Shown in pieces: positions 1-64,000 of a stretch of 64,000 nucleotides of DNA. Each line of letters begins with the position of its first letter. Positions within the stretch are counted from its first letter, which is position 1. The notes beneath the pieces were generated by a model. It saw only the letters and a program-made list of their open reading frames with translations. It searched no databases and was not told where the DNA came from. A program made the translations under genes and the position numbers. The stretch spans positions 1 through 64,000 of the forward strand of contig CALFUK010000031.1 of assembly GCA_937929945.1 (NCBI GenBank), written 5' to 3'. Origin of the DNA: an uncultured Saprospiraceae bacterium. Lineage in GTDB: Bacteria; Bacteroidota; Bacteroidia; Chitinophagales; Saprospiraceae.

Positions 1-775
1 TCGTACCTACGGCACGAATGGTTTCTGCTGATGTTTCGTACGTATGGCATGAATGGTTTTGGATTGAATGTCCTGTACCGATGTTTCGTTTCTACCGACA
101 TATCGTTGCTGCCGATATTTCGCTTCTACCGATATTTCGTACCTACGGCACGAATGGTTTCTACTGATATTTCGTTGCTACCGATATTTCGTTGCTACCG
201 ATATTTCGTACCTACGGCACGAATGGTTTCTACCGATGTTTCGCTGCTACCGAGATTTCGTACCTACGGCACGAATGGTTTCTACCGATGTTTCGCTGCT
301 ACCGAGATATCGTACCTACGGCACGAATGGTTTCTACCGATATTTCGTTTCTACCGAGATATCGTACCTACGGCACGAATGCTTTGGATTGAATCTCTTC
401 TACCGATGTTTTGTTGCTACCGATATTTCGTACCTACGGCACGAATGGTTTCTAGCGATGTTTCGTTGCTACCGAGATATCGTACCTACGGCACGAATGG
501 TTTGGATTGAATGTCTTGTACCGATGTTTCGCTGCTACCGACATATCGTACCTACGGCACGAATGGTTTCTACCGATGTTTCGTTTCTACCGATATTTCG
601 TACCTATGGCACGAATGGTTTCTAGCGATATTTCGTTTCTACCGATATTTCGTACCTATGGCACGAATGGTTTGGATTGAATGTCTTGTGCAGATATTTC
701 GTAGCTACGGCACGAATTGTTTGCTTTGAATATCTTGTACTGATATTTCGTAGCTATGGCATGAATGTTACATGT
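1..775. repeat. Array of ~52-bp intergenic repeat units with a near-palindromic core
   Basis: Fourteen copies of a core close to CGTACCTACGGCACGAATGG begin at 2, 37, 138, 207, 259, 311, 363, 429, 481, 547, 599, 651, 700 and 749. The commonest spacing is 52 bp. Units of 66 bp carry an extra stretch beginning TGGATTGAATGTC, and the spacing from 138 to 207 is longer by one 17-bp TTTCGTTGCTACCGATA module. The core TTCGTACCTACGGCACGAA can fold: arms TTCGT/ACGAA, one A-C mismatch, then CC/GG around a TAC loop. Several reading frames stay open across the array, giving peptides rich in YRTYGTNG or VPTARM, but these follow from the repeat and show no protein-like signal. The array continues past the left edge. 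Function is unknown; a REP/BIME-like element or structured RNA is possible. Confidence 0.9.
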
Positions 776-841
776 CGTCCTGTAGGGACGATATATCGGT
801 AGCAAAATTGCGTGTATGATCACATGCTGTGCCGTAGGTAC
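776..841. repeat. Inverted, diverged copies closing the repeat array
   Basis: Read on the minus strand, this stretch repeats the array pattern. TTGCTACCGATATATCG (804 to 788) is followed by a core variant CGTCCCTACAGGACG (790 to 776). GTGCCGTAGGTAC at 829-841 is the exact reverse complement of the core GTACCTACGGCAC. The array therefore ends in opposite orientation just beyond the trpB stop codon. In the core variant the usual A-C mismatch of the stem is replaced by a C-G pair, so pairing ability is kept despite sequence change. No T-tract follows, so it is not an obvious trpB terminator. Confidence 0.7.
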
Positions 842-851
842 AGAATATAGC

Positions 852-2069
852 TTAAGTCGTTTTCTCATGGGAAGCTCGATTCCCTTCTTGCTCGTCTAAG
901 TATTCAATGTATGTCGCTAAGTCTTTGTCTCCTCTGCCAGATAGACAGACCACCACAGACTCTTCTGGCTGTGCCCCAATCTGATCCAATATTGAAAAGG
1001 CATGGGCGGTCTCTAAGGCGGGGATGATGCCTTCGACTCTGGTGAGATGATACGCTGCTCGGATAGCTTCCTCATCGGTAGCGCTGAATACTTGGGCTCT
1101 GCCAGAGCTAATCAGATGAGCATGCAGCGGGCCGATACCTGGATAATCCAGACCAGCTGAAATAGAATATGGTTCTACGATCTGGCCATCCTCGGTCTGC
1201 ATCAGCATCGTGCGACTGCCATGGATGATGCCCATGCTTCCCAGCACACTCGTAGCTGCACTGTATCCTGTATCGATCCCCTTGCCAGCAGCTTCGACCA
1301 AGACCAGCTTGACGGATTCATCTTCTAGGTAGTGGTAGAACGCACCTGCCGCATTACTACCTCCGCCTACACAGGCTACGATGTAGTCAGGATTTTCGCT
1401 GCCTGTTTTCTCTTTGAGCTGCCACTTCATCTCCTCGCTGATCACAGATTGAAATGTCGCTACCAGGTCTGGATAGGGGTGTGGGCCTACCACTGACCCA
1501 ATGATGTAGTGGGTGTCGACAGGATGGTTGATCCAGTCACGGATGGCTTCATTAGTCGCATCCTTCAGGGTCTGACTGCCACTCAGTGCTGGCTCTACAT
1601 GAGCTCCGAGCATCTTCATGCGGGCTACATTAGGCGCTTGCCGATGGATGTCAGTCTTACCCATATAGACAATACACTCCAGTCCCATGAGCGCACAGAC
1701 AGTAGCTGTGGCCACACCGTGCTGGCCCGCACCTGTCTCGGCTATGATTCTGGTTTTACCCAGCTCCTTTGCGAGCAAGATTTGACCGATGGTGTTGTTT
1801 ATTTTATGAGCTCCAGTATGATTAAGGTCTTCGCGCTTTAAGTAGATGTTGGTGCCGTATTGCTCTGACAGGCGCTCCGCATGATAGAGAGGCGACGGAC
1901 GACCGACGTAGTCTTTGAGCAGATTGTGAAACTTCTTTTGAAAAGCTGGCTCATTGATGATGCGCTGATAGCTCTCGGTGAGCGTGGCGATATTAGAGTG
2001 CAGCATCTCTGGTATGAATGCGCCTCCATACGGTCCGTAGAAGCCTTCTGAATTAACTTGATATTTCAT
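852..2069 (-). CDS. trpB: Tryptophan synthase beta chain
   Basis: Catalyses condensation of indole with L-serine to give L-tryptophan, PLP-dependent, in the cytoplasm; last step of Trp synthesis. The 405-residue product has the usual length. The PLP lysine lies in HTGAHKINNT (Lys89), and the phosphate-binding glycine loop is GGGSNAAGAF. The N-terminal YGPYGGAFIPEML is typical of TrpB1, the form that partners with TrpA. The ATG start overlaps the trpF 3' end by 17 bp, so the genes are probably translationally coupled. It is the last gene of the trp cluster here. No trpA follows; the repeat array begins about 10 bp beyond the stop. The identification is secure. Confidence 0.97.
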   Translation of the reverse strand: MKYQVNSEGFYGPYGGAFIPEMLHSNIATLTESYQRIINEPAFQKKFHNLLKDYVGRPSPLYHAERLSEQYGTNIYLKREDLNHTGAHKINNTIGQILLAKELGKTRIIAETGAGQHGVATATVCALMGLECIVYMGKTDIHRQAPNVARMKMLGAHVEPALSGSQTLKDATNEAIRDWINHPVDTHYIIGSVVGPHPYPDLVATFQSVISEEMKWQLKEKTGSENPDYIVACVGGGSNAAGAFYHYLEDESVKLVLVEAAGKGIDTGYSAATSVLGSMGIIHGSRTMLMQTEDGQIVEPYSISAGLDYPGIGPLHAHLISSGRAQVFSATDEEAIRAAYHLTRVEGIIPALETAHAFSILDQIGAQPEESVVVCLSGRGDKDLATYIEYLDEQEGNRASHEKTT

Positions 2070-2691
2070 GGTTCGTCTGGTTTAACTGATTGATAAATGT
2101 GGCGATCATGTCATAGCTCTTGATGGCTGGAGCAAGCTCGAATCGGCTGTTGATGTCGATGCCTGCGAATGATGGATGATCGATACTCTTGATGGTTGCG
2201 GCATCATCAGGTCCTATGCCACCGCTTAGAAGAAATGGCTTAGTGCCTTGGTACTGTTGCAGCATGTCCCAGCTGAACTGTCTTCCGCTGCCACCGTAGT
2301 CAGTAGTCTTAGTATCAAATAAAAAATAGTCTACGGATGTTTCGTAGGGCTTTATGTCTGAAAAAGAAAATTCATCATCCACGCGGAAGACCTTGATGAC
2401 CTTGGCAAATTGGCTGGCTGCTCTGCAATAGTCGACAGACTCATCTCCATGCAGCTGTACGTAGTCGAGGCCGTATTGCTGAGTGATATCTTGGAGCGTT
2501 TTTAAACCTTCCTTTACGAATACGCCTACTTTACTGATGTCCTGAGCTATCTGCTGGATGGCCAGTTCATCATAGCGAGGGATATACCTGCTGGAAGGTG
2601 GATAGAAGTTCAGGCCAATCATCTGTATGTCCAGCTGACTGATTTCATTGATATTGACTCGATTTCTTAGGCCACAGACTTTGATGATCAT
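2053..2691 (-). CDS. trpF: Phosphoribosylanthranilate isomerase
   Basis: Converts N-(5-phosphoribosyl)anthranilate to CdRP, the third committed step of tryptophan synthesis. The 212-residue TIM-barrel protein starts MIIKVCGLRN with the catalytic cysteine at residue 6. The FDTKTTDYGGSGRQF segment holds the catalytic aspartate and the phosphate-binding loop region, and PFLLSGGIGPDD is the late glycine-rich phosphate loop. It overlaps trpC by 4 bp at its start (ATGA type) and trpB by 17 bp at its end, which places it firmly inside the operon. It is a separate gene here, not fused to trpC as in E. coli. Confidence 0.95.
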   Translation of the reverse strand: MIIKVCGLRNRVNINEISQLDIQMIGLNFYPPSSRYIPRYDELAIQQIAQDISKVGVFVKEGLKTLQDITQQYGLDYVQLHGDESVDYCRAASQFAKVIKVFRVDDEFSFSDIKPYETSVDYFLFDTKTTDYGGSGRQFSWDMLQQYQGTKPFLLSGGIGPDDAATIKSIDHPSFAGIDINSRFELAPAIKSYDMIATFINQLNQTNHEISS

Positions 2692-3476
2692 GCTTTGCTG
2701 AGAATTGACTGAATGAAATCTTGGCAGGCCCTTCCTGGGTCCATGGTCTTCATGAATCGCTCACCGATGAGAAAGCCATCGAAGCCGACTCTTTGCAACA
2801 TCCTAATCGTGTCAGGATGATGGATGCCACTTTCAGATATTTTGACAGCTTCACTGGGCAGCTGGTCATAGAGCCGCGCGCTATGCTCAGGATCCACTGT
2901 GAATGCCGTAAGATCTCGATTATTGATACCTACGATATCGATATCTGAAGTGTACTTGACCAGCTGGGCCTCCGTATGCACTTCCAATAATGTGTCAAGT
3001 CCCAATGACTTTGCGAGCTTGGCGAAAGACTTGACTTCTGCGGCCGTCAAGATCTCTGTGATCAGCAAGACGGCATCCGCACCAATTGATTTGGCTTCTA
3101 TGATTTGATATTCGTCGATGACAAATTCTTTTCTTAGTAGGGGTGTCTCCACGATTCTTCTGGCATCTTGCAGGTCTTCTGTACTGCCTCCAAAGAAGTG
3201 TGAATCGGTCAATATGGATATCCCACTGACTCCCGCCTGGGTGTAGTGAGTCACGATCTTGCTCACCTCAGCCTCCAGATTGATCTGCGGCTTAGAGGGT
3301 GATCTTCTTTTGAACTCTGAGATGATGCCCAGCTCAGACTCTCTGATACTCTGAGCTAATGAGTGGCATGGCGTATCATAGTGAGCAGATGACTCTAAGG
3401 ATGCTATCGGTATTCGCTGCTTCTGAGCGGCTACCTCTGTTCGTTTGTGTGCGACTATTTTATCTAATATATGCAT
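2688..3476 (-). CDS. trpC: Indole-3-glycerol phosphate synthase
   Basis: Closes the indole ring: CdRP to indole-3-glycerol phosphate, CO2 and water. Family motifs are present: EFKRRSPSKP near the N-terminus, LLRKEFVIDEYQI, VGINNRDLTAF, ISESGIHH and GFLIGERFM. I place the start at the ATG for MHILDKIVAHKR (262 residues), because family members begin this way. An in-frame ATG five codons upstream (3491) overlaps the trpG stop and cannot be excluded. The gene directly follows trpG, where trpD would be expected in a complete Bacteroidota trp operon. Confidence 0.95.
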   Translation of the reverse strand: MHILDKIVAHKRTEVAAQKQRIPIASLESSAHYDTPCHSLAQSIRESELGIISEFKRRSPSKPQINLEAEVSKIVTHYTQAGVSGISILTDSHFFGGSTEDLQDARRIVETPLLRKEFVIDEYQIIEAKSIGADAVLLITEILTAAEVKSFAKLAKSLGLDTLLEVHTEAQLVKYTSDIDIVGINNRDLTAFTVDPEHSARLYDQLPSEAVKISESGIHHPDTIRMLQRVGFDGFLIGERFMKTMDPGRACQDFIQSILSKA

Positions 3477-3484
3477 GGTACCAG

Positions 3485-4063
3485 TTAGCATTTAAATATA
3501 AAATTGGACAGCATGGTTTTACCCATGGGTGTTAATACAGATTCAGGATGAAATTGTATGCCATATACGGGGTAGTCTTTGTGCTTGATGCCCATGATCT
3601 CATCATACTCATCAGTGCAGGTCACCACCAAGTCTTCACTCAGCGTGCTTCGATCAATGACCCAAGAGTGGTAGCGGCCACCCTGAAATTTGGGAGGGAC
3701 GCCAGCAAAAATAGGTGAGGGCACTTCTGTCAAGATCATCGGGGTCTCGATGCCGTGAAAGACTTCATCCAGATTTTTCAGTTGGCTGCCAAAGACTTCA
3801 CCAATGGCCTGCTGTCCCAGGCAGACTCCCAGCATCTTTTTCTTTGCTGCGTATTGCTTAATGATCTCCTTCAATAAGCCCGCTTCTTCAGGTATCCCTG
3901 GACCGGGTGACAGGACGATGGTGTCGTAAGCATCCACGGCCTCAAGGCTGATCTGATCATTCCTGTATATATCTATCGGGGCATCCGTCAGCTCTTTGAT
4001 GAGATGCACTAGGTTATAAGTGAAGGAGTCGTAATTATCGATTACTAATATCTTTTGCATCAT
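3485..4063 (-). CDS. trpG: Anthranilate synthase glutamine amidotransferase subunit
   Basis: Supplies ammonia from glutamine to TrpE for anthranilate synthesis. The class I amidotransferase triad is visible: Cys81 in GVCLGQQAIG, and His172 and Glu174 in QFHPESVLTP. The oxyanion-side motif SPGPGIPEEAG is also present. At 192 residues it is a free-standing subunit with no TrpD domain fused at the C-terminus. The start overlaps the trpE stop by 4 bp (ATGA). A second Met directly follows the first, so either may be used. In some bacteria this subunit also serves p-aminobenzoate synthesis; the location supports the Trp role. Confidence 0.95.
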   Translation of the reverse strand: MMQKILVIDNYDSFTYNLVHLIKELTDAPIDIYRNDQISLEAVDAYDTIVLSPGPGIPEEAGLLKEIIKQYAAKKKMLGVCLGQQAIGEVFGSQLKNLDEVFHGIETPMILTEVPSPIFAGVPPKFQGGRYHSWVIDRSTLSEDLVVTCTDEYDEIMGIKHKDYPVYGIQFHPESVLTPMGKTMLSNFIFKC

Positions 4064-5454
4064 TCTGATACTGGTTTTGGTGAGTAAAGTTCTTCTGCTT
4101 TGAGCAGGGCTTTTTTCAGCGCAGCTAATTTATTATTGACTTCTTCCATCTCTGATCTTTCGTCTGACTTGATCACTAGACCTGCTCCTGCTTGGTAGTG
4201 TAGTGTCTGATCTATGCTCAGAAATGATCTAATGATAATAGCGTGATTTAAATCTCCATTGAAATTAATCACCCCGATACCTCCTCCGTAGAAACTTCGG
4301 GAGTGTGGCTCGTATTCGCTGATGAGTTCCATCGCCTTATATTTAGGCGCGCCTGAAAGTGTCCCAGCGGGAAATGTATCGGCGTAGACCTGAAAGTTAG
4401 TGGCTCCGTCTGTGAGCTGACCTTTCACCACTGAGGTCAGGTGGATCACATGGCTGAAGTATTGTGCTTCTTTGAATGACTCGACGTGTACTTGCTTCGT
4501 ATTGATACTCAAATCATTTCTGGCCAGATCCACCAGCATGACGTGTTCTGCGACTTCTTTTGGATCTTCTTCCAGCTGTTTGGCGATGATCTGATCTTGC
4601 TTCATGTCTCCAGTGCGCCGGTAGGTACCAGCTATGGGATGTATTTCTGCTGTACCAGCCGTCACTTTGATCTGTGCCTCTGGTGATGATCCGAATATTT
4701 TATAAGTACCATAGTCATAATAGTATAAATAGGGACTCGGGTTAATGGCCCGTAGTGCTCGATACACATTGAATTCATCGCCTTCGAATGCTTGCTTATA
4801 ACGTCTCGCCAGCACCAGCTGAAAGACATCGCCTCGCTTGCAGTGGGCCTTGGCCTGGGTGACCATCTGCATGTAGTCTTCATTAGTGAGCTGCGAGGTC
4901 TCTTCGCCTACGGTACTGAAGTGTGAGGTCTCATAGACTCTATCTTCTGCAAGGGCCTGGGCCGTACTCATCTGTGATGCTTCACCTTCAGGCCTATTCT
5001 CTATCAGGTGCAGCTCATGATGATAGTGATCAAAGACGTAGATGAATCTAAAAAAGTCGTATCTCAGATGGGGCGTCAGGTGTTGATCCTTAGCTGGGTC
5101 AAAGCTGATGTCTTCAAAGTATTGCACGGCATCGAATGTGGAATATCCAAAAATGCCATTGTATTGCTCACTGTATGCATCACCATCGATTTGCTTAGAA
5201 TCCATGAATGACTTGATCTCTTCTACAATATTGAATGATTCTTTTCGAAGATCGCCGCACTCTAAGATGCCTCGATTTACTTCCAGTGTGCTGATGGAGT
5301 CAAAGCAAATGAATGACAAGTGGTCTTGGCGAGATCCATAGGCAGAGCTCTCCATGAGCAGTGTCTCTTCATACTTTTCTCTGATTTTCAGGAATAGTCC
5401 TACAGGTGTGATCAGGTCTGCCTCAAGCCTCGCTGCTGTCGTGTGTATTTTCAT
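4060..5454 (-). CDS. trpE: Anthranilate synthase component I
   Basis: Makes anthranilate from chorismate with ammonia from TrpG; first committed step of the pathway. The 464-residue product has the chorismate-binding core motifs HPIAGTYRRTGD, LVDLARNDLS and GTLSGAPKYKAMELI. An N-terminal LLMESS (residues 32-37) matches the LLES-type element that in TrpE proteins binds feedback-inhibiting tryptophan, and argues for TrpE rather than PabB. It is the first structural gene of the operon. A leader peptide and intrinsic terminator lie 50-170 bp upstream, so the gene is probably controlled by transcription attenuation. Confidence 0.96.
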   Translation of the reverse strand: MKIHTTAARLEADLITPVGLFLKIREKYEETLLMESSAYGSRQDHLSFICFDSISTLEVNRGILECGDLRKESFNIVEEIKSFMDSKQIDGDAYSEQYNGIFGYSTFDAVQYFEDISFDPAKDQHLTPHLRYDFFRFIYVFDHYHHELHLIENRPEGEASQMSTAQALAEDRVYETSHFSTVGEETSQLTNEDYMQMVTQAKAHCKRGDVFQLVLARRYKQAFEGDEFNVYRALRAINPSPYLYYYDYGTYKIFGSSPEAQIKVTAGTAEIHPIAGTYRRTGDMKQDQIIAKQLEEDPKEVAEHVMLVDLARNDLSINTKQVHVESFKEAQYFSHVIHLTSVVKGQLTDGATNFQVYADTFPAGTLSGAPKYKAMELISEYEPHSRSFYGGGIGVINFNGDLNHAIIIRSFLSIDQTLHYQAGAGLVIKSDERSEMEEVNNKLAALKKALLKAEELYSPKPVSE

Positions 5455-5501
5455 CTGTTATAATTTGCTGTGTGTATCACAGAGCTTTCATTTTATGGCA
5501 T

Positions 5502-5532
5502 AAAAAAAGGCTCGCCGGGAATGGCAAGCCTT
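5502..5532 (-). terminator. Intrinsic terminator of the trp attenuator
   Basis: On the minus strand AAGGCTTGCC pairs with GGCGAGCCTT (ten pairs, one G-U) around a six-base loop, followed by seven T. It stands between the Trp-codon leader peptide and trpE, where an attenuator terminator belongs, about 48 bp before the trpE ATG. Confidence 0.9.
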
Positions 5533-5557
5533 ATATCTTAGTCGTATCTAATTGGCG

Positions 5558-5620
5558 CTACATCCCTGTATGAACATTCAGAGAGCTCCACCACCAATTG
5601 TTTACGTTAATATCTTTCAT
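5558..5620 (-). CDS. trpL: trp operon leader peptide with three consecutive Trp codons
   Basis: A 20-codon reading frame, MKDINVNNWWWSSLNVHTGM, ends in TAG 26 bp before the terminator stem. The tandem TGG TGG TGG codons at 5588-5596 would stall ribosomes when charged tRNA-Trp is scarce. The AATTGG that overlaps the first Trp codon (5594-5599) can pair with CCAATT at 5550-5555 downstream of the stop, which gives ribosome position a way to change the RNA fold. The order leader, terminator, trpE is that of classical ribosome-mediated attenuation. Function is inferred from this layout. No Shine-Dalgarno sequence is visible. Confidence 0.88.
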   Translation of the reverse strand: MKDINVNNWWWSSLNVHTGM

Positions 5621-5626
5621 ATCGTG

Positions 5627-5659
5627 CAAATCTAAGTGAATTACGAAGGATAATCCTAA
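5627..5659 (-). promoter_or_regulatory. Predicted promoter of the trp operon
   Basis: The minus strand has TAGATTTG (5634 to 5627), an exact match to the Bacteroidota -7 consensus TAnnTTTG. A weak -33 candidate, TTAG (5659 to 5656), lies 21 bp upstream. The -7 box ends only six bases before the leader ATG, so the transcript may begin at or very near the start codon. Confidence 0.5.
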
Positions 5660-5676
5660 TGATTCGTTTACTATTT

Positions 5677-8600
5677 TCAATTTCCCTTCTTCTTTTTACC
5701 AAATTTAAATGGGTTCTTGATTTTGTTGAGAATGCTATCAACACTGATCTCCGTATTCTTGCCGATGACATCTTCTACCGTTTTTGAGATAGCAGTCACT
5801 GTGGAATCAGGCAGCTGACCCTTTAGCAGTGTATCTATCTGATTCTTAGCGATCTCAGTCACCTGGTCTTTTTTCTCCTTGATGGCCTCATTGACCACGG
5901 TGGCTACAGTGTCTTTGATCTCTTGCGTCTTCGTAGCTATGGTGTCTTTTACGGTATTAACCGTATTATCCACTTTGGTACGGATGCTGTCTTTGACCTC
6001 TGTCTTCTTCTCCTCTATTTTATTTCTGACTTGATTCTTCACCTGTTCAGTCAGGGGCTTATCAGAGATTCGCACATTCTTGATCTCGATGTCTGGCTTC
6101 AGTATAGATCCTGTCAGATGGAGGTCTGCATCGACGTAGTCATTCTGCTCTATGTTTAGTCCTCGATTATTGACAGTATTGATGATGCCGTCCAGCTCTT
6201 TGGCTAGCTCCTGACCCAGCGGATTAGATTCCAGGTATTTTCGAGGTATCGAAGTCCGAATCACGTAGTCCATATCCATATTGAAGCCGTGACTACCTGA
6301 TATCTTCATCATCACTTCCTTCACCCCATAGTCGAATTCTTTTACTTGCAATGCACCATCTTTTATCTCAAACCACTTTTTACCATTATCGAGTACCCAG
6401 TCTTTTCCTTCATCTACCTTTAGATACGATTTCAGTTTCTCTACAGGTCCAAAGCCCGATATTTTACCCTCTACCGTCTCGAAGAAGCCACTGCCTGTCA
6501 AGGTCTGAAAGTCTGGCAGCAGCGTAGGGTCCAATAGACCCTCTAAGACAAAGGTAGAATTGAATATTCCTTCGATGTATGAAGCGATCGGAGCTAAAAT
6601 CTTAAAGGTCTCATTGGACTTGACCGCTTCTGCTATCTTCATATTAGCCATGTTATAGCGCAGACCGAAGGCTGGCTTAGTCACATCCGCACTGGAGTAG
6701 TAGCCCTCTAAGTCGATATCTCCACCAAAAGTGCTTCCTTTGAAGGATTGGATATTGACAGTCGATGGAATGACAGCCAAGCGGCCAGTTGCATTCTTGA
6801 TATTATAGCTCTCATAGATGATTTCATCAGCCTTGATGTTGATGTCGATCTCCACATTATCAGGTATGAGGGGTATAGCCTCAGCTTCAGTTTCTATTGG
6901 CTCTTCAGAGAAGTCAGCGTAGTCTATTTTCTTCGCTACTAGATCGAGCTGCCCCGTCAGAGATTCATTTTGATACAGGTATTGGTATAGTTGATCCAGC
7001 TTGCCAGAAAAGCTGATATCACTCGATCCTATGTCTCCTGATCCATTTTGAATCACGATGGCATTAGAACTGAGAGCAGCGTCTATTTTAAAATCATCCA
7101 GTTCATATAGATCATATATCAATCGGTCAGCTGTATAGTTAGCCCTCACGTCTATATAGTCGAATGATGTGAGCAGGGCTACTGGCGCGGCGCTGGTATC
7201 CACTTCTTCTTCGATGTAGTCGTTCAGATTCATAACCTGTGATTTTAACTGTAGCTCACCTTTCAGCGGCTGGTCATTCAGAAAGAAATTTAACAGATTG
7301 GTGAGTTCGCCCGTACCAGCAATATCATTATCTCCAGACTTGGCTTGCAGTGCGCTGATTTTTAGAGCGTCGTTTTTATAGTCTCCTTTAAAATTGGAGA
7401 CTTCCATTTTTGTATCTGCCGATGCATAGATCAGACCTGTCAACTCTACGATCCCTTCCGACGTGAGCTGTGCAAAATTTTGTTTTTCCAAGTCAGCGGT
7501 GAGCCCCTTCGATTTGATATCAGCTTTGATCTGACCAGACAGTGCCTCCAAGCCGTCTATGGGGTAGGCCTTAGCTATTTTGGAAATGTCCATGTCAGTG
7601 TCCAGAGCAAATTCAAAATTTCGCTGGCCACGATTCTGTGATACCAAAGAAGCATTAAAGGCCTCACCGTCAATGGTAAACTGCAATGGCTGCAGAGCCA
7701 CATTGGTTTTGTCCACATCACCTGAGGCATTGTCCGCTGTAAGTGAAAGGTTAATGTTATCAATGGGTAGTGCCAGGTCAGGATATTTCACTGTCGCGTC
7801 CGAGAGCTTGAACAACACATCAAAAGCCGGTATCTGACTGTCATTATAGGTACCCTTGGCACTTACCTTGTAGTCGAATCCACCTGTGGCGGTGACGTTA
7901 TTAAAGTCCTGTGTGTATGCGTATGGAATCAGGGACAAGAACTCCTTCACTGAGTTGTCCTTAGCGCTGGAGCTGAAGTCGATGATCAGATCATCTCCTG
8001 CCATTTGGACTGATCCATCCGCCAGCATTTTAAATTCGTTTATTTTTATTAGACCATCGCTGATGCTGTACTTAGATTGATTTAGGTCCACCGAAATGGG
8101 CAGCTCCGAGCTTATTTTTAAGTCATTAGCGAGTTTAGCCTTGTTATTGATCACGTTGATTCCGCTCAGATCGGTCTGTGTATCCAGAGTGAATACTTCA
8201 TCGATGAAGTCACCTTTACCTGAATGATTCACTGCTTGGATGGACGCTTGAAAAGCACTTTGTGCATCGGTATAGCTGACACGGCCATCTGAGATTTCGT
8301 AGTAGTCTATCTTCATATCGACACTCTCAGTAGAGCTGGCAGTATCGGATGGCTTCATGATATCCCAGTTAGTCGCTCCATCTTGGTTGATGTACAAATC
8401 TATGATCGGCCGATCGAGTAAGATTTTCGTAATCTCGATGGCATCACTCTTGAATAATGATGCAAGACCCACTTGTACAGTTATTTCTTCAGCTTGTAGT
8501 AGTGTCTTATCTTCAAATGGCGCGTGGCCTTTGATGCTTAGCTCATCAAGGGTTACACTTGGAAAAGGGAAGGTTTTAAAAAACGACAGGCTCACATCTT

Positions 8601-8748
8601 CAAAATCGAGTTCTGCGTTGATTGTTTTATTTACCTCTGTCTTGATCGCCGCGACTATTTTGTCTTGGAATATGAATGGTGCTATTATCATGGCAATGAT
8701 TAACCCCAAGATCAGTATTCCTCCTATTTTTAATATTTTCTTCATCAT
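5677..8748 (-). CDS. AsmA-family envelope protein
   Basis: A 1023-residue protein with one N-terminal membrane segment (about residues 5-27). A long beta-rich region of the AsmA type follows, opening with the family-like pattern of an amphipathic helix and then LDFEDVSLSFFKTFPFPSVT. AsmA-like proteins sit in the inner membrane, span the periplasm, and in Gram-negatives are tied to outer-membrane lipid homeostasis. The C-terminal ~150 residues change character to Lys/Thr/Val-rich helical repeats (TVKDTIATKTQEIKDTV and relatives), probably a coiled or amphipathic helix, ending in a basic KFGKKKKGN tail. It lies upstream of the trp leader on the same strand but with its own gap of about 55 bp. 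The exact substrate is unknown. Confidence 0.85.
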   Translation of the reverse strand: MMKKILKIGGILILGLIIAMIIAPFIFQDKIVAAIKTEVNKTINAELDFEDVSLSFFKTFPFPSVTLDELSIKGHAPFEDKTLLQAEEITVQVGLASLFKSDAIEITKILLDRPIIDLYINQDGATNWDIMKPSDTASSTESVDMKIDYYEISDGRVSYTDAQSAFQASIQAVNHSGKGDFIDEVFTLDTQTDLSGINVINNKAKLANDLKISSELPISVDLNQSKYSISDGLIKINEFKMLADGSVQMAGDDLIIDFSSSAKDNSVKEFLSLIPYAYTQDFNNVTATGGFDYKVSAKGTYNDSQIPAFDVLFKLSDATVKYPDLALPIDNINLSLTADNASGDVDKTNVALQPLQFTIDGEAFNASLVSQNRGQRNFEFALDTDMDISKIAKAYPIDGLEALSGQIKADIKSKGLTADLEKQNFAQLTSEGIVELTGLIYASADTKMEVSNFKGDYKNDALKISALQAKSGDNDIAGTGELTNLLNFFLNDQPLKGELQLKSQVMNLNDYIEEEVDTSAAPVALLTSFDYIDVRANYTADRLIYDLYELDDFKIDAALSSNAIVIQNGSGDIGSSDISFSGKLDQLYQYLYQNESLTGQLDLVAKKIDYADFSEEPIETEAEAIPLIPDNVEIDINIKADEIIYESYNIKNATGRLAVIPSTVNIQSFKGSTFGGDIDLEGYYSSADVTKPAFGLRYNMANMKIAEAVKSNETFKILAPIASYIEGIFNSTFVLEGLLDPTLLPDFQTLTGSGFFETVEGKISGFGPVEKLKSYLKVDEGKDWVLDNGKKWFEIKDGALQVKEFDYGVKEVMMKISGSHGFNMDMDYVIRTSIPRKYLESNPLGQELAKELDGIINTVNNRGLNIEQNDYVDADLHLTGSILKPDIEIKNVRISDKPLTEQVKNQVRNKIEEKKTEVKDSIRTKVDNTVNTVKDTIATKTQEIKDTVATVVNEAIKEKKDQVTEIAKNQIDTLLKGQLPDSTVTAISKTVEDVIGKNTEISVDSILNKIKNPFKFGKKKKGN

Positions 8749-8918
8749 AGCTTAATAATATGGTTACCCAGTACAACACGTCATGGTTCGGTTTCATTCT
8801 CAGTGCAGGGGTATTTTAACATCGAATTGGGATTAATATTCTGTATATCACCACTAAACGTTAGACTTGTGTTAATATAGCCTATGCTGAGCGAGTTATA
8901 TATTAAAGAAAATCTCTA

Positions 8919-10520
8919 TTGAAGCCTCTCATCCACATACATGACTTATCACTTTTCATCGAGAGCGAGACAGCAAATGTAGCGATATTAAAAGCGATTA
9001 GCCTCGATGTTTACCCTAATGAAGTCATGGGGCTTATGGGACGGTCTGGCAGTGGTAAGTCTATGCTGGCCTCCGTGATCATGCACCTACACGGTCTGAG
9101 CGGAGCAGAGGCCACAGGCCAGGTCATCTATCTTGACAAGGATGAAGCCAAAGACTTACTCCGCCAGCAGCAGGATAGGGTCAATGAATACCGCAGGACT
9201 CACAGCTCCATCGTATTCCAAAATCCCGAAACGGCCCTGAATCCAAGAATGACCTGTGGTCAGCAAATCGCTGAAGCTATTCATGTCAGAATGAATAAGA
9301 GACCAAAAGGCAAGCAGGGAGCGATCATAGAATTGTTGAGACAGGTGAAGCTCGATGAACCTGAGAGAATCGCAAAATCATATCCACACGAACTGTCTGG
9401 GGGGCAGCTCCAGCGGGTGGTGATTGCGATAGCCTTAGCCAAGTCCCCCAAGCTCCTGATTGCCGATGAGCTGACCTCTTCTCTGGATAAAAGTACAGAG
9501 CGTGAGATCCTTAAGCTACTCCTGCAGCTTAAGGAGGACTTAGGCCTGAGTATATTATTCATATCGCACGACATTGCTTTAGTGAGGGCGATATGTCAGC
9601 GTGTAGCCGTCATTGATCAAGGAGAGATCATCCACATCGGTCCAATAGAAGACATGAGTCAGTCGGATGATCACCCTGTTATCAGACAGTTGTTATCCAG
9701 TCAACTATCGCTTTTACCATCAGCTGCTCTGTCTATGGAGTCAGGCGAGGAGCTGATACGGCTGTCATCTGTATCAAAGTCTTTTCAATTATCCCGATCC
9801 ATCTTTAAGACTGCAGAACAGGTCAATGCCTTAGACCATATCAGTGCATCCATCTATGCATCGGAAATAGTCGGACTGGTAGGAGAGTCAGGTAGTGGCA
9901 AATCTACATTGGCGAAACTCTTGGTTGGTTTGGAGAAAGCGGACAGTGGCAGCCTAAGCATAAAGGGAAGAGATATTTGGAAATCTTGGAGATGGCACAG
10001 ACTGGAGACCAGTCAACTCATCCAGATTGTTTTTCAGAACCCATACCAGTCACTGAATCCTAAGCAAACTGCTGGAGCAGGGATCAAAGAGTTACTCTTG
10101 GCTCATGGCAGATCCAGAGATGGTATTATGAATACAGTCGAGGCGTTATTACTAGAGGTCGGACTATCATCTGACTATCTGTATCGCTATCCGTCTCAGA
10201 TGTCAGGTGGTGAGCAGCAGCGAGTCTGTATTGCCAAGGCTCTCGCAGTGCAGCCGGCAATTTTAATCTGTGATGAATGTGTCTCAGCACTCGATAGTGT
10301 CTCAAAATTGGAAATTTTACAATTGCTCCTTCGACTAAACCAAGAGCGCCAACTGACGATTGTTTTCATCAGTCATGATATAGAGGCTGTTATGGCTATC
10401 AGTCAGCGGGTCTTAGTCCTGCAGAAGGGAAGGCTGATATACCAGGGAGGACATGATGGATTGCATGCTGCTGAAGATGAATACATCAGAGCACTACTTG
10501 GCCATGATCATTCAGCGTAA
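8919..10520 (+). CDS. ABC transporter, two fused ATP-binding domains (peptide/nickel type)
   Basis: A 533-residue cytoplasmic ATPase made of two complete ABC domains in one chain, like YejF or fused DppD-DppF. Domain 1 has Walker A GRSGSGKS, signature LSGGQLQR and Walker B LLIADELTSSLD. Domain 2 has GESGSGKS, MSGGEQQR and ILICDECVSALD; the Pro usual after DE in this family is replaced by Leu and Cys. The start is TTG at 8919, chosen because MKPLIHIHDLS fits the family N-terminus; no ATG is better placed. No permease or binding-protein gene is adjacent, so partners must be encoded elsewhere. The 3' end overlaps the convergent fmt gene by 35 bp. Confidence 0.9.
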   Translation: MKPLIHIHDLSLFIESETANVAILKAISLDVYPNEVMGLMGRSGSGKSMLASVIMHLHGLSGAEATGQVIYLDKDEAKDLLRQQQDRVNEYRRTHSSIVFQNPETALNPRMTCGQQIAEAIHVRMNKRPKGKQGAIIELLRQVKLDEPERIAKSYPHELSGGQLQRVVIAIALAKSPKLLIADELTSSLDKSTEREILKLLLQLKEDLGLSILFISHDIALVRAICQRVAVIDQGEIIHIGPIEDMSQSDDHPVIRQLLSSQLSLLPSAALSMESGEELIRLSSVSKSFQLSRSIFKTAEQVNALDHISASIYASEIVGLVGESGSGKSTLAKLLVGLEKADSGSLSIKGRDIWKSWRWHRLETSQLIQIVFQNPYQSLNPKQTAGAGIKELLLAHGRSRDGIMNTVEALLLEVGLSSDYLYRYPSQMSGGEQQRVCIAKALAVQPAILICDECVSALDSVSKLEILQLLLRLNQERQLTIVFISHDIEAVMAISQRVLVLQKGRLIYQGGHDGLHAAEDEYIRALLGHDHSA

Positions 10521-11436
10521 AGCTATAGCCATTCAAAAAGTCTTTGACCTTCATTCTTTTCTTGCCTTGCAATTGTAGGTCTTGGACTGAGAGGTAACCG
10601 TCAGCACATCGTATCTGGATCATTGACTTGTTATCTGATATAAGGGTTCCAGTAGGTACGTCATCATCTTGTATGGAGTAGGTCGCTCTGTATATTTTCA
10701 GCTTTTGGCCGGCTAAGCTGGTCCAGGCGACCGGATAGGGATTGAGACCTCTGATAAAATCATACACCGCTTTACAGCTGAGGCTGAAGTCCAGCTGACA
10801 GGTCTCTGTGAATAATTTAGGCGCATGACTGACCTCACTGTCTACCTGCGCCTGTAGCTCTATGGTGCCTGCTGAGATGTCATCTACGGTACGAAGCAGT
10901 AGTCTTGCGCCCACCATTTGCATTCTATCATGTACCTCTGCTAAGGTATCCGTGTGGTAAATAGGCAGGGTCTCCTGTGCGTACATATCGCCTGTATCTA
11001 TTTCATGTTTTAATTTGAAGCTGGTTACGCCAGTCACTGACTCGCCTCGGATGATGGCCCAATTGATGGGTGCAGCACCTCGATATTTAGGGAGTAAGGA
11101 GCCGTGGATATTATAGGTGCCCAGTCGAGGCATATCCCACACTGCGACAGGCAGCATGCGGAAGGCCACGACGACTTGTAGGTCAGCTTGGAGCGCTTTT
11201 AGCTCTTCTAAGAATGCTGGAGATTTTAGATTTTTGGGCTGTAGCACCTTTAGGTTTTTGCTTACGGCATATTGCTTCACTGCGGACTCTATCAAGGTCT
11301 TTTTACCTCTACCACCGTACTTGTCCACAGCGGTGATCACTCCTACGATATCATAGCCGTGAGATACGAGGCTATCCAAGCATGGCACCGCAAAATCTGG
11401 TGTTCCCATAAAGATAATTCGGAGAGGTGCATTCAT
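10486..11436 (-). CDS. fmt: Methionyl-tRNA formyltransferase
   Basis: Transfers a formyl group from 10-formyl-THF to Met-tRNA(fMet) for translation initiation. The 316-residue protein opens with the nucleotide-like fold IIFMGTPDFAVPCLDSL. It carries the catalytic folate-binding segment HGSLLPKYRGAAPINWAI and VTSFKLKHEIDTGD, followed by the C-terminal OB-like domain (LNPYPVAWT onward). Length is standard. It overlaps the convergent ABC ATPase gene. No def gene is adjacent, unlike in many bacteria. Confidence 0.96.
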   Translation of the reverse strand: MNAPLRIIFMGTPDFAVPCLDSLVSHGYDIVGVITAVDKYGGRGKKTLIESAVKQYAVSKNLKVLQPKNLKSPAFLEELKALQADLQVVVAFRMLPVAVWDMPRLGTYNIHGSLLPKYRGAAPINWAIIRGESVTGVTSFKLKHEIDTGDMYAQETLPIYHTDTLAEVHDRMQMVGARLLLRTVDDISAGTIELQAQVDSEVSHAPKLFTETCQLDFSLSCKAVYDFIRGLNPYPVAWTSLAGQKLKIYRATYSIQDDDVPTGTLISDNKSMIQIRCADGYLSVQDLQLQGKKRMKVKDFLNGYSFTLNDHGQVVL

Positions 11437-11551
11437 GAATTAATAGTTTTAGACGCTATGACCATATGTGAAAACTTGAAGATGAATTCACTGTTTATGG
11501 GTGCATAGTTAAGAATTTTAACGAGTCTGTTAAGGAACTATATGCTTTAAT

Positions 11552-11585
11552 TTTGGGCTTTACTCTTGTAGATGGTCTATCTTTG
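11552..11585 (+). promoter_or_regulatory. Predicted promoter of the OmpA/SPOR gene
   Basis: TTTG at 11552-11555 and TATCTTTG at 11578-11585 match the Bacteroidota -33 and -7 consensus boxes with a 22-bp spacer. The -7 box ends 41 bp before the chosen ATG at 11627, which favours that start over the GTG at 11600. Confidence 0.5.
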
Positions 11586-11626
11586 GACTGCTTAAATCTG
11601 TGTACATCATTTCAAATCTATTGATT

Positions 11627-13513
11627 ATGAATATAAGAAATATATCATGCGTTCTTTTTTTACTTGTAGCATTTCAGTATGCTGCTGTATCTCAGGTAGC
11701 CATAGAGGGCTATACCTTTGAGTCTGGAAACCGAGGCTATCTGTCTCAGGTAGAGATTTACATTAACAATGAGACGACGGGTGAATTTGTGACTTCTACT
11801 AAGAGTGACAATGATGGTAAGTTTACGGCAGAGATACCTCCTGGAGTGTCTAATATATCAATCAAAGCTGTCAAAGACTTATTTCATGAGAAGGTCTTGA
11901 TCATAGGCCCATCTGATATAAGGGCGGGTAAAGCCTTCGTAAAATTAGAATTGGAGCGAGCACCTGGATATATTTTTGAAATTACACTAGCGGAGAAAGC
12001 TGATTCGGCGGGTCTTCCGACGAATCACCTGCGAGATGCCCTCATCGAAGTATATAACAACACTACGAAAAAGCCGATTCTGGTGCTAAAAGATCACCCA
12101 CAGCCTGACTTCAAAGTAGACCTGGAGAAGGGAAATCACTACACCGTCATGATCAGAAAAAAAGGGTATCTGGCGAAGCGAATGGAGGCTTTCGTCGATG
12201 TAGAGGGATGCATCCTCTGCTTCGAAGGGATAGGTGAGGTACGCCCAGGGGTATCAGATAACTTATCTGGAGGTAATACCATGGGGACACTTTTAGCCAA
12301 TGTAGAATTAGAGCGAGTCTTCGAAGGTAAGAGTATCGAACTCCCCAATATCTACTACAGCTATGGCAAGGCTAATATCAGAAAGGATGCAGCAGAAGGA
12401 CTGCAGCAGGCTGGCCAGTTCCTCAGAGATAATCCTGAGATCACAGTGGAGCTAGGTGCGCACACGGACTCCAGAGGTAAGTCTAATAAGAATATGGATC
12501 TATCAGCGAGACGTGCGACAGCAGCTGTAGATTACTTAGTAAAAAATGAAGAGATAGAGCCTTTCAGAATTACTGCCCGAGGCTACGGTGAGTCAGACCC
12601 AGCGATAGATTGTGGATCTGACTGTACAGAGGCGCAGTATGCCAGGAATAGAAGAACAGAGATCAAGATTCTTGGTGTTAGCTCTAAAGAATACAAGCCA
12701 TTAGAGAAGATCAAATACGAAGAAAATTTTGATCAGATGCTTGCCGAACTGCAGAGTGAAGGCGAGATCAAAGTCCCTGAGGATGGGGATGTACCTGATG
12801 ATATTAAAAAACAATTAAACATAAAAGAGCCTGCGACCATGGAGGAAGAAGTAGAGACTAGCAAAGAGAAAGCGGCAGCTGTAACCACAGAAGTAGCGGA
12901 AGATAATGCAGCCGTAGAAATGGTCGAGAAAGCTCAAGTAACAGAGCAGACAAAAGAGAAACAACTCTCAGCCATTGAAAGAGCGAAAGCTGACATGGTG
13001 CGCAAAGGTAAGAATGAAGCAGAAGCTAAGCGGATGGCAGCAGCACGAGCGAAAGCTGCCAGGGCTGAAATCCGCAAGCAAGAAAACAAAGCTGCAAAGG
13101 AAGCCAAAGCAGCATCTGCTGCTATGCAAGAGAAATCTGCTCAGGCGGCGGATCAGAAAATGAGAGCATCGGCTGCGGAAGCTGAAGCAGCCATGGAAGA
13201 AAAGACGGCAGTGGCTAAAAATAAAGCATCGGAAGTGATGCCATCTGGAGGTGAATCCATGACTGCGTCTGTGGATGGATATACTGGCCATAAGATCGTA
13301 GTAGCCTTCAAAAGAATCGAAATAGAAGCTGGTGATGCGCTGGTCTCTAAGTATGATGACCTCTCCGTGTACAAGGCCAAGGCAGGATATTTCTTATATA
13401 TGATAGGAGACTTTCCAGATAAGGCAAGTGCAGAGGCTGGATTAGAAAAAATTAAGTCGGATATATCCTCCGCCTACATTGTCGAATTTGATAATGGTAA
13501 TCGAGTGAACTAG
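11627..13513 (+). CDS. OmpA-family outer-membrane protein with C-terminal SPOR-like domain
   Basis: A 628-residue secreted protein. A signal peptide ends around YAAVSQ. A carboxypeptidase-regulatory-like beta domain follows (VAIEGYTFESGNRGYLSQVEI), then an OmpA C-terminal peptidoglycan-binding domain with IYYSYGKANI, ELGAHTDSRG, NMDLSARRA and RITARGYGES. Next is a long Ala/Lys/Glu-rich charged helix (about residues 415-545, coiled-coil-like). The last ~75 residues resemble a SPOR domain (GYFLYMIGDFPDKASAEAGL). A role anchoring the outer membrane to peptidoglycan is inferred from the family. I start at ATG 11627 rather than GTG 11600 because it gives a standard signal peptide and agrees with the promoter-like boxes. 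It abuts the convergent DUF5683 gene with no gap. Confidence 0.85.
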   Translation: MNIRNISCVLFLLVAFQYAAVSQVAIEGYTFESGNRGYLSQVEIYINNETTGEFVTSTKSDNDGKFTAEIPPGVSNISIKAVKDLFHEKVLIIGPSDIRAGKAFVKLELERAPGYIFEITLAEKADSAGLPTNHLRDALIEVYNNTTKKPILVLKDHPQPDFKVDLEKGNHYTVMIRKKGYLAKRMEAFVDVEGCILCFEGIGEVRPGVSDNLSGGNTMGTLLANVELERVFEGKSIELPNIYYSYGKANIRKDAAEGLQQAGQFLRDNPEITVELGAHTDSRGKSNKNMDLSARRATAAVDYLVKNEEIEPFRITARGYGESDPAIDCGSDCTEAQYARNRRTEIKILGVSSKEYKPLEKIKYEENFDQMLAELQSEGEIKVPEDGDVPDDIKKQLNIKEPATMEEEVETSKEKAAAVTTEVAEDNAAVEMVEKAQVTEQTKEKQLSAIERAKADMVRKGKNEAEAKRMAAARAKAARAEIRKQENKAAKEAKAASAAMQEKSAQAADQKMRASAAEAEAAMEEKTAVAKNKASEVMPSGGESMTASVDGYTGHKIVVAFKRIEIEAGDALVSKYDDLSVYKAKAGYFLYMIGDFPDKASAEAGLEKIKSDISSAYIVEFDNGNRVN

Positions 13514-14128
13514 CTATCTGCCATTGAGAGGAATCTTTAGAGAGAAAAGCGTGAGCTGACTCTCCAATGGCGGCTGCATAACAGGCAGGTATGTCAAGTC
13601 ATCATCAACATCAAAGTCAATCAGGTGTCGATCAATGAATGCTTCCAATGTCTGGAATAGATGAGCGCCTATTACAATAAGGAATGTAAGTTCCTTATTA
13701 CGGCGGGCGCTGTTTCTTACCCTGAAAGCATCACTTACATTATCTAGAGTACTGCATTCTGGGACCATGACATTGTTGATTGACAGGCTCTCATAGCATG
13801 TATTGAATGTGTTAAAGTCTTTTCTTGCTTGGATGTGGTAGTATATGGCAGTGCCTTCTAAGCCATATACCAGTGGTACTTTCCACCACCTCTTATTATA
13901 CAGCTGGCCTGCACCAGGGATCACCAATGAGTAGAGTGCAGCTCGTCCGGGATTTCCTTTGAATATGGTGAAGAACTTGGTTTTGGTGGTATCATTAGGA
14001 TTGTAGGATGAGCCAGTATCAAAAAGTCCCCCCGTAGCCCCACCTGTACTACCAGTAGGAATACCAGAGCGCTGGCCCATCAGGGATAGTGCGCAGAATA
14101 TGATGCAGATACTGATGACATGCTTCAT
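13514..14128 (-). CDS. DUF5683 family protein
   Basis: A 204-residue protein with a signal peptide (cleavage near SLMGQ). The Bacteroidota DUF5683 pattern is present: KGNPGRAALYSLVIPGAGQLYNKRWWKVP followed by a hydrophobic segment and a second one near TFLIVIGAHLFQTLEAF. Function is unknown. Genes of this family commonly follow parA-parB in Bacteroidota, as here (33 bp after parB), so it is probably the last gene of this operon. Likely an envelope protein with two hydrophobic hairpins. Confidence 0.85.
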   Translation of the reverse strand: MKHVISICIIFCALSLMGQRSGIPTGSTGGATGGLFDTGSSYNPNDTTKTKFFTIFKGNPGRAALYSLVIPGAGQLYNKRWWKVPLVYGLEGTAIYYHIQARKDFNTFNTCYESLSINNVMVPECSTLDNVSDAFRVRNSARRNKELTFLIVIGAHLFQTLEAFIDRHLIDFDVDDDLTYLPVMQPPLESQLTLFSLKIPLNGR

Positions 14129-14161
14129 GACTGAAATAACGTCTGATCAGCTATTATCGCA

Positions 14162-15067
14162 TCAATCATCTAAGAGATTATCCAGAATGTGGTTAAAGTG
14201 ATCATCTGAGCTGAATGATATTTCGAATTTACCTTGGCCTTTTTTATTTCGATCTATTTTGACTTTAGTCCCAAGCTTTTCGCTGAGTTCGTCGATGATT
14301 CTTCTCATATCGGACGAATGCTCTTGCCCAGTCTTTGCTTTATTTTGTGTTTTACTAGAGCTGGTAGACTTTGATCCCTTTAGTAGAGCTTCAGCATCTC
14401 TGACAGACAGTTTGTCTTTTATGATTTTCTTGAGATACTCTAGCTCTAAGTCTGCGCTCTCGACCCCAGTCAGCACCTTAGCGTGGCCCATGCTGATGGA
14501 TTTATTTTTGATCGCCTCTTGAGATGTAGGGCTGAGCCTGAGCAGTCGAAGATAGTTAGTGATGGTGCTACGCTTTTTACCGACACGTTCTGACATGGAC
14601 TCATGAGTGATTTCGAATTCATCGATGAGCCGCTGGTATGATATAGCGATGTCGATTGGATTGAGATCAGCTCTTTGGATATTTTCTATCAGGGCCAGCT
14701 CCAGCATCTCCTGGTCGCCTGCCTTCCTGATGAATACGGGGATTTCAGAGAGGCCTACTATCTGTGCGGCTCTGAATCGTCTTTCACCTGATATAATATG
14801 GTATTGATCATCCGATAGCCGCTTGACAGTCACCGGCTGGATGATACCGTGTACTTTGATTGAGGCGACCAGATCTGCTAGTTCTTCCTCATCAAATGAT
14901 CTTCTCGGCTGATATGGATTAGGCTCAATGGAAGACAGAGGGAGAGTATTGGGTTTAATCGATCCAGTGGGTGTGGATGCTACTTTAGGTGTTTCTACCA
15001 CCGGTTCTGCCTCTATGTTGGAAAGTAGGGCTCTGATTCCTTTGCCTATATCTTTTCTTTTTGCCAT
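14162..15067 (-). CDS. parB: Chromosome-partitioning protein ParB
   Basis: Centromere-binding CTPase that loads at parS and works with ParA in origin segregation. The 301-residue protein has IEPNPYQPRRSFDEEELADL, the CTP-binding box ISGERRFRAAQI and LIENIQRADLNP. A helix-turn-helix KnorB-like region (HESMSERVGKKRSTITNYLRLLRL) and a C-terminal dimerisation segment follow. The start lies 5 bp after parA. I searched by eye for the TGTTTCACGTGAAACA-type parS site and saw none in this window. Confidence 0.95.
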   Translation of the reverse strand: MAKRKDIGKGIRALLSNIEAEPVVETPKVASTPTGSIKPNTLPLSSIEPNPYQPRRSFDEEELADLVASIKVHGIIQPVTVKRLSDDQYHIISGERRFRAAQIVGLSEIPVFIRKAGDQEMLELALIENIQRADLNPIDIAISYQRLIDEFEITHESMSERVGKKRSTITNYLRLLRLSPTSQEAIKNKSISMGHAKVLTGVESADLELEYLKKIIKDKLSVRDAEALLKGSKSTSSSKTQNKAKTGQEHSSDMRRIIDELSEKLGTKVKIDRNKKGQGKFEISFSSDDHFNHILDNLLDD

Positions 15068-15072
15068 GGTAT

Positions 15073-15882
15073 TTATACTTCCTTGCTTAGCAATTGACTC
15101 AATTTCTTGTACGTAGGGTCTTCATTGTTTTTTAAAAACTCGTAAGCCAAATTTAGAAAATTCACAGTCCCCTTACTATCTGCATCGTATAAAATGACGG
15201 GCTGCCCAAAGCTAGGCGCTTCGCCGATCTTAGAGTTCCTGTGGATGATGGTCTCGAATACCCTGTCGTTTACCATTGATCTGACTTCATTCACGACCAT
15301 ATTTGCCATGCGCAGTCTCTTATCAAACATTGACATGACGATGCCTTCTATCTCCAGCTGAGGGTTGAGATTAGTCTGTACGGCACTGATGGTTTTTTTG
15401 AGCTTGCCCAGACCTTCCAGTGAGAAGATCTCACACTGGACGGGGATGATCACTGAGTCTGAAGCAGTCAGGGCATTCACTGTGATGAGTCCTAATGATG
15501 GCAGGCAGTCTATGATGATGTAGTCATATTGGTCTTTGAGGGCATCCAGCTTTTCTTTCAGTATGTATTCCCTTTTTGATCGATTGACTAATTCGATTTC
15601 AGCTCCTACCAGATCGATGGAGGAGGGTATGAGATCGAGGTATTTTATTTTCGTCTTCACGACTGCATCTATGAGTTTGACACCATCCACCAGACAGTCG
15701 TAGAGGTCATGGGTGATCTGATCTTCACTCACACCTATGCCTGAAGTGGCATTCGCCTGTGGGTCCGAATCGATCAGGAGTACTTTTTTCTCTAAGATAG
15801 CTAGTGCTGATGACAGATTGATCGCTGTCGTCGTCTTACCTACACCTCCTTTTTGATTTGCTATTGCTATGATTTTTCCCAT
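15073..15882 (-). CDS. parA: Chromosome-partitioning ATPase ParA/Soj
   Basis: A 269-residue Walker-type ATPase that drives origin segregation on the nucleoid. It begins MGKIIAIANQKGGVGKTTTA with the deviant Walker A box KGGVGKTT. Walker B-like IIIDCLPSLG and the DSDPQANATSGIG motif are present. It lacks the extra N-terminal domain of plasmid ParA type Ia. It starts 2 bp after the MBL gene and is followed by parB, so it forms an operon. The chromosomal form is supported by the core-gene neighbourhood. Confidence 0.95.
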   Translation of the reverse strand: MGKIIAIANQKGGVGKTTTAINLSSALAILEKKVLLIDSDPQANATSGIGVSEDQITHDLYDCLVDGVKLIDAVVKTKIKYLDLIPSSIDLVGAEIELVNRSKREYILKEKLDALKDQYDYIIIDCLPSLGLITVNALTASDSVIIPVQCEIFSLEGLGKLKKTISAVQTNLNPQLEIEGIVMSMFDKRLRMANMVVNEVRSMVNDRVFETIIHRNSKIGEAPSFGQPVILYDADSKGTVNFLNLAYEFLKNNEDPTYKKLSQLLSKEV

Positions 15883-15884
15883 AT

Positions 15885-16565
15885 CTATATCGTCATTGAG
15901 CCCCCGATGTCTAAAAGGTGGAGCGTCTTGCCTTTAGCCTCGAAGGCCTGTCTAGCCTTATCTTTATCAATCTTGATGTAGCCAAATGTGTCGTAATGAC
16001 AACCGACGACTTGGTCACACTCCACGAACTGAGCTGCTATCGCCGCATCTTCATAGCCCATGGTAAAGTTATCTCCAATAGGGAGAATTGCGACATCGAC
16101 TTTGGGACAGGTCATTGGAATGAGCTTCATATCCATCGTCAGCGCTGTATCACCTGCGAAGTAGAAGCACTGTCCATCACCCCACACGACAAAGCCTCCT
16201 GGATTACCACCATAGCTGCCGTCTGGCATACTACTGGTATGGATGGCATTCACGTATTTCGCCTTACAGTAGCCTAGGTCTACGGTGCCACCGTGGTTGA
16301 CTGGGTGGACCTCACATCCCTTAGCTCCAAACCAGTTAGAAACTTCGTAGTTAGATATGATCTTACAGTTGTTAGCTTTGGCTATGGATTCAGCATCCGC
16401 TACATGATCTCCATGACCGTGAGTCAGGAGGATTAGGTCACATTTGATGCTGGATGGCTCTATACCTTCATTCAGCGGATTACCCGTAAAGAATGGGTCG
16501 AAGAGTATTCTTTTCCCTGATAGTTCTACCACAAAGCTGGCATGGCCGTAATATTCTATAATCAT
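15885..16565 (-). CDS. Metallo-beta-lactamase-fold hydrolase, UPF0173 type
   Basis: A 226-residue cytoplasmic MBL-fold protein starting MIIEYYGHASFVVEL. It has the metal motif LTHGHGDHVADAESIA and further ligands in the TSSMPDGSYGGNPGGF and YFAGDTALTMDMK regions, and ends with HYDTFGYIKID. This matches the UPF0173 metal-dependent hydrolases, whose substrate is unknown. It is the first gene of the operon with parA, parB and the DUF5683 gene (2-bp gap to parA). Confidence 0.88.
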   Translation of the reverse strand: MIIEYYGHASFVVELSGKRILFDPFFTGNPLNEGIEPSSIKCDLILLTHGHGDHVADAESIAKANNCKIISNYEVSNWFGAKGCEVHPVNHGGTVDLGYCKAKYVNAIHTSSMPDGSYGGNPGGFVVWGDGQCFYFAGDTALTMDMKLIPMTCPKVDVAILPIGDNFTMGYEDAAIAAQFVECDQVVGCHYDTFGYIKIDKDKARQAFEAKGKTLHLLDIGGSMTI

Positions 16566-16654
16566 AATATAATAACTTGAATTTTATATGGCTGGTATAG
16601 TCTGGTAAAGGTATTACACTTAGACCGAACCTACTACAATTATAGTGTACAATT

Positions 16655-16718
16655 CCTGAGGACGGCCCTCATAGCCTAAATTGAGACATTGTGCCTAAGA
16701 GCTCATAGGCGACTCAGG
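16655..16718. repeat. Imperfect inverted repeat between MBL gene and giant gene
   Basis: CCTGAG (16655-16660) and CTCAGG (16713-16718) are perfect inverted arms about 52 bp apart. Inside them, GCCTAAGAGCTCATAGGC (16693-16710) has 5-bp arms. It could be a small structured RNA or an operator between the giant gene's terminator and the MBL gene. The evidence is only pairing potential. Confidence 0.3.
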
Positions 16719-16760
16719 AGAATACGAATGTTCAGTAAAATAGAAGAGTATCAAATAACT

Positions 16761-16796
16761 AAAAAGAGGCTGCTGACCCCGAAGGACAGCAGCCTC
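16761..16796 (-). terminator. Intrinsic terminator of the giant DUF11 gene
   Basis: On the minus strand GAGGCTGCTG and CAGCAGCCTC form a ten-pair stem, with two further G-C pairs inside after one mismatch, followed by five T. It lies 27 bp after the stop codon of the 15.2-kb gene. Confidence 0.9.
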
Positions 16797-16822
16797 TACA
16801 TTGGTTTTTTGATGCAGAAACT

Positions 16823-19800
16823 TTAGTCAATCAAAATTAACTTCTTCGTCAAAATCTGATGAGGCGTTTCTAATTTGTAGTAATACACACCTGCACTACT
16901 GAATTCGCTTTCCGAGAGAATCATACGATGCTCTCCCGCCTTCAGATCCAAAGCAGTTGATTTTATGACTTGGCCTGCGAGATCAAAAAGAACAAAATTT
17001 ATTTTCTGACTCTGGGGCAGGTAGAATCTCACTGAAGTCTCCTCTAAAAATGGATTTGGCTCATTCTGGTACAGTATCACCTCGTCCATTTGCTTGCCTG
17101 AACCTTCGAAGGATAGATCTACATCTACGATATCAAAAGCATCAGTAAGGTAGGCCTCTTTTTTAGTGATCTCAGAGGTAAGTGATATACTCTCAGATAG
17201 CTTGAGATCCTGTCGCACTTCAAATGTCAAATAAAACAAGACATCCTCATCTGCTTTTTTAAATTCTGGATTTGACCAACTGAAGCTCAATTCATCTCCA
17301 TGTCTGGCAATGTTTGATTCATTGATTTGGATGCCCTTCGACACTATACCAGTGCAGCTGAGTCCATCATGTCGCATCGTGAATTGGAATCCAGCTACAT
17401 CATTGAATTCATGGCCTTTGATCGGTATTCTTACTGTCTCACCTCTTCGTAGTTGTCGATCGGTAGTACTCAGACCGAGTGTCACATCTTCTCTGATTTC
17501 TGATGTAGCAGAGAGATTACTATGTGTAGCATCTCCATTCACATCACCTATTTTCACACCTATGAAGTTTTCTTGCATCTGATTATCCTGCAGGTCTATG
17601 ACATTGATCATCTCCACAAATGGGAACGGGTCATCATCGTCCAAGAAGTCTTGTGCGGCTTTGACGAATCTCCAACTATCATTGTCAGGGAATCGATCTG
17701 TCACTCCTAAGATCAGTCTTCTCATCTCTAATACATCAGAGACTCGCACTGCTGCATCATTATTTACATCAGAAGCAATCACCTTATGAGGATTATCAAA
17801 TTTAGTCAATGACAATATATGACGTTGGATCAGGACAGCATCAAGAGTCGAGACACCATTGATGGCATCGTCATCCATTGACGCTTGGATTCTATAGTTT
17901 TGATTCAGCGGATTGTCGTCAAAGTCATATGTTCCTGACTCGTCAGTCATATCTAAGATGGGATATTCCTCCAAGTTGCTGGATACGGTAATTTCTACAT
18001 CCTTCATCATATCTCCAAATAGGGACTGCACGCCTCCTGCAATGATGGCACCTGATCCCGTCTCAGGGTCATTAGGACAGTCGTCAGCTCCTGTAAATAA
18101 GAGACCAACACTACACTTATCGCCATTACCTGAAGCATCCCAAATCCATACATCTAAGTCAGCGAAATTAGCTATTTCATTACAGTTGATGATGATAGAT
18201 CCTTGTGCATCGAAGCCAGCATCTCCAGGGTGAGCAGGTATGACGCCATTAGGTAGAATACTGTACCTGAGTTCGCTAGCCTCTGTACAGTTATCAAAAC
18301 TCCCAAAGTCAAACTGGTCACCAGGGATCAGAGCTGTACCATCTTCATCAAAGAATACTGTGGTCAATCCTGAAACACAGATTGGAGTCGGTCTGACACT
18401 GTCGCCAAAGAATACTCTGGTTCTGTGCACAGCCTCATTGCCTTTTCCATCGGTGACTCTCCACGTTATTAGGTGCTCATCACCAGGACTGCCATCCAGA
18501 CTATTGATCGTGATTTCAGCGCCTCTGAGTCTATCAGAGAACACGACTTCACCGTTCTTGCTGATGGTGACATTCCATTGCAGGTCCTCATTGAATGCTT
18601 GATTACCATTGCAGAAGTCCGCAGCACTTGCAGATATATTCGCAGATCCTACACATGATGCCACATCATCTTTCGTCTCTGCCCCTTCATTAGTGATGAT
18701 TTTGAATTCGTCTGGTGCCGTGATTTCGGGTGCTGCATCATCTTCTACGACGATCACCTGATCATAGGTATAGTATCCATCAATATCCACTTCAGCATAC
18801 CTGAGGTACACAGGATCTGCTGCGGGGCCATATTCAGGACACGCGGCACAGTTACCTTGTGCCCAGTCTTCCACAGATTGGTATTGATCACTGCTGGTAT
18901 CATTATCATCATCCAGATTATCAGAATTTGGATTGTACTGGCACCAGTCTACGATCGTCCATCGTCTGATGATCTTATGGACAGATCCTGCTATTTTGAT
19001 GGTATCTGTCTCCATCGTATGACCTATTAGTCCACAGTCAGTATCACACCATACGGGTTCATCATCGATGGCACCAGGTACGCATAAGAATGCCTCTCCC
19101 ATGGTCACTTCAGCAGCCATTTCAGATACCTTTCCGTCACTATTACATTCGAGATTGACACCATCTGTGGTTTTACCATCGTAATGTTTTGGCCATTTGA
19201 TCGTGTATGGATCGAATGGGGCTGATATCTCGATGCTGATGACTTGTCTGCAGTAGGCATCACCACTGTTATAATCTCCACTATCGTCTAAGTCGATATA
19301 CCATTCTCTGATGGATTGGCCTCCAGAGCAGGCATTATCAGATCTGACCTCATTGAGTAGCTCTACTTCATAGCTCTTCTCAGATTCGCAAATACCCCCG
19401 ACTAAGGGTGGTGTTTTTATCGTCTGATCTTCGTCGCAAGTGATTACATCCTGTGTACATTGTATGGTTGGCTGTGCTTTGTCCACCACTTCTACAGCCA
19501 CGATGCATTCTGATACATTTCCATATTCATCTTCTACGAGCAGGATGACCTGCACAATTTTACCAGCATCCTCGCAGCAGAATCTCACAAATTCACCTGC
19601 ACGAGTTACAGATTCTATGTTTTTCTCATTGTAGATACAGCCTTCTTTACTAACCACTTCACCCGCATCTATGTCATCTGTGAGCGGGGCACAGGTGGCA
19701 GGCTCATATCCGATAAAATTGTTATTGCAGTCTCTCACTCGATTGACCCAGTCCTCCATTCTTACAGCACTCAGTTTTACTTTTCCACAACCTGAATCAT

Positions 19801-22800
19801 GACTTCCCTCATCGATGTCTTTGGCAAAGAGAGTCGCGGTGCCGTATCCACCGGTATTGCCAGTGAGTGATATTTGTAAAGCTACATCACAGATCGCTAC
19901 TGGTGCGACATCATCCACGATAATCACTCTGAAAGAGACTGAGTCAGAATTGCCACATTGATCAGTCACTGTACCTATGACTTCTACAGGTCCTTCGTCA
20001 AACCAGATGCCAGAGAGATATCCATCTTTGACGACTCCCTCATCAGAAGACCACATGACTTCAGGACTCTCGTCACAGTTATCTTCGACGAGTAGTTCAG
20101 GCAGTTCGATCTTAGCAGAGCATACCCATGGCTCTAAGCCTACGATCATATCGTCCAGCATATTTGTCTGAACTTTCATGCCATTGACAAGCTTGTAAAT
20201 CTTTGGTTTTACAACGTCCTTTACTTCTATGATTTGTTTGTGAGTTCTGATCAAATCAGAAGAACACCAGTCTATCATTTCCCATGATCTAATGATTTTT
20301 TGCCCATCTCCACACGCATCGAATGTCAAATCAGTAAATCCAGTGAGAATATTACATACCCTATTTTTGATTGGGACTTTAGGATTCACTGGTCCATCAG
20401 GATTATCAATGAATGTAGTATCAGGTATAAATTCGGTTACCTTATCTATGATGGTCTTAAGTACCCACAGGGAGTCAGTGCCGATGAGCTCTTTAATCAT
20501 CGTATCACGTTCCACCTGGCCTACTATGATTTCTACCGAATCGATCACTCTTATTGTATGATCGACCAGACGGTGCATATCTATGTAGAAGGGGTATGCT
20601 AAGGTAGAATCCTCCGTAATCTCGTAGATGTCTTTAGGGCTCGTCAGTGAGCCACAGTCTAGCACGATATCATCAGGGAATCCAAAATTCATAAGGAAGT
20701 CCTCATCAGAACCTGAAATATCCAACTTCATGATGCTATATCTCTGAGTGAGAATGTCGAGGTTTCTTACTTCTCCATGCTGCATGACTTTGCCAGTATA
20801 GACTATTTCCACGATCTGGCCCTCAGCGTCACATATATCTCCGATCTTATTCTGTCGTACGCTCACATCTCCAATGAGTTCTGGTCCACAACTACCGAAT
20901 GTCTGCTTGACTTCTTCTGTAGAGATCAGGATGTCAGGGGTGATTTCTTCAGCGCCGCACCAGAAAATACAGTCTGCTGGGATAGACCCATCTTCAGTCA
21001 CGGGGCAGGGTGCGATAAATTCTGGTATCTGATTAGCCTCGACAATGATCTCTCCCCAGCATGAGTTATCCAGACAGCTGATTTGGTATTTTCTTGTCTC
21101 GCCGACATCATCTGCTGTTAAGAAGCTGTCTCGCAGGTACTCATTGTGGTGATCAAATATTTCTATGGTATAAATTCCCACCGATGGAAATTCTAACAGC
21201 ATGTCTGGTGTAAGCTCTAGCATACACTCTTGATTGAGAGATATTTGTAGTTCACCATTACATACTAATTCGTCACATATGCCGTCTACGAAGTCATTGT
21301 CTAACGAATCATCTCCCGACATTAATATATCCGTGATGATGTTAGGGTCACCTCCATCTATATCTCCAACTGATAAGAAGTCTCCAGGATCAGTCTCTAT
21401 AATAGTGTATGGTCCAGGGTCAACATCAGTAAAGGTAAAATCTCCATTTTCATCAGTCACTGTAGTGAATTCATCTCCATTTCTGTCAATAAGGGTCACT
21501 GTGACTCCCACCAGAGGCGCCTCTCCCATGCCGTCATTATTATCATCATCAGTGATAGTACCTGATATATTGGCGGGCTCTTCATCAATGAAGTCTACGT
21601 CTTCAGTCACGGTTCCAGCTTCTGCTACCCCTGTGACGATGTTATCATTATTTCCATCTGCATCCTCTACTGAGTTAAAGCCATCTGGATCTGTCTCGAC
21701 CACAGTGAATTCTCCTATGGCAACATTTGTGAAGGTATAATCTCCATTTGCGTCAGATATAGTCGTCTGTACATTACCAGCTGCGTCTGTCAGTGTCACC
21801 TCTACGAATGGTATGATTTGGTCTAAATCTCCGTCGCCGTCTATATCTTCAAATGTCGTTCCAGAGATCGTTGCTGGCTGCTCTATGGGCGTATTCGTCG
21901 GATCATCAAATCCTCCAGTTTCATTTACATCATTTGGATTGCTAGTATCAGAGAGATCAGATAGGTTATCCCCTGATGGATCTATAGCACTTACCACAGC
22001 CTGATTGTTGATAAAGCCTGCGCTGATATCTGGGTCAGTGATGAGATATGTCGTGCTCACAGATGTGGTCTCTCCTGGTGCCAAGCTCGTCACTGATGGT
22101 GGTGGGATATTAGGCAGAACACCCGTACCTGTGAAGCTGACGCTGTTTTCAGATAAGACCAGATTAGAGATGGTCACATTACCACAGTTTCGTACTGTGT
22201 AACTATAAGTTACGATATCGCCAGGAGTGGATACTTGATCGGATCCTTGATCAAAGCTGGACCCTTTTATAAGTTCTACGCATGGGTTTTCACCGACTTC
22301 TGTGAATGTCGGATCATCTTCTCCTCCTGTTTCAGTAGGGTCATTAGGATTAGCAGTATCGGATTCATCTTGGACAGCATCACCATCTGGAGATTGACCG
22401 ACAACGAGAGCTTGATTAATGATCTGGCCTGCATCTACATCCGTCTGGGTGATAGCATAGGTGGCAGTAGTCATGGTGGATTCGCCTGGTGCTAATATGG
22501 TCAAAGGTAGAGGATTCGGTACTGGTAGTACTCCTGTCCCAGTGAATTCTGTTACTAATTCAGACAACAGTAGATTGGATACAGTCACATTACCACAGTT
22601 TCTAATGGTGTAGGAATAGGTCACTATATCTCCAGGTGTTGCTATTTGATCAGGGCCAAGATCTAAGAGGCTTCCTTTGAGGAGCTCTACGCAAGCATTT
22701 TCTCCAATAATGGTCGTCGTAGGGTCATCATCACCTCCCGTATCTGCTGGATCGTTAGGATTAGAACTGTCAGATAGGTCCTCTACTTCCTCGCTATCTG

Positions 22801-25800
22801 GTGCATTGGCACTTACTAAGGCTTGATTCACCACTGATCCGGCATCAATATCCGCTTGTGTGATCATGTAGGTAGCTGTAGCTCCTGCTACTTGACCTGG
22901 TGCTAAGACGGAAGGCATGGTGCTGCTTGGCACTGGCAGTGTATTTGTCCCCGTGAACATGCTGGCTAATTCTGTAATGACTATATCTCTGAGGGTCACA
23001 TTACCACAGTTAGATACCGAGTAGGAGTAGGTTATGATATCTCCCACACTAGCTACGCCGTCAGCTCCCAGCTCTAAGAATGATCCCTTTAAAATATTAA
23101 TACACGGGTCCGCTTCAATTTCTGTATTCGTTGGGTCATCTTCTCCTCCAGTCTCATTAGGATCATTAGGATTAGAACTGTCGGAGGTATCCGTCGTAGG
23201 ATTGCCTTCAGGGTCATTGCCAGACGTGAAGGCTTGATTATCTATACCGCCAGCATCTATATCTGCCTGTGTGATCGCATAGGTACTGCTAGCAGTGGCT
23301 GATTCTCCAGGTTCTAATGTCGTAGATGTTAATCCAGTGGGTGTAGGTAGTGTCCCTGTACCCGTAAAGGAGGCGTCTAGTTCAATGATTTCGATGTCGC
23401 TGATGGTCACGTTACCACAGTTGGTGACCTCATAGGTGTATGTGATGATATCACCTAAAGTGGCTATACCATCTGGTCCAAAGTCAAGGGCAGAGCCTTT
23501 AGTTAGGCTGATGCACGGATCAGGACCAATATTCGTATTCGTTGGATCATCGTCTCCACCTGTATCATTAGGATCATTTGGATTAGATGTATCTGATAAA
23601 TCTTCTACGGTGGTTCCTGATGGATCTACACCAGCGGCCAGAGCCTGATTATCGATACCACCTGCATCTATATCTGCCTGTGTTATGGCATAAGTAGCTG
23701 AAGCTGTAGCAGATTCTCCAGGTTCTAAAGTAGTCTGTGATAAGGCTCCTGGGATTGGGAGTGTGCCAGACCCTGAGAAGCTAAGGTCTTGTTCGCTGAT
23801 TGTCACATTGCTGAGCGTCACATTACCACAGTTAGAGACCAAATAGCTATAGGTGATCAGGTCGCCTGGGGTAGCGACTCCGTCCGCACCAAAGTCCAGT
23901 GAAGAGCCTTTAGTTAAGACAATGCACGGATCGGGTCCAATATTCGTGTTGGTTGGATCATCATTCCCTCCTGTCTCATTAGGATCATTAGGGTTAGATG
24001 TATCAGATAAGTCTTCTATGCTGCTTCCTGTAGGATCGACACCCATAGCTAAAGCCTGATTGTCGATACCACCAGCATTAATATCTGCCAGTGTAATGGC
24101 ATAGGTGGTTGTAGCAGTTGCAGATTCTCCTGGCTCTAAGCTTGTCTGAGATAAAGCTCCAGGTACTGGCAATGGACCAGAACCAGTAAATGTTATGTCT
24201 TGTTCGCTGATGGTGACATTAGTCAGTGTGACATTACCACAGTTAGTGACTTCGTAGCTGTAGGTGATCAGGTCACCAGGAGTGGCTAAACCATCAGCAC
24301 CAAAGTTAAGAGACGAACCTTTAGTTAGGACAATGCACGGATCGGGCCCAATATTCGTATTGGTCGGATCATCATCTCCGCCTGTCTCATTTGGATCATT
24401 AGGATTAGATGTATCCGATAAGTCTTCCACAGGAGCTCCCATGGGATCGACACCCATAGCTAAAGCCTGATTGTCGATACCACCAGCATTAATATCTGCC
24501 AGTGTAATGGCATAGGTGGCTGTAGCCGTTGCAGATTCTCCTGGCGCCAGAGTCGTCTGAGATAGAGCGCCAGGGATAGGTAGTGCGCCAGTTCCTGTGA
24601 AACTCAGATCTTGTTCACTTATTGTGACGTTAGTCAGAGTAACACTTCCGCAGTTAGTGACTTCATAACTATAAGTGATGATGTCACCAGGTGATGCTGC
24701 ACCGTCTGTACCAAGATCCAGAGTCGATCCTTTTGTCAATTCTATACACGAGTCGATTCCAATGGGCGTATTAGTTGGGTCATCTTCTCCATCAGTTTGG
24801 TTGACATCTCCTGGGTTAGAAGTGTCAGATAAGTCGGTGACTGGACCGCCCTGAGGATCTGTCCCAGTAGCCAGGGCTTGATTGTCTAATAAGGCATTAT
24901 CGACATCCTGTTGTGTTAGGACGTAGGTCGAAGTGGCATTAGCTGATTGTCCTGGAGACAGTGTAGATGGAATAACCATACTTGGGACAGGTAGTACACC
25001 TGTTCCAGTGAAAGTGGCATCTTGTTCTTCAATAGTGACATTAGTCAAGGTCACATTACCGCAGTTAACCACACTATAGGTATATGTCACGATGTCACCC
25101 GCAGAAGCCACCATATCAGCTCCTACATCTAGTGACGACCCTTTGGTAAGTACGATGCAAGGGTCCTGTATGACAGGTGTATTTGTCGGATCGTCGTCAC
25201 CACCAGTTTCATTAATATCTAAATCATTAGATGTATCTGACAAGTCGTCAATTACATTATTCTCAGGGTCGGTTCCGCTGACCATAGCTTGATTATCAAT
25301 GAATCCAGCATCGATGTCGGCCTGAGTAATGGCATATGTAGAGGTCGCATTGACGATTTGTCCTGGACTAAGCGTAGAAGGCATGACAGCACTTGGGGTA
25401 GGGAGTGCACCCGTACCAGAAAAGCCGGCATCAAGTTCTGTAATTGATACATTGTCTAGTGTGACATTCCCGCAATTAGTTATTTCATAAGTGTAGGTGA
25501 CGATATCACCTGGAGTCGCAATGTTATCTCCATTTAGATTCAGTGAAGAACCTTTGGTGATTTCTATACATGCGTTGAGGCCTATGGATGTATTAGTCGG
25601 ATCATCGTCTCCATCTGTTTGATTGGGGTCATTAGGATTAGACGTGTCCGAGAGATCTGATACACCTGTACCATCAGGATCTTCTGCAGTGGCGGTAGCC
25701 TGATTATCTACGAATCCGGCATCGATATCTGTCTGTGTAATGGCATAGGTAGAGCTGGCGGTACCACTTTCACCAGGTTCTAATGTAGCAGGTGTGACGG

Positions 25801-28800
25801 ATGTAGGTATTGGCAGTGTACCTGTACCAGTGAATGTTCCTTGCTCCTCTACGATCATTGTATTTGTCAGTGTGACATTTCCACAATTAGTGACTTCATA
25901 GGTGTAGGTGATGATGTCTCCGGGAGTGGCCACATTATCTGTACCTAAATCTAGTGAAGAAGCCTTTAAAATACTGATGCATGGATCAGGACCGATCGGC
26001 GTACTAGTAGGGTCATCAGGACCTCCTGTTTCATTTGGATCATTCGGATTAGACGTATCTGATAGATCTGTGACTGGATCGCCATCGGGATCATTCCCAC
26101 TAGCAAGTGCTTGATTATTGATGACACTGTTATTGATATCTGCCTGCGTGATGGCATAAGTCGAAGTGACTGTCGCTGATTCTGAAGGGGCTAAAGTAGA
26201 TGGCATGACGACTCCTGGTACTGGAAGTGTGCCTGTACCTGTGAATAGAGTATTCTCTTCTGTGACATTGACATCAGTCAGTGTGACATTTCCACAATTA
26301 GTGACAACATAGGTATAAGTGATGATATCACCTGGTGTAGCGACGCCATCAATGCCTAAATCTAAGACTGATCCTTTCCTTAAAGCAATGCACGCATCTG
26401 GCGGTATAGGAGTATTAGTGGGGTCATCAGAGCCACCAGTCTCATTGACATCTGGTGAGTTAGATGTGTCAGATAGATCAGTCGTGGGTGCTCCAGATGG
26501 ATCGGTTCCCATCACTAAGGCTTGGTTATCTACGAATCCTGCATCAATGTCTGCTTGAGTAATCATGTAAGTCGATGATGAACTAGCGATTTGTCCAGGC
26601 GATAGCGTGGAAGGGACGACCGCCTCAGGTACAGGTAGGGTAGACGTTCCTGTGAAGCCAGCTGCCTGCTCTACGATTGATATGTCATCCAAAGTGACAT
26701 TTCCGCAGTTGATTACGCTATAAGTATACGTGATGACATCCCCTGGCGATGCAACCATATCTCCTCCTAAGTCGAGAGATGAGCCTTTCGTGATTTCAAT
26801 GCACGCATCCTGGCCGACAGGAGTATTGGTCGGATCATCACCTCCTGGGGTACTATTGATATCACCAGGATTAGAGGTGTCAGAGAGGTCATCGACCATC
26901 ATTCCACTGGGGTCATCAGCTGTGACTAAAGCTTGATTGTCAATGAAGCCGGCATCGATATCCGCTTGAGTTATTGCATAGTTAGCGCTGGCAAGTCCCG
27001 TCTCGCCTGGAGCAATGACTACAGGGGATACAGCGCTCGGAGATGGTAGTGTACCTGTCCCTGTGAATGTGGCTGCATGCTCATCGATGACGATATTGGA
27101 TAGTGACACATTACCACAATTTAAAACGGCATAGGTATATGTGACGATGTCACCAGGTGAAGCCACTCCATCTGCTCCCAATGCTAAAGATGAGCCTTTT
27201 GTCAGTTCGACGCAGGCGTCAGGATCAATGGGCGTATTTGTCGGATCGTCGGTGCCTCCTGTTTCATTTATATCATTTGGATTAGATGTATCAGAGAGGT
27301 CTGAGACGACCACATTTTCGGGGTCAGTGCCAGTAGCCATTGCTTGATTATCCACAAATCCAGCATCGATATCGACCTGAGTTATGACATAGGTAGCTGT
27401 GGCTGTGGCATTTTCGCCAGGCATAATAGTAGTCGGCATGACTGTGCCTACGACTGGGGGCGTTCCAGTACCAGTGAATGTGGCATTTTCTTCATCGATC
27501 GTAACGTTGCTGAGGGTGACATTACCACAGTTGGTCGCGATATAGGTGTAGGTGATGATATCGCCAGGAGTCGCTATTCCATCTGCTCCGAGCTCTAATG
27601 ATGAGCCCTTAGCTAAGGTTATACAGGCTGCTGGACCCAGAGGTGTATTCGTCGGATCATCTGGTCCTCCTGTATCATTGATGTCTCCAGGATTAGAAGT
27701 ATCAGATAAATCTGTAGTCGGGTTCCCTTCTGGGTCAATGCCGGTAGCTAAGACTTGGTTGTCGACGAATCCAGCATCAATATCGGCCTGAGTGACTACA
27801 TAGGTTGAACTAGAATTCGCTGATTGTCCTGGTGTAAGAGTCGAAGGAATGATAGCTCCGACAACTGGCAACGTTCCTGTACCACTAAACTGACCTTGCT
27901 GCTCACTGACCTCGATTAGAGATAGCGTGACATTACCGCAGTTCGTGATGAGGTAATTATAGGTTATGATATCACCAGCAGATGCGACTCCATCACCACC
28001 TAAGTCAATAATTGAACCTTTAGTAGATACAATACATGGGTCAGCTTCAATGGGAGTATTAGTCGGATCATCTGGCCCTCCTGTTTCATTCTGGTCTCCT
28101 GGGTTAGAGGTGTCAGAGAGATCAGTGACTGGGTTGTTTTCTGGATCAGTGCCACTGACTAAGGCTTGGTTATCTATGAATCCTGCATCAATGTCAGCCT
28201 GAGTAATTGCATAGCTTGCGGTAGAATTCGCTGTTTGACCTGGTGACAAAAGATCAGGCATCAGGGCTCCCGGCGTTGGCAAAGTACCAGTACCGGTGAA
28301 TGTCGCCATTTGTTCAGTAATGGTCAGATTGGAAATGGTAACATTTCCGCAGTTAAGCACCTCATAAGTATAGGTAATCATATCACCTGGGGTAGCTACA
28401 CCATCTGCTCCAAGGTCTAACATAGAGCCCTTGGTGAGTTCGACACATGGTGCCAGGCCTATGGGGGTATTGGTAGGATCATCTGGACCACCAGTTTCAT
28501 TTGGATCGTTTGGATTAGATGTATCGGATAGATCCATAGTAGGGTTGCCATCCGGATCATTTCCAGTTGCCTGTGCTTGATTATCGATGAATCCAGCGTC
28601 TATATCCATCTGCGTGATGGCATAGTTAGCGCTGGCATTAGCCGTCTGTCCTGGTGCTAGAGTCGAAGGAAGAACAGCTCCTGGCGTGGGCAGTGTGCCA
28701 GTCCCTGTGAAACTTGCTCCTTGCTCCGTGATGCTTATATTATCAAGTGTCACATTACCACAGTTAGTCACTTCATAATTATAGGTGACAATATCACCTA

Positions 28801-31800
28801 CGGTGGCGACACCATCAGCACCTAAAGCCAGTGTAGATCCTTTTGTGATACTGATGCATGGATCTTCTCCAATTGGCGTATTCGTAGGATCATCGGGCCC
28901 ACCTGTTTCATTAGCATCCATGGGATTAGAGGTATCAGATAAGTCTTCTACGGGTTCTCCCATTGGATCATTTCCAGTGGCGAGTGCTTGGTTGTCCACG
29001 AATCCATTATCGATATCAATTTGGGTAATCGAATAAGTGGCAGAACTTGTGGCAGATTCACCAGGCAGCAAGGTCATCGGTGCAGCGGGAGTTGGCACAG
29101 GCGGCGTGCCTGTTCCTGAGAAAGTCGCTGCTTGCTCTGTGATTTGCACATCGCTTAGGGTGGTATTACCACAGTTAGTCGCTGTGTATGTATATGTGAT
29201 GACGTCTCCAACTGTAGCTACGCCATCAGCACCAAGATCAAGCATGGATCCTTTGGTCAGAACGATACAAGGTTCTGGTACGATAGGTGTGGTGGTCGGG
29301 TCGTCTTCACCAGCAGTCTGAGCTGGATCTCCAGGGTTAGACGTGTCAGATAGATCTGTTTCTGGTGTTCCATTTGGATCAATACCCGTCGCAAGCGCTT
29401 GATTGATGACGACTTCAGCATCAATATCCTCTTGTGTAATAGCATATGTGGCGGTAGCATTGGCGCTTTGTCCTGGCGCTAAGAAAGCAGGTACGACTGC
29501 ACCTGGTACAGGCAGCATACCCGTACCAGTAAACTGTGTGTTTTCTTCTGAGACCTCGATATTGCTAAGTGTTACATTACCGCAATTCATGATCTGGTAT
29601 GTATATGTAATTATATCACCAGGATTGGCCACTCCATCTGCGCCCACATCCAGCGAGGAGCCTTTGGTAATCGTGATGCAAGGGTCCTGAGCGACTGGTG
29701 TATTCGTTGGGTCTTCATCGCCACCTGTCTCATTGACATCGGGCTGATTAGATGTGTCTGATAGATCCATAACTGAGGTATTACTTGGATCAGAAGCTGT
29801 GACAAGTGCCTGGTTATCTATGAATCCAGCATCGATATCTAACTGAGTGATCGAATAGCTTGCTGTGGTACTGGCTGTCTGCCCAGGAGCTATCACGGCA
29901 GGAGATACGGCTCCTGGGCTTGGAAGAGTCCCTGTCCCAGTGAATGTTGCAGTTTGCTCTGCTACCGTTATATTTGAAAGTGTGACATTACCACAATTCA
30001 AGATGGCATAAGAATAGGTAACGATATCTCCAGGAGTGGCGATTCCATCTGCGCCTAGATTGATTGTTGATCCTTTTGTCATCTCGACACAGGGGTCTGG
30101 ATTAATGGGTGTATTAGTCGGGTCATCATCTCCACCAGTCTCATTGACATCACCTGTATTACCAGTATCAGATAGATCATCTACTGGATTATTATCTCTA
30201 TCTATGCCTGAGGCGGTCGCCTGATTGTCTACGAATCCTGCATCAATATCAGCCTGTGTGACCATATAGGTACTTGTGGCAGTCCCAGTAGCACCTATGT
30301 CTAAGGTCGTGGGTGTGACAGCAGTAGGAGTGGGTAAGGCACCAGTCCCTGAGAATGTCGCATTATTTTCATTTACAGCGACAGAATTGATCACGTCATT
30401 ACCACAGTTTAATATAGAATAAGTAAAAGTGATGACGTCTCCTACCGTAGCGATACCATCTGCACCTAAAGCCAGACTTGATGATTTTGTAATATCTAAG
30501 CAGGGCATGCATGGGACTTCAGGAATATCTATCTGGCATTCTGTGGTGGTTCCACAAACATCCGTGACTGTCACCATAGCTAATCCAGGTGGCAGCATGG
30601 TCGCTGTAGCCGTAGTCTCTCCATTGCTCCATAGATATGTATACGGTGCGTTACCTTCACTGGCTACGACCGAGGCGCTACCATTAATGACATTACATTC
30701 TGCATCACTTTCGAGTGAGGTCACACACATCACACAGCCGATTGTAGCATCTACCCAGTTAGGCGATATTGGAGTCTCGCATGATGTCGTCATGCCATCT
30801 GTATCGAATACCAGTCCACATTCATTGACTCCATCAGCAGGTACGACGTATCCATCAGATACCGCTACATCATTGACATTGGGATTGTCATTGGTGCATG
30901 CTTCAGTTGCGTCCGGGCAGCCATCAGCGTCACTATCTAAATCCCTAAAGTCAGGAATGCCATCCATATCAGTATCGATTGGTGCTGTAGTACAGACGCC
31001 ATTTAGGAGGCCAGTACTTTGGCCATTCATCATTTGATAAGATCCATCCCCATCAATGTCAAGAGAGCACTCCTCTAAGATCACTCCTAAAGTCATCGTG
31101 CCACATGCCTCAATAGCATCTGGAATACCATCATTATCAGAGTCTAAATCTTGAAAATCAGGAACCCCATCCATATCAGTGTCAGGACCAGAGATAGTCG
31201 GATCAGGGCTAATAATAAATGTAAAGGAGCCACCACCATTGACACCAGAGGTACGCGTGTCATAAATACCGAAGACCAGACTATCGATACAGCCATCAAA
31301 TACTATATCGAATGCGTGATTATCAACGTTACCAGTGCCTGGACCGGCATTTAAGCTACAAGCAAAGCCATTGAAAGGACCAGACGTAGGTACATTGTTC
31401 AGCGTGTTAGCTCCATCATAGGTCAGACAGGGGCCTTGATTAGAAATTACGAACGGCACTACATCGCCATTGGAGTAGCCAAAAACATAGATGGCATCAT
31501 CTCTATCTAAATCAACAACTCTTGCATTTAGATTACAAACTGGTTGGCTGAAGCTATAATTGGATTGTACGAAGTTAGCTGCTCCATTTACGGGTCCTTG
31601 TACACCGAGTCTTATCCCAAAGCTGCCATCCTCCTGTGAGTCGTTAATTTCGAACTCATCGAACATACCTGCTCCTCCTGTGAAGATGGAATCAACCATC
31701 AAAATGGCTCCAGCAAGATTTATATTGTTGTTATTTAGTGCATTAGTAATGATACTTGGATCGGGATTACCATTCATGTCAACACCTGACAGACCATCTA

Positions 31801-32020
31801 ACGATGATATATCGAAAATATCAATGATTGCTCCTTCATCGTCATTTAATATTCCATCGTTGTCAGCATCGAGATCATTGGGATCTAATACACCATCATT
31901 GTCCTTATCCTGTACCATCTGTGCAGATAAGGGTGATGTAAATGTCAGTCCAATGACAAATGATACAATTAATGACAGGGTTGTAAAAGGGTAAATAAAG
32001 TGCTTAGTTGTAGGTTGCAT
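16823..32020 (-). CDS. Giant secreted DUF11-repeat protein with SdrD-like, dockerin-like, cohesin-like and T9SS sorting domains
   Basis: A 5065-residue secreted protein. After the signal peptide (ending near PLSAQ) come thrombospondin type 3-like calcium repeats ([19 protein letters not shown]; again near residues 280 and 350). Then come 21 DUF11-like repeats of about 137 residues (about 503-3377), each opening like [19 protein letters not shown] and closing with [16 protein letters not shown] and DDPTNTP. Two SdrD/CNA-B-like domains follow (about 3377-3577), then a long Cys- and Asp-rich region. A dockerin-like pair is near 4690-4775 ([37 protein letters not shown]), a cohesin-like domain about 4845-4970, and a T9SS type A sorting domain ([18 protein letters not shown] to the end). 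Export to the cell surface is inferred from this domain. It has its own terminator and is separated from the upstream giant gene by another. Biological role unknown; adhesion or extracellular matrix is likely. Confidence 0.92.
21890..30510 (-). repeat. Tandem 411-bp repeats encoding 21 DUF11-like domains
   Basis: The repeat unit is close to 411 bp (137 codons), with occasional 3-bp differences (411, 411, 411, 414 between successive units around 26319-27966). Most units differ at many silent sites. The units at about 23430-24720 are much closer to each other, including a run of about 80 identical bases starting near 24030 and again 411 bp later, which indicates recent duplication. Confidence 0.9.
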
Positions 32021-32188
32021 GTTTCTCAGGCTGCTGTTAATAAGTATAAACTCGCTATAAAGAAACCAAGAAACTATTACCTAACAAAGCAAATCATATA
32101 TATATTTTAACATTTCATATTAGCCGAAATGGTTAAAACATTGAAAAAATAGAAAAACGCTCCGTAAAAGTCATAAAATATTTTATGT

Positions 32189-32221
32189 AAAAAGGCCACC
32201 AGAGATGAATCCCTGATGGCC
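32189..32221 (-). terminator. Intrinsic terminator of the HYR/lectin giant gene
   Basis: On the minus strand GGCCATCAGGGA and TCTCTGGTGGCC form a 12-pair stem (two G-U pairs) with a TTCA loop, followed by five T. It lies 35 bp after the stop of the 2063-codon gene and separates it from the next giant gene, whose own promoter should lie in 32021-32188. No convincing promoter boxes were seen there. Confidence 0.9.
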
Positions 32222-32256
32222 CGCTAAGAAAAATCTGAATCTAATCTTCTATATCA

Positions 32257-35200
32257 TTATCGCTGCTGAACAACGAATCTCTCATTTTTAAATCCACCTT
32301 CTTCATCAGAAAATCTGATCTGGTAGACGCCTGTGTCGTACGATCTTACATCTATGCTCTGATTCACGTGCTGAGCATCTAAAGAGATCTGTCTGACTAA
32401 TCTACCTTGTGCATCATAGATGCTGGCAGATGTGTAGTCTTGACTCTCGATGTAGATGATGTCAGTCGCAGGGTTAGGGTAGACTCGCACTTCTGCATGT
32501 CTTCCGTCTGCTCTTTGTACTGTCTGATCATCTATCGTCTGTTCTGAATCTTTTTCAGCACCAGTTCGCTCTGCTTGTCCGAGTTCTATCGTTTCTTTGG
32601 CATTGATGCTGATTGATTGGTCTTCTCTACCAGAAGAGAAGTTACCATAAGCAGAACTTGAGTTAACTACCTTGATGCAGTAGTCTTCTACTTCTCCTTG
32701 AGCGAATCTGGAACAAGCATTTTCAGCATGTGATCCTTTCTTCATGATCACTCTGAATCTTGTCTCACCGCTGACAGCCGTAGTCGGTACATGGATCGTG
32801 CCGCTTAGGGTCTGAGTACCTGCACCAGTAGCGATGTATTCTCCATTGTCAGAGAAGTCTCCGTCCTGATTCCAATCAGCATACACACTCCAAGAGACAC
32901 TGTATGCACTGCTGGCGTAGCCAGGTGTCAGTGATAAGCTGTGTGCTGAACCTTTGTAGTAAGAATTACATCCTTGGAATCTGGCGTATCCACCATTATT
33001 ACCTGAGACATTATACAGTGGTCCAAATTTGACCTTCTGTATCCATGATCTGCTGCTGTCATCAGCGGACGCATTACAAGCAGTAGCATTACCACCAGCT
33101 GCTTTTACCACGTTGATATCAAAAGAACATTGTGCTGTATTTCCACAAGCATCAGTCGCTTGATAAGTGATCGTCGTCACTCCTACAGGTAGTACTGATC
33201 CATTAGCTGGTCCAGCAGTCTGTACGATGTTCAGACATGCAGGTACCTCCATGATGAATTCTAAAGGCTTGTTATTATACTGATCATTCCATTGACCATT
33301 AGCTAATAACTCTACATAGTCTTGATTCTGTTGGTAATCATTTGGCTGACCAGGATACCAATTATTATATCCAAGACCTGAACCATCGACCCACTGGAAG
33401 GTACCTTCTGTACCAGAATCACTCAGTCCTATGTAAGCTGATTCGATGGCCAGTAGTCCTGCTAAGTATGTGTTTTCAGCGGCACTATTAATCACTGCAA
33501 GGTGACCTCCATTAGCCATACTGATGCTCTGAGCGTCATTCCATAGAGCAGGATCATTAGAACAGTAGTAATGACTGTTACCACGTGTACCCATGTATAT
33601 GAATCCACTGATTGGACTCGGAGTCGCACTCGAACAGTCGTTACAGCATGTGTTAGCTGTAGGTGTCGCCCATGTCACCTGTACACCAGCTGAAGAAGGA
33701 CATACCACTTGCTGATCTGGAATACAGTCTAAGCTAAGACCGCCTCCGACAACTACGTCAAATGAACATACTGCTGAGTTACCACATCCGTCAGTCGCTG
33801 TGTACTCGATCGTCGTGCTACCAGGTCCGAAAGCAGATCCTGGAGCTGGTCCAGCAGTCTGTCTGACACTTGAGCATGACAGCTCTACGATGTACTCCAG
33901 CTTGACGTGATTGTACTGATCATTCCACTGCCCATTACTGAGTAGTTCACAGTAGTCTTGGTAGTTCTGGTAGTTATTAGGCTGTCCTGGATACCAGTTA
34001 GTATAGTTCACTGGTGTACCGTCAGTCCAGATAAAGTCTCCCTCTACTACGCCATCACTACATCCGATGAATGCTGACTGAATGGTCAGTATGTTTGCTA
34101 AGAAGGCATTCTCATCAGCATCCTCAATGAATGCTAAGTGACCTCCCAACGCTTGTGCAGCAGCGTCAGCTTCTGGCCATGTCGCTGGTGATACTGAACA
34201 GAAATACTTGTGACCATTATATTCTCCCATGTATAGGTAGCCTGATATCGTATCTGAACACGCTGAGCTACAAGCTGAAGTGAACTGAGGTGCATCCCAA
34301 GTCACATTAGAGCTGGTCCCATTACAGTCCACTACGATGTCTGTAGGACAGTTAGCGAACGATGATCCTGATCCTTGGTTATCGATGATGGTTACATCAA
34401 AGTTACATGAGATCGTATTGTTACAGTTGTCCGTGACAGAGTATGTCACAGTCGTCGTACCCACTGGGAAGGCATCACCTGAGTTGTGACTTGATGTCAA
34501 GGTATATCCTCCGCATGAGCTATTGATTGTTGGTGGTGTCCATGTCGCAATAGGATTAGCTGAAGTGATATCACTTGGACAAGCTGATAGGCTTGGGCCA
34601 GCGGCATCATTAAGCGTAATCAGCTGCACACAGCTCGCTGTCAAAGATCCGTTATTCGGATCTGTAGCGATCCAAGTCCTTTGAATCTCCTGACCTCCTG
34701 TACATGCAAATGTCTGGAGGACTACGTCAGTATATGTGACAGTAGGTGTTCCACAATTTGCTCCTGTATTCGATACTGTAGCCTGACCAGTCACTGATGG
34801 ACTGATGCTCGTCCCTGGACAAGCGCTAAAGTTAGCAGGGCAATTAATGACTGGTACAGTATTACATACTTGCTGACATGCTACGCTCACGGTAAATGAA
34901 CAAGATGCAACAAGTCCACAATTATCAGTGGCTGTGTAAGTCACAGTCGTCGTACCACAAGGGAATGCATCACCTGAGTTATGACTTGATGTCAATGATC
35001 TCAGTCCACAATTATCTGTGGCTGTAGCACTACTCCAAGTCGGTGTATTACTTCCTCCTACAGGGATAGAAATATTAGCAGGGCATCCTGAAATGATAGG
35101 GTTCACATTATCTCTCATCGTGATAATCTGCGTACAGGTAGATGATAGTCCATTGACAGAATCAGTCGCTTTCCATGTTCTGGTGATGACACCTGCGCCA

Positions 35201-38200
35201 TTGCACTCAGAGTTAGGTAAAGTACTGTCTGTATAAGTCACTACAGGTGTGCCACAAGCATTGCCAGCAGTCGCCGTAGCCTGACCAGTCACAGCTGGTG
35301 CTGTAGATGATCCAGGGCATATGGTTACAGCAGCAGGGCAGTTGAGCGTAGGTACTGTCGTACATGTATGCGTCACACTTACTGTGAAGCTACAAGTTGT
35401 CGTATTTCCACAGTTATCTGTGGCAGTGTAAGTCACAGTGGTCGTCCCAGCTGGGAAGACATCTCCACTATTGTGTGTACTGGTAAAGCTTGCGATACCA
35501 CAATCATCAGTCGCTGATGGAAGATTCCAAGTCGCAATCGGATTTGTGTCAGCTACAGAAATGTTAGCTGGGCAATTACTGATGACTGGATTTTGACTGT
35601 CAGTCAAGGTAATTCTCTGAACACATGTCGTCGTCAGGCCTGAGTTAGGCTCTGTAGCCGTCCATGTTCTATCGATTGATACTGCATTGCCATTACATCC
35701 AGAATTAGCCACTGGCTGATCACTGTATGATACAGCTGGAGTCGTACACTGAGCACCTGTAGCCGTAGCTGTCGCCTGACCAGTCGTAGCTGGATTAGTA
35801 GAGCTACCGATACATCCTGTATAGTTTGTAGGACAGTTGATGACTGGAGCTGTCTGACATGTCTGATTGACCGTGACATCGAATGAACATGTAGAGACAT
35901 TTCCACAATTGTCAGTAGCTGTATAAGTCACAGTCGTCGTACCAGCTGAGAAGTTACCACCACTATTATAGTTAGAGGTGAATGATGCCAGCCCACAGTT
36001 GTCAGTGGCTGTAGGCAGAGCCCAAGATACTTGACTGTTATTCGTTACTGTAATGTTAGCTGGGCAGCTCGTGATGCTTGGTCCCTGATTATCACCTAAG
36101 GTGATGTTTTGGAAACAAGTCGCTGTCAGGCCTGTACCTGAACCAGTCGCTATCCACTCTCTTCTGACAGCTAGCTGTCCTGCACATGGGCCTACAGATA
36201 GTGTGTCATCTACGTATGTGATTTGTGGGATTCCACAAAGGTTGCCACTATTAGCACCTGTCGCAAGTCCAGTCACAGTAGGATGTATGGCAGTACCAGG
36301 ACATCCGATGTAGTCACCAGGGCATGAGATAGTCGGTGGGGTAGTACATGTCTCAGTCACTGTCACATTGAAGCTACAGGTAGAGGCATTTCCACAGTTG
36401 TCAGTGGCGGTATAAGTCACAGTCGTCGTGCCAGCGACGAATACGTCTCCACTATTATGCGAAGAAGTAAAGCTGGCTACACCACAGTTGTCATTAGCCG
36501 CTGGAAGATTCCATGTAGCTATGTATGTATTATTAGGTAGTGTGATATTCGCTGGACAATTCGTGATTGTCGGTGCTACGATATCTCTCAGATTAATGGT
36601 CTGCACACATGAGACAGATAAATTAGAGTTGGGCTCTGTAGCTGTCCAGGTACGCTGTATTTGTACTTGACCTGCACATGGGCCATTAGTCGCCTGATCT
36701 GTGTATGTGATGACTGGAGTGCCACACATGTTTCCATTTACAGTAGCTGTCGCCTGACCAGTGGTCGCAGGATCAGTAGATGTACCGATACACGCCGCGT
36801 AGTCAGCAGGACAAGTGATCACTGGTGTAGCCTGACATGTCTCAGAGACAGTCACGGTGAAAGCACAGCTGGCCTCATTACCACATTGGTCAGCGGCTGT
36901 GTAGGTCACAGTCGTCGTACCGACTGGGAATGTCTGTCCGCTGTTGTGCGTGGAGCTGAAAGCATCAATGCCACAATCATCATTAGCTGTAGGCAGTGCC
37001 CAGCTTGCAGTGTAGGTATTAGCAGGTACAGTGATGTTAGCAGGACAGTTGATGATGGTCGGAGCCACATCGTCTTTAATCGTGATTGACTGTACACAGG
37101 TAGAAGTCAGATTAGAGTTTTGCTCCGTTGCTGACCAAGTTCTCTGTAGAACGAATTCGCCTTTACATGGGCCTTCAGAAATCGTGACATCTGCATAAGT
37201 GATGAGTGGATCTCCACAAGCGTCACTGCCATTATTAGATGCTGTAGCAATACCTGTAGCTGATCTGATGACAGGTGCCGCTAAGCAGCCTACATAGTCA
37301 GCAGGACAGGTGATGGCAGGCGCACTGTTACATGATTGAGGTACAGTCACATTGAATGAGCACGTAGCAATATTACCACAGTGGTCAGTCGCAGTATAAG
37401 TCACTGTCGTAGTCCCTTCTGCGAATGATGATCCGCTGGGGTGTGATGATACGAATGAGGCAATGCCACAATCGTCACTTGCTGTCGGATCTTGCCACAT
37501 AGCGAAGCTCGCTCCTTCAGGTAAGTTTATATCAGTAGGACAATTCGTAATCGAAGGTCCGCCATTATCTGTCATGTTGATCTGCTGTGCATATGTGGAT
37601 GTAGCACCAGTAGAAGGATCAGTAGCCGTCCAAGTCCTGGTCATGGTCATAGCACATGTGCCAGCACCAGTCGTCGAGTCACTGTAGCTCATCGTAGGAG
37701 TCTGACACGTCGTAGAACTACCAGTAGCCGTAGCCTGACCTGTCACTGATGGATCAGTAGAGCCAGCGATACAGCCATTGTAGTGAGCTGGTCCAGCTAT
37801 ACTGGGTGCTCCACAACATTCCGCCTGCACGGTCACATCGAAGCTACAGGTAGCCGTGTTACCACAGTTGTCTACAGCGGTATATGTCACAGCCGTGGTC
37901 CCCACTGCGAAGTAGGATCCAGTCGCAATGTTAGAGGTCAGCGAAGCTATACCACAATTGTCTCCTGCACCTGCAGCAGGCCATGAGACGGTATTACAGG
38001 TATTCGCTACCACGATATTATTGGGACAAGCTACGGTTGGATCTTGCTTGTCTTCAATAACGAGTAACTGAGTACAATCCGATAATAACCAAGGATTGGA
38101 ATTATTCGGATAGTCTGCAGTCCAGATTCTTTTGATAAATGTCTCACCAGTACAAGGACCAGTAGACATGACTAAATCGGTATAGGTCAAGACTGGATTG

Positions 38201-38448
38201 GGACAGTCTGCATCTCCAGCCTGTGCAGCTGCAAAGCCTGTCACAGATGGATCTATGGAACTGCCTGGACAGCCATAGTAAGTAGAGGGACACGATATAG
38301 ATGGTGCCGTGTCGCAGGCAAACAATGATTCTGCTTTATTCGTATTCCAAGAGAAATTTCCATCTGCCATTACGCTGAAAGCGCAACAGATGAAGAATAA
38401 AGGAAGAATCATTTTACCTAAATGATTGAAAGGATAAAATTTCTTCAT
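32257..38448 (-). CDS. Large secreted HYR-repeat protein with two C-type-lectin-like domains, GEVED domain and T9SS sorting domain
   Basis: A 2063-residue secreted protein; the signal peptide ends near SVMADG. Residues about 46-1350 hold eight composite units of ~165 residues. Each has a Cys-rich part (PVITCPADYxxC, then a TYTD and RTWTAT segment) followed by a HYR domain (NCPANI to VGTTTVTYTATDNCGNxATCSF). Two more HYR domains (about 1362-1568 and 1571-1778) each contain an inserted C-type-lectin-like domain; both lectin domains carry NWYPGQPN, GQWND and GGHLA. A GEVED domain (about 1797-1920; GSHAENACSRFAQGEVEDY) follows, then a low-complexity linker and a T9SS type A domain (VRVYPNPATDIIYI to the end). 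Surface display and glycan or calcium binding are inferred from the domains. A terminator follows the gene. Confidence 0.92.
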   Translation of the reverse strand: MKKFYPFNHLGKMILPLFFICCAFSVMADGNFSWNTNKAESLFACDTAPSISCPSTYYGCPGSSIDPSVTGFAAAQAGDADCPNPVLTYTDLVMSTGPCTGETFIKRIWTADYPNNSNPWLLSDCTQLLVIEDKQDPTVACPNNIVVANTCNTVSWPAAGAGDNCGIASLTSNIATGSYFAVGTTAVTYTAVDNCGNTATCSFDVTVQAECCGAPSIAGPAHYNGCIAGSTDPSVTGQATATGSSTTCQTPTMSYSDSTTGAGTCAMTMTRTWTATDPSTGATSTYAQQINMTDNGGPSITNCPTDINLPEGASFAMWQDPTASDDCGIASFVSSHPSGSSFAEGTTTVTYTATDHCGNIATCSFNVTVPQSCNSAPAITCPADYVGCLAAPVIRSATGIATASNNGSDACGDPLITYADVTISEGPCKGEFVLQRTWSATEQNSNLTSTCVQSITIKDDVAPTIINCPANITVPANTYTASWALPTANDDCGIDAFSSTHNSGQTFPVGTTTVTYTAADQCGNEASCAFTVTVSETCQATPVITCPADYAACIGTSTDPATTGQATATVNGNMCGTPVITYTDQATNGPCAGQVQIQRTWTATEPNSNLSVSCVQTINLRDIVAPTITNCPANITLPNNTYIATWNLPAANDNCGVASFTSSHNSGDVFVAGTTTVTYTATDNCGNASTCSFNVTVTETCTTPPTISCPGDYIGCPGTAIHPTVTGLATGANSGNLCGIPQITYVDDTLSVGPCAGQLAVRREWIATGSGTGLTATCFQNITLGDNQGPSITSCPANITVTNNSQVSWALPTATDNCGLASFTSNYNSGGNFSAGTTTVTYTATDNCGNVSTCSFDVTVNQTCQTAPVINCPTNYTGCIGSSTNPATTGQATATATGAQCTTPAVSYSDQPVANSGCNGNAVSIDRTWTATEPNSGLTTTCVQRITLTDSQNPVISNCPANISVADTNPIATWNLPSATDDCGIASFTSTHNSGDVFPAGTTTVTYTATDNCGNTTTCSFTVSVTHTCTTVPTLNCPAAVTICPGSSTAPAVTGQATATAGNACGTPVVTYTDSTLPNSECNGAGVITRTWKATDSVNGLSSTCTQIITMRDNVNPIISGCPANISIPVGGSNTPTWSSATATDNCGLRSLTSSHNSGDAFPCGTTTVTYTATDNCGLVASCSFTVSVACQQVCNTVPVINCPANFSACPGTSISPSVTGQATVSNTGANCGTPTVTYTDVVLQTFACTGGQEIQRTWIATDPNNGSLTASCVQLITLNDAAGPSLSACPSDITSANPIATWTPPTINSSCGGYTLTSSHNSGDAFPVGTTTVTYSVTDNCNNTISCNFDVTIIDNQGSGSSFANCPTDIVVDCNGTSSNVTWDAPQFTSACSSACSDTISGYLYMGEYNGHKYFCSVSPATWPEADAAAQALGGHLAFIEDADENAFLANILTIQSAFIGCSDGVVEGDFIWTDGTPVNYTNWYPGQPNNYQNYQDYCELLSNGQWNDQYNHVKLEYIVELSCSSVRQTAGPAPGSAFGPGSTTIEYTATDGCGNSAVCSFDVVVGGGLSLDCIPDQQVVCPSSAGVQVTWATPTANTCCNDCSSATPSPISGFIYMGTRGNSHYYCSNDPALWNDAQSISMANGGHLAVINSAAENTYLAGLLAIESAYIGLSDSGTEGTFQWVDGSGLGYNNWYPGQPNDYQQNQDYVELLANGQWNDQYNNKPLEFIMEVPACLNIVQTAGPANGSVLPVGVTTITYQATDACGNTAQCSFDINVVKAAGGNATACNASADDSSRSWIQKVKFGPLYNVSGNNGGYARFQGCNSYYKGSAHSLSLTPGYASSAYSVSWSVYADWNQDGDFSDNGEYIATGAGTQTLSGTIHVPTTAVSGETRFRVIMKKGSHAENACSRFAQGEVEDYCIKVVNSSSAYGNFSSGREDQSISINAKETIELGQAERTGAEKDSEQTIDDQTVQRADGRHAEVRVYPNPATDIIYIESQDYTSASIYDAQGRLVRQISLDAQHVNQSIDVRSYDTGVYQIRFSDEEGGFKNERFVVQQR
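33245..34250 (-). repeat. Duplicated HYR plus lectin-like module
   Basis: Two successive copies, about 630 bp apart, each encode a C-type-lectin-like domain inside a HYR domain. Shared peptides include ISGxxYMG, NWYPGQPN, QDYxELLxNGQWNDQYN and QTAGPAxGS. The DNA has diverged clearly, so the duplication is not recent. Confidence 0.7.
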
Positions 38449-38862
38449 AATTAGTTAAAAATTTGTTCGTGAATCTTTAGTTAATGAATAGTTCGGGGTG
38501 GTTTCTATAAGCATTCACTTCGTTGGTTATAATTTCTGTGAAAATCATATTGATAAACACGACCATATGATGATCCATAAAAGGAGGCCCCCTATAGGCG
38601 AGCTAAATTTTAAAAATTGGGGTTTTTCTGGACCTATCGCCTGATAATGGCTTAGAATGATATATGCTGGATGGCAGGTAGTAGTCTGACTGTCAATGAC
38701 TTAAAGAGTGTGATCAGCTTTTAAAATAGTCTGGTGAAACTTATTGTTCGGATGAATTATGAAAAGTTAAGATATGTCAGACGCGACATTTGGAAAGGTA
38801 AAGCATTGTTCTACGTCCAGTTTGAGTTGGTGCGATTCGATAATTTTATAAGATGGACGCTA
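38449..38862. other. 414-bp intergenic region without a recognisable gene
   Basis: AT-rich spacer between the HYR giant gene and the small helical-protein gene, both on the minus strand. It should contain the giant gene's promoter, but no pair of boxes matching TTTG and TAnnTTTG with proper spacing was found. No RNA gene or terminator with a T-tract was seen. Confidence 0.6.
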
Positions 38863-39294
38863 TTACTCTTCTTGATCTGAGAGTTGGTCTTCTAAGGTAT
38901 CATCTACTTTATTCGTAAATGATTCAGCTGTCTCTTTGATACTATCTATTGTGTTTTTGACTGTTTCGTTTTCCATTAATTTTTCTCCTGCCTCTTTCGT
39001 CTTTTCGAATGCTGACTCAGCAGCATCGCCTATGCCCTTACTGATGTCCTTAGCTTTGTCCGTGAGGGTCTTGACATCAGGCCTGTCCATGATCTCTTCT
39101 GTGGACTGCTTTGTGCGCTGATAGAGTTCTCCGGCTTTCTCAGCAGCTTGACCAGTGAGGTCCTTTGCTTTAAGGATGGTATTAGTAATGGGTTCTTTTT
39201 CGATGAGGTCATCCATGAATTCGAATGACTTGTCTACTGAGTCAATGGCCGTTTTACCAGATTTTCCGAGCAGCTTAAGAATTTGTTTCCACAT
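38863..39294 (-). CDS. Small amphipathic helical protein (YtxH/LEA-like composition)
   Basis: A 143-residue protein with no signal peptide. It is almost wholly predicted helix, rich in Lys, Glu, Asp, Thr and Ala, with 11-residue-like repetition (KAKDLTGQAAEKAGELYQRT; KAKDISKGIGDAAESAFEKT). Such composition is seen in YtxH-like and LEA-like stress proteins, but no signature motif proves membership. It lies 22 bp downstream of purB on the same strand, so it is probably cotranscribed. The Asp/Glu-rich tail DTLEDQLSDQEE is acidic. Function not assigned. Confidence 0.7.
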   Translation of the reverse strand: MWKQILKLLGKSGKTAIDSVDKSFEFMDDLIEKEPITNTILKAKDLTGQAAEKAGELYQRTKQSTEEIMDRPDVKTLTDKAKDISKGIGDAAESAFEKTKEAGEKLMENETVKNTIDSIKETAESFTNKVDDTLEDQLSDQEE

Positions 39295-39316
39295 ATAGAT
39301 GTATCAAATGGTTCAT

Positions 39317-40648
39317 CTAAAAGTAACCAATATAATTGAAAGGACTGATGGCTCTTAGTTCTGCCTTGATGTCTTCATCTATTGCTAAGGTCTCTATGAA
39401 GTCCTTGATATCTGCTTCTTCTATACTAGCCTTACCGCGAGTCAGTTCCTTTAATGCCTCATATGGATTGGGGTATTTTTCTCTTCTGAGGATAGTCTGG
39501 ATGGCTTCAGCGACCACGGCCCAGTTGCGATTCAGGTCAAGGTCTATGGCCTCCTGATTCAGTAGCAGTTTTGAAATTCCTTTGAGCAGACTCTTATAAG
39601 CTATGATGGCATGAGCCATGGGTACGCCTATGTTCCTACCTACTGTGGAGTCAGTTAGATCACGCTGTAATCGGGACACGGGCAGTTTCTCCGATAAAAA
39701 ATTAAAAATGGCATTAGCGTATTTAAGGTTGCCCTCAGCATTTTCAAAATCGATAGGATTTACTTTATGGGGCATGGTAGAAGAGCCTATTTCACCTTTG
39801 ATGGTCTTCTGCTTAAAGTACTCCATGGAGATGTAGGACCAGATGTCTTGGCAGAGATCTATAAGAATACTATCTATCCTTTTGAATGCATCAAAAATAT
39901 AGGACATCTCATCGTAGTGAGCGATCTGCGTCGTGTATGTCATGCGCTCCAAGCCCATAGACTGGATAAAGCGATCAGCAAAGGCTAGCCAGTCTGTCTC
40001 TGGATAAGTGACTTTATGTGCATTAAAATTTCCTGTAGCACCACCAAATTTGGCTCTCAGTTTAAAGGATGATAGTTGAGCCATCTGAATGCTGAGACGC
40101 TCGGCATAGACTAAAAATTCTTTACCTAAGGTCGTAGGAGATGCAGGCTGACCATGAGTCTTAGCGAGCATGGCTACGCCCTTGAAGTCTTGCGCTAAGC
40201 CTTTGATGGCCTTTAGCACTTGGTCCAGCTTTGGGAGCATCACAGCATGGATGGCATCCTTGAGCATCAGAGGTAGTGCGGTATTATTGATGTCTTGAGA
40301 GGTCAGCCCAAAATGGACAAATTCCTTGATGCCAGACATTCCATTTGCTTCCAAGATTTCTTTGATGTAATACTCTACAGCTTTGACATCATGATTGGTG
40401 ATGGCCTCGATGTCTTTAATTTTTTGAGAGTCTTCTACTTGATAATTCTCAATCGTCCAGTCCAAAAGATCCATCTGTCGACTATTGAGTGCTGGCAGAT
40501 TTTTCAGGCCTTGCTGGCTGAGTTCTATCAGGTAGAGTAGTTCTACTTTGACTCTGTATTTGATCAAGGCGTGTTCTGAGAAATAGTCACTCAGAATGGC
40601 TGTCTTTGATTCGTACCTACCATCGATAGGTGAGATAGCTGTAAGCAT
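39317..40648 (-). CDS. purB: Adenylosuccinate lyase
   Basis: Acts twice in purine synthesis: SAICAR to AICAR, and adenylosuccinate to AMP, releasing fumarate. The 443-residue protein starts MLTAISPIDGRYESKT, which matches the gammaproteobacterial/Bacteroidota PurB type. It has the flexible signature loop GSSTMPHKVNPIDFENAEG and the catalytic region AKTHGQPASPTTLGKE. Length is normal. It lies 8 bp after ppk1 and 22 bp before the helical-protein gene, so the three form a likely operon, although purB and ppk have no direct metabolic link. Confidence 0.96.
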   Translation of the reverse strand: MLTAISPIDGRYESKTAILSDYFSEHALIKYRVKVELLYLIELSQQGLKNLPALNSRQMDLLDWTIENYQVEDSQKIKDIEAITNHDVKAVEYYIKEILEANGMSGIKEFVHFGLTSQDINNTALPLMLKDAIHAVMLPKLDQVLKAIKGLAQDFKGVAMLAKTHGQPASPTTLGKEFLVYAERLSIQMAQLSSFKLRAKFGGATGNFNAHKVTYPETDWLAFADRFIQSMGLERMTYTTQIAHYDEMSYIFDAFKRIDSILIDLCQDIWSYISMEYFKQKTIKGEIGSSTMPHKVNPIDFENAEGNLKYANAIFNFLSEKLPVSRLQRDLTDSTVGRNIGVPMAHAIIAYKSLLKGISKLLLNQEAIDLDLNRNWAVVAEAIQTILRREKYPNPYEALKELTRGKASIEEADIKDFIETLAIDEDIKAELRAISPFNYIGYF

Positions 40649-40656
40649 ACGTTGGG

Positions 40657-42744
40657 TTATTCTGTGATTCTTTTGATATAATAATATGTTTCGACTTGAG
40701 ATTGTATATCTACTTCATCGCTGAGTGGCTGCTTGTATTCATTGAGTGATAGCTCATCTAATTTTCTGGCCTTCACATTATCCATCAACTGTAGATCGAT
40801 TAGTTCTAATATCGTCTCCTTAGACTTTTGATCATAAATAGGGAAAACAGTCTCAATGCGCGTGTGCAGATTCCGATACATCCAGTCTGCTGAAGAGCAG
40901 TATATTTTACGTTCCCCATCTGCGTAGAATATGAATATTCTGGCATGCTCTAAGTAGCGATCGACTATACTGATGGCTTCTATATTGTCACTGATGCCTT
41001 TTACGCCAGGTACCAGGGAGCAGATGCCTCGAATGATTAGTTTCACCTTGACACCAGCTTGGCTGGCCTCGTACAGCAGATTAATCATGTCCTTCTCTTG
41101 CAGGCTATTCATTTTTAGAATGATCTCTGCTTTTTTACCTTGCTTGGCATTCGCGATCTCTTGCTTGACTAGTGAGATGAGTACATCCAATAAATTGAAT
41201 TGGCCGACAGCCAAATGCTTAAATTCTTTCGTCGGACGTTCTTTGGTCTCTAAGTACTGATACAGGCTGAGGCACTCCTGTCCCAACTCTTGGTCAGCGG
41301 TGAATAAGCCGATGTCCGAGTAGATTTTAGCGGTTTTCTCATGGAAATTACCTGTACCGAGATAACAATATATCTTAGGTGTACCATTGATCTTTCTAAT
41401 GATGATCGCCATTTTAGAATGTACCTTCAGACCTGGAAGGGAGTAATTCACCGTGACTCCAGCTTTTTCTAATTTCTCTCCCCATCTCAGATTGGCCTCT
41501 TCATCAAAGCGAGCTTTCACTTCGACGAAAGATGATACTTTGATGCCGTTATTGACAGCTTGCATGAGTGCATTCATGATCTCTGAGCGCGATCCGACTC
41601 GGTATTGAATGATCTTAATGTCAGTCACCGTCGGGTCTTTAGCTGCATCCTCGAAGAATTTCACCACTGAATCAAAGCTATGGTAAGGGACATGGATGAT
41701 GTGGTCTTTCTTATCGATCTCATCGAAAATAGAATCAGCAGTCTCCAAGGCTTTGTGTGCGATGGGGTGTAGTGATTTATTGAGCAGTTCCTTTTTGTCA
41801 AAGGTAGGGAAGTCAAAGAAATCAAAGTTATTATGATATCTACCTTCCTGTAGCAGATCATAGCGACTCAGTTCGAAGACATCCTTTAGGTATTCTAAGA
41901 GGTGACTTGGTATCTCTCGATCAAAGACCATTCTGGAGGCCACTCCGACGTTTCTCTTTTTCAGGCTTTTCTGAATCTTCTTAATCAAGTCTCCTGCGAA
42001 TTCATCATCTAAGTATAGCTCAGCATCACGAGTGAGCTTAATAGAATATGAGTCTATGATGTCAAATCCAGGAAATATCGACGATATAGAATGCCTGACA
42101 ATATCATCTAACATGATGATGTCATGGCTTCCCGCTCGCTCAGCTGGCAGCTCTACGAATCGCGGGACGTGGTCTGATGGGATCTTGACGATAGCGTATT
42201 GTGGCTTGGATAAGACATCGTTCTTAGTCGTCATATGCAGGGCCAGGTAGAGAGCACCATTTTGTAAGAATGGTTTGACCTTATCTTTCACGAGCAGTAC
42301 TGGCTGTACGAAGGGCAACAAATTCTCTCTGAAAAAATCATCGATAAAGAGCGTTTGGTCCTCATTGAGCTGTGTCCGCTTGAGGATGTTGATGTTATTC
42401 TCCTTGAGTGCTGGGATGATCTGATGATCAAAAATGCTACTAAACTCTAACAATTGTTCATTAATTATCACGAGAATTTGCTTGAGTACATCACTTGCCT
42501 TGTAGTCTATTTTTTTTCGACTCTTTTTCCCAGCTCGCATGACATTGCGCAGGTTAGCTATTCTAACCTTGAAGAACTCTCCCAGATTACTGGAGTAGAT
42601 CGCCAAGAATTTCACCCGCTCGAATAAGGGGACTCTAGGGTCCTTCGCTTCTTGTAGTACGCGGTAATTAAATGACAGCCAGCTAATATCACGATTGATA
42701 TAAGGATAGCTACTCTCTGCGGTATCTGTTTCTTCTTCCATCAT
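40657..42744 (-). CDS. ppk1: Polyphosphate kinase 1
   Basis: Reversibly transfers the gamma-phosphate of ATP to polyphosphate. The 695-residue protein shows the four-part PPK1 layout: an N-terminal helical domain beginning YINRDISWLSFNYRVLQEA, a head domain, and two PLD-like C-terminal domains. The autophosphorylated histidine lies in LPGLKVHSKMAII, and the second HxK-like site is in NLHTRIETVFPI. FVEVKARFDEEANLRWGEKLE is a strong family match. It heads the group ppk1-purB-helical protein. Two Met codons open the frame; either could be used. Confidence 0.96.
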   Translation of the reverse strand: MMEEETDTAESSYPYINRDISWLSFNYRVLQEAKDPRVPLFERVKFLAIYSSNLGEFFKVRIANLRNVMRAGKKSRKKIDYKASDVLKQILVIINEQLLEFSSIFDHQIIPALKENNINILKRTQLNEDQTLFIDDFFRENLLPFVQPVLLVKDKVKPFLQNGALYLALHMTTKNDVLSKPQYAIVKIPSDHVPRFVELPAERAGSHDIIMLDDIVRHSISSIFPGFDIIDSYSIKLTRDAELYLDDEFAGDLIKKIQKSLKKRNVGVASRMVFDREIPSHLLEYLKDVFELSRYDLLQEGRYHNNFDFFDFPTFDKKELLNKSLHPIAHKALETADSIFDEIDKKDHIIHVPYHSFDSVVKFFEDAAKDPTVTDIKIIQYRVGSRSEIMNALMQAVNNGIKVSSFVEVKARFDEEANLRWGEKLEKAGVTVNYSLPGLKVHSKMAIIIRKINGTPKIYCYLGTGNFHEKTAKIYSDIGLFTADQELGQECLSLYQYLETKERPTKEFKHLAVGQFNLLDVLISLVKQEIANAKQGKKAEIILKMNSLQEKDMINLLYEASQAGVKVKLIIRGICSLVPGVKGISDNIEAISIVDRYLEHARIFIFYADGERKIYCSSADWMYRNLHTRIETVFPIYDQKSKETILELIDLQLMDNVKARKLDELSLNEYKQPLSDEVDIQSQVETYYYIKRITE

Positions 42745-42854
42745 ATATTCTCAGAAAGCTTAAAAATATGATTTTACAAATGGAAAAATGCAATTGTCAT
42801 TTAAAATCATAAATCGAGGAATAGCTATATATTCGCCACTTAATAATATAGACT

Positions 42855-43610
42855 ATGACAAGGAAGAAAATAGCCGCAGGCAACTGGAAAATGAACCTCA
42901 CTGCAGATCAAGGCCAATCGCTGGTAGGTGCCATCGTTCAGGCTGATAGACCGTCAGATGTATTGACCATACTCGGTGTGCCGCACCCATACTTGCAGGC
43001 TGCTGTCCAGCAGGCGAGTGCGAATCGAGGCGTTCAGATAGCTGCTCAGAATATGCATGAAGCGATTAGTGGTGCCTACACTGGCGAAGTGTCAGTAGAT
43101 ATGCTACTCTCTCTAGGCGTCCGTCATGTGATCTTAGGGCATTCAGAGCGCAGAGAATACCAGAAGGAATCCAATGAACTACTTAAGACTAAGGTGGATT
43201 TAGCCTTAGAAAAGGGTCTAATACCCATCTTCTGTTGTGGGGAAAGTCTCGATATTAGAAAGTCAGGTGAGCACGTGACTTACGTCAGTAGCCAGCTGCA
43301 GGCCAGTTTATTTCATCTCAGTGCTGAAGACTTTGGCAAGATCGTTATTGCCTATGAGCCTATCTGGGCCATCGGCACAGGGGAGACAGCTTCACCTGAG
43401 CAAGCACAGGAAATGCACGCTGCCATCAGAAATCTGATCAAGGAAAAGTACGGTTCGGATACAGCTGAATCATGTTCGATCCTGTACGGAGGTAGTGTAA
43501 AACCAGCTAATGCGAAGGAAATATTTGGTCAGTCAGATGTAGATGGTGGATTAGTGGGTGGAGCTTCTTTAAAAGCTGAGGACTTTCTTAGCATCATTCG
43601 CTCTTTCTGA
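42855..43610 (+). CDS. tpiA: Triosephosphate isomerase
   Basis: Interconverts dihydroxyacetone phosphate and glyceraldehyde 3-phosphate. The 251-residue TIM barrel has AAGNWKMN with the substrate lysine, the catalytic histidine in ILGHSERRE, the catalytic glutamate in AYEPIWAIGTGETASPEQA, and the closing-loop and phosphate motifs LYGGSVKPANA and DGGLVGGASL. Length is standard. It runs divergently from ppk1, and its 3' end overlaps the convergent SRPBCC gene by 42 bp. Confidence 0.97.
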   Translation: MTRKKIAAGNWKMNLTADQGQSLVGAIVQADRPSDVLTILGVPHPYLQAAVQQASANRGVQIAAQNMHEAISGAYTGEVSVDMLLSLGVRHVILGHSERREYQKESNELLKTKVDLALEKGLIPIFCCGESLDIRKSGEHVTYVSSQLQASLFHLSAEDFGKIVIAYEPIWAIGTGETASPEQAQEMHAAIRNLIKEKYGSDTAESCSILYGGSVKPANAKEIFGQSDVDGGLVGGASLKAEDFLSIIRSF

Positions 43611-44069
43611 ACCCCATAATCGATCTGTGACTTCTTTTCGATAAGTGAAGATACCTTCGAGCTGCTTCCTGACGAATAGTCCATGAGCAATCCTGCCTAA
43701 GATACTTAAGGGTAGTATGTAGTGGATGATATCCTCCATGATGACACCTCCACTATCAGACTCAGAAAATAGGTGCTGGTGGTGCCACAGCTTATAAGGA
43801 CCAACCCGCTGCTCGTCTATGAAGAACTCCCGATCTCTGACTTGAGTGATCTCAGTCATCCACTTTAAGGGTATCCCCAAAATAGGTTTGACTATATAGG
43901 TGATGATCATCCCAGGGTACATCTTCTCAGGATTCTCAGAGGTGACTTCAAAGCCTAAATACGAAGGCGTGATTTCTTTAAGATTCTGTGGCGAGGAGAA
44001 GAAATCCCATGCCTGATCGATGCTGATGTCCAGTTCTTGCTTTCTGTAGAGTCGGTAATACTTTGCCAT
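43569..44069 (-). CDS. SRPBCC-family ligand-binding protein
   Basis: A 166-residue protein of the START/Bet v 1-like SRPBCC fold. Typical features are the opening YYRLYRKQELDISIDQAWDFFSSPQNLKEITP, a central beta region, and a final helix with GRIAHGLFVRKQLEGIFTYR. Such proteins bind hydrophobic ligands; the ligand here is unknown. I chose the ATG at 44069 because family members begin near MAKYYRLYRK; an in-frame ATG at 44093 would add eight residues. It is the last gene of a five-gene minus-strand group and overlaps the convergent tpiA end. Confidence 0.8.
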   Translation of the reverse strand: MAKYYRLYRKQELDISIDQAWDFFSSPQNLKEITPSYLGFEVTSENPEKMYPGMIITYIVKPILGIPLKWMTEITQVRDREFFIDEQRVGPYKLWHHQHLFSESDSGGVIMEDIIHYILPLSILGRIAHGLFVRKQLEGIFTYRKEVTDRLWGSERANDAKKVLSF

Positions 44070-44111
44070 GCGAGTATAACTCCATAGCGGCATTATTGTT
44101 CACACTCGATA

Positions 44112-45128
44112 TTACTTGAAGCCGTGAGTGATCTGCCCTGTGAAAGAAGTCGGAAAATCTTCCACGCCAGGGAACCCAAGCGGAATATCTTTTCCCTCAT
44201 AGGGAATGTATGCTGTGCCAAACAGAAAGTCCCAGATGGCAAGGGATAAGCCAAAATTCACCCCATGCTTTCGCTCTTCAGGTATCTCCAGCGCGTGGTG
44301 CCAGATGTGCATCTCAGGATGATTAAAGATCTTCTTCATAGCTGGTCCAAGCATGAAATATCCAAGGGCAGTCAGAACGATGGCAAGTAGTAGCTGCTCC
44401 CATAGCTGATCAATGGCAGATAGCTGAATGTCAAATGAATGAGTCAATATCACAATACTGATGGAGAAGGCCAAGATTGCCCCAGTCACCCGTCCGTTCA
44501 CTGAAATATTAGAATGATTATAATGGCCTACGATGATGGTGAAGATGTGAATGATGAAAAAATCATACAGTCCTATGCCCAACAAGGCTAAGGGTATATA
44601 CTCAATGAATCGATAGACGATGGTCTCCATCCAGTGATACCTGAGGTGCGCTGCGAAGCCCATCTCCTTTACAGAATGATGGACCTTATGATATTCCCAC
44701 AGAGCTGGGATGCGGTGGAGCAGGCGGTGGGTCCACCACTGCACAAAATCACGAACCACAAATCCAATGATCAGAATGGCCCACATAGGCAATGTCCGCA
44801 GTGGATTAAGCGCTTGTAAATCAATGCCTGATATGAATATGATGCCATCATTAAATAGGTTGACGAAGACATCTGAGGCGGCATTATAGATGACAAGTGA
44901 GAAGAGGAAAAAATTAAAAAACATGTAGAAACAGTCCAGCCAAAAGTCTTTTCTGAATTTAGCTTGGTCGCTTCGCCAGGGTCTGATCCACTCTAAAGTT
45001 AAAAAAAACAGAGAGATCAGAATCAAGGCATAAAAGTAGCTGTGCACAGAAGGATTCGTGATGTCACGCCATAAGTAAGACGCGTAGTTCTGGTATCCTT
45101 TGATGAATGTATCTATGTAATCCATCAT
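44112..45128 (-). CDS. Sterol desaturase / fatty acid hydroxylase family membrane protein
   Basis: A 338-residue inner-membrane di-iron oxygenase-like protein. The histidine clusters of the family are present: HRLLHRIPALWEYHKVHHS, then HYNHSN and HIWHHALEIPEERKHG. Several hydrophobic helices surround them (for example FYALILISLFFLTLEWI and MWAILIIGFVVRDFV). The reaction is probably an O2-dependent hydroxylation or desaturation of a lipid; the substrate is unknown. It overlaps the rhodanese gene by 4 bp and is followed by the SRPBCC gene, which might bind its product (inference). Confidence 0.88.
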   Translation of the reverse strand: MMDYIDTFIKGYQNYASYLWRDITNPSVHSYFYALILISLFFLTLEWIRPWRSDQAKFRKDFWLDCFYMFFNFFLFSLVIYNAASDVFVNLFNDGIIFISGIDLQALNPLRTLPMWAILIIGFVVRDFVQWWTHRLLHRIPALWEYHKVHHSVKEMGFAAHLRYHWMETIVYRFIEYIPLALLGIGLYDFFIIHIFTIIVGHYNHSNISVNGRVTGAILAFSISIVILTHSFDIQLSAIDQLWEQLLLAIVLTALGYFMLGPAMKKIFNHPEMHIWHHALEIPEERKHGVNFGLSLAIWDFLFGTAYIPYEGKDIPLGFPGVEDFPTSFTGQITHGFK

Positions 45129-45508
45129 TTATCAGCAGTATATGCGAGGTAGCCTCCTTTGACATTAAGTAAATGCTCAAAACCATGCTCCGCCATAATT
45201 CGACAGGCTTTCGTACTCCGCTTACCTGATCGACAGTATACGATATACTTTTTGTCTTTATCCAGAGCTGACAGCTGCTCTGTGAATTCTGTTGACTTGA
45301 CATCAGCTTCTTGGGCAGCGGCGATCTTTCCATCTGCTGTCTCTTCAGGTGTCCTGACGTCGAGTATGATGTAGTCGTGATCGGTATCCAGGATTTCATG
45401 GAGCTCATCGATGGTGATGGCTGGAGTCTGATCTTGCCGACAGGCAGAGAATGCCAGCATAAGTAGACTCAGACATAGGAGGGACGAAAGAATATAGCTT
45501 AGATTCAT
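45125..45508 (-). CDS. Rhodanese-domain lipoprotein
   Basis: A 127-residue protein with a lipoprotein signal: hydrophobic segment then lipobox LAFSAC (Cys23). A single rhodanese domain follows. The active-site loop is YCRSGKRS with the catalytic cysteine, and the entry motif is DYIILDVRTPEE. The natural sulfur acceptor is unknown; periplasmic sulfur transfer or redox roles are possible. It overlaps the EamA transporter and the hydroxylase genes by 4 bp each, so the three are almost certainly cotranscribed. Confidence 0.9.
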   Translation of the reverse strand: MNLSYILSSLLCLSLLMLAFSACRQDQTPAITIDELHEILDTDHDYIILDVRTPEETADGKIAAAQEADVKSTEFTEQLSALDKDKKYIVYCRSGKRSTKACRIMAEHGFEHLLNVKGGYLAYTADK

Positions 45509-46434
45509 TTTGGCTTATTAGTACTGATGAAATATACGCCAATAAATAATACGATGGCTGCTATAATGGTCTGAGATGTGATTATTTCATCTCTAAAATA
45601 ATAGCCTAAGGCCAAAGCGACCATCGGATTGATGTAGGTGGCTGTAGAGACTTTCTCTGGCGACACATGCTTCAAGAGAAAATTAAAAGCTGTAAAAGCT
45701 ACGATGCTCCCAAGGATGACCAGCACACTCATAGAGATCCAAGTGATCGGTTTCAGCGAGCCCCAAGCAGTAGACGGCTCCTGGGCCAGGTAGCTGATCG
45801 AAAGAAGAAAAATGCCTCCTGATAGCATCTGGATACCCGTATTGAGCAGATAGGATGGAGGCATGGGTTTACGATTCACATACAGACTGCCGATGCCCCA
45901 AGAGATCAGGCATCCCATAATGGCGCCTGTGCCGACCCACTCCATCTTAGATAAGACGATGGTGTCCTGGCCCACCAGTAAATACATACCGATCATGCCT
46001 ATAAATACACCGAGCCAAGCCTTAATGTTTAGAGGCTTTCTGTCCAAGGCCCACATCATCAAAAGTAGAAAGAGAGGCTGGGCCGCAGTGAGCAGGCAGG
46101 CATAGCCCGAGTCGATGTATTGGAGGGCATAGCTCATACCACCATTGCCTATGCCTAAAAACAAGACACCTGCAATGGCAGAATTAATCAGCTGCGGGCG
46201 AGTGATGTTTTTAAAACCCGATGTCAGAGAAATGAATAGTAGTACCAGACTGCTCGCCACCAAAAATCTGCTACTGGCCAAGATGAATGGTGGAATCTCT
46301 TCTACTGCAAAGGCGACGAACATATAGGTGGACCCCCATATGAAGTAGATGGCGAAAAATGATAGGACAACAAATAGGGTGTGGTATTTTGCTTGTGTCA
46401 ATGGGATAGATTTATAACCCGACGAGTTCTTCAT
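45505..46434 (-). CDS. EamA-family (DMT) transporter
   Basis: A 309-residue inner-membrane protein with about ten hydrophobic segments in two homologous halves, each an EamA domain (IYFIWGSTYMFVAFAVEEIPPF; later ISMSVLVILGSIVAFTAFNFLL). Such carriers export amino acids or small metabolites; the substrate cannot be read from sequence. A longer in-frame reading to 46560 adds 42 residues that look like antisense to the GroES-like gene, so I use the ATG at 46434. That start overlaps the GroES-like gene by 23 bp. Confidence 0.87.
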   Translation of the reverse strand: MKNSSGYKSIPLTQAKYHTLFVVLSFFAIYFIWGSTYMFVAFAVEEIPPFILASSRFLVASSLVLLFISLTSGFKNITRPQLINSAIAGVLFLGIGNGGMSYALQYIDSGYACLLTAAQPLFLLLMMWALDRKPLNIKAWLGVFIGMIGMYLLVGQDTIVLSKMEWVGTGAIMGCLISWGIGSLYVNRKPMPPSYLLNTGIQMLSGGIFLLSISYLAQEPSTAWGSLKPITWISMSVLVILGSIVAFTAFNFLLKHVSPEKVSTATYINPMVALALGYYFRDEIITSQTIIAAIVLFIGVYFISTNKPK

Positions 46435-46795
46435 CTCGGATGACGAAAAGCAAGGCAGAGTGGGGGACCACGACATAATCTTGCTTATTGAATACCAGCT
46501 CAAATACACTCTGCTGTAGATACACTGCCAGATCTCCTGGCTTCGGCTGAAGTGGTACATACTTTACCTCATCACTTTTATCTTTCCATGGCTCATCCAT
46601 GTCGTTGATGGCTGGGATCGGATAGCCAGGACCGACTTTCATCACGTAGCCAGTGTACAGCTCTTCTTTCTTATGCATACCCTGAGGGAGGTATAATCCA
46701 CTATCAGTCCGCTGCGTCGGCTTAGACGGCTTAATGAGGAGTCTGTCCCCGATGAGGATCAATCTACTGAGGTCTCTATCCTTTAGCTTTAGCAT
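46412..46795 (-). CDS. GroES-like co-chaperonin family protein
   Basis: A 127-residue protein with a Cpn10-like fold: LILIGDRLLIKPSKPTQRTDSGLYLPQG at the N-terminus and GYVMKVGPGYPIP in the middle, then KPGDLAVYLQQSVFELVFNKQDYVVVPHSALLFVIRD at the end. It is longer than true GroES (about 95 residues) and lacks a groEL partner next to it, so it is probably the divergent paralogue found in many Bacteroidota, not the housekeeping GroES. It heads the operon with EamA, rhodanese, hydroxylase and SRPBCC genes. Confidence 0.82.
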   Translation of the reverse strand: MLKLKDRDLSRLILIGDRLLIKPSKPTQRTDSGLYLPQGMHKKEELYTGYVMKVGPGYPIPAINDMDEPWKDKSDEVKYVPLQPKPGDLAVYLQQSVFELVFNKQDYVVVPHSALLFVIRDEELVGL

Positions 46796-46858
46796 AATCT
46801 ACATTTTATCAGCCGCGAAGATAAGTTCTTTTCATTTTTCATTGATCTCTACTTTAGG

Positions 46859-46895
46859 AATGTGTTAACGATCCCATAAGCTTTATTAACACATT
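46859..46895. promoter_or_regulatory. Perfect 10-bp inverted repeat, possible operator
   Basis: AATGTGTTAA (46859-46868) and TTAACACATT (46886-46895) are exact reverse complements separated by 17 bp. They lie in the divergent promoter region between the GroES-like gene and the basic secreted-protein gene. A dimeric regulator site is plausible; no T-tract follows on either strand. Confidence 0.4.
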
Positions 46896-46958
46896 AAATT
46901 CTGTCATTAGAATAACCGTGAGAAGGTTCATGAGATACTGTATCTAAAATCAAAGACT

Positions 46959-47639
46959 ATGAAACAGATGATTCTCATTATGGTTGCGCTGGCTGCGATG
47001 TCAGTATCAGCGCAAACATTGACGACAGACAACTATTACCTCGATGGAATCTGGCATGATCGGAATTATGATCAAGAGCTGGAAATTCAATACGACAGAA
47101 ATGGCATCAGAGTCAAGCGAAGAGGACTCTTCCGAAAGACAAAACGCTTTAGAGTTCTTGATGAAAGGACCTATGCTGATCGAGACGGCAATGTGATCGA
47201 ACTCATCAATCGGAATAAACTGATTTGGAAAAATCGAGGCGACCGAGAGTATCGGGTATTCTTCAAGCAGGGACGTTATGATACCGATCGGCGGATCCGA
47301 GCTGATCGATACTCAGATAGACCTTACGCCTCAAGAACAAGGGGCAACGGAAGGGTCGGATCATATTACGGCAGTAGAGTAGCTCCGAATAGTCGAGGCA
47401 GATTAGATGGTAGGTGGGAGTGTGGCAGAGGCAGGAATCAGCTATACATCGAGTCATTCGACGGCGGATTCAGATCAAGGAGATCCAGAAATGGAAACTG
47501 GCTTAACTTCTACCAAGACAGAAATAATCCGAATGCCTACCGCTGCGACAACGGAGAACGCTATGAATTTCGCAATGATGAACTCAGGTGGTACGGCCGC
47601 AACAGCTGCGATAATCTAAGATTCAGAAGGCGCAGATAA
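46959..47639 (+). CDS. Basic, Arg/Tyr-rich secreted protein of unknown function
   Basis: A 226-residue protein with a clear signal peptide (MKQMILIMVALAAMSVSAQ). The mature part is very rich in Arg, Asn, Asp, Tyr and Gly. It contains two halves with similar ideas: a repeated W/H-D/R-x-Y pattern (GIWHDRNYDQELEIQYDRNG) and a second WECGRGRNQLYIES / GNWLNFYQDRNN region with four cysteines in the C-terminal third. It ends in LRFRRRR. I do not recognise a family. High positive charge suggests binding to nucleic acid, acidic polysaccharide or the envelope, but that is only inference. A long stem-loop follows the stop. Confidence 0.75.
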   Translation: MKQMILIMVALAAMSVSAQTLTTDNYYLDGIWHDRNYDQELEIQYDRNGIRVKRRGLFRKTKRFRVLDERTYADRDGNVIELINRNKLIWKNRGDREYRVFFKQGRYDTDRRIRADRYSDRPYASRTRGNGRVGSYYGSRVAPNSRGRLDGRWECGRGRNQLYIESFDGGFRSRRSRNGNWLNFYQDRNNPNAYRCDNGERYEFRNDELRWYGRNSCDNLRFRRRR

Positions 47640-47658
47640 CTAAAGCAGCACAAGTAGA

Positions 47659-47698
47659 TAAGAGTTGTCTTGAATCAACCAATGCAAGGCAACTCTTA
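47659..47698 (+). terminator. Long stem-loop after the basic secreted-protein gene
   Basis: TAAGAGTTGTCTTG (47659-47672) pairs with CAAGGCAACTCTTA (47685-47698): fourteen pairs with one G-U and a 12-base loop. It begins 19 bp after the stop codon. There is no T-tract, so it may be a non-canonical terminator or mRNA 3'-end stabiliser. Confidence 0.5.
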
Positions 47699-47790
47699 GC
47701 TACCAAGTCCAGAGACTAATCCAAGCACGATTCATAAAAGACAGGTCCACCATGATGCGCCATTTTTGCCTGAGCTGGCCCCTCACTCAT

Positions 47791-48031
47791 AAATCGCCAC
47801 TCAAAAACTCATAACTCCCCAGAGTAACTTTACACAGATACTGAAACAACTCCAGCATAACGCACCCTTTTGCCCAATCGACCCCACACACTCATATCTC
47901 ATCACTCAAAAACTCATAACTCCCACAAATACTGAAACAACTCCAGCATAACGCACCCTTTTGCCCAATCGAGCCCAGACCTCTCATAACTCATCACTCA
48001 AAAACTCATAACTCAACTAAAATGTCTCAAC
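47791..48031. repeat. 91-bp direct repeats with ACTCATAACTC motifs
   Basis: An identical 44-bp block beginning ATACTGAAACAACTCCAGCA occurs at 47838-47881 and 47929-47972. Between and around the blocks, ACTCAAAAACTCATAACTC occurs three times (near 47803, 47903 and 47995), together with further CTCATA tracts. The period is 91 bp. The block lies downstream of both flanking genes. No gene is visible in 47699-48031. Confidence 0.85.
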
Positions 48032-48850
48032 TCATATGTCTCGACTCATAAAATGCCAATAAGCCAATCCAATGAACAAGACACTATAGATGGAGACTGC
48101 GATCATTGCATGATGGGGATCGAGTAAAAAACTAAAATCGAGATCCTGCCGGGGGATATTCTCAGCATATTTATACAGAGGCAGTGGTGTCAGGTCTTCC
48201 ACGGCGTTCATGGGCCAATAATTGATAGTAGAGTCTTCCGTCAGCTTGTAGTGTACGGCCCATTTCATAAGAGGCTCAAGAAAGAAGATGTAGCTGATGT
48301 AAACGAAGATGGACACGCCTGGACTCCGGACGATGAAGCCGATCATAAACGCAAAGCTCAAATAGCCGAGGCACATCAAAAAGTAGCGGAGTATCCAGGT
48401 CTTATCTGAGAAAGCTCCTTCGAGAGAGTAGGGATCATTATGAAAAAATCCGATGACCAATACAACAATCACGTAGAATAGAGTCGCCGCGAAACAGAGA
48501 CTCAAGACAGACGCCAGCTTAGCCGCAAAGAAATCTTGTCTGGTCAATCCAGTGATGATATTTTGCCGCAGGGTTTTGTTGGATACTTCAGTGGTGATCA
48601 TATTCATCACGATAAAGGCCAAGAAGAAGAAGACCAGCCAGCTGCCTTCATATGCCAGCCACTCCCAGTTTGTGGGGAATTGGTAAAAGATCGAGTTATT
48701 AGGTAGCGGCTTGGGTAAGTTCTTGATCTCCTTGCCCACAAATATGGCTAAGGGAAATGTCAAAACAAACATGCTTCCGAACAGAATAAAGACCGAATTA
48801 TTCTTGAACTTCATCCATTCTAAACTCAATAAATGCTGGACCTTATTCAT
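48032..48850 (-). CDS. ABC-2 type transporter permease
   Basis: A 272-residue inner-membrane protein with six predicted hydrophobic segments (for example VFILFGSMFVLTFPLAIFVG, LVFFFLAFIVMNMITTEVSNKT, LSLCFAATLFYVIVVLVIGF). The NMITTEVSNKTLRQNIITGLTRQDFFAAKL segment between helices 2 and 3 is typical of ABC-2 permeases that work with a CcmA/NatA-like ATPase. The ATPase gene lies 66 bp upstream on the same strand. The exported substrate is unknown. Confidence 0.87.
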   Translation of the reverse strand: MNKVQHLLSLEWMKFKNNSVFILFGSMFVLTFPLAIFVGKEIKNLPKPLPNNSIFYQFPTNWEWLAYEGSWLVFFFLAFIVMNMITTEVSNKTLRQNIITGLTRQDFFAAKLASVLSLCFAATLFYVIVVLVIGFFHNDPYSLEGAFSDKTWILRYFLMCLGYLSFAFMIGFIVRSPGVSIFVYISYIFFLEPLMKWAVHYKLTEDSTINYWPMNAVEDLTPLPLYKYAENIPRQDLDFSFLLDPHHAMIAVSIYSVLFIGLAYWHFMSRDI

Positions 48851-48916
48851 GTATATCGATTTTGTAAATCATTGATTATCTGTTAGTATAAAGTAAACTG
48901 CTCTTAGATGGTATCT

Positions 48917-49801
48917 CTATTTGGTGATCTGTAAGAACTCTTCTTCGAGACGCTGCTTACGGGCCACCATGTGAGTCAGCGTGATGTCATGGTCAAAAGC
49001 CATGCGATTAATTTCAGAGATAGAGTGTGCAGGATCCATGGTGCCTTGGAGCATCCCTTTGTCTACACGTAGGTCCTTGATCCAGTTAAGGTCATTCAGC
49101 ATTCGATTAAGCTCGTCCATGTTTTCGGCTTTCAGCTCTATGAAAACGTCGCTGGAGAGGATTGACCCCACAGGACCCGTAGCAAGCATGACTCCATTTT
49201 TGATGATCGCTACATCCGAACAGATTTTTTCGACTTCGTCCAAGATATGACTAGCCAGGATGACTGTCTTGCCTGAGTCAGCTATCTGTGTTAGTGTCTG
49301 TCTGACCTCCGATATCCCTTGCGGATCGAGACCATTAGTGGGCTCATCAAAAATGACGACTTCGGGCTCGCCAATCATCGTAGCAGCGATGGCCAGCCGC
49401 TGCTTCATACCCAAAGAATAGGTCCTGAATGCCGACAGCTTTCGGTGTGAAAGATTCACTAAGTCAAGCACATGGTCGTAGTTATCTTGCTTGATGCCTT
49501 TGATGTGGCTTATGATCTTAAGATTATCCACGGCATTCTTGTAAGGATAAAAATTGGGAGTCTCTAAGATGGCGCCTATCTTCTTACGATGATAAGGACC
49601 ATACTTGCCGTCAAACCACTCGTAGCTTCCGGTATCCGCCTTCAAAATACCGAGAATGATGCCGAGGGTGGTAGTCTTACCGCTGCCATTAGGACCTAAA
49701 AGTCCATACACCTTGCCAGCTTCAATCTCTAAGTTTAGATTTTCGAGCGCTGTGATTTTGCCATAGTTTTTGCTAAGTCCCTTAATGGTGAGTACTGCCA
49801 T
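48917..49801 (-). CDS. ABC transporter ATP-binding protein (CcmA/NatA type)
   Basis: A 294-residue cytoplasmic ATPase. Walker A is GPNGSGKT, the signature is YSLGMKQRLAIA, Walker B is VVIFDEPTNGLDP, and the switch histidine is in ILASHILDEVEKI. The C-terminal ~80 residues form the small extra domain common in ABC-2 exporters. It pairs with the permease that follows. It runs divergently from the his operon, with about 160 bp between its start and the his leader ATG. Confidence 0.92.
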   Translation of the reverse strand: MAVLTIKGLSKNYGKITALENLNLEIEAGKVYGLLGPNGSGKTTTLGIILGILKADTGSYEWFDGKYGPYHRKKIGAILETPNFYPYKNAVDNLKIISHIKGIKQDNYDHVLDLVNLSHRKLSAFRTYSLGMKQRLAIAATMIGEPEVVIFDEPTNGLDPQGISEVRQTLTQIADSGKTVILASHILDEVEKICSDVAIIKNGVMLATGPVGSILSSDVFIELKAENMDELNRMLNDLNWIKDLRVDKGMLQGTMDPAHSISEINRMAFDHDITLTHMVARKQRLEEEFLQITK

Positions 49802-49921
49802 AAGTTGGTTTTATTATACCAGCAAGATAATCAATAGATCATCACAAATAGAAGTAAATGGATGAACGCCAATGAGGCATAGACCAATCGCTGTGAATTA
49901 TTAATAATTACGGTGTTTACT

Positions 49922-49951
49922 TTTATCCTATGTATAAAGGTCTTACTTTCG
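49922..49951 (+). promoter_or_regulatory. Predicted promoter of the his operon
   Basis: TACTTTCG (49944-49951) differs from the Bacteroidota -7 consensus TAnnTTTG at one position. TTTA at 49922-49925 is a one-mismatch -33 box 18 bp upstream. The -7 box ends nine bases before the his leader ATG, close to the arrangement at the trp leader. Confidence 0.35.
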
Positions 49952-49960
49952 TAATAGAAA

Positions 49961-50017
49961 ATGATTAAGACGTACACAAATACAATCCATCATCATGACT
50001 TGCTGAGAAGCGAGTGA
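49961..50017 (+). CDS. hisL: his operon leader peptide with three consecutive His codons
   Basis: An 18-codon frame, MIKTYTNTIHHHDLLRSE, ends in TGA 28 bp before the terminator stem. The CAT CAT CAT run at 49988-49996 would stall ribosomes under histidine starvation. AATACAATC (49979-49987), just before the His codons, is perfectly complementary to GATTGTATT (50019-50027) just after the stop, so ribosome position can open or close this pairing. AGCGAGT (50009-50015) could also compete for the left arm of the terminator with one mismatch. The role in attenuation is inferred from this classical layout. No Shine-Dalgarno sequence is visible. Confidence 0.9.
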   Translation: MIKTYTNTIHHHDLLRSE

Positions 50018-50045
50018 AGATTGTATTGATAATAGATATAATATG

Positions 50046-50076
50046 ACCCGCTCTCTTTTAGATAGCGGGTTTTTTT
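50046..50076 (+). terminator. Intrinsic terminator of the his attenuator
   Basis: ACCCGCT (50046-50052) pairs with AGCGGGT (50064-50070) around an 11-base loop and is followed by a run of T to 50076. It lies between the His-codon leader peptide and hisG, 28 bp before the hisG ATG. Confidence 0.9.
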
Positions 50077-50104
50077 GTTTTAGGACATAATTGAAATTGA
50101 CAAC

Positions 50105-50959
50105 ATGCTGAAAATTGCCATTCAAAAATCTGGACGACTCCACGATGAGTCAATCAAACTGCTGAAACAGTGTGGCCTGAAAGTAAACAAAGGCTTGGAC
50201 CAACTGAAGGCGGAGGTGATTGGCTTTCCCGCTGAGCTGCTCTATCTAAGGAATTCAGATATCCCGCAGTATGTGGCAGACGGCGTTTGTGATATTGCCA
50301 TCCTGGGAGAAAATACTGTGATCGAAAAAAACAAAGGCCTCCAGATCCATGAGAAGCTTGGCTTCTCCAAGTGCCGCCTATCTATAGCAGTGCCTAAGGC
50401 TGAGCAAGGCTATACCAGTATCAAAAGCCTCCAAGGCAAAAAGATAGCCACCTCCTATCCGCACACGCTCCAGCAATATCTGAATCAGCATCAAGTCAAA
50501 GCAGACATACATCTGATTTCAGGTTCTGTGGAAATAGCACCGAACATTGGACTGGCTGATGCCATTTGTGATCTTGTCAGCAGCGGTAGCACACTGTTTA
50601 AAAATGGGCTGGAGGAGAAAGACATCATCCTAAAATCAGAGGCCTGTCTGGTCAGTCGGCAGTCATTATCTGAGGAGCACACAGAGCTCTTGGACCAGCT
50701 CTTATTTAGAATAAGATCAGTGCTAAATGCGTCGCAGTATAAATACATTCTGATGAATGTGCCTAATGAAAATCTACAGAAGGTATCTGATATATTGCCA
50801 GTACTAAAGAGCCCTACGGTGCTGCCACTGATGGATAAGGACTGGAGTTCGCTGCATTCTGTCATTGCTGAGAATGATTTTTGGGGCGTGATCAATCAGC
50901 TGAAAGAATATGGAGCAGAAGACATCTTGGTCATTCCTATCGAAAAAATGGTAGTCTAA
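50105..50959 (+). CDS. hisG: ATP phosphoribosyltransferase, long form
   Basis: Catalyses the first committed step of histidine synthesis, ATP plus PRPP to PR-ATP. At 284 residues it is the long form, with a C-terminal regulatory HisG_C domain (about 210-284, ending EYGAEDILVIPIEKMVV), so no HisZ subunit is expected. Catalytic-domain motifs include the start LKIAIQKSGRL, DGVCDIAILGENTV and the PRPP loop region DAICDLVSSGSTLFKNGL. It is the first structural gene after the His attenuator and overlaps hisD by one base (TAATG). Confidence 0.96.
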   Translation: MLKIAIQKSGRLHDESIKLLKQCGLKVNKGLDQLKAEVIGFPAELLYLRNSDIPQYVADGVCDIAILGENTVIEKNKGLQIHEKLGFSKCRLSIAVPKAEQGYTSIKSLQGKKIATSYPHTLQQYLNQHQVKADIHLISGSVEIAPNIGLADAICDLVSSGSTLFKNGLEEKDIILKSEACLVSRQSLSEEHTELLDQLLFRIRSVLNASQYKYILMNVPNENLQKVSDILPVLKSPTVLPLMDKDWSSLHSVIAENDFWGVINQLKEYGAEDILVIPIEKMVV

Positions 50960-52233
50960 TGAATCGATATCACAAGCCGACACGAGAGGAGATCAGCACG
51001 ATATGCACACGGCCAGCGATGGATGTGAGTGCCTTAGCGGAAACGGTCAATCACATCTTTCAAAAAATCACTCAGTATGGTGATGCCGCACTTTTAGATT
51101 TCACAGAGAAGTTTGATAAGATCAAGCTGGACCACCTGCTGGTATCAGAATCAGAGATAATGGGTGCCGCTAATTCGATCCCTGTGCACTTACAGAAGGC
51201 CATCACGATAGCCCACGGTAACATCACCAGATTTCATCAGATGCAGCAATCTGAAATTATCAAAGTCGAGACCTCAGAAGGCGTGAGCTGCTGGCAGAAG
51301 TCAGTACCGATTGAGAAAGTCGGCTTATACATACCAGGCGGCACGGCTCCGCTTTTTTCTACCGTCTTGATGCTGGCTATACCTGCTACCATAGCTGGCT
51401 GCGAAGAGATCGTCCTGTGCACACCGCCGGATCAGTATGGAGCCATTCATCCGGCTATCCTTTACACGGCACATCTGTGTGGTGTCACCACCATAGTGAA
51501 GGCTGGTGGGGCCCAAGCGATAGCCGCTATGAGCATCGGGACCCATACTGTGACTAAGGTGGACAAGATATTCGGACCTGGGAATCAATACGTCACTGCA
51601 GCTAAGATGCAAGCCTTCGCCTCAGGTACGGCCATTGATATGCCTGCAGGTCCATCAGAGGCCTTAGTCTTTGCTGATGAGACAGGGCACCCAGAGTTCA
51701 TCGCTTCTGACTTACTTTCTCAAGCGGAGCACGGTGTAGATAGTCAGGTCATATTTGTGACTACGGATGAGAGTTTGGTGGATCGTGTAGAGGCAGCAAT
51801 AGAAGAGCAGATCAGCTCATTACCTAGGCAGGAGATAGCATCATTATCCCTTGCTCACAGCCATGCTGTAAGCTATGAAGATGCTGATGCTGCCTTTGCA
51901 TTCATTAATGAGTATGCTCCTGAGCACTTCATCATCAGTTCTGATCAGAGCGAATCATATATAGATCGAATCAAGAATGCTGGATCGGTCTTCTTGGGGA
52001 ATTACACTCCAGAAAGCGCCGGTGACTATGCATCTGGGACCAATCATACGCTGCCCACGAATGGACATGCCAAGGCCTTCTCGGGTGTGAATCTAGATTC
52101 ATTCTGTAAGAAAATAACCTTTCAACATATTTCAGAGCAGGGCTTAGCTGGACTCGGGCAGACCATCATCGACATGGCAGAGGCCGAGCAGCTACAGGCT
52201 CATGCTAATGCTGTCAAAATCAGACTTCGATGA
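50959..52233 (+). CDS. hisD: Histidinol dehydrogenase
   Basis: Oxidises L-histidinol to L-histidine in two NAD-dependent steps with a zinc ion. The 424-residue protein has KVGLYIPGGTAPLFSTVLM, KIFGPGNQYVTAAK, DMPAGPSEALVFADE, the zinc/catalytic region DLLSQAEHGVDSQ, and EYAPEHFIIS with the general base. I use the ATG at 50959, which overlaps the hisG stop and gives MNRYHKPTREEI; a longer frame from 50881 lies wholly within hisG. The 3' end overlaps hisC by 4 bp. Confidence 0.96.
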   Translation: MNRYHKPTREEISTICTRPAMDVSALAETVNHIFQKITQYGDAALLDFTEKFDKIKLDHLLVSESEIMGAANSIPVHLQKAITIAHGNITRFHQMQQSEIIKVETSEGVSCWQKSVPIEKVGLYIPGGTAPLFSTVLMLAIPATIAGCEEIVLCTPPDQYGAIHPAILYTAHLCGVTTIVKAGGAQAIAAMSIGTHTVTKVDKIFGPGNQYVTAAKMQAFASGTAIDMPAGPSEALVFADETGHPEFIASDLLSQAEHGVDSQVIFVTTDESLVDRVEAAIEEQISSLPRQEIASLSLAHSHAVSYEDADAAFAFINEYAPEHFIISSDQSESYIDRIKNAGSVFLGNYTPESAGDYASGTNHTLPTNGHAKAFSGVNLDSFCKKITFQHISEQGLAGLGQTIIDMAEAEQLQAHANAVKIRLR

Positions 52234-53270
52234 TCATAGATTTAGTTCGACCCCATATCAGATCTCTCATACCATATAGTTCTGCCCGTTCAGAATTCGA
52301 TGGTCGAGCAGATATTCTTTTGGATGCAAATGAGAATCCGCATGACTTCGACTACAGTAGGTATCCTGATCCTGACCAAAAAGCTCTTAAGGCTGAGCTG
52401 GCCAAGATCAAAGCAGTGGATCAAGAGAAGCTCTTTGTAGGCAATGGCTCTGATGAGATCATTGACATACTAATACGCTCTTTTTGTATTCCATCAGAGG
52501 ATACGATTCTGACATTCAGGCCCAGCTTCAGTATGTATGATTTTTCTGCTGCGCTGAATCAGATTGAGATTCGAGCCGTCGACTTGAGGCCAGATTTCAC
52601 CTTGGACGTAGATGCTTTTACTCAGGCCATCCAGGCGACGGACAAGATCATTTTCATCTGTTCTCCCAATAATCCCTCTGGGAATATTATGGTGAGCCAC
52701 CAAGAGATACAGGATGTCTGCAGCGCGGCACCAGGCTTAGTCGTGGTAGACGAGGCATACATTGACTTTGCGGAGCAGCCTTCTGCGTCATCATTGGATA
52801 TTGATAACTTAGTGGTCCTGCAGACCTTCTCAAAATCATACGGATCAGCGGGTATCAGATTAGGCATCGGCATTGCTCATCCGGACGTGATCCATGTACT
52901 GCGCTCTGTCAAGCTGCCTTACAATGTGAGTGCTATTACATCTGAGTACGCACTAAAACTTCTTGAAAATTTTAGCCAGATAGAGAAATCAATAAGTGAT
53001 ATAATCGCAGAAAAAGAAGACCTGCAGCGCGCTCTTCCAGCTATACCTGTGGTAGAAGAGGTATTTTCGACGGACTCTAATTTTTTCTTGATTCGCTTTT
53101 CGGATGCGAATGGAGTTTACGAGGAATTAGTCAATCACGGCATCATTGTCAGAGATCGATCCAAAGAATTGCACTGTGATAACTGCCTGAGAATTACGAT
53201 TGGGACGGCAGAGGAAAATAAAAACTTACTTAATGTACTGATGGCCATGGATACTCAGGCTATGAAGTAA
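52230..53270 (+). CDS. hisC: Histidinol-phosphate aminotransferase
   Basis: PLP-dependent transfer of an amino group from glutamate to imidazole-acetol phosphate. The 346-residue class II-like aminotransferase has LDANENPHDFDYSRYPDP near the N-terminus, FVGNGSDEIID, CSPNNPSGNIM, the aspartate motif VVDEAYIDFAEQ, and the PLP lysine in TFSKSYGSAGIRLG. It starts with an ATGA overlap on hisD and is separated from hisB by about 70 bp of AT-rich sequence. Confidence 0.95.
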   Translation: MIIDLVRPHIRSLIPYSSARSEFDGRADILLDANENPHDFDYSRYPDPDQKALKAELAKIKAVDQEKLFVGNGSDEIIDILIRSFCIPSEDTILTFRPSFSMYDFSAALNQIEIRAVDLRPDFTLDVDAFTQAIQATDKIIFICSPNNPSGNIMVSHQEIQDVCSAAPGLVVVDEAYIDFAEQPSASSLDIDNLVVLQTFSKSYGSAGIRLGIGIAHPDVIHVLRSVKLPYNVSAITSEYALKLLENFSQIEKSISDIIAEKEDLQRALPAIPVVEEVFSTDSNFFLIRFSDANGVYEELVNHGIIVRDRSKELHCDNCLRITIGTAEENKNLLNVLMAMDTQAMK

Positions 53271-53339
53271 ATACACTACATAGTGAGTAATAAATTAATA
53301 TTACTTACTGCTACACATTCAATTAAAAAATATGTGTGA

Positions 53340-54461
53340 ATGAAAAAATTATTGATATTAGATCGAGATGGGACCATCATTCAGGAGGCTGAGGATCAGA
53401 TGCTCAATGAAATACATAAGATCAGGTTCTTGCCTCGGTGCATCAGCTACTTAGCGAAAATCGCAAGCCAGTTCGACTATGAGTTTGTGATGATCACGAA
53501 TCAAGATGATCTCGGTGGGCCTACATTTCCTGAAAAGGATTTTTGGCCTTGTCATGAGTTGATCATTGATACACTGGCAGCAGAGGGAGTCATATTTGAT
53601 GGGGTCTATATTGACAGGCATCTACCAGAAGATAAGTCTCCATACCGCAAGCCAGGTACTGCCATGCTTAAAAAATACATGGCTGGTGACTATGATTTAG
53701 CTCACTCCATCGTTATTGGCGATCGCTGGTCAGATATAGAGTTGGCTAGAAATCTGGGGTCGAGATCTATTCTTATATCATCGGATTATTCAGAAGAGCC
53801 ATCACACGTAGAGTCCCTCAAGCCCAGTGTAGACCTTTACACTGACAACTGGAAGGATATCTACAATCACTTAGTGCGGCAAGATCGGCTGGCCATCGTA
53901 GAGCGTAATACGAATGAGACGAAGATTAGAGCTAAGCTCAATTTGGACGGTACAGGTCTGTCTGATTGTCATACCGGCTTGGAGTTTTTCGATCACATGC
54001 TGGATCAGCTAGCTAAGCATGGTGGAGTGGATCTGACGGTGCAGGCTGATGGAGACTTAGAAATAGATGAGCATCATACCATAGAGGATACCGCCATCGT
54101 CCTGGGTCAGCTTTATCGAGAGGCCTTAGCCAAGAAGGCTGGAATCGAGCGCTATGGATTCAATCTGCCCATGGATGACTGTCTGGCAGAAGTCGCTGTG
54201 GATTTTGGAGGTAGAGCCTGGCTGGTGTGGGATGTGACATTTCAAAGAGAGAAAGTAGGGGATATGCCGACGGAGATGGTCTATCATTTCTTTAAGTCAT
54301 TCTCTGATCATGCGCAGTGTAATCTTAATATCAAAGTGAGCGGTGACAATGAACATCATAAAATAGAAGCATTATTCAAGGCTTTTGCCAGAGCGATCAA
54401 AATGGCTAAGACAAGAGATGTGAATAATATGAGTCTGCCATCCACTAAGGGTGTATTATAA
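53340..54461 (+). CDS. hisB: Bifunctional histidinol-phosphatase / imidazoleglycerol-phosphate dehydratase
   Basis: A 373-residue fusion. The N-terminal HAD phosphatase (about 1-165) has the nucleophile motif LLILDRDGTI, MITNQDD and GDRWSDIELARNLG. The C-terminal IGPD domain (about 185-373) has the metal-binding HTGLEFFDHMLDQLAKHGG, DEHHTIEDTAI and NEHHKIEALFKAFARA. In the HAD part the segment YIDRHLPEDKSPYRKP replaces the Cys-His-Cys-Cys zinc loop of E. coli HisB: the three cysteines become Asp, Ser and Tyr, and only the histidine remains. The loop probably does not bind zinc. The gene carries out steps 6 and 8 of histidine synthesis. Confidence 0.95.
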   Translation: MKKLLILDRDGTIIQEAEDQMLNEIHKIRFLPRCISYLAKIASQFDYEFVMITNQDDLGGPTFPEKDFWPCHELIIDTLAAEGVIFDGVYIDRHLPEDKSPYRKPGTAMLKKYMAGDYDLAHSIVIGDRWSDIELARNLGSRSILISSDYSEEPSHVESLKPSVDLYTDNWKDIYNHLVRQDRLAIVERNTNETKIRAKLNLDGTGLSDCHTGLEFFDHMLDQLAKHGGVDLTVQADGDLEIDEHHTIEDTAIVLGQLYREALAKKAGIERYGFNLPMDDCLAEVAVDFGGRAWLVWDVTFQREKVGDMPTEMVYHFFKSFSDHAQCNLNIKVSGDNEHHKIEALFKAFARAIKMAKTRDVNNMSLPSTKGVL

Positions 54462-54480
54462 TAATGTAAAGTAAGAAGAT

Positions 54481-55074
54481 GTGATTGCAATAATTGATTA
54501 TGATGCTGGAAATACCTGTAGTGTGATGAATGCTATGAAGCGGCTCAGCGCTGACTACGTACTCACTGATGACCCTGAAGCAATCCTCAATGCAGAAAGA
54601 GTCATATTCCCAGGTGTAGGTCACGCGACTCAGGCGATGAAGTCATTGCGAGATAAACAATTGGTGGAAGTGATTCGATCAGTCACAAAGCCTTTGTTAG
54701 GCATCTGTGTCGGGATGCAGCTGCTCAATCGATTTTCGGTGGAAGGGGATACCACCTGCTTAGGTATCATGGATAGTGTGGTGGAGAAATTCGTCCCTCT
54801 ACCAGCTGAGCCATTTCAGAAAGTGCCGCACATGGGTTGGAACCAAATCAATCAGTTGCAAGGTGATTTATTTAAAGGTATTGAGCATGATGCTTACGTT
54901 TACTTTGTCCACAGCTACTTTGTGGCACAAAATGAGTTTACGATCGGTACAGCCGACTACAATCATTTGTTTTCAGCTGCAGTGCAAAAAGATAACTTTT
55001 ACGGACTCCAGTTTCACGTAGAGAAGAGTGGAACAACTGGAGAACAGATACTCACGAATTTTTTGAATTTATGA
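54481..55074 (+). CDS. hisH: Imidazole glycerol phosphate synthase, glutaminase subunit
   Basis: Releases ammonia from glutamine and channels it to HisF. The 197-residue class I amidotransferase has VIFPGVGHATQAM, the nucleophile in LLGICVGMQLL, and His/Glu in QFHVEKSG, where most HisH proteins have QFHPEKSG. The start is GTG, placed because MIAIIDYDAGNTCSV is the standard HisH N-terminus. It lies 19 bp after hisB and overlaps hisA by 4 bp. Confidence 0.94.
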   Translation: MIAIIDYDAGNTCSVMNAMKRLSADYVLTDDPEAILNAERVIFPGVGHATQAMKSLRDKQLVEVIRSVTKPLLGICVGMQLLNRFSVEGDTTCLGIMDSVVEKFVPLPAEPFQKVPHMGWNQINQLQGDLFKGIEHDAYVYFVHSYFVAQNEFTIGTADYNHLFSAAVQKDNFYGLQFHVEKSGTTGEQILTNFLNL

Positions 55075-55796
55075 TCAGAATATTACCTGCTATAGATATC
55101 ATAGATGGCCAATGTGTACGCCTGTCAAAGGGCGACTATGATACGAAAAAAGTATACCATAAGGATCCGCTTGTAGCCGCTGAGTCCTTCTTAGACTTAG
55201 GGGTAGAGCAGATCCACGTGGTGGATTTAGATGGGGCCAAAAAACACGCTCCTGTAAATCTAAAAGTCGTGGAGCAGATCAAATCCAAGACAGGTCTGAA
55301 GATAGAATTTGGAGGCGGCGTGAAGACGGATGCAGCTTTGAAAGATGTTTTTAATGCAGGAGTGGATCAAGTCATTATAGGAAGTCTTGCGATTAAAGAT
55401 CCAGAACGGGTGCAGCATTGGCTCAGTGAAAATGATCCCGATGCATTTATCATTGGGGCTGATGTGGATGACGGATTTATCTCTATTAATGGCTGGCAAG
55501 AAAGAAGTGAAATCAAACTTTTCGATTTTATCAGTGAGTTCAAATCTCATCAAGCAAGGTATTTCTTATGCACAGATATTTCCAAAGATGGTATGCTCAT
55601 GGGTTCATCAGAGGGACTGTATCAGCAGGTCATGCAGGCGCATCCTGATGTGAAACTCATCGCGAGCGGTGGTGTCAGCTCCACAGAGGAGATTCTTCGG
55701 CTGGATGCGATGGGCTGCGATGCTGCTATCATCGGGAAGGCCATTTATGAAGGCAAAATAGATATGAAAGAATTAAAGAACATCATCAATACTTGA
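55071..55796 (+). CDS. hisA: ProFAR isomerase (HisA)
   Basis: Amadori isomerase that converts ProFAR to PRFAR. The 241-residue (beta/alpha)8 barrel starts [24 protein letters not shown] with the catalytic aspartate in PAID. It has the two phosphate loops ([14 protein letters not shown] and [11 protein letters not shown]) and the second catalytic aspartate in [14 protein letters not shown]. It overlaps hisH by 4 bp and is 1 bp from hisF. Confidence 0.96.
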
Positions 55797-55797
55797 T

Positions 55798-56550
55798 ATG
55801 CTAGCCAAAAGAATTATTCCTTGTCTAGATATCAAGGGTGGACGGACCGTAAAAGGCGTAAATTTTGAGCAGCTACGAGATGCAGGTGATCCTGTAGAGC
55901 TGGCCAGAATCTATGCAGATGAGGGTGCTGACGAGTTAGTCTTTCTGGATATATCAGCCACATTGGAAGGCAGGAAGACCTTGTATGATCTTGTCCGCCG
56001 AGTGGGTGAAGAAGTGAATATTCCTTATGCCGTCGGAGGGGGTATTTCCAGTGTCGATCAGGTATACACCTTGCTGAGATGTGGCGCGGAGAAGATCTCC
56101 ATCAACTCATCTGCTGTGAGGAATCCAGGCCTGATCTCAGAGATAGCGAATGAATACGGAGCACAATGCGTGATTGTTGCCATTGATGCGAAGCAGGTAG
56201 AAGGAAGGTGGATCGTACATACGCACGGTGGGACTAAGCCGACTGAGTTAGGTCTGTTCGATTGGGCCAGGAGAGTGCAAGAAATGGGTGCGGGAGAGAT
56301 TCTCTTTACTTCTATGGATCATGATGGCACCAAGAATGGCTTCGCGATCGAGGCTTTGAAGAAAATGAATCAGACGGTATCCATACCAGTGATCGCTTCT
56401 GGAGGTGCGGGCACCAAGGCCCACTTTAAAGACGTATTTGAGGAGGCTGATGCGGATGCGGCGCTGGCAGCCAGTGTCTTTCATTTTAAGGAAATACCCG
56501 TCCCGGAGCTGAAACGATACTTGAAAGATCATTCTATACAGATACGATAA
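55798..56550 (+). CDS. hisF: Imidazole glycerol phosphate synthase, cyclase subunit
   Basis: Uses HisH-derived ammonia to turn PRFAR into IGP and AICAR. The 250-residue barrel begins [36 protein letters not shown], the diagnostic HisF opening, with the first catalytic aspartate in CLDI. Also visible are [23 protein letters not shown] with the second aspartate, and [13 protein letters not shown]. It lies 1 bp after hisA. A 65-bp gap precedes hisIE. Confidence 0.97.
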
Positions 56551-56615
56551 TAGCTAACTGATTCATAGCTCTTTGTATGATGATGAAAGGCTCAGAATCT
56601 CAAAATTAAATTTAC

Positions 56616-57221
56616 ATGCAAGTAAAATATGACAAGAATACAGGATTGGTTCCGGCCATCATTCAGGATGCAGCTACTCATAAAGTGCTGATGCTGGGTT
56701 ACATGAATGAAGAGTCATTAGCTAAGACAGAGGATACAGGTCTGGTGACTTTCTACAGCCGATCCAAGCAACGCCTGTGGACCAAAGGGGAGGAGAGTGG
56801 TCATCACTTAGTCGTACAGCAAATCTCTAATGATTGTGATGACGATACTTTGTTGATCAAAGCCACACCACAAGGGCCTACCTGTCACAAGGGGACGGAC
56901 ACCTGCTGGGGTGAGGATAATCAAGTAGACTCTTATCAGTTCTTAGCTGTACTGGAGAATATCATCAAGGACAGACACGCTAACCCTGATGATGAATCAT
57001 ATACCTCCAGCTTATTCAAGAAGGGCATCAATAAAGTAGCTCAGAAAGTAGGAGAGGAGGCAGTAGAGCTGGTCATAGAGGCCAAGGATGAAAATGACGA
57101 GCTCTTCAAGGGAGAGGCGGCGGATCTCATTTTTCACTATTTAGTTTTGCTGAGGGCTAAAGGCTTCGAACTTAATGACATCATCGATGTTTTACGGAGC
57201 AGACACCAAAAGAAAAATTGA
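56616..57221 (+). CDS. hisIE: Bifunctional phosphoribosyl-AMP cyclohydrolase / phosphoribosyl-ATP pyrophosphatase
   Basis: Carries out steps 2 and 3 of histidine synthesis. The N-terminal HisI domain (about 1-100) has VLMLGYMNEESLAKT, FYSRSKQRLWTKGEESGH and the metal motif DCDDDTLLIKATPQGPTCHKGTDTCW. The C-terminal HisE domain (about 108-201) has KKGINKVAQKVGEEAVELVIEAKD and ADLIFHYLVLLRAKG. The 201-residue length is normal for the fusion. With this gene the operon holds all structural genes for histidine synthesis from PRPP. Confidence 0.96.
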   Translation: MQVKYDKNTGLVPAIIQDAATHKVLMLGYMNEESLAKTEDTGLVTFYSRSKQRLWTKGEESGHHLVVQQISNDCDDDTLLIKATPQGPTCHKGTDTCWGEDNQVDSYQFLAVLENIIKDRHANPDDESYTSSLFKKGINKVAQKVGEEAVELVIEAKDENDELFKGEAADLIFHYLVLLRAKGFELNDIIDVLRSRHQKKN

Positions 57222-57224
57222 GAC

Positions 57225-58127
57225 TTGCTAAAGATTGCTTATTCGCCTGTATATAAATATCAGCTGCCTGAGGGACATAGATTCCCGATGATCAAATATG
57301 AACTGCTACCAGAACAGCTGCTCTATGAAGGGACAGTCACCGAAGATCAGTTTTTCCATCCCATTCAATTGACAGAAGAAGAAATACTACTGACACATAC
57401 GAAAGAGTATCTCCACAAGCTGAACCACTTAGAGCTGAGTAGAAAGGAGATCAGGGACATCGGATTTCCCGTGAGTGATGCCTTAATCGAGAGAGGTAAG
57501 TACATAGCAAGAGGCACTTTAGACTGTGCCAGATATGCAGTAGAGTATGGCGTAGCGCTCAATGTGGCTGGTGGAACGCATCATGCATATAGAGACAAGG
57601 GCGAAGGTTTTTGCGTATTCAATGATTTTGCGATTGCAGCGAATATACTTTTGGAGAATAAAGAATGCCAGCGAATCTTAATTGTGGACTTGGATGTGCA
57701 TCAAGGGAATGGCACAGCTAAGATATTTGCCCATGATGACCGTGTCTTTACCTTCAGTATGCACGGAGCAAAAAACTATCCTCTCCGAAAAGAACAAAGT
57801 GATTTAGACATCGGTCTGCCGGATAAGACGGAAGATAAAGCTTATTTGGCAGCACTAGAGGACCATTTGCCTCAGCTCATTGATCGTCATCAGCCAGACT
57901 TGATCATGTATCTATCAGGGGTGGATGTGTTAGCATCCGATAAGCTGGGCCGTCTATCGCTATCCAGAGACGGATGCAAGGAGAGAGATCGATATGTCCT
58001 CCACCTATGCCAGCTGCATGAGATTCCTGTATGCATCAGCATGGGGGGCGGCTACTCTGAGCGCATTGCCGATATCATCGAAGCTCATGCGAATACTTAT
58101 CGCGTAGCGCAAGAGATATTTTTCTAA
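57225..58127 (+). CDS. Histone deacetylase-family hydrolase (AcuC/HDAC-like)
   Basis: A 300-residue arginase/deacetylase-fold enzyme. Zinc and catalytic motifs are present: AGGTHHAYRDKGEGFCVFND (His pair), LIVDLDVHQGNGTA (Asp and His ligands), and LSGVDVLASDKLG (second Asp). It ends with SMGGGYSERIADI. The substrate in bacteria is usually unknown; acetylated small molecules or proteins are possible. The start is TTG, 3 bp after the hisIE stop, so it is probably translated from the his transcript, and its level may follow histidine supply. No link to histidine synthesis is known to me. Confidence 0.88.
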   Translation: MLKIAYSPVYKYQLPEGHRFPMIKYELLPEQLLYEGTVTEDQFFHPIQLTEEEILLTHTKEYLHKLNHLELSRKEIRDIGFPVSDALIERGKYIARGTLDCARYAVEYGVALNVAGGTHHAYRDKGEGFCVFNDFAIAANILLENKECQRILIVDLDVHQGNGTAKIFAHDDRVFTFSMHGAKNYPLRKEQSDLDIGLPDKTEDKAYLAALEDHLPQLIDRHQPDLIMYLSGVDVLASDKLGRLSLSRDGCKERDRYVLHLCQLHEIPVCISMGGGYSERIADIIEAHANTYRVAQEIFF

Positions 58128-58150
58128 TTTCGAGCACGAGAATTTTCGAC

Positions 58151-60586
58151 ATGTGGATTGACGTCATATTACCATTGGCCATAGCAGATACATACACCTA
58201 TTATGTACCTGAAGAACTGCAAGCTGGAATTGCCATAGGTGTCAGAGTAGAAGCACAGATCAGAAATAAACATTATACAGGCATTGTAAAAAGTATAACA
58301 TCAGAGGAGCCTGATCATAATTCGCGCCCTATTGTCTCACTTTTAGATGACTATCCCGTAGTCACCTCTGAGCAAATAGGCCTCTGGACATGGATGGCCT
58401 CATACTATTGCTGTACCATGGGAGAAGTGATGAATGTGGCGCTTCCGTCAGGTCTCAAGCTGAGTAGTGAGACCCAGATCTGTCTGAATCCATATCAGCT
58501 TACGAAGAGGCCGGACAAACTGAGCCGAAAGGAGTATCTGCTGTACGAGACTTTAGAGCACCAGAAAGAGATATCTGTTGATAAGTTAAAAAAACTGCTG
58601 GGCCAGAAATCTGTCTATGCTTTTTTGAAGAAGCAAATGCAGCAGAAGTTTATCATCACAAGAGAAGAGCTGCGGCAAAAATACAAACCCAAGTACGAAG
58701 ACTACCTGCGTGCGACAGAGGCAGTCATGCACGGGGATGATATAGACGATATATTCTCACAGCTATCCCGCTCAGAGAAGCAGCAAAATACCTTGCTCAA
58801 GATCGTAGAGCTCCACGAAGATTATGATTGGATTCCTAAATTCAAGCTCTATAAACTGTTGTCCATCGATAATACCGTGATCAAGGCTCTGGAAAAGAAA
58901 GGCTTCATCGAGGTCAGAAAGAAGGAAATCAATCGCATCAAATTAGAAAATATAGAGAAAAGGGGACTGAAATCCCTCAGCGAGGCTCAGCAAACAGCTT
59001 CCGATCAAATGTATAAGTCTTTTGAAGATTTTAATGTGGTGTTGCTTCAAGGAGTCACGGGTAGTGGTAAGACTCAGATCTATATCCACCATATCCAGTC
59101 TGTTATTGAAGCAGGTGGTCAGGTATTATATATGCTGCCAGAGATCGCCTTGACTTCCCAGATGCTTACCAGATTGCAGCTGGCATTTGGTTCTGATGTC
59201 ATCTTTTACCATAGTCGGATGACCAATCATGAGCAGGTAGAGGTCTGGAAAAGGATATTAGAGGGGCACCCCATCGTATTAGGAGCTAGGTCCAGTCTGC
59301 TGCTACCTTATCAAAATTTACAATTGATCATTGTAGATGAGGAGCATGATGGCTCCTACAAGCAGCAGGACCCCAGTCCACGATACAATGCCCGAGATGT
59401 AGCTACCTACCTGTCAACTTTATATGGAGCCAAGGTGATTTTGGGCACAGCTACACCCTCATTGGATACCCTTCACAATAAGCTGACTTCTAAGTATGCT
59501 TATGTGGCCATCACTGAGCGCTATGGAGAAGCGATACTGCCAGACATTCAAATTGTAGACCTATCAGAGGAGCAAGGATCAAAAAAGGAGCAAGTCATAT
59601 TCTCGGAGCGACTCATTAATGCCATCAGAGCCAGAGTAGAAAATGGAGAGCAAGTGCTGCTCTTTCAGAATAGAAGAGGCTTTGCACCCACGGTGAAGTG
59701 TTTCAAGTGTGGGGTGGCTGTAGAATGTCCTAACTGTGATGTATCACTGACTCTGCATCAATATACGAAGGAGATGCGCTGTCACTACTGCGGATTCCGA
59801 AGCTCGGTCAGTACTTCTTGTTTCAGCTGTGGTAATACGGCTCTGACTAAGTTGGGATTTGGTACAGAGCGCATCGAAGATCTATTGTCGGATGTCTTTC
59901 CAGAATTCAATATTCGCCGATTAGATCATGATACGGTCAGGTCTAAGACCAGCTACAATGAGATACTATCCCAAATGGAAGTAGGCCGCATCGATGTGCT
60001 CATCGGCACCCAGATGGTCACGAAAGGGCTCGATTTCAGCAATATCACTCTCGTTGGTATATTGCATGCTGATGCTTTATTCACTTTTCCTGACTTCAGA
60101 GCAGGGGAGAAGGCATTTCAGCTATTGACCCAGGTGAGTGGCCGTGCAGGCAGATCTAAGGGGAAGACAGAGGTATTGGTTCAGACCTATGATCCTGAGA
60201 ATTGGATTATTCAGAAAGTCCTAGAGTATGATTTTTCAGGATTCGCATCTAAAGAGCTGTCAGAACGAAAAATGTTCTTTTATCCTCCCTTCAGCCGGCT
60301 TATCAAGATCACCATCAAGCATAAATATCGAAATACGTCCAAGGAGGCAGCGAGTTTACTGGGGCATTGGCTTAAAGGGATTTTTGGAAAGCGAGTATTG
60401 GGTCCAGCAGAACCAGGTATAGCGAGAATCAACAATCAATACCACTTTGACATCATGATGAAGATAGAAAAACAGACGAGCGTCATCAATCATGTAAAGC
60501 GTGCTATTCTCCACTACAAGCAAGAAATAGCAAAGAAGAAGGGGCTAAGTACGGTAAGGATAATTATCAATGTCGACCCATTATAA
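58151..60586 (+). CDS. priA: Primosomal replication restart helicase PriA
   Basis: An 811-residue 3'-5' DNA helicase that reloads replisomes at stalled forks. The N-terminal 3'-binding domain starts IDVILPLAIADTYTYYVPEEL. A winged helix follows, then helicase motifs: Walker A GVTGSGKTQIYI, LPEIALTSQM, DEEHDGSYKQ, LGTATPSLDT, QNRRGFAPTVKC, and late GTQMVTKGLDFSNITLVGI and QVSGRAGRSKG. Eight cysteines in two zinc modules lie at about residues 517-560 (CFKCGVAVECPNC; CHYCGFRSSVSTSCFSCG). It starts 23 bp after the HDAC-like gene and may share the his transcript. Confidence 0.96.
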   Translation: MWIDVILPLAIADTYTYYVPEELQAGIAIGVRVEAQIRNKHYTGIVKSITSEEPDHNSRPIVSLLDDYPVVTSEQIGLWTWMASYYCCTMGEVMNVALPSGLKLSSETQICLNPYQLTKRPDKLSRKEYLLYETLEHQKEISVDKLKKLLGQKSVYAFLKKQMQQKFIITREELRQKYKPKYEDYLRATEAVMHGDDIDDIFSQLSRSEKQQNTLLKIVELHEDYDWIPKFKLYKLLSIDNTVIKALEKKGFIEVRKKEINRIKLENIEKRGLKSLSEAQQTASDQMYKSFEDFNVVLLQGVTGSGKTQIYIHHIQSVIEAGGQVLYMLPEIALTSQMLTRLQLAFGSDVIFYHSRMTNHEQVEVWKRILEGHPIVLGARSSLLLPYQNLQLIIVDEEHDGSYKQQDPSPRYNARDVATYLSTLYGAKVILGTATPSLDTLHNKLTSKYAYVAITERYGEAILPDIQIVDLSEEQGSKKEQVIFSERLINAIRARVENGEQVLLFQNRRGFAPTVKCFKCGVAVECPNCDVSLTLHQYTKEMRCHYCGFRSSVSTSCFSCGNTALTKLGFGTERIEDLLSDVFPEFNIRRLDHDTVRSKTSYNEILSQMEVGRIDVLIGTQMVTKGLDFSNITLVGILHADALFTFPDFRAGEKAFQLLTQVSGRAGRSKGKTEVLVQTYDPENWIIQKVLEYDFSGFASKELSERKMFFYPPFSRLIKITIKHKYRNTSKEAASLLGHWLKGIFGKRVLGPAEPGIARINNQYHFDIMMKIEKQTSVINHVKRAILHYKQEIAKKKGLSTVRIIINVDPL

Positions 60587-61048
60587 TAAAGATTCAGCTA
60601 TTTGTAATAGACTGTATATCAGGGTAGAATACATCAATTATTTTATAAACTATAATTTATATACCTCTAATTATATTATATAGTTAACTGAAATTCAGTT
60701 AGTTATAAATATGGGCTCTTCTTAAAAAAAAGACCTCTGAATTTCAGAATTATTCAAAAACTGCCATTGTTTAGTAGTCATATTAGCCTAAAAATGTGAC
60801 TTGAGCAAAATATTCAACCAGTCAGGTAGCAGAATAACTAATTTCCACAATATTAATTTTAAATATCTGATTAGCAGTTGTATATATATTATTTATATGT
60901 TATATGTATTAATTACCGTAGTACTGTAGTATATAAGATACCTTATTTCACCATTTTTGTAGTTGGGTGAAGTCTGTCTTGTTAGATATTTTCTACCAAA
61001 ATCATCCATAAACCGACTAACGGTAAAACCTATTACTAAAATCTGAGA
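60587..61048. other. 462-bp AT-rich intergenic region with two related palindromes
   Basis: Very AT-rich. It contains CTGAAATTCAG (60688-60698, extended to AACTGAAATTCAGTT) and CTGAATTTCAG (60737-60747, extended to TCTGAATTTCAGA), whose centres are 49 bp apart. Neither is followed by a T-tract. They may be operator sites for the giant gene starting at 61049. No gene or RNA was recognised. Confidence 0.5.
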
Positions 61049-64000
61049 ATGAATAAGTTGAATTTGATTCTAAACACTACATTCAAGAAAGCACTTAAAG
61101 GCTTCCAACATGCCAGAGTGCCTCTTCTACTTCTCTTCATAGCTGCCTGTCTTAGTGTACCGCAGTATGCCGTAGCCCAAGATAAAGATGGGGATGGAGT
61201 GCTAAATGTCACCGATATGGATAGTGACAATGACGGTATTCTGGATGAAGACGAGGGATTAGAATTAACCTGTACCACGCCTGACCTTACTGCTTTAAAC
61301 GGCACAGGGATGGATGGTATAAGTGCATTCAATTTGGCAGGAATCATGATCGGTGATGCCACCATTACTGGTATCATGACGTTTTCTGGGAATGCTGGCG
61401 GTGATGAAGATGAAATCAATGCTTCGCAGACTAATGGAGAGATTGGTTTGAGACAAGGAGTCACTAGCTCAGGAAGTGAAAATGATGCATTGAATAACAC
61501 ATATACTTTTGACCAAGAAGTTTGTGATCAAACGATCACATTTTTTGATTTGGATAAGACAGATGAAGTAGTTGTTACAGCCTTTAATAATGGCGTACCT
61601 GTACCATATACGATTTTATCCCCAGGTGCTTGCGTCCAAACCTTAGATACTTCACCTTTTACAGCGGGTACATTCACAAGTATATGCGACGTGAATTCTC
61701 CTGGTGAAGCAGGTACTAATGTCGATGATCATCTATTTATCATCACATTTCTGGGGTGTATTGATCAAGTAAACTTTCAATTTTATAATTTTAATGGCCT
61801 TAATAATGCTGGTGGTTCTTATACCGTCGTTTGGGGAGAAGGTTGCACTATTGAAGAATTAGATACAGATGGAGATGGAGTCCCTGATTACTTAGATTTA
61901 GATTCTGATAATGATGGAATTCCTGATGCCATAGAAGCATGTGGTGATACTGGACTGACTTTAGAAGATTGTACTTTAGATAATAATGGCGATGGTTTGT
62001 ATGAGATGGACAATGGAGTATCTACTGGTGTTTTAGTCAATATATGTAATCTGGCACCAATCGATACTGATGGTGATCTTATTCCAGATTATTTAGATTT
62101 AGATGCTGATGATGATGGATGTCCAGATGCAACGGAAGCTTGTACAAATTCTAACCCTAACGTAAACGATACAGAAGTTGACGAAGGGTATGTTTTACCA
62201 CCCAATGGTGTAGACGAATGTGGATTGGTGATCGATGCAGACGGTGTCACGACGAGTTGTGTCACACCTCCATCTACTAATTGGACTGATGAAGCTATCG
62301 GATGCATAGAATGTACGGTCACGCTCAATAGCAATGCCATGTGTGTATCTGACAATGGAAGCGCTACAGCAGTAACCACTGGCGGCAATCTACCTTACAC
62401 ATTCTTGTGGAACAATGGAGAGACCACGCAAACGGCCACTATGCTACCTGCAGGAACAGCTTCAGTCGTTGTGACAGATGCTTGCGGTGAAATGACTACT
62501 TGTGAAATTTTAGTCCCATTAGATCCATGCGATCCTTGTATATCGCTTACTAAATCTTCTGTTTTAGACTTAGGTGCAGATGCGATGGCGACGGTCGGTG
62601 ATATTATAACTTATACCTACACAGTCATGAATTGTGGAGATGTGGAGCTGAGTAATGTTGCTGTTACAGAATCAATGATGGATTTTACTGGTACGGGTAC
62701 TCTGCCTTCGCCTACTGCAGTAACTCCAGCCACATTGGCTCCTGGGGCAACAGGTACCGCCACAGCGCTTTATACCATTACCCAAGATGATATAAACGCA
62801 AGAAGCATAGATAACCAAGCAGTTGCCTCTGGTGATGACCCTATGGGCATGACAGTTACAGACGACTCTGATACGAGTAATGATCCAGATGTCAATCAGA
62901 CACCTGGAGATGATGATCCGACTAATACGCCAATTCCAATTGAAGGATGTGTGATGCTGATGAAGTCCAGTTCTTTAGATCTTGGTGCTGATGGTATTGC
63001 GAATCCTGGAGATATCATTACATTTCAATATGTAGTGACTAACTGTGGTAATGTTACCCTTACAAATGCGGTTATATCAGAAAATATGATGGGCTTCAGT
63101 GGAACGGGTACACTGCCTACACCTTCTGGAGTGACACCATCTACTTTATTAGTTTCTCAGGTTGGAGTTTCTACAGCTACTTACGCTATCACACCAGCTG
63201 ATATTGCGGCGGGATTTGTCAATAATCAAGCTATCGTAACTGCCGAGGATCCTGATAACACGACAGTGACGGATGATTCTGACACAGGTAACCCTATAGA
63301 CGTTAATGAAACTGGTGGCCCCGATGATCCGACGAATACGCCAATCGTACAGCCAGCCGTCGTATCAGGGACGGTTTTAGAAGACTTAGATGAAAATGGG
63401 ACTGGAGACACGCCATTAGCTGGTGTGACAATCGAGATCACAGATGGAGCGGGTATGACCCAGACGACTACCACAGATGCTAATGGTGACTATATGTTTA
63501 CAGTAGCGCCAGGTATGTTTACCATTGTTCAAACCAATTTGCCAGGCTATGATTCAGTATCCGATGTGGATGGTGCCAACGATGAAACGATCATGGGTTC
63601 TGTCCCCGCCGGAGGAGCGAATCCAGATAATGATTTTATAGACGAACTTCCTTGCGACGTAGATGCTGGTACACTTTCTGGCGGAACTGTGTCAGGATGT
63701 CTTGACCCTAATTCTACGGTAGTTCTTACAGCAAATTCAGATGGTAATGCTATGGTGCCTGCAGGATATGAAGTCATATACGTATTGACTAGTGGACCAA
63801 CATTAATCATTGAGCAAACGAATAACCTTCCAGTATTCTCTGTAGGCGTATCAGGTATGTATACGATACATACTCTTGTAGCTGAGACCAGTGATAATAC
63901 ATCTCCAGAATTTTTAGATCTAAGTGTGGTAGTGCCCGGAACGACGACAGGAGGAGATGTTTTAGGACTCATTACCTCTAATAATCTATGTGCAGACTTA
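61049..64000 (+). CDS. N-terminal part of a second giant secreted DUF11/SdrD-like protein (truncated by window edge)
   Basis: An open frame of 984 codons that runs off the right edge. The ATG at 61049 gives a basic start, a hydrophobic signal core (VPLLLLFIAACLS) and a likely cleavage after QYAVAQ. Thrombospondin type 3-like calcium repeats follow ([38 protein letters not shown]), then a region matching the 5065-residue protein almost segment by segment ([47 protein letters not shown]). It has only two DUF11-like repeats (CISLTKSSVLDLG and CVMLMKSSSLDLG), one SdrD/CNA-B-like domain (VVSGTVLEDLDENGTG) and new sequence beyond. It is a paralogue of the other giant on the opposite strand. A T9SS domain at its missing end is expected but unseen. 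Confidence 0.88.
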   Translation, partial: MNKLNLILNTTFKKALKGFQHARVPLLLLFIAACLSVPQYAVAQDKDGDGVLNVTDMDSDNDGILDEDEGLELTCTTPDLTALNGTGMDGISAFNLAGIMIGDATITGIMTFSGNAGGDEDEINASQTNGEIGLRQGVTSSGSENDALNNTYTFDQEVCDQTITFFDLDKTDEVVVTAFNNGVPVPYTILSPGACVQTLDTSPFTAGTFTSICDVNSPGEAGTNVDDHLFIITFLGCIDQVNFQFYNFNGLNNAGGSYTVVWGEGCTIEELDTDGDGVPDYLDLDSDNDGIPDAIEACGDTGLTLEDCTLDNNGDGLYEMDNGVSTGVLVNICNLAPIDTDGDLIPDYLDLDADDDGCPDATEACTNSNPNVNDTEVDEGYVLPPNGVDECGLVIDADGVTTSCVTPPSTNWTDEAIGCIECTVTLNSNAMCVSDNGSATAVTTGGNLPYTFLWNNGETTQTATMLPAGTASVVVTDACGEMTTCEILVPLDPCDPCISLTKSSVLDLGADAMATVGDIITYTYTVMNCGDVELSNVAVTESMMDFTGTGTLPSPTAVTPATLAPGATGTATALYTITQDDINARSIDNQAVASGDDPMGMTVTDDSDTSNDPDVNQTPGDDDPTNTPIPIEGCVMLMKSSSLDLGADGIANPGDIITFQYVVTNCGNVTLTNAVISENMMGFSGTGTLPTPSGVTPSTLLVSQVGVSTATYAITPADIAAGFVNNQAIVTAEDPDNTTVTDDSDTGNPIDVNETGGPDDPTNTPIVQPAVVSGTVLEDLDENGTGDTPLAGVTIEITDGAGMTQTTTTDANGDYMFTVAPGMFTIVQTNLPGYDSVSDVDGANDETIMGSVPAGGANPDNDFIDELPCDVDAGTLSGGTVSGCLDPNSTVVLTANSDGNAMVPAGYEVIYVLTSGPTLIIEQTNNLPVFSVGVSGMYTIHTLVAETSDNTSPEFLDLSVVVPGTTTGGDVLGLITSNNLCADL

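Follow-up and report, generated by a model that had tools for sequence, protein, structure and literature searches.

A putative tryptophan attenuator upstream of trpEGCFB in Saprospiraceae is a divergent Bacteroid-trp leader whose end probably pairs with the apex of its own terminator

Immediately upstream of trpE in an uncultured Saprospiraceae bacterium lies a 20-codon reading frame with three consecutive tryptophan codons, followed by a hairpin and a run of T; this layout raises the question of whether the trp operon is controlled by ribosome-mediated transcription attenuation and, if so, which pairing would keep the terminator from forming. We addressed this question in the window (the whole stretch of DNA analyzed, 64,000 nucleotides) and by comparing the corresponding regions of relatives. 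The leader and the operon in the window comprise the following features.

5558 to 5620, minus strand: leader peptide ORF, MKDINVNNWWWSSLNVHTGM plus stop; ATG at 5620, stop TAG at 5560-5558, 20 codons
5507 to 5532, minus strand: intrinsic terminator hairpin AAGGCTTGCC-ATTCCC-GGCGAGCCTT; 10 pairs, loop ATTCCC
5502 to 5508, minus strand: T7 tract, expected 3' end of the attenuated transcript
4060 to 5454, minus strand: trpE, anthranilate synthase component I, first gene of the operon; ATG at 5454
3485 to 4063, minus strand: trpG
2688 to 3491, minus strand: trpC
2053 to 2691, minus strand: trpF
852 to 2069, minus strand: trpB

The initial annotation had described a 20-codon frame with TGG TGG TGG, a 10-pair stem plus T7, and trpE downstream. 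The frame is exact (ATG 5620 to TAG 5558, minus strand, with the three TGG codons at 5596-5588), and trpE does begin beyond the leader and terminator, at 5454, 103 bases from the leader stop, followed by trpG, trpC, trpF, and trpB. The description of the terminator needed adjusting: both the 10-pair stem and the run of seven T are present, but they cannot be counted separately, because two T of the run belong to the stem, leaving either 10 bp plus T5 or 8 bp plus T7. The folded leader strand was more stable than shuffled sequences (z -2.4; 3 of 200 shuffles were as good). The 64-kb window has 951 short ORFs that begin with ATG (8-40 aa, both strands); a single one contains WWW, and it is the trp leader, directly 5' of the terminator and trpE. 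As the initial annotation remarked, gene finders may plausibly overlook so short a leader gene.

Two genes of the pathway are not where the operon would lead one to look. The ends of trpG and trpC overlap directly (3485-3491) and trpD lies on another contig; therefore, the attenuator would not control trpD in cis. trpA is missing from the assembly; the only match in this organism's own genome (27.5 bits) was an open frame unlike trpA and was rejected. Because trpA sits close downstream in the same cluster of a same-genus genome, its absence likely reflects a gap in the assembly where the contig ends. Downstream of trpB, the contig start carries tandem repeats of 52, 118, and 170 bases (window 113-767), and the contig probably breaks inside such a tandem repeat.

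The initial annotation had proposed looking for the tandem Trp codons and the terminator in relatives, and both proved to be widely kept. Our family sample consisted of 80 upstream regions, each genome contributing one and almost every region representing a different genus; after leaving out three pabB-like loci and one locus cut by a contig end, 76 were usable. A WW or WWW leader with a terminator was present at 73 of these 76 Saprospiraceae trpE loci, the window included, and was not found in the three pabB-like control loci. The three exceptions differed among themselves: one (L048) has a WRW-type leader, another (L063) has the same kind of terminator farther upstream, and in the third (L068) no terminator was seen either. 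Across Bacteroidota, a Trp-rich leader with a terminator was found at 70 of 78 usable named loci, among them Flavobacteriaceae, Cyclobacteriaceae, Mucilaginibacter, Chitinophaga, and several Bacteroidales; loci lacking the combination include some Bacteroidales, a Pedobacter, and a Microscillaceae. The order of leader, terminator, and trpE, together with this conservation, supports the original reading of the layout as ribosome-mediated transcription attenuation. Two family loci carry more than one leader: L049 has three Trp-rich leaders in series before trpE, each with its own terminator, and L074 has two WWW leaders with terminators.

Conservation of the leader alone could also reflect an active leader whose control is translational or exerted through another sensor (a T-box, a TRAP-like protein, or ribosome reinitiation into trpE) rather than through termination. 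Reinitiation by leader genes close to structural genes has been proposed, also in Bacteroidetes, where the distance peaks at 11-14 bases (PMC4833913); the 103 bases that separate the leader stop from trpE are far beyond this peak. In the window, no T-box or other riboregulator was found at Rfam thresholds, and a terminator with a U-rich tail stands between the leader and trpE in every leader-bearing family locus (73 of 73). We consider control by a route other than termination highly improbable.

If termination is the point of control, an antiterminator should compete with the terminator. When the leaders of relatives were placed side by side, the end of the leader ORF was complementary to the terminator apex (the loop and the tops of the arms), and the two changed together, giving pairs such as CGGGTGA/TCACCCG, CGAGTGA/TCACTCG, TCGGAA/TTCCGA, and GAGAAGC/GCTTCTC. 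In the window, the segments involved are the following.

5550 to 5599, minus strand: protector hairpin (1:2), which includes the Trp codons; 5599-5592 pairs with 5557-5550 and 5584-5579 with 5568-5563; the same hairpin is in RF01692
5554 to 5566, minus strand: region 2, antiterminator strand; GGGA 5566-5563, GTAG 5561-5558, GCC 5556-5554
5517 to 5530, minus strand: region 3, antiterminator partner; GGC 5530-5528, TTGC 5527-5524, loop TCCC 5520-5517

We quantified this relationship with a swap test, comparing the duplex energy of each leader end with the apex of its own terminator and with apexes swapped between genera, with no alignment chosen; the lower terminator arms served as a control for shared base composition. 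Within Saprospiraceae, own partners gave -11.1 kcal/mol versus -7.9 kcal/mol for swapped partners (z -10.8; 0 of 5000 permutations). For the other Bacteroidota, the values were -8.6 versus -5.8 kcal/mol (z -9.6; 0 of 5000 permutations), and z was -7.3 with one sequence per taxon label. The window species has one of the weaker antiterminators (-8.4 kcal/mol; longest exact match, 5 bases). Along the terminator, the excess of pairing fell on the loop and the arm tops, whereas the E. coli core lies in the lower 5' arm. The control segments, low on both arms, gave a faint excess at most. Pairing of the classical 2:3 type, with the lower 5' arm as the target, showed little or no coevolution (z -1.7 in Saprospiraceae, +0.8 elsewhere); a fixed contribution of this arm to the pairing is possible, since the segment is nearly invariant. 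A pseudoknot confined to the loop was not adopted, since pairing in the state model extends into the 5' arm. Thus, what we add to the known class of Bacteroidota Trp leaders is probably its antiterminator, formed by the leader end pairing with the apex of its own terminator.

The lower terminator stem behaves differently from the apex. Its sequence, GCGGCTTGTCG / AAGGCTTG (window 5532-5523 and relatives), hardly changes within Saprospiraceae and has a similar form in Flavobacteriaceae. A terminator does not require a fixed stem sequence. No coevolving partner of this lower stem was found when the leader region was compared with relatives.

An upstream AsmA-like gene (5677-8748) on the same strand ends at 5677, about 145 bases before the hairpin, so the hairpin could simply be the terminator of that gene and the WWW ORF a chance frame. 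We regard this as very doubtful: in many genera, trpE is accompanied by both the WWW leader and the terminator, and coevolution links the leader end to the apex of that terminator. The terminator may nevertheless stop readthrough from the AsmA-like gene as a side effect.

Taken together, the window very likely holds a ribosome-mediated transcription attenuator of trpEGCFB, a divergent member of the Bacteroid-trp class, and we infer that it works in vivo and is sensitive to tryptophan. When charged tRNA-Trp is sufficient, the ribosome would pass the three Trp codons, reach the stop at 5560-5558, and cover region 2 (5566-5554); the terminator (5532-5507) would then form and transcription would end near 5502. 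With tryptophan scarce, the ribosome would stall on 5596-5588 and occupy the 5' side of the protector hairpin, leaving region 2 free to capture the emerging 5' arm and loop of the terminator (GCC:GGC, GTAG:TTGC, GGGA:TCCC), so that the terminator would not form in time and trpE would be transcribed. Without translation, the protector hairpin would hold region 2 and the operon would be off.

Computed folds of the ribosome states were in line with this scheme, assuming a ribosome footprint of 18 nt upstream and 12 nt downstream of the A-site codon. With no ribosome, the window sequence folded into the protector hairpin plus the terminator. When a ribosome was placed on the second Trp codon and polymerase had just cleared the apex, GGGA:TCCC, GTAG:TTGC, and GCC:GGC paired; placing the first Trp codon in the A-site gave an expected count of only some 5 region 2:3 pairs. 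Across the 73 Saprospiraceae, the expected number of 2:3 pairs was 13.3-14.4 with the ribosome stalled on Trp codons, 5.4 (median 0.6) with no ribosome, and 3.2 with the ribosome at the stop; the corresponding values for 58 other Bacteroidota were 11.1-11.4, 3.8, and 2.1. Exchanging terminators between genomes lowered the stalled value from 13.9 to 9.4, which indicates that part of this pairing is generic and part is specific. At equilibrium, the complete terminator was favored in every ribosome state of the window sequence (P 0.96-0.98); hence, antitermination must be kinetic, chosen during transcription, as is assumed for classical attenuators.

The coevolution also bears on the leader peptide. 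Outside the Trp run, the peptide varies widely among relatives, and in many it ends in RVR or RVK. Because the last codons pair with the RNA of the terminator apex, their conservation is, on our comparison of the sequences, explained by RNA pairing and not by a function of the peptide. The trp leader of Sinorhizobium meliloti reportedly acts in trans, and the attenuated transcript expected here, a short RNA roughly 120 nt long and ending in a hairpin, is of a kind that might do the same. The sequence gives no hint of trans targets, the RVR/RVK end is accounted for by RNA pairing, and the rest of the peptide is variable apart from its Trp run; we therefore think a trans role of the released leader RNA or peptide, besides attenuation in cis, very unlikely.

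Six bases before the leader ATG, the window has a match to the -7 promoter element of Bacteroidota, whose consensus is TAnnTTTG.

5627 to 5634, minus strand: TAGATTTG, match to TAnnTTTG

Since this match ends so close to the ATG, its position would imply an mRNA with a very short 5' UTR, leaderless or nearly so, in the window species. TAnnTTTG precedes 35 of the 73 family trp leaders (4.6% of shuffles). It ends 4-8 bases before the ATG in 11 of these 35, the window included, and mostly 17-27 bases before it in the rest. With the 4-8 base spacing in only 11 of the motif-bearing leaders, we rejected a leaderless start as a feature of the class.

The window holds a second leader of a similar plan, on the opposite strand and before the his operon.

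49961 to 50017, plus strand: his leader MIKTYTNTIHHHDLLRSE (HHH)
50045 to 50071, plus strand: terminator of the his leader
from 50105, plus strand: hisG; his operon to 57221

A leader with a run of His codons and a terminator was found at 26 of 29 usable hisG loci in Saprospiraceae, the window included, and the swap test between his region 2 and the apex was positive (z -5.0 to -6.3; 0 of 5000 permutations). Our literature search found no his attenuators or antiterminators in Bacteroidetes, and an earlier description is possible. These comparisons point to ribosome-mediated attenuation as the control of trp throughout Saprospiraceae, a family in which the Rfam cut-off detects no member, and very probably of his there as well. 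More broadly, we lean toward a common Bacteroidota attenuator design, at least for trp and his, in which the antiterminator captures the loop and arm tops of the terminator; it would be phylum-wide, largely outside the Rfam model, and repeated two or three times in series before trpE in some genomes. A class catalogued mainly as a hairpin thereby gains a testable antiterminator, and building region 2 and the terminator apex into a covariance model should bring in many members that now escape detection.

The initial annotation had recognized a layout known from Proteobacteria in a Bacteroidota-type genome. Such a device is no surprise in Bacteroidota: comparable Trp leaders from Bacteroidetes were reported as Bacteroid-trp (RF01692) (Weinberg et al. 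2010, PMC2864571), and the class has been noted in Flavobacterium psychrophilum (PMC6414381). The window attenuator is a divergent member of this known class, and attenuation is not new for Bacteroidota. RF01692 aligned with the window over its full length (1-131 of 131) at 5640-5523, with a score of 32.9 bits (E 0.034, 4227 families), below the gathering cut-off of 49 bits. Neither the window scan nor the genome-wide scan reported it at cut-off. Among 296 Bacteroidota genomes, 29 had RF01692 matches, with none in Saprospiraceae among the matches listed, and 0 leaders in a sample of 20 Saprospiraceae loci passed the cut-off. In content, the window leader resembles RF01692 in phylum, gene context upstream of trp genes, tandem UGG codons, and a hairpin in which these codons pair with bases near and beyond the leader stop. 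It differs in that the RF01692 model carries only the protector hairpin, and the antiterminator proposed for the window is absent from the model.

Proteobacterial his and other amino acid leaders share their plan with the window's HHH leader before hisG, but neither the window nor two scanned hisG relatives gave an Rfam match for that leader at the gathering threshold. The Proteobacterial Trp_leader model (RF00513) scored 20.5 bits in the window, below its cut-off of 41. In function, the window has the parts of a trp attenuator: a leader ORF with tandem Trp codons, an intrinsic terminator between it and the first gene, and, computationally, an antiterminator that is mutually exclusive with the terminator and freed by stalling on the Trp codons. 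Like E. coli trpL, it thus combines a Trp-rich leader, a protector hairpin, and a competing antiterminator with a terminator. The two differ in where the antiterminator takes hold: the core of E. coli region 2 binds low on the 5' arm of its terminator, whereas the coevolving contacts in Bacteroidota lie in the terminator loop and at the arm tops.
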